Source of the DNA: a virus | Virus record (IMG/VR): IMGVR_UViG_3300021599_000343 | Span: 1-30,603 of that record | Direction: 5' to 3' (one strand) | DNA: 30,603 nucleotides | Part shown: positions 1 through 30,603 of the stretch, piece after piece | Layout of the letters: every line of letters begins with the position of its first letter | How positions within the stretch are numbered: position 1 is the stretch's first letter | The notes under the pieces: model-generated | Told to the model about the DNA's origin: nothing | Databases searched by the model: none | What the model saw: only the letters and a program-made list of their open reading frames with translations | Translations under genes and position numbers: made by a program

Positions 1-2185
1 AAACTTTTAGTCTACCATAATTTTTACCAGAGTCAACAATATTAGCAGAAACTATTCTACCATTAAGCAACACTGGCGTAATAACAGCTTGGCGAATTAA
101 AGTTGTCTGTACAAATCTTAATTCTTCTTCAGTGTCAATTTTTTGATCCCATAGGCCAGAAACAACCGTTGGCTGCATTTCAAATTTCTGTAATGCTGAT
201 AGGTCGTAATCATCAGCCAGTAACTTGTCTTTAAGAATCATGTTAACTCTTTCAACGAATTGTTTTAGAGCTTCAATTCTGTTGGCAAACATGCCCTGTC
301 TAGGTCTAAATTCTATACCGTAACGTTTCTTTTCAGGCAATGAAATATCTGGAACTAATCTTCCATTTTCATCTCTACCAACTAGACTATGGAACCATTT
401 TTGTTCAATAGCATACGGAATTTCAGTGCTTCTGTTAGTGCTTAATAATTTCCACTCGCTGTGATAATTGCTTTCTTTATATTCAGATTTCCAATATTGA
501 ATATTAACTGCAACATTTTTAGCATTTAGATATTTTTTACAATTTACTAGACTAAAACTATTTGGTCCTGTAAATGCAATGTAGCTATATCCGTAGGATG
601 TTGGATCTGCTATTATTTTTGCAACGTCAAGGGCTGTTAAATTTCTACCTTCAACGTTTGGTACTGTGGTTTTATTTTTTACCCAGAAATAATAAGTTTC
701 TTTGAATGTTTGACTTACCGAATCATATCGTTTCTTTACACTATAAACTGAGTCGTCATATTTTGTAGTGCCTGTAATTCCTTGTGAAAGTCCTTTATCT
801 GTACCAGATAACTTATTCCACTGTGATGGCAGGATAGAACTTTCTACCCATTCATATACATCAATGCTGGCAAAAGGATGTGCTTCATTCCAATTAGTTG
901 TTCTATAATTTACATCTCCTGATTGAGGATCTGTAAATCTTGCAGTAGATAAATCCCACCACAGAGCACCAACCACTGACTTTGTCCAGTTTGCAGTCTC
1001 ATCAACATTTACAGAATCTGTTCCTACAGAATAGTTTGCAGGATCAAAGTAAGTTTTATATTTGATTTCTTGATCGGCAATGCCGGGTATTTTACCGTAG
1101 ATAGGATCTACTACATCAAGGTATTTAATAAGCTTACCTGTTTCTGTGCTGTATAGATAAACTTTTTTAATTTTAGTTACGTCAACACTTGGTATTTGTT
1201 CGTAATGTTTTTGCCAACTGCTTTCGCTAGCAGATTTAACATACGAATATACTCTACCAGAGCTTGTATAGTTAATAGAAGATACTACTCGATCAATATC
1301 AGATTCTGCTGCAAAAGACAGCAATAGAGTATTTTTATAACCAGAAATACTTGTAATATTTACTATTCGTCTAGCTGTCAACGAACCTGAGACGAAAGTT
1401 CTTGTGCCTGCAATCGTATAAGTGCCAGTTAGGCCTAAACCAGTTCCGTTAGAAATAATTTTTACAGGCGTAAGATTACTTCCGTAGATTGTAGCACCAA
1501 CTTCAATTCTACCTAGCGTAACATCAGTTACAGTTAGTGTTGTACCAGAAATAGAACCAACAAACGCAGCATCAGAAGTAGGAGTGATTGTTTCTCCAAA
1601 GATAAATGTTGAGTCTAATAGATCAAAAATATCAATCTTGTTTTCATTAGAGGTTCTTTCAAATACAGTTAAGTTAGAATCAAATGTAGTTGAATTTGAA
1701 TCAAACAACGTAGCATCAATTCCCGAACTTACAGAATAAGAGTATAGACTCTTATCATCATTTAAAAATCCGATGTCTGTGCCAAATTGCTCAGATCTAT
1801 ATTCTCTAGGACTTCTTAACACTTGCCCTATACCAGCTGCCGGGTCGTGTACAAATCCTGTGTTTATATATTTGTAAATTCTTATTTCGCCTACATCAGC
1901 TTTTCCGTTTACATCTGTCCTAGCTGCACCGATGGCTAGAGTAAGACCGTCATTGGACAATGCCACTGATTGGCCTAGCCTTTCTTGATTTAGTCCTAGG
2001 AAAGATACTGGGCTAGTATAGCCGCTGTTAAATTCATAGACAAATACCTGTCCAGAGTTTAGGCCATCTCCAGGAGCAGAAATTACTAATATTTTTCCGG
2101 TGTTTGAACACGCAATATCAAATCCAAAATATTCATTTGTTGATATACCTGCTGGTACTGCCAAATTTATCACCGGCTGTTTGGC
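1..2185 (-). CDS. C-terminal continuation of the giant tail/baseplate protein in a shifted frame (partial)
   Basis: I translated 1261-2160 codon by codon on the minus strand. This frame has no stop there, and I read it as open to the window edge. It opens after a TAG at 2186-2188, has no ATG near its beginning, and its residues carry on the beta-propeller-like (FG-GAP-like) pattern at the end of the gene at 2133-9044. Examples are SVALSNDGLTLAIGAA and EQFGTDIGFLNDD, which match KFSHDGSWLAVGVP just upstream. It is therefore the rest of the same protein, offset +1 from the main frame. The last part before the edge is rich in W, Y and K and is not a family I recognise. The gene is cut by the window at position 1. 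It is either one gene with a sequencing or assembly indel near 2136-2185, a decayed gene, or a real frameshift product. It has no credible start of its own. Confidence 0.75.
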
Positions 2186-5100
2186 CTATTAATGTTGCAT
2201 TTATTTCAAATGTTCCAGATTTTTGTCTAAAATAAATCTGTACTTGGCCTTTGTCAGAATCATGTGTTGGTACGCCCACAGCTAACCAACTTCCGTCATG
2301 ACTAAATTTTAAAGTGGTTGCAACTACATCGGTAATTCTATCAAACAATGACCAAGAATTGTCGCTTGAACCTTTTTGATATAATGCTACATATTCAGCT
2401 GTAGCTACTGCGGCTAAATTACCAGATCCGTCTATTGCTATACAGCGACCAAAATTAAACGAATTTGCAGGTTCTAAATTAACTAAATTATCTTTTCTAT
2501 AAACAGGATTGTTCTTGTAAACAATATAGTTACCTGCTTGATTACTATCAATCCATGCTAATTCATTTGGTTTAAACTCATCCGGAAGATAAGAGTTTAA
2601 AGTAGTAATGTGAGGAGAACGTTGTTTAAAAACTTTATATGTTACAATAGTATCTGCATCGGCAAAAGATTGCCAACCTTGAACGTCTTTAACAAATTTA
2701 AATTGATTACCGTTAACTACTGTAACTTTATGGAATCCATTTAATTTTTCTGTTCCTTTAATACCAATTATGTCACCCACTGCCAATGGAGGCAATGCAA
2801 AGGATGTTACAGTTACTTGTTTAGAAGAATTTTCATAGGCTACTGTTTTAACTTTTAAATCATACAGACTAAATCTATACACTGACCAATCTCTAGACTC
2901 AAAAGCTGCCCAGATGTAATCACCGTTAGAAAAATCATTTACATTTAAAGTAATAACATTGGCTATTGATCTTACTGTAGCTTTAACATCTTCAACTCTT
3001 ACATAACCGCTAGTTCTTAAAAATCTATTAGTAGTATAAGTTGGCCAAATGTTATTTGTGTAGCTCAGAGGTTTAACATAAACATCTGTAGGTTTATATC
3101 TGTAGACAAAATCTTTTTCGTTAATATCAATTGAATCAACTAGTTCAACCGGCTGTGGATTGATTTTAAATTTATTTTCATCTAAAATAAATTCTACCTC
3201 ATCAAAGGTATCAACTGCTCCGTACTCCCCTACACGGAAAGCCCACTCTTCGTCAAACGTTAAACTTTCTTGACCGTCAGCACTTAACACATCAAACAGT
3301 TTGTTCAATACATTCTGCGTGCCTTTTTCAATAATCATACCCTGATAGAACTTGTATTGACTTACATCATTCTGAATAATGTTTTCGAGGTATTGACGTT
3401 TCTGATAACCAATTAAATGCTGTGCTACTTTTTGCTGACCTGCATCAAAATTGTCAGTATCAAGGTCGTAGAAATCTGTAAACTGTTCAGCACGATAATC
3501 CCAGTTAGGTAATAATTGAGATTTAGGAGTTTCTTCTAAAATCACCCAAGTATCGTCATTGAATTCACGTACACCCTGAATTCTTTCTTTGGCAGCATAA
3601 TAAAACTGTTTATATTTTACAATATCACCGAGATTATAATCAGTCCATGGTTCCCACTCTTGAATTTTAGCTTCGTCGTAGATGAACCCTTTAATTTCAA
3701 ACCCTCCGGTCCAACCAGCTGCTATATAACCTATAACTTTAATTCTTTCTTGATGATAACCTGCTTCAATATCGTAGATGGTATCATTAAACAAAGTCTT
3801 GTTATCAAGGACAACTACGTGTTCCTTCTGTATTAGGTGCAGAGTAATTCCGTAGATACCATAGTTGGTATTTTCTGGTTCGATTACAAATTGATTTTCA
3901 TTTCTATAAACTTTTATAAATTCTTCATCTAACTTTTGTCCGTCAACTCGAAGAACACTATAGGTATAAAAATTATCTGTCAAATCAGCAACCACTGAAT
4001 TTTGAGATTGGAAAATAAGTTTATTAGCACTAGGACTTATACTGAGCACTGAACCCTCTGCCCAGTTCTGTGTAGTCCAGAACGCAAATTCTTTTGCACT
4101 AGTTTCCCAGTTTGTTACTGTTCCCAGATTATTATTAAAATCATCAAAGACAAAACCTTGATCTTCTAGATAGGCACCGTAGCCCATGATGATGTCAACT
4201 ACTTCTTGTACTGTTGCAATTCTTTTGCCATATGGTATCTTGTCAACATTGTTAGCATTAAAATTCTTTTTTAACTCTATTTCTCTACCGCCAATAATTG
4301 GTAGTTCTGCAAGTCTAGCATACAGGCGATCATCAAACTCTGTTGAAGCAGTGTGAGTAGTTTTTGCTCTGTAATATAAATTATTATATCTTACAATTTT
4401 GCCAGAAGTATAAATTTCTCCTGCTTTCCACTCAAGGAAACTTTCACTGATGCCACCAACTTTAATCACCCTGTCTACTAATTTAGACTTGTAAACAATG
4501 AAGTAAGGATTTTGAGTATTATAACCTTTTACTTCGTAGCCGTTACTAAATCTTGTAATCAATATACCGCTGTAAATTACTTTTCTTATAGCACTTGATG
4601 TATTAAGACTAACTGAATAATTTTCTTCAGGCACAAAAACTCCGCCAGCACTGGTTGGAGTTTTGCTGTCTAATAGAATTTTAAATTTTTCTTTATTAGT
4701 GTAAGATCCTAATCTTGTTGACATTTTATTAGTCAACGATGCTAGATCATATTTGTATTGGGTTAATCTTGCTGTATTTTTACTAGTAAGATATTCAACA
4801 ACATAGTTTACTAGCCCCGAAGTAAATCTTCTGTCTGTTTCTACTTCATCAGCAACAGAAGGAAAAATAAGATCTTGTAATCTAATACGAAGGCCAGTTT
4901 CAGAATACACTAATTGGCCAGTATTATTTTTTACAATCCTGCTTCGGTCTATGCATCGTCCAAGGATATCATTTGGTTTTAACAATAGTATTGTACTAAT
5001 TAATGCAAATGGATAATAACTGCTTTTTCTCCAAGCAGCTTCAACAGGGCCTTGGTCGCCAAAGACATAAAAAGAATCTGTTGAATTTTGCATTAGTCCT

Positions 5101-8100
5101 GCTACATAGCCTGCGTTTAACGGATCAAGTAAAATTCCATTAGTGTCAACTGGCGGACCTTGGTCTAAAATTAATCTAGCAAATTGTTTGTTAAGTCTAG
5201 GAGGTTTACCAGGCTCTCTAATTAGACCTTCTTTAAGGTCATCCCATAAAACTAGGTTATCGCTAGTATATGGAGCAGGTCCGTAGACATCTTGCCACCA
5301 AATTGGTTCAATAAAAAATCCTAATGATTCCCAAGGTGTAAGATGAGGCGTGTCTGTATCAAAGAACCATTTGTATATTCCTCTCCAATATGCAGGTGCA
5401 AGTCTACCATCAGGTGCTACATGATCTCTATAATTGTAAGTAAACGCATTTTCTCTGTCATAGAACAACGGACGAGAATAGTCTTCTTGAATATTAAGAG
5501 TCCATTGATAAAAATATTTTGATAGTACTGAATTAAATTCATCTACTGTATAATCATTTTCTCTACTGTAACTTGGAATATAATTGAATATATTAAACAA
5601 TTCAGTATCATAAGATACTTTTACATTGTTAAAAATTCGTTTTTCTAATTCTAAAATTAAATCGTCTCTATAATCATCAAACGCAATAGTAATACTACCG
5701 TCATGTCCTTGTATAACTTTGACTGGTTCAATGTATGTGTCGTCAACATAGATTGAAGGTTCAAATAATGGATACAATCCTAGCTTACTAGGAGTAGGTG
5801 GTACAAAGCATCCATCAGTTGATTCGTATTCATATACTTCAATAATATCGTTTTCGCTTAACTCTGCTAGGAGTGTAACAAACTCAGTGTCTCCAAATAC
5901 ATAGTCTCGACCGTGTACTAATTGAACATCATTAAGGTATACTCCGACAGCACGATTAGACAATGTTTTTAAATTAAACAATTGACTTAAAGGATACGAT
6001 GTAGTTCTAGCATCTAATACTGTGTATTCTGTACGATTTGCTGCGGTATACCCGAACATATCAGAAAGATAATAAGGACTAGATTTAGGTTTATTTGCAA
6101 ACATATTTTGCAATATAAAATCTACGTGTCTTCTTGGCTCAGCATCAAAACCACTGTCAGATGCAGCAATAATAAATGCTCTTTTAAACTGTGCATAGTC
6201 AGTACGTGCAGTATCTAATGCCTTGAGTAGGTTAGCAGACTTATTACCAAGATGATATAAAGAAAGGTTCATTGGACCTGTATGCTGTACGAATCTTGTT
6301 CCGTATTCGCTTAATCGTCCAGCATCTCTTAAGATTGCTTTAGGGCCGTTATTAAAAAATACCAACGGATTGTTACCAATGATAGAGTCAACGTGATCAA
6401 TTACTTCACCAAGGGTAAAGTCTTGAATGTTGTTGTTCAACGGATTATTTTCTAAATTAATTGGTAATTTATAATAGCCGTTTTGATTTTTATGTTTCTT
6501 TGTAAAGCATTCTATAGTAACCATTGAGTCAACAGCATCTGTGGTCAATCTTACTAGTTTGTAAACAACGTCATCAACAATAGAAAACTTTGACGGAATT
6601 AATCGTGTACCGTTAACATAAACTTTGACTAATAAATCTTCTAGTCCATCTTTAGTATCAAAAACATCTAATGGAAAATCGTTTACTATTGACACTGTAG
6701 ATCTTACACCATTTTCGTCAACTACTGTTTTAGTTTCATTTTTATAAGTTCTTACAATAGGCTGCACGTTGGACAATACATTTTTAATCCAGCCGTTTTC
6801 ATACTTAATACTGTCTAAATTATCAATTATTTTGAGAAAGCCATTGCTAATCGATTTAGAAATTAAACTAGATCCTAGTTTGTATTTGAATTCAGGATCG
6901 GATGCTAGGTTAAAATTGAATAAGATGTCGCCTATGTTATTGATATTTTGATAGGTTAAGGCAAACCCTAATACTGTGTCTACAGAACCAACACCTGTTT
7001 TATAAGAAAAAATCTTATTACCGGCAAAGGTAGATCCGCTGTATTTTGTAAGATCAGAAAAGCTTACACCGCTGTCGTCAAATATATCAAACAACGGAGC
7101 CTGATTTACTGCTGTTTTTTCCTGGGCAGCTTTCCAACTTGTTCCATCAAACCAAAATGTTTTAGATTGATTCTGTATTCCTAAATTAACTGTAACAGTT
7201 TCATATTCCACAGGAGAAGAATCTTGAGTTTCTTCTAGGTAAATTTGCTTACGCGGATACTTGAATAATTCAAATTTATGCGTACCTTCTCCCTTGGCCA
7301 ATATATCTACTCTTACAGAAAGGTCAGGTTTAGTGTATAATTCGATAGTTACTGCATCAATGACATTTACATAATATACTTGTCTATGAGTAAGTCCTGG
7401 GACCGAGTCTAATGTAACGTTATTGTAAACTACTCTGCTTTTTACTGTGAGGCCGTGATTAGCACCAAACGTGATAGTGTTTAAAGCAGGATTAACTTGT
7501 GTGGCATCAAACAACAGTTCTGAAGTTTGAGGTGTTACATCAATAAAATTAACTTTATAAATTTTATTTTTTACTAACGAATCGGTGTCTGCGGTGAACA
7601 GGACACGCATACCTTGTATTAGATCTATGCCGTCTATGTTATAGCCAAGGCTTCCTTCGATAGTACTAAAAATGTCTTTGGTAAAAGTATCAATTACATC
7701 AACTGGAGTTTTAGCCGCATGACCGTAGTTGAATAATTTAATACCTGGTCTAAATTCAATAATAGGTCTAGTAGCTCTAAAATTTTGATCTAAATTTGGT
7801 TCTTCACCTATTACTTGGGCGCTGGCGATAATAACATCTTGATGGAACCAGCGATTATAACGAGACCATGGATTTTGATCAGGACTTGTTCTACTAATTG
7901 TTACATAGTCAGGTCTCACTGGATAAGTTCCAACTTCACTGAACGGCAGTTGATCAAACGGTGTATCATCAAACAATATACTTTTATCTGCTGAGAATGT
8001 TGATCTTATTTCAAGGGCACGCTCTGCTACTATTCGTATAGCAGTACCAACACCTTCGATATAATATGCGCCGTCGGCGTAATTGCTAGGAATAACTTCC

Positions 8101-9044
8101 CCACCAAATCTTACTTTCATTCCGTTACTAACACGCAGACCTTCTGCGGTACCGTTAGGAATAATGTATTCTTTTTTTCCTAAAAAATCTGCATTAAGAT
8201 CAATAACTGTGTTTTCTTCAATATCTAATATTTGAAAGACTCCGCCGGTGTCTACTGAATTTTCACTAACATAGAATAATACGTTTGGTGCATCAAGTGG
8301 TACTTCAAACGTAATAATACCTTCTTGTACTGCAATACCAGTAACTCCTTTAACATATCTATCGTTAGATCCGCCCGATCTTGCTGACTTAATACTGAAA
8401 GGATGGCCAGGTGCATTAATTTCAAAATTATAAGTTTGACCTCTAAATAATTTTAGTGTTGGATTTCTTGTAAGGCCGTTAGGCGTAAAAAGATAAGCTA
8501 CATTATCTGTTTCGTCAACACCTTCAACTGTATAGGTACTTTGTATTGCTTTATCGGCACCAAAAATTGTAATAGTGCTGGGACCAAATGGCAACCAATA
8601 GTACTGTTGATAATTAACAAACTTATCCCAACAGATATGCGGATCCCATGAATAAAACTCCTGACTGTTTAATCTATTATGGTTACTTACAATACCGTCA
8701 TTTGTTTCAATATGATTAATATGATCAATGTAGTCTTTAAAGAATGTTGTATTACCTAGATAGTCTTGAATAATTGCAGCCGGTTCAAACTGATAATTTT
8801 GTCGTACTGTATCTACTGCTGTTACAAAGATGTCATCAGTTTTTACAGCTTTAGCTGTTTGACGGCCCATATAGCCGTTAATTTTTCTAACACTACCGGG
8901 TTGAATAAGTTGATCAAGCGTTGCCTGTAAAAATTTCTTATTACTATTTGTTCTATAATATCTAGGTAATAGATCTGAAGAATTACGTTTTTCAGAATTT
9001 GAAATTGGCAATTTTGGCTCGTTTTGATCATTGGTGAATGCCAT
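2133..9044 (-). CDS. Giant baseplate/tail structural protein in the gp7 position (2303 aa to first stop)
   Basis: The gene follows gp6 directly: the gp6 stop and this ATG overlap as TAATG, with GGGAG just upstream. That is where T4 has gp7 and gp8, so a role as baseplate wedge or wedge-attached fibre protein in the virion is inferred from position. Visible parts in order are: an N-terminal region rich in W and Y; a cupredoxin-like stretch at about residues 200-275 (GHPFSI ... VLFYVSENS ... TGGVFQI) of the kind common in marine phage structural proteins, but lacking the usual Cys/His ligands; and a W/P-rich segment near 1235-1280. Two W..G..Y..G..V.Y...YYxAK modules near 1535-1575 and 1793-1840 resemble carbohydrate-binding family 5/12 modules. 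FG-GAP-like repeats begin near 2190. The reading frame ends inside one of those repeats and resumes in another frame, so this stop is probably not the natural C-terminus. Host glycan binding is speculation. Confidence 0.8.
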   Translation of the reverse strand: MAFTNDQNEPKLPISNSEKRNSSDLLPRYYRTNSNKKFLQATLDQLIQPGSVRKINGYMGRQTAKAVKTDDIFVTAVDTVRQNYQFEPAAIIQDYLGNTTFFKDYIDHINHIETNDGIVSNHNRLNSQEFYSWDPHICWDKFVNYQQYYWLPFGPSTITIFGADKAIQSTYTVEGVDETDNVAYLFTPNGLTRNPTLKLFRGQTYNFEINAPGHPFSIKSARSGGSNDRYVKGVTGIAVQEGIITFEVPLDAPNVLFYVSENSVDTGGVFQILDIEENTVIDLNADFLGKKEYIIPNGTAEGLRVSNGMKVRFGGEVIPSNYADGAYYIEGVGTAIRIVAERALEIRSTFSADKSILFDDTPFDQLPFSEVGTYPVRPDYVTISRTSPDQNPWSRYNRWFHQDVIIASAQVIGEEPNLDQNFRATRPIIEFRPGIKLFNYGHAAKTPVDVIDTFTKDIFSTIEGSLGYNIDGIDLIQGMRVLFTADTDSLVKNKIYKVNFIDVTPQTSELLFDATQVNPALNTITFGANHGLTVKSRVVYNNVTLDSVPGLTHRQVYYVNVIDAVTIELYTKPDLSVRVDILAKGEGTHKFELFKYPRKQIYLEETQDSSPVEYETVTVNLGIQNQSKTFWFDGTSWKAAQEKTAVNQAPLFDIFDDSGVSFSDLTKYSGSTFAGNKIFSYKTGVGSVDTVLGFALTYQNINNIGDILFNFNLASDPEFKYKLGSSLISKSISNGFLKIIDNLDSIKYENGWIKNVLSNVQPIVRTYKNETKTVVDENGVRSTVSIVNDFPLDVFDTKDGLEDLLVKVYVNGTRLIPSKFSIVDDVVYKLVRLTTDAVDSMVTIECFTKKHKNQNGYYKLPINLENNPLNNNIQDFTLGEVIDHVDSIIGNNPLVFFNNGPKAILRDAGRLSEYGTRFVQHTGPMNLSLYHLGNKSANLLKALDTARTDYAQFKRAFIIAASDSGFDAEPRRHVDFILQNMFANKPKSSPYYLSDMFGYTAANRTEYTVLDARTTSYPLSQLFNLKTLSNRAVGVYLNDVQLVHGRDYVFGDTEFVTLLAELSENDIIEVYEYESTDGCFVPPTPSKLGLYPLFEPSIYVDDTYIEPVKVIQGHDGSITIAFDDYRDDLILELEKRIFNNVKVSYDTELFNIFNYIPSYSRENDYTVDEFNSVLSKYFYQWTLNIQEDYSRPLFYDRENAFTYNYRDHVAPDGRLAPAYWRGIYKWFFDTDTPHLTPWESLGFFIEPIWWQDVYGPAPYTSDNLVLWDDLKEGLIREPGKPPRLNKQFARLILDQGPPVDTNGILLDPLNAGYVAGLMQNSTDSFYVFGDQGPVEAAWRKSSYYPFALISTILLLKPNDILGRCIDRSRIVKNNTGQLVYSETGLRIRLQDLIFPSVADEVETDRRFTSGLVNYVVEYLTSKNTARLTQYKYDLASLTNKMSTRLGSYTNKEKFKILLDSKTPTSAGGVFVPEENYSVSLNTSSAIRKVIYSGILITRFSNGYEVKGYNTQNPYFIVYKSKLVDRVIKVGGISESFLEWKAGEIYTSGKIVRYNNLYYRAKTTHTASTEFDDRLYARLAELPIIGGREIELKKNFNANNVDKIPYGKRIATVQEVVDIIMGYGAYLEDQGFVFDDFNNNLGTVTNWETSAKEFAFWTTQNWAEGSVLSISPSANKLIFQSQNSVVADLTDNFYTYSVLRVDGQKLDEEFIKVYRNENQFVIEPENTNYGIYGITLHLIQKEHVVVLDNKTLFNDTIYDIEAGYHQERIKVIGYIAAGWTGGFEIKGFIYDEAKIQEWEPWTDYNLGDIVKYKQFYYAAKERIQGVREFNDDTWVILEETPKSQLLPNWDYRAEQFTDFYDLDTDNFDAGQQKVAQHLIGYQKRQYLENIIQNDVSQYKFYQGMIIEKGTQNVLNKLFDVLSADGQESLTFDEEWAFRVGEYGAVDTFDEVEFILDENKFKINPQPVELVDSIDINEKDFVYRYKPTDVYVKPLSYTNNIWPTYTTNRFLRTSGYVRVEDVKATVRSIANVITLNVNDFSNGDYIWAAFESRDWSVYRFSLYDLKVKTVAYENSSKQVTVTSFALPPLAVGDIIGIKGTEKLNGFHKVTVVNGNQFKFVKDVQGWQSFADADTIVTYKVFKQRSPHITTLNSYLPDEFKPNELAWIDSNQAGNYIVYKNNPVYRKDNLVNLEPANSFNFGRCIAIDGSGNLAAVATAEYVALYQKGSSDNSWSLFDRITDVVATTLKFSHDGSWLAVGVPTHDSDKGQVQIYFRQKSGTFEINATLIGQTAGDKFGSTSRYINK

Positions 9045-12000
9045 TAGTTACTCCCTGAGCTGTTTACAGACTGTTTGCTTGCCAGTGTTGATTCAACGGC
9101 AATTTGACCTGCACTTTTAATTTTACTTGCAGTAATAGCTGTTATAATTTCTATATCATCTATTGTAGCGCCATTGATGAATAATTGATCTTTTTCGCTT
9201 CTTATTTCATATAAGCTACCAAAACTTAAATCACTTTGTTTTGGCACAACAATAAAGTTTACAATGTTTGGTGAAAGTCTATTCATTACATAAGTTGACA
9301 ACTCGCTAAAATAGAAATTGTCTCCAAATTCCCAATTTTCTAAACTAAAGAATTCAGCTATGGCTGTAAGAACTCTAGATTTAATATCGTTATCACTGAT
9401 AACAATTTCATCATTCTTAACAACCTTAAATGTAGCCTGTACATCTGAAGTAGCTTTGCTACCAAATAAAACTTTATACTTTACAGGATGATAGATAATT
9501 TCATCGCTGATAGATTTAATTTTGTTTAATTCAGGACTTAACAAATTAAACAATTCATCACTGCTAGGAGCTAAAGGCTCTACAGTTTTTGAACCGTTTA
9601 TATATTGGCGATATTGAATGTCATACTCTTTGGTCAACACATAGATATCAATTAGATTTGTTAATCCAGGATCAATTCTTGCTTCGTAGTCAGCGTTATG
9701 AATGTATTGAAATTTTAATCCGCTTCTTCCTGCATAGACTTTATAATTTAAACTAGGTTCAAATACATCATCTGCATTTAATTGTGCAACAAAATTTTCT
9801 TCAACAAAATAAAAATAACTGCCTAACTTTTGTAGGTCTCCAGAACTTACAGATAGTTTATTCTGGCGAATTAAAATTTTATCATCATCGTTTGATATAA
9901 ATCTGTAGTCTTCTTGTCCCTGTGTTATTACGTACTTTTCTAATACAATAAATTGATTCTTTACAGGAGGAATAGTCACTGTTGGAACTATCTCTTCGAA
10001 CAAATTAGGATTATCAACTATACCGTCATCGTCACTGTCGCTGAATGTAATTTGAATTTTTTTAGTGTCAATGTATCCGTCAAGTCCTTTAAACTCTTCG
10101 GTAACTTCCCAGTCTCTATCATAGGTAAAAGATGTAATATTGTTTGGCTGTGTGTTTATACTTAAAATTTTAATTTTGTCTTTGACCACTGTGTTAGTTC
10201 TTGAATCATAAATTTTATCACTAGAATCAAAATAGAATCTTACCTGCTGGTTGCTTTCAAAGATATATCTAACTAATCGAGAAGTAACTGTGTATTGCTC
10301 GCTGTCTGTGTTAAACAACAGCAACCAACTTGAATCAACATTTTGATTTGTTGCGTCGCCTGCTCGTCCTAGACTGAACACGTTAATTGTGTTTAGGTTA
10401 CTGCTGATAATAATTTTCCAAGAACGTGATTCTGAATCATATCGTAGACCAAATGATTTATTTGCAAAAATTAAATCAACCATAGAAGCTACTGTGGCAC
10501 TGTCTAGTGCAGTTTTCCATGCTGGAATAATTTCTTCTAACTGAGGAGCTGTCTGCAACTCAGTGGTTGATGTTGTTTTGTTGTAAGCTGAAGGAATAAT
10601 ATCGTTGAGTACAATAGGACCAGAACCGTCTACTAGTTCACCGGTGCCACCAGAAGTACCATCACCTGAAATTGCCACTACCTTTGTCCACAAAATTTGT
10701 GTTGCGTTAGTACTTGTTGGATTGCCCAACACTAATTTATTATTATTTGATTTATCAAAGTAATAGTTTGCCGGAGCTCTAAATTTTAACAACGATCCAA
10801 CAGTGATGTACTTTAGTGTGTTAGTACCAGTGGCAAATGTTCCTACTTTCTGTATTGTAGTTGTGATGTCATCTTTAAAATAACCAGTAACTTGATTAGT
10901 ATCAGAAGTTTTAATAATCCATTTAATACCTAATTCAGAAGTATTTGGTCTGTCAAATTTACTATAATAAAAATGTTTTAAGTTTGTTAATTTTAAATTA
11001 TCAGTAACTTGATTATAAATTACAGCTTCAATGTCTGTTCTAGTTGCATAAGAAAATTTAAAACTGTCAATGTATTCTTGTTTGTAAACAATGCCGTCGT
11101 CAGCAAATAAATTTGTCTTTGAATATTTGCCTGTAGGATCAACTAGATCAAAATAGCGACTGATGCCACTGGCTGATCTATTAACTGCTTTAATTTTACC
11201 AATTTGTTGACTTACGCTTAATGGGCTAATGTTATAGTCCTCAGCAGTAATCATTCTGTTCTGCGTATAATAAGTTGCAGGAGCACGAGCTTTGATGTTG
11301 TCGTTGGTTTCAGCAGGACTTGAATTAGACACTGAACTTTGTAATCCTAAAGTTACTGTCATTGTCTCAAGCTGTCCGGTGTTGCTTACATAAGGAATAT
11401 CAATTGTGATATTTTTTACATCTTTAGGATTGATAGTATAATTTAATCCGTTACTTGTTCTATAATATACTCTAAAAGTTCCTAGAGGTAAATTACCAAA
11501 TACACCATCACTGAACACTAGACTAATTTTGTCGTTGGCTCTAGTGACTACACCGTAGATATTTCGTATGCTTTTGTTTAAACTATTATAGATAATATTG
11601 TTGCCTTCAAAGCTAGGAACTTGTGCCCAGTATTCGTTTTCAATACCGTTTTGATCTAACTTATAAAGCCAAACATCGTTATTGTTGATGTTAACTGCAT
11701 CAACATCTACTGTTTCGTCGGTAGCAGGCTGTGTAACTGCAAAAGTACCTTGATTTAATGTGCCCTGTCTAAAATGTAGGAAAAATCCTGTGTTAGAGCT
11801 GCCATTGCCTTTGCCGTCATCTCTGTAGATAAAACTTAAACGATTAGCAATACTTGGAGGTTCTTCATAGATTTCAGACTCGCCACTAAACGCTGTACTT
11901 ACTACTTCAAATGTCATGCTACGACCGTCTACTGTTTTAGTAAAACTATAAACAGGTACATCAGTATTAGCACCTTGGAATCTATATTGTTCGCTAGGTA

Positions 12001-12544
12001 TACCGTAGATTGTGTCTTTTGCATCAGGATTGCCAAACTTTCGTGTTGCTGGCAAGGCTGCATTTATTATTTTGATAAACTGATCGTACCAGTTAGGGTT
12101 TGCAGGATCGTTCCAGCTAATTGTCTGCCCTGTTAAATTTCTGCCGTTGCTGTCGTAGACAATCTGTGTTGTACTTACTGAAGTAAACTTTAAAAACCCG
12201 CTAGCAGGCACATTTCTTTTGGCTTTATAACTTAATAATCTAGCTAGACGTAGCACTGACTCGCGGCGTTCTGCCAGCTCTAGGAAGTTTTCTCGAGCAT
12301 TTAGATCCGTGCGGAAACTTATGCTTTGTCCTAAAAAGGCTATAAGATCAATTAGAGCAAGGTACTCAGAACTTTCAATGTAATCATTAAAATCTTCAGG
12401 ATAGTTTTCACGGATGTAACTGATCATTACCCTGCGAAGGTTTTCAAAGTCGTAGCTTTGAAAATCTGCGTTTTGAAAACTTTGGTAAATTCTTTTCCAG
12501 TCTTCTGCTACTAAAAGTCTATTTTGGCGATCGGTTGCTGACAT
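9044..12544 (-). CDS. gp6: Baseplate wedge subunit gp6
   Basis: This is the T4 gp6-type (baseplate J superfamily) wedge protein that joins neighbouring wedges in the inner baseplate ring. The N-terminus is diagnostic of the marine gp6 family: a stretch with ENLRRVMISYIRENYPEDFN and YLALIDLIAFLGQSISFRTD, then NARENFLELAERRESVLRLA. At 1166 residues it is much longer than T4 gp6 (about 660), which is usual for marine T4-like phages. The middle is made of beta-rich repeats. It lies 53 nt after gp25, with a late-promoter match in the gap (12566-12573), so it can be transcribed alone as well as from the upstream operon. A weak GGGA lies before the ATG. Its TAA overlaps the ATG of the giant downstream gene. 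Confidence 0.92.
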   Translation of the reverse strand: MSATDRQNRLLVAEDWKRIYQSFQNADFQSYDFENLRRVMISYIRENYPEDFNDYIESSEYLALIDLIAFLGQSISFRTDLNARENFLELAERRESVLRLARLLSYKAKRNVPASGFLKFTSVSTTQIVYDSNGRNLTGQTISWNDPANPNWYDQFIKIINAALPATRKFGNPDAKDTIYGIPSEQYRFQGANTDVPVYSFTKTVDGRSMTFEVVSTAFSGESEIYEEPPSIANRLSFIYRDDGKGNGSSNTGFFLHFRQGTLNQGTFAVTQPATDETVDVDAVNINNNDVWLYKLDQNGIENEYWAQVPSFEGNNIIYNSLNKSIRNIYGVVTRANDKISLVFSDGVFGNLPLGTFRVYYRTSNGLNYTINPKDVKNITIDIPYVSNTGQLETMTVTLGLQSSVSNSSPAETNDNIKARAPATYYTQNRMITAEDYNISPLSVSQQIGKIKAVNRSASGISRYFDLVDPTGKYSKTNLFADDGIVYKQEYIDSFKFSYATRTDIEAVIYNQVTDNLKLTNLKHFYYSKFDRPNTSELGIKWIIKTSDTNQVTGYFKDDITTTIQKVGTFATGTNTLKYITVGSLLKFRAPANYYFDKSNNNKLVLGNPTSTNATQILWTKVVAISGDGTSGGTGELVDGSGPIVLNDIIPSAYNKTTSTTELQTAPQLEEIIPAWKTALDSATVASMVDLIFANKSFGLRYDSESRSWKIIISSNLNTINVFSLGRAGDATNQNVDSSWLLLFNTDSEQYTVTSRLVRYIFESNQQVRFYFDSSDKIYDSRTNTVVKDKIKILSINTQPNNITSFTYDRDWEVTEEFKGLDGYIDTKKIQITFSDSDDDGIVDNPNLFEEIVPTVTIPPVKNQFIVLEKYVITQGQEDYRFISNDDDKILIRQNKLSVSSGDLQKLGSYFYFVEENFVAQLNADDVFEPSLNYKVYAGRSGLKFQYIHNADYEARIDPGLTNLIDIYVLTKEYDIQYRQYINGSKTVEPLAPSSDELFNLLSPELNKIKSISDEIIYHPVKYKVLFGSKATSDVQATFKVVKNDEIVISDNDIKSRVLTAIAEFFSLENWEFGDNFYFSELSTYVMNRLSPNIVNFIVVPKQSDLSFGSLYEIRSEKDQLFINGATIDDIEIITAITASKIKSAGQIAVESTLASKQSVNSSGSN

Positions 12545-12565
12545 ATCTGTTTCCCATTATACAGA

Positions 12566-12573
12566 TATTTATT
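12566..12573 (-). promoter_or_regulatory. Late promoter match before gp6
   Basis: The minus strand reads AATAAATA, a full match to the NATAAATA late element recognised by gp55 sigma in T4-like phages. It lies in the 53-nt gp25-gp6 gap, about 21 nt before the gp6 ATG, which is a sensible distance for a short leader. In AT-rich DNA an 8-mer can occur by chance; the placement is what supports it. Confidence 0.55.
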
Positions 12574-12597
12574 GAAATTTATTATGTGAGTATTTAA

Positions 12598-13041
12598 TTA
12601 CCCTAGTAGACCGTTGGCTTCATCGAATCGTAAACGAAGAGATTCTTGAATGTTATAAGGCAAGTAAACAAGATCGCATTCTATCTGTATGCCTGTTTCA
12701 TACGCAGTGACAGTAACACTCTGCGCTACAATTCTTGGATCATAGTTAATGATTGTTTCAACGTTTTTAACAATAATTTCTTTAATATCTTCTGTGAGTG
12801 GCTCAAATATCAAGTCCCAGATCACAGTACCAAATTCAGGCTGTTCTAATCTTTCTCCCATTCTTATGTGAAAATGGTTGATTAAATCTTGTTTGATCAA
12901 TGCAAGATCAAACAAGGCAAAACTCTTGCTGTCTCCGCTAATTGTGCTGAAACCTTTGTAGGTTTTTGAACCGGGCACATTAGGACGGCCGGCTGGACCG
13001 TTAACAACAATTTTATCGTAGAGTTTTTGATTAGCTGTCAT
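12598..13041 (-). CDS. gp25: Baseplate wedge subunit gp25
   Basis: This 147-residue protein is of the gp25/GPW family, close to T4 gp25 (132 aa). Family features include the central segment with LALIKQDLINHFHIRMGER followed by EQPEFGTVIWDLIFEPLTE, then a beta strand ending in DLVYLPYNIQESLRLRFD. In T4 it sits in the wedge core with gp6 and gp53 and serves as the nucleation site for sheath polymerisation. It begins 10 nt after the gp5 stop, with a purine-rich GAAGAG inside the end of gp5 as likely ribosome site. It is followed by the promoter-bearing gap before gp6. The gp5-gp25-gp6 order fits a marine T4-like baseplate cluster. Confidence 0.93.
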   Translation of the reverse strand: MTANQKLYDKIVVNGPAGRPNVPGSKTYKGFSTISGDSKSFALFDLALIKQDLINHFHIRMGERLEQPEFGTVIWDLIFEPLTEDIKEIIVKNVETIINYDPRIVAQSVTVTAYETGIQIECDLVYLPYNIQESLRLRFDEANGLLG

Positions 13042-13051
13042 AGTATAGTAT

Positions 13052-14713
13052 TTACTCTTCTAAACCTTCTTGGCCAGGAGGTTGTATTTTAGCAAAAGTA
13101 TCCGTTATTGTACTGTATTTTTTCCAGTAATCTGGCACTGGAATAGCTGCGCCGGCTTCTCTATCGGTGAGTTCTGGTTTAAAGTTCAGCGGATCTAAAT
13201 TCTCATGATGCGGCCACGGTTCATGTGTGGGTATACGCAACATAATGCTTTCTGGTAATGTTCCGTCTGCTTCATCTGGGTTTTCAAAAGTAGACAACGG
13301 CTCAGGTGGCGTTGCAGGTGTTGCGGGTCCTGCATCCTCAGCAATGCCTGAGTTAAAATTAATATTTCCGCCGTCTATAGCTGTATTTGCCGCTTTAATT
13401 GTAAAGTCGCCAGAACTAGATACTACACTTGCTCCGCCTACATTAAGGTTAAGATCTGCGCCTGTTGTTACATTAACAGCACCGCCTGTTGTGACATCCA
13501 AAGTAGCTGCAAACGATTGTGCCACTGCTCCAGTTACAGTTTCGTCTTTTGTTCCATCAACTTGAATTGTAACTTTTCCATTTACAATACAAATTTTATC
13601 TGTACCTACTTCTGTTTGGTGTCGCTCTTTTACTTTTAAATTAAAATTACGACCAACTTCTATGTTAAAATCTCTATCAGCATAAAAGTTAAAATCTTGT
13701 TTAGTATGTACACTTATGCTGTCTTCAGCATAGATATCTATTTTTCCATCACTGCTTAATTCAATCCAACTTGTGCCTCGACTGTTGCTGATGTAGATTA
13801 AATCTTCACTGTTGTGTAACAGAATTTGATGTCCTGTTCTTGTACGAATACGGAATAGTTCATTGTGAGGAGCATCTGGTAAGCCATCTATTTCATCTTG
13901 CTCAACAGCAGCATAATCTGGCGGACCTTCGCTGGCTGTAGTTCGTCTTAAAAATTTGTCGTCGCCGTCGTCCATGACAAAACTAGTTCCGCCTAGTCGG
14001 CTTACAAAAGCCGCGGCAATTTTGTGCTCTGCTTTACCTACTTTGGCTTTTTTGGCGCCGGGGCGTTTATCTACAGGTCCTGGAGTACTGATACCAAACA
14101 CTGAACTAGGAATTTCTCTACGAGCACTACTGGTAGTAATACCTCTAGTGTCATCTTCTAACAATCCCTGAGTGTCTAAAGCTGTCTTCAGTGGAGAAGA
14201 AGGTTTAAGAATGGCTGTAGGATCGGCTGTTGTAGCCTGTGCTATTTTATTATATTCAGCTGCGGGTAAACGTTTTGCATCACCGTGTCTTGAGTTAGTT
14301 TCTTCGTCTAAATTAAACTCAGTGGCGGCATGACCCGGTACTGCAAAATTCATAGCATTGTCTCGAACACATCCTATCCAGTAACCCTGTTTAGCATCGC
14401 CGTCAACAAATATCACCATTACCAGTGTTCCAACATCTGGAGGAACAAACCAGAATCCATAACTCTTTTGTGTGTTGTTATAGTCGTCTGGATCTTCACC
14501 CACAAAGTCAACATTAGTTTGTCCAGCAAACGGACTCAGATATTTTACCTGGTGTAATTGACCTGTTCTAGCTTCATCGTTGCCTACTTCGTGCAATAAC
14601 TGCACTTCTAGAATGCCCATATATGTTGGGTCTAGATGACTGACAATCTTTGCTAGATAAGGACCCGGGCTAGTTTTTTGACCGCCGGGCAGGTCTCTTA
14701 TTTCTTCTGGCAT
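13052..14713 (-). CDS. gp5: Baseplate hub/spike protein gp5, without lysozyme domain
   Basis: The N-terminal ~140 residues form the OB-fold expected of gp5/VgrG proteins (PYLAKIVSHLDPTYMG; SYGFWFVPPDVGTLVMVIF; GYWIGCVRD). The C-terminal half has the VgrG-type transition (RIRTRTGHQILLHN; GTSWIELSSDGKIDIYAEDS) leading into repeated short beta strands, as in the needle-like beta helix. T4 gp5 carries a lysozyme domain between these parts. Here that space (about residues 140-265) is a Pro/Ala/Lys-rich linker with SSVFGISTPGP and LGGTSFVMDDGDD and no lysozyme sequence, as in marine phages. The length of 553 aa compares with 575 in T4. The start overlaps the previous stop as TAATG with GGGAGG upstream. 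It would form the membrane-piercing spike at the baseplate centre. Confidence 0.9.
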   Translation of the reverse strand: MPEEIRDLPGGQKTSPGPYLAKIVSHLDPTYMGILEVQLLHEVGNDEARTGQLHQVKYLSPFAGQTNVDFVGEDPDDYNNTQKSYGFWFVPPDVGTLVMVIFVDGDAKQGYWIGCVRDNAMNFAVPGHAATEFNLDEETNSRHGDAKRLPAAEYNKIAQATTADPTAILKPSSPLKTALDTQGLLEDDTRGITTSSARREIPSSVFGISTPGPVDKRPGAKKAKVGKAEHKIAAAFVSRLGGTSFVMDDGDDKFLRRTTASEGPPDYAAVEQDEIDGLPDAPHNELFRIRTRTGHQILLHNSEDLIYISNSRGTSWIELSSDGKIDIYAEDSISVHTKQDFNFYADRDFNIEVGRNFNLKVKERHQTEVGTDKICIVNGKVTIQVDGTKDETVTGAVAQSFAATLDVTTGGAVNVTTGADLNLNVGGASVVSSSGDFTIKAANTAIDGGNINFNSGIAEDAGPATPATPPEPLSTFENPDEADGTLPESIMLRIPTHEPWPHHENLDPLNFKPELTDREAGAAIPVPDYWKKYSTITDTFAKIQPPGQEGLEE

Positions 14714-17184
14714 TAGATAGTGCCTCCCGGTATTACATCTCTATCTGTTGCTGGTGTTGAAGTTACACTGCCGTCAGTGCCAACTGCCAGTGTTGATCCG
14801 TCGTCAAATGTTTGCAACGTTGAACCGTCATCTGAAACTATTGTTGGTCCTATGAATGGATTTCCAGGAGTAAATGTCAACGATGGTTTTGTTGGTGCTG
14901 GAATTTCTTGCCCCATTAATCTAACCATTTTTAAGCTTTGTGTAAATCTGCCGCGTTGGAAAAAACTTTCTACTCTTAACACTCTATATATTCCACTAAA
15001 TTTTGAAATTGAACTTGTAGTTGCAAGGTCGTACATTCCAGTTGATATATCAATATCTACCGGACTTCTAAAATTAACTATAACATGAACTTCTCCATTT
15101 TGATAGTTCATTGACCCGTCAGCTGTGATGTGGGGATTGTCTGTTGATACTGCGCTGTAGTTGCCCATGCCGCTGTCACCAATAAAATACGGATCCCCTA
15201 ATATAGTTAAGTTAAGTCCAATCATGTCAACTCCAGAAGTGATTACATCGTGTAGTTGTCTAGAAGCTATGCTGGCGTTGTCGTCTATACCGCCACCGCC
15301 TTTATATGCGGTTTGTGTAAGAACTCCATCTTTTACCTGTGCTTGAGGAATAGAATTAGGACCGGGGGCTTTGCCTGGGGCACTAGCGTTGCTTGGATCA
15401 TCTGCTGATTCTGCGGCACCGCCTGTATTCTTTTTAGTTTCTAATCCGGCATTATTTCGTCCACTGTCTGCACTCAACGACTTGTAAAATCCTGCTTTAA
15501 AATCAATATCCCAGTCTATAATGTCTGTATTTTTTCCAGTATAGATATAGTTGTACTCTTTTAACACTTTAAGTTTGGCTTCTTTAGTTCCCGGAAGACC
15601 TTGGTTAACTGGCATGAATGCGCTGGCGTTAACAGAGTATGGCACTACTCTGTACATGATTAATTTTGGTTTGACACCAGTTTTAGCAATGTTAGCATCT
15701 GTGGGAATATTATAAAGATGTGTTTCTATTCTCCACCACTGTATGTTGCCTTCTTTGCTGAGCTGTTGTAGAGCAGTTCTTCCATACTCACTCATAATAA
15801 TAACTTGATTAATAGCATTGATTACATCTGTACCTTGTGCAAATTTAAACACACCGTCTGACGGTTTTATTTGAACATTGCCTCGTTTATAAATTCCTGT
15901 CTGCTCATCATAGGTAAGATTGTCTTTGGCAAATGGAGTATCTCCTCTATTGTAAAGATTAAATCCCATGGTACTTTTGCCAACATCATTGACTGTGCCA
16001 TCTACTTGAATCTGTGTTTTGTTCAGCTGACCTTTACTGGTAGTGAGTCCAAGTTTAGCAAAAAAATCTCCTACTACAGGTGCTTGATTAGGATTTACAG
16101 TAGCTTGATCTAGTGTTGGTGGTGGGGCATAATCTCCAGTTTTAAGATCATTTGGAAAACTAATTAAAATTTGATCTGGTACATTGACATCTTTACGTTT
16201 TACAGCTTCTGCTAGTCTATCATTTAGAATTCTTTGTAGACTATTTTCGCCTGTCTGTAACATTTCTATTACACTTTGGCCTTGTATAGAAATATCAGTT
16301 TTAAGCTGTGAGTATATTGTAGAATATGCTTTTTCATTCCACGGATACGCTTTTATATCATACTCGCTGCCTTTGCCTGTTACTTTCATCTGCACAGTCA
16401 TTAACTTTAACGGAATATATTTTGTAGTCTTGTCAATCTGTGCATTTTGTGTGTTTGCATCCAGGTGGCCTTTAAATTCAATTGTCAGCAATAAAGGAAC
16501 ATCTAAATAATTTTTGTGACCTGCTGTTAACGCAGCTGTCTGTAGAGATTCAAAAAATAATCCCATACTGTAAGGCTCAACAACTTTAAAACCTATGCCA
16601 GTTGAGTTAGTATTACCTGTAGTTTTTTCAAACCCAATAATTCCTCGAACTTCTAAATTTTCAATGAAAAAATCATACCCGCCTTGTTTATTATAAGGGG
16701 GCTTGTATGACAACGGTATTCTGTCCATTGGAGAACCGTTACCGCTTTTTAACATCAGCGGACCTATTACACCTTTTCTGTAAGTTTCATTTGGAAAATT
16801 AATAGATACATCATCTAATACACTCAATGTAAACAGATAATTTACAGATGAGTAGTAACTTAAAACGTTCGGTAGTCTTTCTCCTGGAGGAATACCTAGA
16901 CTTTCTATGGTTAATTTTTTTGTAGCATTTTCAAATAGGTTACCATAATTGTCAACGTTCTTTTTGGCATTTTGTATTGCAGTTTCTGCTGTGGACAATC
17001 CAGGTATTGCTCCTGTGATGTTTGAAAAAGTTTTTTCAATTCCCTGTCCAATTGAACCTATTGCATTTTTTAATGTGTCACCGGCAGAACTTAACCCCTG
17101 GGCCAGACTTGAAGACGACAGAGTTTTATTAACTTTAGTGCTTAAATTTGTGGCGGCGGCGCCTACATCAAAACCAAATCCCAT
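14713..17184 (-). CDS. Large baseplate hub protein, gp27-like candidate
   Basis: This 823-residue protein lies between gp53 and gp5, one base after the gp53 stop and overlapping gp5 by TAATG. The first ~80 residues are small and amphipathic. The segment with VNYLFTLSVLDDVSINFPNE, then YDFFIENLEVRGIIGFEKTT and SMGLFFESLQTAA resembles tail-hub (gp27/gp44 type) domain I. A C-terminal part (IGLNLTILGDPYFIG ... FSGIYRVLRVESFFQRGRFTQSLKMVRL) looks like the closing beta domain of hub proteins. The window has no other gp27 candidate and gp5 needs such a partner, so the hub ring role is inferred from fold hints and position. It is about twice the length of T4 gp27 (391 aa). The tail is Thr/Ser/Gly/Asp-rich, of low complexity. 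Confidence 0.6.
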   Translation of the reverse strand: MGFGFDVGAAATNLSTKVNKTLSSSSLAQGLSSAGDTLKNAIGSIGQGIEKTFSNITGAIPGLSTAETAIQNAKKNVDNYGNLFENATKKLTIESLGIPPGERLPNVLSYYSSVNYLFTLSVLDDVSINFPNETYRKGVIGPLMLKSGNGSPMDRIPLSYKPPYNKQGGYDFFIENLEVRGIIGFEKTTGNTNSTGIGFKVVEPYSMGLFFESLQTAALTAGHKNYLDVPLLLTIEFKGHLDANTQNAQIDKTTKYIPLKLMTVQMKVTGKGSEYDIKAYPWNEKAYSTIYSQLKTDISIQGQSVIEMLQTGENSLQRILNDRLAEAVKRKDVNVPDQILISFPNDLKTGDYAPPPTLDQATVNPNQAPVVGDFFAKLGLTTSKGQLNKTQIQVDGTVNDVGKSTMGFNLYNRGDTPFAKDNLTYDEQTGIYKRGNVQIKPSDGVFKFAQGTDVINAINQVIIMSEYGRTALQQLSKEGNIQWWRIETHLYNIPTDANIAKTGVKPKLIMYRVVPYSVNASAFMPVNQGLPGTKEAKLKVLKEYNYIYTGKNTDIIDWDIDFKAGFYKSLSADSGRNNAGLETKKNTGGAAESADDPSNASAPGKAPGPNSIPQAQVKDGVLTQTAYKGGGGIDDNASIASRQLHDVITSGVDMIGLNLTILGDPYFIGDSGMGNYSAVSTDNPHITADGSMNYQNGEVHVIVNFRSPVDIDISTGMYDLATTSSISKFSGIYRVLRVESFFQRGRFTQSLKMVRLMGQEIPAPTKPSLTFTPGNPFIGPTIVSDDGSTLQTFDDGSTLAVGTDGSVTSTPATDRDVIPGGTI

Positions 17185-17185
17185 T

Positions 17186-17488
17186 TTATAATCCTAATAC
17201 TTTAAATAGTCCTGCTTTTTTAGGAATGTAAATTTCAGTTCCTGGGACAAAATCGTAAATTGGGTCTTGTAGCCTATCTAAATTTCTTTGAGTAAAGACC
17301 CACCATAACTTATGTGTGCCGTAGAGGTCATAGGCCAACAAATCTGGTCTATGAGTATATTGAGGTTCAATCTTATAAACAAAATCATCTGCTTCGGCAG
17401 CAACTGGACGAATTGCTAAAATATCCAGATAGTTTTGTATAGTTTGTGTATTGTACCAAGGACTGGTACCAGCATATCTAGCAGCCAT
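17186..17488 (-). CDS. gp53: Baseplate wedge subunit gp53
   Basis: This 100-residue protein matches the gp53 wedge family: SPWYNTQTIQNYLDIL near the N-terminus, then YTHRPDLLAYDLYGTHKLWWVF and a C-terminal LysM-like tail (DPIYDFVPGTEIYIPKK). T4 gp53 (196 aa) is longer; this short form keeps the conserved core. In T4 it clamps the wedge and joins neighbouring wedges through its LysM-like domain. The ATG overlaps the gp48 stop (TAATG), with GGAGGA eight bases before as a strong ribosome site. The 823-residue hub gene starts one base after its stop. Confidence 0.9.
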   Translation of the reverse strand: MAARYAGTSPWYNTQTIQNYLDILAIRPVAAEADDFVYKIEPQYTHRPDLLAYDLYGTHKLWWVFTQRNLDRLQDPIYDFVPGTEIYIPKKAGLFKVLGL

Positions 17489-18525
17489 TAAATGTATCCT
17501 CCAGAAATATATTCACCGCTGACAAATTTCTGTAGACTGAACTGTCTCATTGCTTCTCTACTGTAGATTGGTTGTAGAGTAACAGTCATTGAACTTTTTA
17601 CCGGTACCCATGAGTTACCAGCAGATCCAAATGGGCCGCCGTTAGGTAATGGTTGGCCTGTTAATAGGGCGCCGACACCGGCAATGGCCCCACCAATAGC
17701 TCCTGCTTGACCTAGTTGATTAGCTAATCTATTATTTCCTAGCGCACCAGCAAGGCCTGCTAGCTGGCCAACAGTGCCAGAAATACCGGCAATTGAAGAT
17801 AAGACTCCGCCTCCTGCGGAAGTGCCTACTGCTGCTACAGCAGCAGAAGTATTGATATAATTTACGTCAGCGGGCAATTCGATTGTAAAACTTTTTACAA
17901 CAACGGGTACATTTTTAAAAACATAATCACCGTAGCCGTTTAATTTTAAAATTGGTGGAGGGTTACCTTGTAGTGCGCCGTCGCCTGTGAACATTTTTGT
18001 ACAGCTACGCAACATATGAACTGCGGCCAGCCAATACGCACCTTGTGCAGAGTCTTCAACATTAAAAGGTGCAGTTATTTGAATAGTATCTGCTCTACTG
18101 CCTGTATAGTGTATAAAGCTGTAGTTTTGATGAGTTAATGCCACATCTTCATAGTTGGCAGAACTAGTTATGCTGATACTAGGAGTATAAGGAAAAATTA
18201 ATCCGTTAGCTTGAACTAATGGTTGTAGGATTCCACTGCTCTTAAAAGCTGCCGGAACACTTAAACGCACACGCCAGTCGCCAGCAGCGTCATCACCGCC
18301 AAAACTTACACCTGCAGGGCCAGTGGCTTGTGTTCCGTTGGCGCCCGGTTTGGCTCCTAAACTTCGTAATGCGGAGATTAATCCAGCTGGATTAGATAAA
18401 TTATTAAGGGCACCGGCTAGCGCAGAAGCCGTTTTAAGCCCGCCTTGAAGTGCCCCTAATGCACTATTGGCAGTACCAAGTGCCGAAGAAGCCGCTTTTG
18501 TTACTGTATCTATACCTGGAATCAT
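17488..18525 (-). CDS. gp48: Baseplate tail tube cap, gp48-like
   Basis: This is the first gene of the leftward baseplate operon, 345 residues. The N-terminus is Ala/Gly/Ser-rich and helical. A central part (DWRVRLSVPAAF, NGLIFPYTPSISITSSANYEDV, SFIHYTGSRADTIQITAPFN) is typical of marine gp48/gp54-type proteins that sit between hub and tail tube and start tube assembly. A second low-complexity Ala/Gly segment (about 225-290) separates this from a conserved C-terminal strand (MTVTLQPIYSREAMRQFSLQKF). AGGGGA precedes the ATG as ribosome site. It could instead be assigned to gp54, since the two T4 proteins have related folds; only one copy is present here. Confidence 0.7.
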   Translation of the reverse strand: MIPGIDTVTKAASSALGTANSALGALQGGLKTASALAGALNNLSNPAGLISALRSLGAKPGANGTQATGPAGVSFGGDDAAGDWRVRLSVPAAFKSSGILQPLVQANGLIFPYTPSISITSSANYEDVALTHQNYSFIHYTGSRADTIQITAPFNVEDSAQGAYWLAAVHMLRSCTKMFTGDGALQGNPPPILKLNGYGDYVFKNVPVVVKSFTIELPADVNYINTSAAVAAVGTSAGGGVLSSIAGISGTVGQLAGLAGALGNNRLANQLGQAGAIGGAIAGVGALLTGQPLPNGGPFGSAGNSWVPVKSSMTVTLQPIYSREAMRQFSLQKFVSGEYISGGYI

Positions 18526-18546
18526 TATTTTTCCCCTTTGGTGTAT

Positions 18547-18554
18547 TATTTAGT
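18547..18554 (-). promoter_or_regulatory. Weak late-promoter match before the gp48-gp53-gp5-gp25 operon
   Basis: The minus strand reads ACTAAATA, one base off NATAAATA, 21 nt before the gp48 ATG. It is the only candidate late element for the first baseplate operon. It shares one base with the -35 box of the divergent gp55 promoter. The mismatch keeps confidence low. Confidence 0.3.
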
Positions 18555-18582
18555 TGACAAAATTAAGTGCATAGTTTATAAT
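18554..18582 (+). promoter_or_regulatory. Consensus sigma-70 early promoter for gp55
   Basis: TTGACA (18554-18559) and TATAAT (18577-18582) are perfect consensus boxes with a 17-bp spacer, the optimal length. Transcription would start about 18589, giving a short leader before the gp55 ATG at 18603. A strong unmodified host-type promoter in a T4-like phage is the mark of early transcription. Confidence 0.9.
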
Positions 18583-18602
18583 GTTAGGAAACTAGGAATA
18601 AT

Positions 18603-19424
18603 ATGAAAGTTAACTATCTTAATAACAAAGATCTATTAGACGAAATACATAAAAGCAAAAATACATTCTGTTCGTTTTCTAAACCAGAATATCATCAATA
18701 CGATATTATTTTACCTAGTTTAGAAAAGATCAACATACGTACTGTTGCAGAAGCCAAACGTAATCGTGCTAAACGTCTTTCTCAAATTGAATTTGAATCC
18801 CGCAAAGCAGCCGGAGAAAAAATCAAGCAGGCAGACTGCGAAATAGATTATAAAAAAATCCCCAAACTAGATTTAGTGTTTAGAATTATGACGTTTGATC
18901 ATATTCCTCTAAACAACACTCGTAAAAAGAATCCTAAAACACTAGCAGACCATAGAGACAAAGTAAACTTTCCACCATTCCAGCATTGGAAATTTAATGA
19001 TGCTGATATATTAGAGTGTGTGGGCAAGAGTCACTGGAAGGGCCCGTTGGATACTGGTAAGTTTGATAAAGATCACGGGCAGGTCACTAATACACTGGCT
19101 CGCATGTACATCAAACTCTGTGAACGATATGCTACCCGTGGCAACGTTCGTGGCTACACCTACAATGATGAAATGAAAGGGCAGGCTATTTTACAGCTTA
19201 CACAGATTGGTCTACAGTTTGATGAATCAAAATCAAACAACCCATTTGCTTATTTTACTGCCGCTGTTACCAATTCATTTGTTAGAGTAATTAACATTGA
19301 AAAACGAAATCAAAATATTCGAGACGATCTGCTAGAAATTAACGGCATGAATCCAAGTTACACTAGAACAGGTGAAGGAGACTATGCCAATGCGGTTCGT
19401 CGAAATGAAACAGCTGAGGATTGA
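18603..19424 (+). CDS. gp55: Late-transcription sigma factor gp55
   Basis: gp55 binds host RNA polymerase core and recognises the late promoter element. The N-terminus (YLNNKDLLDEIH) matches the start of T4 gp55 (YVNNKELLQAI). Residues ~165-240 correspond to T4 sigma region 2: GNVRGYTYNDEMKGQAIL, then FDESKSNNPFAYFTAAVTNSF and VRVINIEKRN. At 273 residues it is longer than T4 gp55 (185). The extra ~120 residues lie between these two parts and include a conserved-looking block VFRIMTFDHIPL and NFPPFQHWKF. I believe this insert is shared by marine relatives, but that is from memory. AGGAA precedes the ATG by 4 nt. It is the first gene after the consensus early promoter, and its TGA lies inside the -35 box of the next promoter. 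Confidence 0.87.
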   Translation: MKVNYLNNKDLLDEIHKSKNTFCSFSKPEYHQYDIILPSLEKINIRTVAEAKRNRAKRLSQIEFESRKAAGEKIKQADCEIDYKKIPKLDLVFRIMTFDHIPLNNTRKKNPKTLADHRDKVNFPPFQHWKFNDADILECVGKSHWKGPLDTGKFDKDHGQVTNTLARMYIKLCERYATRGNVRGYTYNDEMKGQAILQLTQIGLQFDESKSNNPFAYFTAAVTNSFVRVINIEKRNQNIRDDLLEINGMNPSYTRTGEGDYANAVRRNETAED

Positions 19425-19449
19425 CAGATATAAAAATTTACACTATACT
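19421..19449 (+). promoter_or_regulatory. Second sigma-70 promoter, for gp47-gp46, embedded in the gp55 stop
   Basis: TTGACA (19421-19426) and TATACT (19444-19449) with a 17-bp spacer form a near-consensus sigma-70 promoter. The -35 box contains the gp55 stop codon (TGA 19422-19424). The start would be about 19456, only ~14 nt before the gp47 TTG. Inverted repeats overlap it: TGACAG (19422-19427) with CTGTCA (19448-19453), and CTGTC-A-GACAG (19448-19458), which could be an operator or the base of a hairpin. Confidence 0.8.
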
Positions 19450-19469
19450 GTCAGACAGGAGAAATAAAT

Positions 19470-20429
19470 TTGAGTAACCTTTTTAAAAAAGCAGCACTAT
19501 TCACAGACATACACTTTGGATTAAAATCAAATAGTTCTGTACATAATCAAGATTGTGAAGACTTTGTCGATTGGTACATTGCTGAAGCTAAAAAAGCTGG
19601 CTGTGATACTGGTATTTTTCTAGGCGACTGGCATCATAATCGTAATTCATTGAACATTACCACTATGGATTACAGCCTTCGCGCACTGGAAAAGCTGGGC
19701 AAAGCATTTGATCAATTCTTTTTCTTTCCAGGAAATCACGATCTTTACTACAAAGACAAACGTGACATTCATTCTGTTGAGTTTGGCAAGTATGTTCCGG
19801 GCGTTGAGATTATTCACAAGCCCACAACTTCTGGCGATGTAACCATGTGTCCGTGGTTAGTAGGCGATGAGTGGAAGAAGATGGAAAAACTTAAGAGTCG
19901 TTACATCTTTGGTCATTTTGAATTGCCATTGTTCTACATGAACGCCATGGTACAGATGCCCGATCACGGTGAGCTACAGGCCACACACTTTAAAAATCCT
20001 GAATATGTGTTCAGTGGACACTTCCACAAACGACAGCACAAACAGAATATTGTCTATATTGGCAATGCATTTCCACACAACTATGCAGATACTTGGGATG
20101 ATGATCGAGGTATGACCATCATGGAATGGGGTAAAGCACCTGTGTATATGCCATGGACTGAACAACCTACATTTAGAACGCTGAAACTCAGTGAGCTTAT
20201 TGACAAGGCTGATGAAATTATCAAACCTAAACAACATCTTCGAGTGAGTCTAGACATTGACATTAGCTTTGAAGAAGCTAGTTTTATTAAAGAGAAGTTT
20301 GTTGAAGATTACAACATACGAGAACTTACTCTTATTCCAGAAAAGAAAGAATTAGAAATTAACACTGACATTGACATTAAGAGTTTTGAAAGTGTAGACG
20401 AGATTGTCGACTCAAGCTGTGGATTTTAG
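19470..20429 (+). CDS. gp47: Recombination endonuclease subunit gp47 (Mre11-like)
   Basis: This is a metallophosphoesterase-type nuclease subunit that works with gp46 to resect DNA ends for recombination-dependent replication. All phosphoesterase motifs are visible: D-I-H at 13-15, GDWHH 52-56, GNHD 88-91, GHFE 148-151 and GHFH 183-186. The start is a TTG; AGGAG at 19457-19461, 8 nt upstream, supports it. At 319 residues it is about 20 shorter than T4 gp47 (339), and it stops soon after a segment FESVDEIV that I expect to be followed by a further helix. The last 26 nt overlap gp46. It has its own promoter just upstream (19421-19449) and is also downstream of the gp55 promoter. Confidence 0.93.
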   Translation: MSNLFKKAALFTDIHFGLKSNSSVHNQDCEDFVDWYIAEAKKAGCDTGIFLGDWHHNRNSLNITTMDYSLRALEKLGKAFDQFFFFPGNHDLYYKDKRDIHSVEFGKYVPGVEIIHKPTTSGDVTMCPWLVGDEWKKMEKLKSRYIFGHFELPLFYMNAMVQMPDHGELQATHFKNPEYVFSGHFHKRQHKQNIVYIGNAFPHNYADTWDDDRGMTIMEWGKAPVYMPWTEQPTFRTLKLSELIDKADEIIKPKQHLRVSLDIDISFEEASFIKEKFVEDYNIRELTLIPEKKELEINTDIDIKSFESVDEIVDSSCGF

Positions 20430-22134
20430 CAAAGAAAATATTACATTGGTACTAGGTGAGAACCTAGATATGGGCGGAGATGACAGCGGTAGCCGCAACG
20501 GCACAGGTAAAACTACCATTGTTAATGCTCTGAGTTTTGCCTTATATGGCACAGCACTGACTAATATTAAAAAAGATAACTTGATTAACAAGATCAATGG
20601 TAAGAACATGTTAGTTACTCTTACCTTTGAAAAGAACGGCAACAGTTATCGCATTGAGCGTGGCAGAAAACCTAACATTATGAAGTTTTTTGTCAACGAT
20701 TCAGAAATGGCAGCTGGTGAAACAGATGACTCACAGGGCGACATGCGTGAAACACAGAGAGATCTTGACGAGCTCTTCGGGTTAAGTCACGACATGTTCA
20801 AGCACATTGTTGCACTAAACACCTATACTGAACCTTTCTTAAGCCTTAAAGCCAATGAACAACGAGAAATCATTGAGCAGTTATTGGGCATTACTCTATT
20901 AAGTGAAAAAGCTGAACTGTTAAAAGAACAGGTACGTATTACCAAAGAAGAAATTCTACAGGAAAATGCCAACATTGAAGCAACTAAAAAGAGCAACGAT
21001 AAGATACAGCAGAGTATTGATGGCTTGTTTACTAGACAAAAGGTTTGGATCAAGCAACAGCAAGAAGACTGTGAAAAAATTGCTGCCAGCATTATAGAAC
21101 TACAGGCTGTTGACATTGAAAAAGAAGTTCAACAGCACAGCCGACTCAAAGTCTATGAAGAACAGGCTGCAAAAATCAAAAGCCTAAACAAAGAAAAGGC
21201 CACACTGGAAACTGCTGTGATACAGGCAGACAAGCAGGTTAAAAAATATCAGAAAGAACTAGAACAGTTAAAAGATAAAGCCTGTCCTGCCTGTGAACAA
21301 GAGTTACACACCCACAAGCATGAAGAAATGACTGCCACTGCTGAAAAAAATCTAGCTGACAGTATGACATATCTTCAGGGTGTGGGTGATAGCTATGCCA
21401 CAGTAGTTCAAGAACTAGAACAGATTGGCGACATCAACGGTCGGCCAACTACCTATTACGATACTATTGAAGAAGCACTTAAACATCAGAATAATCTTGC
21501 CAGTTTGGAAACAGCCTTGGCTGCAAGACAAAAAGAGACTGATCCGTATCAAGAACAGATTGACGATCTTAAAAATACTGCTATTCAAGAAATCAGTTGG
21601 GATAAGATCAACGAATTTACCACACTTAAAGATCATCAAGAGTTTTTATTAAAGTTACTGACAAACAAAGATAGTTTTATCCGTAAAAAGATCATTGATC
21701 AAAACTTGGCGTATCTTAACAATCGATTAACTTTCTATCTAGATAAGATGGGCTTGCCGCATACTGTGGTATTCCAGAATGATCTTAATGTAGAAATCAC
21801 ACAGCTGGGTCAAGATCTAGATTTTGATAACCTGAGCAGAGGTGAACGTAATCGATTGATACTTGGTTTGTCGTGGGCATTCCGTGATGTGTGGGAAAGT
21901 CTATATCAAAACATTAATCTATTGTTTGTTGACGAGCTCATAGACAACGGATTAGATGCCAGCGGTGTTGAAAACGCACTAGCTGTGCTTAAGAAGATGG
22001 GCAGAGAAAGACAAAAGAACATTTTCCTTATCAGTCATAAGGATGAATTAATAGGCCGTGTTAATAATGTACTAAAAGTTATTAAAGAAAACGGCTTTAC
22101 CAGTTATGCCAACGACCTAGAAATAATTGAATGA
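20404..22134 (+). CDS. gp46: Recombination endonuclease subunit gp46 (Rad50/SMC-like)
   Basis: This is the ATPase subunit of the gp46/gp47 nuclease. The P-loop NGTGKTT is at residues 32-38, preceded by a loop about 11 residues longer than in T4 (GENLDMGGDDSGSR). Coiled coil runs at ~150-290 and ~300-420, with a zinc hook CPAC near 294. The ABC signature LSRGERNRL is near 477 and Walker B INLLFVDELID near 505. The only start after the in-frame TAG (20395-20397) is TTG at 20404; there is no good ribosome site, so translation is probably coupled to gp47, which it overlaps by 26 nt. The N-terminus begins directly at the second beta strand (AVDFSKENITLVLG). The usual first ~18 residues of the family (beta strand plus KNxxSxG) are missing. 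Its stop overlaps the next ATG (ATGA). Confidence 0.93.
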   Translation: MSTQAVDFSKENITLVLGENLDMGGDDSGSRNGTGKTTIVNALSFALYGTALTNIKKDNLINKINGKNMLVTLTFEKNGNSYRIERGRKPNIMKFFVNDSEMAAGETDDSQGDMRETQRDLDELFGLSHDMFKHIVALNTYTEPFLSLKANEQREIIEQLLGITLLSEKAELLKEQVRITKEEILQENANIEATKKSNDKIQQSIDGLFTRQKVWIKQQQEDCEKIAASIIELQAVDIEKEVQQHSRLKVYEEQAAKIKSLNKEKATLETAVIQADKQVKKYQKELEQLKDKACPACEQELHTHKHEEMTATAEKNLADSMTYLQGVGDSYATVVQELEQIGDINGRPTTYYDTIEEALKHQNNLASLETALAARQKETDPYQEQIDDLKNTAIQEISWDKINEFTTLKDHQEFLLKLLTNKDSFIRKKIIDQNLAYLNNRLTFYLDKMGLPHTVVFQNDLNVEITQLGQDLDFDNLSRGERNRLILGLSWAFRDVWESLYQNINLLFVDELIDNGLDASGVENALAVLKKMGRERQKNIFLISHKDELIGRVNNVLKVIKENGFTSYANDLEIIE

Positions 22135-22379
22135 GTGATGATATTCATAACAGATTATTAAAAACTGTTCATGCGTACTTTAAAAAGAACCAAGAATGGG
22201 AAAATAGACAGACACATGTGTCAGGCATAGAGGCACGACGATTATTAAGTGAAATAAGAAGGCTAGCATCAGTAAGGCGCGACGAAATACAGGCAGTAAG
22301 AGCAGATAAACCTAAAACAAAATCTCCAAAATACAGGCAGTCAATTTTAAAAGATCAAGGTAATAAAGATGCTACATAA
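22131..22379 (+). CDS. Small basic protein of unknown function
   Basis: This 82-residue protein starts inside the gp46 stop (ATGA overlap), so it is translationally coupled to the recombination nuclease. It is rich in Arg, Lys and Glu and predicted mostly helical (HNRLLKTVHAYFKKNQEWE; IEARRLLSEIRRLASVRR), with a Lys-rich flexible tail. I do not recognise the family. The basic helices and operon place suggest nucleic-acid contact or an accessory role to gp46/47, which is only a guess. It has no Cys, no signal peptide and no membrane segment. Confidence 0.75.
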   Translation: MSDDIHNRLLKTVHAYFKKNQEWENRQTHVSGIEARRLLSEIRRLASVRRDEIQAVRADKPKTKSPKYRQSILKDQGNKDAT

Positions 22380-22382
22380 CTG

Positions 22383-22826
22383 ATGACGTGGTGTTATCAA
22401 AATCAAGTAGTAGAAGAAATCCCCGAAGGCTATATCGGATTTGTTTATCTTATTACCAATCTTAAAACCGGACAAAAGTACATAGGCAAGAAACTAGCAC
22501 AGTTTAAAAAAACTAAACCACCACTCAAAGGCAAAAAACTTAAAAGAAGAAGTATAGTAGAAAGCGATTGGCGCGAGTATTATGGCTCTTCAGATAGGTT
22601 AAACGCAGACATCCAAACATTAGGTCCGGAAAATTTCACAAGAGAAATACTTTATCTTTGCAAAAGCAAGGCAGAAATGTCATATCTAGAGGCAAGAGAG
22701 CAATTTGAACGTAGAGTTTTAGAATCTGACGACTACTATAACGGCATTATTAACGTAAGAGTAGGCGGTTCAAACATACTCAGGCAACGATTACTAGAAC
22801 AATCACAGGCAAAATCAAACGGTTAA
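22383..22826 (+). CDS. GIY-YIG-like endonuclease
   Basis: This 147-residue protein has a GIY-YIG-type core: VYLIT at residues 21-25 and KYIGKK at 32-37. It is followed by a basic loop (KGKKLKRRS), Arg64 in DWREYYGSS, and an acidic residue in SYLEAREQ (Glu103 or Glu106) where the family's metal-binding Glu is expected. The GIY triplet is changed to VYL, so it is a divergent member, similar to proteins often labelled Seg-like or homing endonucleases in marine T4-like phages. It starts 3 nt after the 82-aa gene and is the last gene before the RNA-like gap at 22827-23199. It could be a free-standing homing nuclease or a repair/degradation nuclease. The C-terminal part (YNGIINVRVGGSN) shows no clear DNA-binding module. 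Confidence 0.7.
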   Translation: MTWCYQNQVVEEIPEGYIGFVYLITNLKTGQKYIGKKLAQFKKTKPPLKGKKLKRRSIVESDWREYYGSSDRLNADIQTLGPENFTREILYLCKSKAEMSYLEAREQFERRVLESDDYYNGIINVRVGGSNILRQRLLEQSQAKSNG

Positions 22827-22835
22827 CGCTCAGCG

Positions 22836-22946
22836 CAGGCTAATTTCGTGCGCCCAAATCCCTGGTGATGTCTCGGGGTAAGGAAATCTCTCGCCGTTGT
22901 GAGTACTCAGTAACTATCCTTTACAGGACGATGATCAGATATGCCT
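22836..22946 (+). ncRNA. Putative structured RNA element, copy 1
   Basis: This is the first of two tandem copies in the 373-nt gene-free stretch. Conserved blocks are CAGGCTAA (22836-22843), CGCCGTTGTGA (22892-22902), ACTCAG (22905-22910) and TCAGATA (22935-22941). AGGC (22837-22840) can close on GCCT (22943-22946). Local stems are CCCTGG/TCGGGG with a 7-nt loop (22860-22878) and TCCT/AGGA with a TTAC loop (22917-22928). Some blocks resemble cobalamin riboswitch boxes: GGTGATGTC, CTCGCCGTTGTGA, CAGATA-TGCC. The match is partial (no GGGAA before GGTG), so I leave the class open. It has no start/SD pair with a plausible ORF and no tRNA T-arm. Confidence 0.45.
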
Positions 22947-22982
22947 ACATACAACTGATTTTACTGTTTGAGAATAATTTAA

Positions 22983-23137
22983 CAGGCTAAAAGAGGGAGA
23001 AAAACCCGCGGCTATACTTGTGTTAGCGTACATTTATAGACCCGCCGTTGTGATAAAGACTCAGCTCGTGGTACCGGACAACCGCCACTGTAATGCTGTA
23101 ACGCTAGTGTGACATGTTCAACTCAGATAATGTTTAA
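22983..23137 (+). ncRNA. Putative structured RNA element, copy 2
   Basis: The same blocks recur in the same order as copy 1: CAGGCTAA (22983-22990), CGCCGTTGTGA (23043-23053), ACTCAG (23059-23064) and TCAGATA (23123-23129). TTAACA (22979-22984) can pair with TGTTTAA (23131-23137) as a closing helix with one bulge. A strong arm runs 23008-23045: GCGG-CTAT with ATAG-AC-CCGC, capped by TGTGT-TAGC-GTACA. A second arm is GTGG/CCAC plus CGG-ACAA-CCG (23068-23088). It contains CCGCCACTGTAA, identical to a common cobalamin riboswitch core string, but in the arm rather than at the repeated block. Copy 2 is about 40 nt longer than copy 1. Confidence 0.45.
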
Positions 23138-23146
23138 CGAAAACGA

Positions 23147-23166
23147 TAGTGAGCTTCAGCTCACTA
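23147..23166. terminator. Perfect 8-bp hairpin, possible terminator or processing site
   Basis: TAGTGAGC, loop TTCA, GCTCACTA: eight perfect pairs. No T-run follows on the plus strand (ATAATAAATAAAG). On the minus strand TCGTTTTCG follows, so it might instead stop leftward read-through from the gp26 operon. It lies between the RNA element and the late promoter, so it would separate early from late transcripts. A terminator role is uncertain. Confidence 0.4.
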
Positions 23167-23168
23167 AT

Positions 23169-23176
23169 AATAAATA
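23169..23176 (+). promoter_or_regulatory. Late promoter match before the internal-protein gene
   Basis: AATAAATA fits NATAAATA. The start would be near 23182, giving an ~18-nt leader with AGGA at 23189-23192 and ATG at 23200. The position is well suited to the gene and lies just after the 8-bp hairpin. Confidence 0.55.
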
Positions 23177-23199
23177 AAGAAAGAAATCAGGAAATTCCT

Positions 23200-24591
23200 A
23201 TGAAAGTTTATGACATAATCTCAGAAGCAGTACCTTTAAATATTCCTACTCCTATACAATTTCCAGATGGTCGTTGGGGATTTAACATTGGCGGTAATCT
23301 GACAGGAGCATTTAGAAGCAAAAATGCAGCTATAGAATGGGCTAAAAATAATCCAGATAAGCTTCGTCCGGTTCCGGTAAATCCAGTGGATAGTACAAAA
23401 CCTAATCCTATGGATCAAATGAGAAGAGAACTTGAAAAGGGAGATGGGAAGTCTAGCACTGGCGGCCAAACAAGAAATACTCCTACTGGACAAACACACA
23501 CAGCTAGTCCAGATAATCCTAATCAACCAAAAAAAGCATCTGGGGGGAGTCTTCCCCCAGATGATGGGGTGCCTGGCGACAAAGGCGGAGAAAAAGCTGG
23601 TACCACAGACGGTAAACAACGTCGACAACCTACAAGACGACTTCGCGGAAGATATCTCTTCAGAAGAGGTCAAGGTATGGTCAACATTGACCGTAATGGA
23701 AAAGAACGAAAGGTTAGACCAATAGACGCAGTTGACGAAGTTGTTGAAGGCGGCAAAGCAAAAGTAAAAACAGCAACTGAAAACACAGTTTCCAAAGGTC
23801 TAAAAAAAGCTACAGTAAGACTAGCGTGGGTATTAGGTCTAGGACTAGCTGTTACTGAGTGGATAGACGATATGCATGCCGTACAAACTATGTTTGATGC
23901 TGGCCAACTTGGAGATGATCAAGAAAACGCTAGAGATACTGCACAAGATCTTCGAGCATATTATTCTACAATAGCATTTAATAAAGGACTAACAATGCTA
24001 GCAGCAATGGGCGGATTAGCTGCATTAGCTGCTCAACTACGTGCCTTTATACCTTTGTTTGCAGGAATTCCTGGATTTGGTTGGATGGCCGGCGGCGCAA
24101 TGTTTATAGCCACTATGGCCATCCCTTATATGTTGAGTCAAGAAGAAATACAAGCATGGTTACTTAAAAATGTCATGCAAGATCTATACGAAGATTATCC
24201 AGTAGGAGAACTTATTGGAAAATTAGGTGGTGCTACAACAGCTTTCTTCAGTGGCGCAACTGGCGGCGGACGAGATCCGGTTACTCGTTTCTTACCGGCG
24301 CCGATGGCTTTAAAAGAATTAAACAGTAAAATAAAAACTTCTGTAAAACTAGCTATTACTGACGGAAAAATAACTGATCCTTTAGAATTACAAAGACTAT
24401 CTACACAATTATATTCTCAAGGTCAAACTAGATCAAACTTTGGACGAACTGATGGTGCAGGAAAACCAGGACCTACTAAAGCAGCAGGCACCGGAGACGA
24501 TCCTGAGAATCCACTTAACAAGGGACCATCTGGCAGCAATTCTGGCTCAGTGAGTGCAGACGATTTGATAAAGCAATTATATTCAAAGTAA
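23200..24591 (+). CDS. Candidate internal head protein with capsid targeting sequence and membrane-like segments
   Basis: The start is taken at ATG 23200 (AGGA 7 nt upstream); an open GTG at 23149 lies inside the hairpin and is rejected. The product is 463 residues. The N-terminus MKVYDIISEA closely resembles the T4 capsid targeting sequence MKTYQEFIAEA of internal proteins, including an I-x-E/A site like those cut by the gp21 prohead protease, here after Glu9. After this come ~110 residues of Pro/Gly/Asn/Asp-rich linker, a basic patch (RRQPTRRLRGRYLFRR), and hydrophobic stretches near 206-222 and 263-312 (GLTMLAAMGGLAALAA; then LFAGIPGFGWMAGGAMFIA). This suggests a protein packed in the head and ejected with DNA, possibly into the membrane; that is inference. 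I do not recognise the rest. The 3' end overlaps the convergent 71-aa gene by 9 bp. Confidence 0.75.
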   Translation: MKVYDIISEAVPLNIPTPIQFPDGRWGFNIGGNLTGAFRSKNAAIEWAKNNPDKLRPVPVNPVDSTKPNPMDQMRRELEKGDGKSSTGGQTRNTPTGQTHTASPDNPNQPKKASGGSLPPDDGVPGDKGGEKAGTTDGKQRRQPTRRLRGRYLFRRGQGMVNIDRNGKERKVRPIDAVDEVVEGGKAKVKTATENTVSKGLKKATVRLAWVLGLGLAVTEWIDDMHAVQTMFDAGQLGDDQENARDTAQDLRAYYSTIAFNKGLTMLAAMGGLAALAAQLRAFIPLFAGIPGFGWMAGGAMFIATMAIPYMLSQEEIQAWLLKNVMQDLYEDYPVGELIGKLGGATTAFFSGATGGGRDPVTRFLPAPMALKELNSKIKTSVKLAITDGKITDPLELQRLSTQLYSQGQTRSNFGRTDGAGKPGPTKAAGTGDDPENPLNKGPSGSNSGSVSADDLIKQLYSK

Positions 24592-24798
24592 AGGCAGTCT
24601 AGAATTTTTAGTTGCTTCTATATTGTCTTTGATAATTTGATTCATAATTAGACGATCTTCGTAGGTGTATTTGTGGAATAAGTCGTCACTGGATACACCT
24701 CCTCGCATATACCAACTTATTCTAAATAGTTCGTCTTTGATATTTTTTGCTTGGCCTTCTAGATCTTTAAGATAGTTTTCGATATCAGAGTTCGGCAT
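24583..24798 (-). CDS. Small tail/hub assembly protein candidate downstream of gp26
   Basis: This 71-residue protein begins 11 nt after the gp26 stop in the same operon. It is helical and charged: DIENYLKDLEGQAKNIKDEL, then ISWYMRGGVSSDDLF and YTYEDRLIMNQIIKDN. The W-Y-M-R-G-G-V and Y-x-x-E-D-R pattern is like short tail-assembly chaperones or baseplate hub assembly factors coded beside gp26 in T4-like phages (T4 has gp51 there). I cannot assign it firmly. No membrane segment is seen. Its end overlaps the end of the internal-protein gene from the other strand. Confidence 0.7.
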   Translation of the reverse strand: MPNSDIENYLKDLEGQAKNIKDELFRISWYMRGGVSSDDLFHKYTYEDRLIMNQIIKDNIEATKNSRLPLL

Positions 24799-24809
24799 TC
24801 TCTGGATCT

Positions 24810-25631
24810 TTAACCGAAAAAACTTGATTGATCCAGAGTAATTTCTACACGGTCTTCAGTGCCACAGTTGCCACACTTTACATTTTGTTTTGGTATAGAC
24901 CACGTTTCTTTGTTTTTTTCCAGCTGTGTTTTTATTTCTGCATAGACAGACTTTTCAGAATTCTGCAGCCACTCTCTGATCATGTCTTTGTCTTCAACAA
25001 GTCCTTCAGGCGTAAGCACACTTTCAATGCTTAACATAAACAAATTAACCTGTATTTCTGCTAGACTTTGATAGATTTTATCAAGGTGTTCTTGTTGCTG
25101 TGCCTGCGGAATGTCACTGGTTTGATACAGCATTCTCTGTAGTTTAAAATTTTCAACGCTGAACTGAGTCATTTCATCATAGTCCAACGGTCTTAAGCGT
25201 ACCGTAATTTCACCAATTGGTACTGTGTTTTCAAAAGTAAGATCGCTAAAATATTCAACTATAGGTTTAAGATCAATGTCAAATTCATTTTCGGCATCGC
25301 AGTTACCGCAGGTATGACCTATAGACATAGTCTCACCATAAGTTGCTATTCTTATGGCAATAAGCACCGCATCTACATCAAGATTTGGCATTTTTCTTGC
25401 ATTACTAACTGTAGGACAGCAACTTTCAATAACTTTACTGCTGGCTTCTCCATTAAACAGAGCATCCGGAGTCTTAAACAAGATCTCATCCATGCCGGTC
25501 ATACCAAAGATAGGAACATTGGTATAGTCACCTTTTAGTTGTCCAGGCGGGTAGTAAAGCCCCTTACTAGGCAATGTCATGTAGATTTTTGGCTGTCTAA
25601 AGTACTTTTGTAACAGATTGGTTTGGCTCAT
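24810..25631 (-). CDS. gp26: Baseplate hub assembly protein gp26
   Basis: This 273-residue protein matches the T4 gp26-type baseplate family (T4: 208 aa). The N-terminus has KIYMTLPSKGLYYPPG, then PIFGMTGMDEILFKTPDALF and VIESCCPTV, all family landmarks. Two CxxC pairs (Cys108/111 and Cys253/256, each in C-G-N-C) can form one zinc site joining middle and C-terminus. gp26 is needed to assemble the central hub in T4, and its own presence in the virion is debated. It is the first gene after the minus-strand late promoter at 25656-25663, with GGGA shortly before the ATG. The small 71-aa gene follows it. Confidence 0.85.
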   Translation of the reverse strand: MSQTNLLQKYFRQPKIYMTLPSKGLYYPPGQLKGDYTNVPIFGMTGMDEILFKTPDALFNGEASSKVIESCCPTVSNARKMPNLDVDAVLIAIRIATYGETMSIGHTCGNCDAENEFDIDLKPIVEYFSDLTFENTVPIGEITVRLRPLDYDEMTQFSVENFKLQRMLYQTSDIPQAQQQEHLDKIYQSLAEIQVNLFMLSIESVLTPEGLVEDKDMIREWLQNSEKSVYAEIKTQLEKNKETWSIPKQNVKCGNCGTEDRVEITLDQSSFFG

Positions 25632-25641
25632 TTTTAGTCCC

Positions 25642-25649
25642 GATAAATA
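25642..25649 (+). promoter_or_regulatory. Late promoter match for the tape measure-portal operon
   Basis: GATAAATA fits NATAAATA. It lies 40 nt before the tape measure ATG (25689), with an expected start near 25655. It overlaps functionally with the opposite late promoter at 25656-25663. Confidence 0.6.
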
Positions 25650-25655
25650 TATGAG

Positions 25656-25663
25656 TATTTATA
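25656..25663 (-). promoter_or_regulatory. Late promoter for gp26 operon
   Basis: The minus strand reads TATAAATA, the exact T4 late consensus. The start would be near 25650, about 19 nt before the gp26 ATG. With 25642-25649 it forms a divergent pair only 6 bp apart. Confidence 0.65.
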
Positions 25664-25688
25664 TACCAATATTTTCCTGGAAAAATTT

Positions 25689-28600
25689 ATGGCATTAGAC
25701 CCGAGAGTTGATCAACCTATTTTAGAACAAGCATTTTACAACGCACTACGCAACTGGTCAAGATCTGGTGGTAGCATGGGTGGTAGCGGCGGAACAGGAG
25801 GCACTACTACTGGAGGCACTACTACTGGAGGCACTACTACTGGGGGCGGAACTGGGGGCGCCGGCGTCATTGGTGCAGCTGGTGTAGTTGCTGGCAAGTT
25901 CTTTGAAAAGTCTGTAAATGAACTAGCAGGAGGCATTGGTGCAGTTGGTAAAAGCCTCTTTGATCTTACTGGAAATTTTGTAAAAGGCGGGGTTAAAGTT
26001 AGTGATGTTACTAAATCATTTGCTAATAATTTTGAACTTGCAGGTTTTAAAGGTAGTCAACTAGCAAATGTTTTAGGTGTAGGAGCTGACGCACTAGATG
26101 GTATGGTGAAATATGTTGAAGAAGGCATTGACGTATTTAGAGATTTAAGTAAATCAGGTGCTGGATTTAACAATGATGTAGTAGGCATGCGAGTAAATGC
26201 TGCTAACACCCGCATGACATTAGGTGAATTTGGTCAAGTTGTACAAGACGGTTCAAAATATCTTTCAGGTCTAGGTGGTAGTGTTACCAAAGGCGCACAA
26301 GTTTTTACAAATTTTAGCAAAGCGTTTTATGATTCGGGTGCCGCAGACGAATTACGTAGTATGGGTTATAACAACAAAGAAATTAATGAATTGTTGTTAA
26401 CACAAATAACTTCGACAAAAATAAAAGACAAAATGAGTGCAGAATCTCTGCAGAAAGAGATCAATTCTGCAAAATCTCTAGCTACAGAAATGGATGCTGT
26501 GGCTAAACTCACAGGCAAGAGCAGAAAAGAACAAGAAGACGAATTAAGAAAAAAACAAGAAGATGGTCAGGTAAGAGCTGGTATTGAGCTGGCAGTAATC
26601 CAAGGCGGCGAAGGTGTGAGAAATGCGTTTAACCAAATGTCTGCAGCCAGCCAAATTGGGGGTAAAGATTTTGCTAAAATGCAAGAGCAAATCTTCAGCA
26701 TGGAACGTCCAACAGAAGAAATGGCAGAAAAATTTGGACTTGCTGGTGGCGCCGCACAGAAATTAATGTTTGAAGCAGCAGCCGCTGCTAAAAAAGGTGA
26801 CGAAACAGAAGCAAGACGTCTTACTAGAGAAGCTGCTGCTGCCTATGCTCAACAGCAGATGACTAGAACTAATTTAAGTATTGCATCTCAAGATGTTCGT
26901 GCTGCCGCAGACGGTGTTGCTGCCAGTAGACAACTCAATGATGCTCTACGAGCAGTAGCAAAAGAAAACAATCTTAATTTAGAAGATGCAAAAGATAGAA
27001 CAAAGGCTCTAGAACTAGCCGATGCAGCAATTAAGAAAGAACAGTCAGCAAGAACTGGAACTACAGATGCTGTAATACAGTTAGAAGGTAGAATGTCAGA
27101 TGTAACAGCAGCGTTAAACAATAAGCTAGTGTTGCCGCTGGCAGAATTTGTTAATCCAGAACTTGGTAAATTTGCAGAAAATCTCAAAGGAATGAACGAT
27201 TCATTCCAGACTGGTGGTGCCCGAGGAAAAATAGAATCAGGTGTTGACCAGCTGATTGAGAGAATACAAGGCGGGCTAGCCAAAATAGATCAAAGACAAG
27301 GACCAGCAACACCTTTCAGCAACGACCAAACTAAAGCGTTACGTGATGCTCAGATTGCTGCTATTAAAGCTGGTTTAGATGATTTAGCAAAACAACAAAA
27401 AAGAGTTCCGGGACAAGATGCAGAAAGTATCAAAGATATAAATGCCGCTCTGAGATCTACAATTGGAGAACAAGTATCTCAGGCGCTTGATAAATTAGCC
27501 AAAGCACAGAATACTACTAGCGAAAAACTTCTTAAAGATGCTGTTAAATCTCCTGGCGGAATAACGCAACTTCGCAATCAACTAGCACAACAAGACCCTA
27601 AAATTAAAACCGCATTAGACGCACGAGCCGCAGTTGATACCGCAGTAAACAAAGGAAAAGATGCAGGCACAAATATTCCTGATGAACGTCGAGGAAAAAG
27701 CGATTTAGATTTTTCTGATTTCTATAAGAGTATTACTGAAGGATTAAAAAACGGATTTAACAATGTTAAAGAACTATATGTAAATCAACCAAATACTGTT
27801 AATATTAATAGAGCAGCTGGCGGAGCACAGCAACCAGGTGGTGGGACAAATGTAGAGCAACGAGCAGACGGTGGTCCAGTTAAAAAAGGTGTACCGTATT
27901 GGGTAGGTGAAGAAGGTCCAGAACTAGTAGTACCAGAAGAACAAGGTCAGGTTATAGCCACTGGCAAAGTAAATGATTTTGCTAAATCTATGTCTGATAA
28001 CATGAGAAACAGTATTTCCAATGCTGGCATAGATATGTCTAAAATTTCCAAAGACATATCTACGACTATCAGTTCAGTGTCCGGCGGAGGAGAAACTACT
28101 ACTAGACGAGTTCAAAGCGATGATAGTAAAGCTGCACAAAAATCACTTGATGCAGCCAAAGAACAATTTCAAATTGATAAACAAGCACTCAGAGATAAAA
28201 TTAAAGAACAGTTAGGTCCTAATGCCAGTCGAGGCGATATTACCAAAGCTGCAATGGCCAGTGACGAAGGCAAAGCTATCTCTAAAAAATACGAAGAAAC
28301 ATTTACTGAATTATCTAAACGAGTTGACGCTGGTATCAAATATGAAACAGAGCGCAAAGAATTAGGCGCAGAAGAAACTAAAAAAATTGTTGAAAAAGAA
28401 TTGGCAATGATTAAAATATCAAATGCCAAGTTAAGCGAACTACACGAAGACGCTATCAGCGAAAAAGAAGAATCTAGCAAAGAAGAATTAAAAATAGATC
28501 ACGACGGCAGACAGAAAATACTACAGGCTGCCGAACTGCACAGAGATATCATTGGTAAAAATATCAAAGGTATGACTGAAGATGCTATTGAAGCTATGTT

Positions 28601-29219
28601 GCCTGCAGGTGCAAAGATGGAAGATTTCTACGAAGACATGGACGGAAATCTACAGAGCTGGGCCAACGACTCTGCTGAAAAATTAAAAACAATCATTCAA
28701 GATGAAAAGGCTTTTAATCTAGCAGCGGCTGAATTTGAAAATTTAACTAAAATGGTTCCAGAATTTATGACAGGTTTGTCGGAAAGTGCAGACAGTTTAT
28801 ATTCTAATTTTGGCGGTGATCAAGCTTTAACATCTGCACTAGACGGTGTAGCAGCTCAAATGACTTCAAACATGGAGTTACCTAAAATTGATTTGAATAG
28901 TCTTAACTTGCCAGGATTTACTCCGTCAGTGAGAACAGCTACAGCGCCATTGGCTAAAAAATCTGAAGATGCACAGCAGCCAACAGATGCTGATACAGCA
29001 AGAGAAAATGCTAGAATTCAAAGACAGGCAGATGCGGCCAAACAGACAGAAACTGCTGGGAAACCGCCAGCTAAAGTTGCTACTCTAGATGATGTAGTTA
29101 AGAGTTTAGATTCGTTAAATAGTAATATGAGTCGTCTTCTCGAACAAACTGAAACAATTGGTAGAAAACAAATTCGAGCAGTACAGGCCAATTCAAACAA
29201 TGTCTACGAGAAAGCATAA
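25689..29219 (+). CDS. Tail tape measure protein
   Basis: This 1176-residue protein sets tail length and fills the tail tube before DNA ejection. Evidence is its great length, Ala/Lys/Glu-rich helical and coiled-coil composition, a Gly/Thr-rich linker near residues 30-60, a hydrophobic Gly/Ala region at ~60-110, and the tape-measure hallmark near 726 (ADGGPVKKGVPYWVGEEGPE followed by LVVP). Residues ~770-1000 are strongly coiled-coil. T4's tape measure gp29 is 590 aa; this one is twice as long. It lies between gp26 and the portal gene, and its TAA overlaps the gp20 ATG (TAATG). The ribosome site is weak (TGGAAAA). A head-core function is the main alternative, but the hallmark motif argues for tape measure. 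Confidence 0.85.
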   Translation: MALDPRVDQPILEQAFYNALRNWSRSGGSMGGSGGTGGTTTGGTTTGGTTTGGGTGGAGVIGAAGVVAGKFFEKSVNELAGGIGAVGKSLFDLTGNFVKGGVKVSDVTKSFANNFELAGFKGSQLANVLGVGADALDGMVKYVEEGIDVFRDLSKSGAGFNNDVVGMRVNAANTRMTLGEFGQVVQDGSKYLSGLGGSVTKGAQVFTNFSKAFYDSGAADELRSMGYNNKEINELLLTQITSTKIKDKMSAESLQKEINSAKSLATEMDAVAKLTGKSRKEQEDELRKKQEDGQVRAGIELAVIQGGEGVRNAFNQMSAASQIGGKDFAKMQEQIFSMERPTEEMAEKFGLAGGAAQKLMFEAAAAAKKGDETEARRLTREAAAAYAQQQMTRTNLSIASQDVRAAADGVAASRQLNDALRAVAKENNLNLEDAKDRTKALELADAAIKKEQSARTGTTDAVIQLEGRMSDVTAALNNKLVLPLAEFVNPELGKFAENLKGMNDSFQTGGARGKIESGVDQLIERIQGGLAKIDQRQGPATPFSNDQTKALRDAQIAAIKAGLDDLAKQQKRVPGQDAESIKDINAALRSTIGEQVSQALDKLAKAQNTTSEKLLKDAVKSPGGITQLRNQLAQQDPKIKTALDARAAVDTAVNKGKDAGTNIPDERRGKSDLDFSDFYKSITEGLKNGFNNVKELYVNQPNTVNINRAAGGAQQPGGGTNVEQRADGGPVKKGVPYWVGEEGPELVVPEEQGQVIATGKVNDFAKSMSDNMRNSISNAGIDMSKISKDISTTISSVSGGGETTTRRVQSDDSKAAQKSLDAAKEQFQIDKQALRDKIKEQLGPNASRGDITKAAMASDEGKAISKKYEETFTELSKRVDAGIKYETERKELGAEETKKIVEKELAMIKISNAKLSELHEDAISEKEESSKEELKIDHDGRQKILQAAELHRDIIGKNIKGMTEDAIEAMLPAGAKMEDFYEDMDGNLQSWANDSAEKLKTIIQDEKAFNLAAAEFENLTKMVPEFMTGLSESADSLYSNFGGDQALTSALDGVAAQMTSNMELPKIDLNSLNLPGFTPSVRTATAPLAKKSEDAQQPTDADTARENARIQRQADAAKQTETAGKPPAKVATLDDVVKSLDSLNSNMSRLLEQTETIGRKQIRAVQANSNNVYEKA
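25797..25841 (+). repeat. Three perfect 15-bp tandem repeats in the tape measure gene
   Basis: GGAGGCACTACTACT occurs three times without change at 25797, 25812 and 25827. It codes for GGTTT units, a flexible linker between the N-terminal ~30 residues and the first hydrophobic region. Copy number can change by slippage without breaking the frame. Confidence 0.95.
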
Positions 29220-30603
29220 TGAGCTGGAAAAAATATTTTACACCGGTAACAGTCAATTCGCAGTCTAGATCATCTAGCCCAATGGCCAACAGCAACAGCA
29301 TGGGCCCCGCGAGAAAAAATTATAATAGCTTCTTACCAGAAGTGTATTCTGGCGCACCAAACAGAATCCATAGATACATGCAGTATGATACTATGGATAT
29401 GGACAGCGAAGTTAATGCTGCCCTAGACATTCTAGCAGAATTCTGCACACAGAGAAATAGAGAAAACACAACTCCGTTTCATTTGCACTTTAAAAACAAA
29501 GCTACCAACAGCGAAATTGCCATATTGCGCGAGTATCTACAGCAATGGTGTAAGCTACAGCAATTCGAAACAAGAATTTTTCGTATTGTAAGAAATGTTT
29601 TCAAATACGGTGATGCAATATTTGTAAGAGATCCAGAAAATAAAAAGTGGGTTTACATTGATCCTAGTAAACTAGTTAAAATTATTGTCAATGAAAGCGA
29701 AGGCAAAGAGCCTGAGCAGTATGTAATTAGAGATCTTAATCCTAACTTTTTTGATCTTGTGGTCACTACTTTAAGTCCAAATAGTCCAAACACAATCAGC
29801 AGAGGTACTAGTTACGCTGCGGGCAGTGCCAGCGCAGGCGGCATGGTGGGCACTTATAATGCACCTTCTTCTACAGGATCTAGATTCAATACTTTTGAAA
29901 ATGAACTGGCTATTGATGCTAAACATGTGATTCATTTAAGTCTATCAGAAGGTCTTGACAACAACTATCCTTTTGGTAACAGCTTGTTAGAAAACATTTT
30001 TAAAGTGTTTAAACAGAAAGAATTACTAGAAGATGCTATCTTAATCTATCGTATACAACGTGCTCCAGAAAGACGTATTTTTTACATTGACGTTGGTAAC
30101 ATGCCCAGCCATTTAGCCATGGGATTTGTTGAAAGGGTTAAAAATGAAATACATCAACGTAGGATTCCTAGTGCTACTGGTGGCGGTGGTAATGTTGTTG
30201 ATTCAGCATACAATCCATTATCTATCAATGAAGATTACTTCTTCCCAACCACCGCTGAAGGACGAGGAAGTAAAGTTGAAACTCTACCAGGAGGAACGAA
30301 TCTTGGTGAAATTGACGACTTAAGATATTTTACTAACAAGTTATTTCGTGGCTTAAGAATTCCAAGTAGCTATCTGCCAACAGGTGCAGATGACAGCCAG
30401 GCGCAGTATAACGATGGGCGTGTTGGCACAGCATATATTCAAGAACTGCGATTTAATGAATACTGTAAGAGACTACAGAGTCTAATGTCAGACATATTTG
30501 ATCAAGAATTTAAACTATATCTCTATGATCGCGGCATCAACATTGACAATGCATTATTTGAATTAAAGTTTCAACCTCCACAGAACTTTGCCAGTTATCG
30601 ACA
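29219..30603 (+). CDS. gp20: Portal vertex protein gp20 (partial, C-terminus outside window)
   Basis: The frame is open from ATG 29219, which overlaps the tape measure stop, to the end of the window: 461 residues of the ~520-580 usual for gp20. Family landmarks are YDTMDMDSEVNAALDILAEF near residue 55, FRIVRNVFKYGDAIF, then LIYRIQRAPERRIFYIDVGN and LPGGTNLGEIDDLRYF, and SYLPTGADDSQAQYNDGR. gp20 forms the 12-subunit ring at the head vertex through which DNA is packaged and ejected, and it starts head assembly. A Gly/Ser/Ala-rich loop near 195-225 (GTSYAAGSASAGGMVG) is specific to this type of portal. There is no independent promoter; it is co-transcribed with the tape measure gene. Confidence 0.95.
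   Translation, partial: MSWKKYFTPVTVNSQSRSSSPMANSNSMGPARKNYNSFLPEVYSGAPNRIHRYMQYDTMDMDSEVNAALDILAEFCTQRNRENTTPFHLHFKNKATNSEIAILREYLQQWCKLQQFETRIFRIVRNVFKYGDAIFVRDPENKKWVYIDPSKLVKIIVNESEGKEPEQYVIRDLNPNFFDLVVTTLSPNSPNTISRGTSYAAGSASAGGMVGTYNAPSSTGSRFNTFENELAIDAKHVIHLSLSEGLDNNYPFGNSLLENIFKVFKQKELLEDAILIYRIQRAPERRIFYIDVGNMPSHLAMGFVERVKNEIHQRRIPSATGGGGNVVDSAYNPLSINEDYFFPTTAEGRGSKVETLPGGTNLGEIDDLRYFTNKLFRGLRIPSSYLPTGADDSQAQYNDGRVGTAYIQELRFNEYCKRLQSLMSDIFDQEFKLYLYDRGINIDNALFELKFQPPQNFASYR

What the first reader, a model, noticed from the sequence alone, without database searches (positions are those of the whole stretch)
22836..23137. Tandem pair of an undescribed RNA-like element in the gap after gp46
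Seen: four blocks (CAGGCTAA, CGCCGTTGTGA, ACTCAG, TCAGATA) repeat in the same order about 147-188 nt apart, while the sequence between them differs but still forms stems (strong arm at 23008-23045; closing helices AGGC/GCCT in copy 1 and TTAACA/TGTTTAA in copy 2). Conserved blocks with variable stems are how structured RNAs look, not how coding DNA or simple repeats look. The pair sits between the early gene block and a late promoter. It might be a regulatory RNA, a tandem aptamer, or the remnant of a mobile RNA beside a GIY-YIG nuclease.
Basis: partly seen in the sequence, partly recalled or inferred. Interest (0 to 1): 0.75.

Follow-up and report, generated by a model that had tools for sequence, protein, structure and literature searches.

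The report
Phage RNA with matched twin boxes
The supposed tandem repeat is most of one roughly 500-nucleotide folded, apparently non-coding RNA of lake phages (its first third is the already catalogued but unexplained Polynucleobacter-1 RNA), and across hundreds of relatives it carries two short boxes that change together so as to stay identical to each other, which is unusual and unexplained.

Summary
The repeated blocks are real, but they are not a tandem pair. 'Copy 1' is Rfam RF01718, Polynucleobacter-1 (22828-22969, 86.9 bits). 'Copy 2' is a 3' extension of the same RNA that no Rfam family covers. In relatives the two shared blocks vary independently and sit in different helices.

The whole RNA is about 480-560 nt. 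It starts inside the end of a GIY-YIG gene and ends at a terminator-like hairpin. In 58 diverse copies, 82 proposed pairs are 94.7% paired, and 67 show compensatory change; pseudoknots lie 3' of the Rfam model. Synteny is fixed: gp55-gp47-gp46-GIY-YIG-RNA, then swappable virion-type genes. A second class, without a Rfam hit, occupies the same site in other phages. A third lies in Polynucleobacter-like chromosomes beside DUF6641 and a small tyrosine recombinase.

All three classes share a 3' module: ACUC-[7-nt box], hairpin, AUCU-[same box]. The boxes are identical in 290/295 phage loci (16 variants; about 16% expected by chance) and about 15/18 bacterial copies. The invariant flanks differ (CUC/UCU), which argues against gene conversion, and I found no complementary partner. 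This identity covariation is the surprising part. The window copy lacks the second box through an 85-nt deletion. The function is inferred, not shown.

The parts
22383..22826 (+). GIY-YIG endonuclease-like gene whose last codons form the 5' edge of the RNA
   Evidence: PHROG phrog_447 1.6e-40 (labelled 'NAD synthetase') and homing-endonuclease PHROGs; immediately upstream of the RNA in 170 of about 180 copies
22819..23166 (+). The structured RNA as present in this window: 5' domain, middle domain, first box and terminal hairpin; second box and the hairpins around it deleted
   Evidence: nhmmer match window 22799-23134 (263.7 bits) plus 23137-23232 (8.0 bits, weak); covariation
22828..22969 (+).
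   Evidence: cmscan 86.9 bits, gathering score 37, model 1-141
22819..22897 (+). Long-range helix: end of the GIY-YIG gene (22819-22824) with hairpin loop 22893-22897
   Evidence: all 5 pairs show change on both sides; about 76-83% of cells paired
22970..23120 (+).
   Evidence: helices 10-14: 94.5-100% paired, 26 of 32 pairs with compensatory change
23010..23042 (+). Hairpin arm
   Evidence: helix 10, 12 pairs, 11 with compensatory change
23023..23108 (+). Pseudoknot UUAGCG (23023-23028) x CGCUAGU (23102-23108)
   Evidence: helix 11, 6/6 pairs compensatory, 96.2% paired
23047..23082 (+).
   Evidence: helix 12, 99.3% paired, 3/5 pairs compensatory, the other 2 invariant
23061..23099 (+). Helix UCAGC x GCUGU, crossing the previous one
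   Evidence: helix 13, 5/5 pairs compensatory, 95.5% paired
23121..23132 (+). Box R1: ACUC-[AGAUAAU]-G, 7-nt box at 23125-23131
   Evidence: identity-coupled to R2 in 126/127 non-redundant class 1 copies and 290/295 loci
23135..23136 (.). Junction of an 85-nt deletion that removes the inter-box hairpin, box R2 (AUCU-AGAUAAU) and part of the next hairpins, relative to L082, which is otherwise identical around it
23147..23166 (+). Terminal (terminator-like) hairpin UAGUGAGCUUCAGCUCACUA
   Evidence: inverted repeat I11; helix 17, 8/8 pairs compensatory
23200..24591 (+). Downstream gene, start MKVYDIISEAV, resembling a T4 capsid-targeting leader; an ATAAATA late-promoter-like motif precedes it
   Evidence: similar N-termini in 129/200 loci; this gene family found in only 6 of 189 RNA loci

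Best explanation
Identity (well supported): 22819 to about 23166 is one copy, with an 85-nt internal deletion, of a single ~480-560-nt RNA that appears to be non-coding. Its 5' third is Rfam Polynucleobacter-1. It is a fixed part of a lineage of T4-like freshwater phages, probably transcribed with the gp47/46-GIY-YIG genes and ended by a hairpin just before a late-promoter-like motif. Mechanism (inferred): the pseudoknotted body is a scaffold that holds two identical 7-nt boxes, one on each side of a hairpin, as twin single-stranded docking sites. They would engage two copies of the same partner, either other copies of the same RNA, as in the homo-oligomeric large phage RNAs GOLLD and ROOL, or a two-fold-symmetric protein. 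Co-change of the boxes would then keep the two contacts equivalent while their sequence drifts. Shown: the fold, the synteny and the identity coupling. Not shown: transcription, the partner, oligomerisation and the benefit to the phage.
For: RF01718 at 22828-22969. 82 pairs 94.7% paired against 33-43% when slid; 67 with compensatory change, including helices 3' of the Rfam model. Invariant G.U pairs (columns 180/212 and 362/374, 58/58) favour RNA of the + strand rather than folded DNA. One copy in each of 9 large phage contigs and fixed synteny. No conserved ORF. Box identity 126/127 non-redundant and 290/295 in all, against about 16% expected from pooled frequencies. Boxes also identical in class 2 phage RNAs and in about 15/18 chromosomal RNAs. 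The complement of the own box occurs in 0.4% of own RNAs against 2.8% for other boxes, so there is no internal partner. GOLLD and ROOL are large pseudoknotted phage RNAs that form RNA-only homo-oligomers (PMC12286853).
Against: No transcript data. No partner found; box counts in four phage genomes show no clear enrichment. The window copy has lost R2, so either that module is dispensable or this copy is defective. Oligomerisation rests on analogy alone. The one-copy-per-genome count comes from contigs of unknown completeness. The L447/L466 and L460 boxes are not identical.
Confidence: 0.6

Rival explanations
1. The 3' module is a cassette-exchange site: the boxes are the crossover (overlap) sequence, or an RNA guide for it, used to swap the gene that follows the RNA. 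Identity is needed because strands are exchanged between the sites, while the actual sequence is free.
For: 29 locus pairs share the upstream part and have unrelated downstream genes, against 1 the other way; in several the match ends inside or next to box R1 or shortly after R2. Downstream genes are interchangeable. In the bacterial copies examined the cargo starts right after the RNA and a small tyrosine recombinase follows. Seven nt is a typical tyrosine-recombinase overlap (general knowledge).
Against: No Phage_integrase match in 9 phage contigs that carry the RNA. No further box copies found near the bacterial cargo. Swapping also breaks at many other places in the 3' part, as expected of ordinary homologous recombination at a conserved sequence. 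The up/down asymmetry partly reflects that loci were fetched by GIY-YIG or RNA. The two sites are only about 50 nt apart.
Confidence: 0.2
2. The two boxes are twin binding sites of one phage- or element-encoded protein whose specificity drifts, so both sites follow it.
For: Equal sites are expected for a dimeric protein; the constant flanks could set the geometry.
Against: Related phages with the two boxes switched together and about 96% identity upstream (L039/L059), and cells with two RNAs bearing different boxes (G418: L464 and L466; G461: L459 and L465), leave little room for one specific partner. No candidate protein.
Confidence: 0.15
3. It is a 3'-UTR or terminator-like control element acting in cis on the gp46/GIY-YIG transcript or on the late gene downstream.
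For: It lies between an early-type gene block and a late-promoter-like motif; it overlaps the end of the GIY-YIG gene and ends in a terminator-like hairpin.
Against: Size and pseudoknots far exceed a terminator; it does not explain the twin boxes. The bacterial RNA has quite different neighbours.
Confidence: 0.1
4. One reading: two tandem copies of one element or aptamer.
For: Four short blocks repeat in order.
Against: Blocks vary independently in relatives and occupy different helices; only the first half matches RF01718 even at E<=10.
Confidence: 0.02

Closest known systems
Polynucleobacter-1 RNA (Rfam RF01718; Weinberg et al. 2010, PMC2864571)
   Same: The 5' 141 nt match it over the full model, 58-117 bits in 13 of 19 loci scanned
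   Different: Rfam models only the 5' domain. The middle and 3' domains, the twin boxes, the fixed phage synteny and the class 2 RNAs are outside it. The full text of the 2010 paper mentions the motif once, by name
GOLLD and ROOL large ornate RNAs (PMC12286853)
   Same: Large, pseudoknotted, phage- or prophage-encoded RNAs of unknown function; three of four RNA-bearing phage genomes checked encode 24-28 tRNAs
   Different: No Rfam match to GOLLD or ROOL; the RNA follows a GIY-YIG gene, and whether it lies near the tRNA genes was not examined; oligomerisation untested
Integron attC sites and IS110 bridge RNAs (general knowledge)
   Same: Structured element at the edge of swapped genes, with matched short sequences
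   Different: No integron integrase or IS110 recombinase found; invariant G.U pairs favour RNA; no target match demonstrated

Membership tests
Polynucleobacter-1 RNA (RF01718) | Score at or above the Rfam gathering score over the model | tested here: met
   86.9 bits vs 37, model 1-141
Polynucleobacter-1 RNA (RF01718) | Second half is a second member (tandem) | tested here: not met
   No RF01718 match at 22970-23250 up to E=10
GOLLD / ROOL | Match to the Rfam models | tested here: not met
   Only RF01718 found in the window and in 19 related loci
GOLLD / ROOL | Homo-oligomeric RNA cage | not testable with these tools
   Needs cryo-EM or mass photometry
tmRNA / tRNA | ARAGORN tmRNA or tRNA in the RNA | tested here: not met
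   None in L001, L004, L014, L021, L058, L071, L077, L081, L084
Protein-coding gene or translational bypass element | Conserved ORF or conserved codon-plus-stop boxes | tested here: not met
   No long ORF; bacterial boxes such as AGCGAAA and AACAAAA carry no stop codon
Tyrosine-recombinase cassette system | Recombinase encoded with the element | tested here: inconclusive
   Present in the 3 bacterial loci tested with Pfam and aligning in the other 3; absent from 9 phage contigs

The most novel reading that the evidence does not exclude
A family of large phage and bacterial RNAs whose two 7-nt boxes must be identical as such, with the sequence itself free to change: either a homo-paired contact between equivalent strands of RNA copies, or an RNA- or site-directed exchange of gene cassettes at its 3' end. 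Identity covariation of this kind would be a new signature in structured RNAs.
Probability: 0.25. Interest if true: 0.92.

Novelty: new variant of a known kind. Interest (0 to 1): 0.72.

Why it matters
A catalogued but unexplained 141-nt motif turns out to be the front end of a much larger RNA that is fixed in a common freshwater phage lineage and also sits in a bacterial mobile-looking element. The coupled twin boxes give a precise, testable handle on function (change one, both, or both in concert), and the class 2 RNA, with no Rfam match, is a new large RNA.

Tried and rejected
Tandem aptamer or repeat. Box as sense codon plus stop (translational bypass): all phage boxes read NNR-URA, but bacterial boxes do not. 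Internal partner for the boxes: the reverse complement is depleted. R1 box paired with the R2 flank AUCU: fits GG/AG boxes only, fails in GC/AC boxes (inspection). Trans partner by raw counts of the box in four phage genomes: nothing clear. Further copies of the box module in those four genomes: one unrelated partial match only. Isolate phages: no BLASTN match to four representatives. In GTDB genomes by DNA pattern: 48 matches, all but one (L420) chance by profile score. Melnitz phage has the closest GIY-YIG relative among isolates but no RNA match. Gene conversion as the cause of box identity: unlikely, because neighbouring positions (CUC/UCU) stay different.

Full report
Observation. The four blocks are present in the stated order and spacing, and the 23008-23045 arm is a real helix. 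The interpretation as two copies fails. The first half, 22828-22969, is Rfam RF01718 Polynucleobacter-1 at 86.9 bits; the second half has no Rfam match of note even at E<=10. In 80 loci fetched through the adjacent GIY-YIG gene, most of those with enough downstream sequence carry both halves in the same order, and the shared 11-mer diverges independently in the two halves.

Homologues. A pattern scan independent of the GIY-YIG gene gave further loci, mostly from freshwater-type metagenomes by my reading of the sample numbers, an inference. A profile of the whole region finds the RNA in nearly all loci, 127 non-redundant and full length. The RNA lies directly after the GIY-YIG gene in 170 of about 180 copies with a 5' end; six more have it about 0.8 kb upstream and the others lie near a contig edge or show no match. 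Of 129 copies with 2.5 kb of upstream sequence, 127 have a gp46 homologue; gp47, gp55 and the baseplate gene also keep their places. One RF01718 match was found in each of nine contigs of 160-355 kb. No isolate phage record matched by BLASTN.

Structure. In alignment A1 (58 diverse copies) I proposed helices from the same alignment and then counted pairs: 94.7% paired against 76% in shuffles and 33-43% when slid; 67 of 82 pairs with a two-sided change, 867 such cells against 247 in shuffles. Deriving helices from the same alignment inflates these figures, but the size of the gap, the pseudoknots UUAGCG x CGCUAA and GGAGC x GCUCU, and helix GUUGU x ACAAC outside Rfam's model make an RNA fold secure. 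Pairs that are always G.U point to RNA of the + strand. The 5' edge overlaps the last codons of the GIY-YIG gene (22819-22824 x 22893-22897). No conserved ORF exists.

Twin boxes. A covariation scan showed, beside ordinary pairs, columns that covary by identity: 319/371 (GG or AA), 320/372 (GG or CC), 323/375 (AA or GG), 325/377. They form two 7-nt boxes, ACUC-[box]-G and AUCU-[box]-R, on each side of a hairpin. They are identical in 126/127 non-redundant copies and 290/295 loci with 16 variants; independent draws would give about 16%. The flanks stay different, so copying of one box onto the other is not a simple explanation. The complement of the box is avoided in the RNA. In related phages both boxes switch together while the upstream 1.4 kb is about 96% identical (L039/L059).

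Class 2 and class 3. At the same site in other phages lies a different large RNA without a Rfam match. Its alignment folds with some compensatory pairs (17 of 61). It has the same 3' module with identical boxes (ACAUGAA, ACAUAAU, ACGUGAA and others), the GAGCG-N-AGCGA hairpin and a terminal hairpin. RF01718 also occurs in 6 of 398 Burkholderiaceae and 13 of 151 genomes of one genus, some with two copies. These RNAs too carry the module, with identical boxes in about 15 of 18 copies that can be judged. In the chromosomes examined the order is DUF6641, RNA, a variable cargo, then a 188-198 aa tyrosine recombinase.

Exchange of neighbours. 29 pairs of loci share the upstream part and differ completely downstream; the break lies in the RNA's 3' part. 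Pairs within one cluster are not independent. Downstream genes on the + strand often start with a leader such as MKVYDIISEA (129 of 200), which resembles the T4 capsid-targeting leader (general knowledge), so they may be packaged proteins. Ordinary recombination at a conserved boundary explains this without a special role for the RNA.

The window copy. L082 is identical to the window on both sides (through 23135 and from 23136) but has 85 nt more: the inter-box hairpin, R2 and part of the following hairpins. Either this phage lost the module or the contig is misassembled; I cannot tell without reads.

Conclusion. The identity of the element is secure; its mechanism is not. I favour a scaffold with two equivalent docking sites (about 0.35 for that mechanism taken alone; the 0.6 given covers identity plus mechanism), with cassette exchange (0.2), protein binding (0.15) and cis control (0.1) as rivals. 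The literature search covered open-access papers only, so a published description elsewhere cannot be excluded.

Noticed in passing
window 23135/23136 vs L082:2852-2936: 85-nt deletion in the window copy relative to an otherwise identical contig, at a short shared sequence (GTT); real variant or assembly artefact.
   Followed up: partly
window 23200-24591 and downstream genes of about 200 loci: Gene after the RNA is swapped between close relatives; many start with a T4-like capsid-targeting leader (M[KR]...[IL]xE), preceded by an ATAAATA motif.
   Followed up: partly
L071, L077, L078, L281-L344: Second, highly conserved large RNA (CACUAGGAACGA; GUCGACGUAGGUUGGGAAAGGUCAGAGCCC) at the same site, no Rfam match in the loci scanned.
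   Followed up: partly
L449-L454: Bacterial loci with DUF6641, RF01718 RNA, variable single-gene cargo and a small tyrosine recombinase; sporadic, sometimes two per genome.
   Followed up: partly
L345-L385 (G001, G006, G008): These phages encode 24-28 tRNA genes, while in G004 (160 kb fetched) none were found.
   Followed up: no
L058, L064 downstream of GIY-YIG: Further divergent RNA-like regions after the GIY-YIG gene that match only the 3' part of the profile.
   Followed up: no
window 22383-22826: GIY-YIG family phrog_447 is labelled 'NAD synthetase' in PHROGs and in many phage records; the label looks wrong.
   Followed up: no
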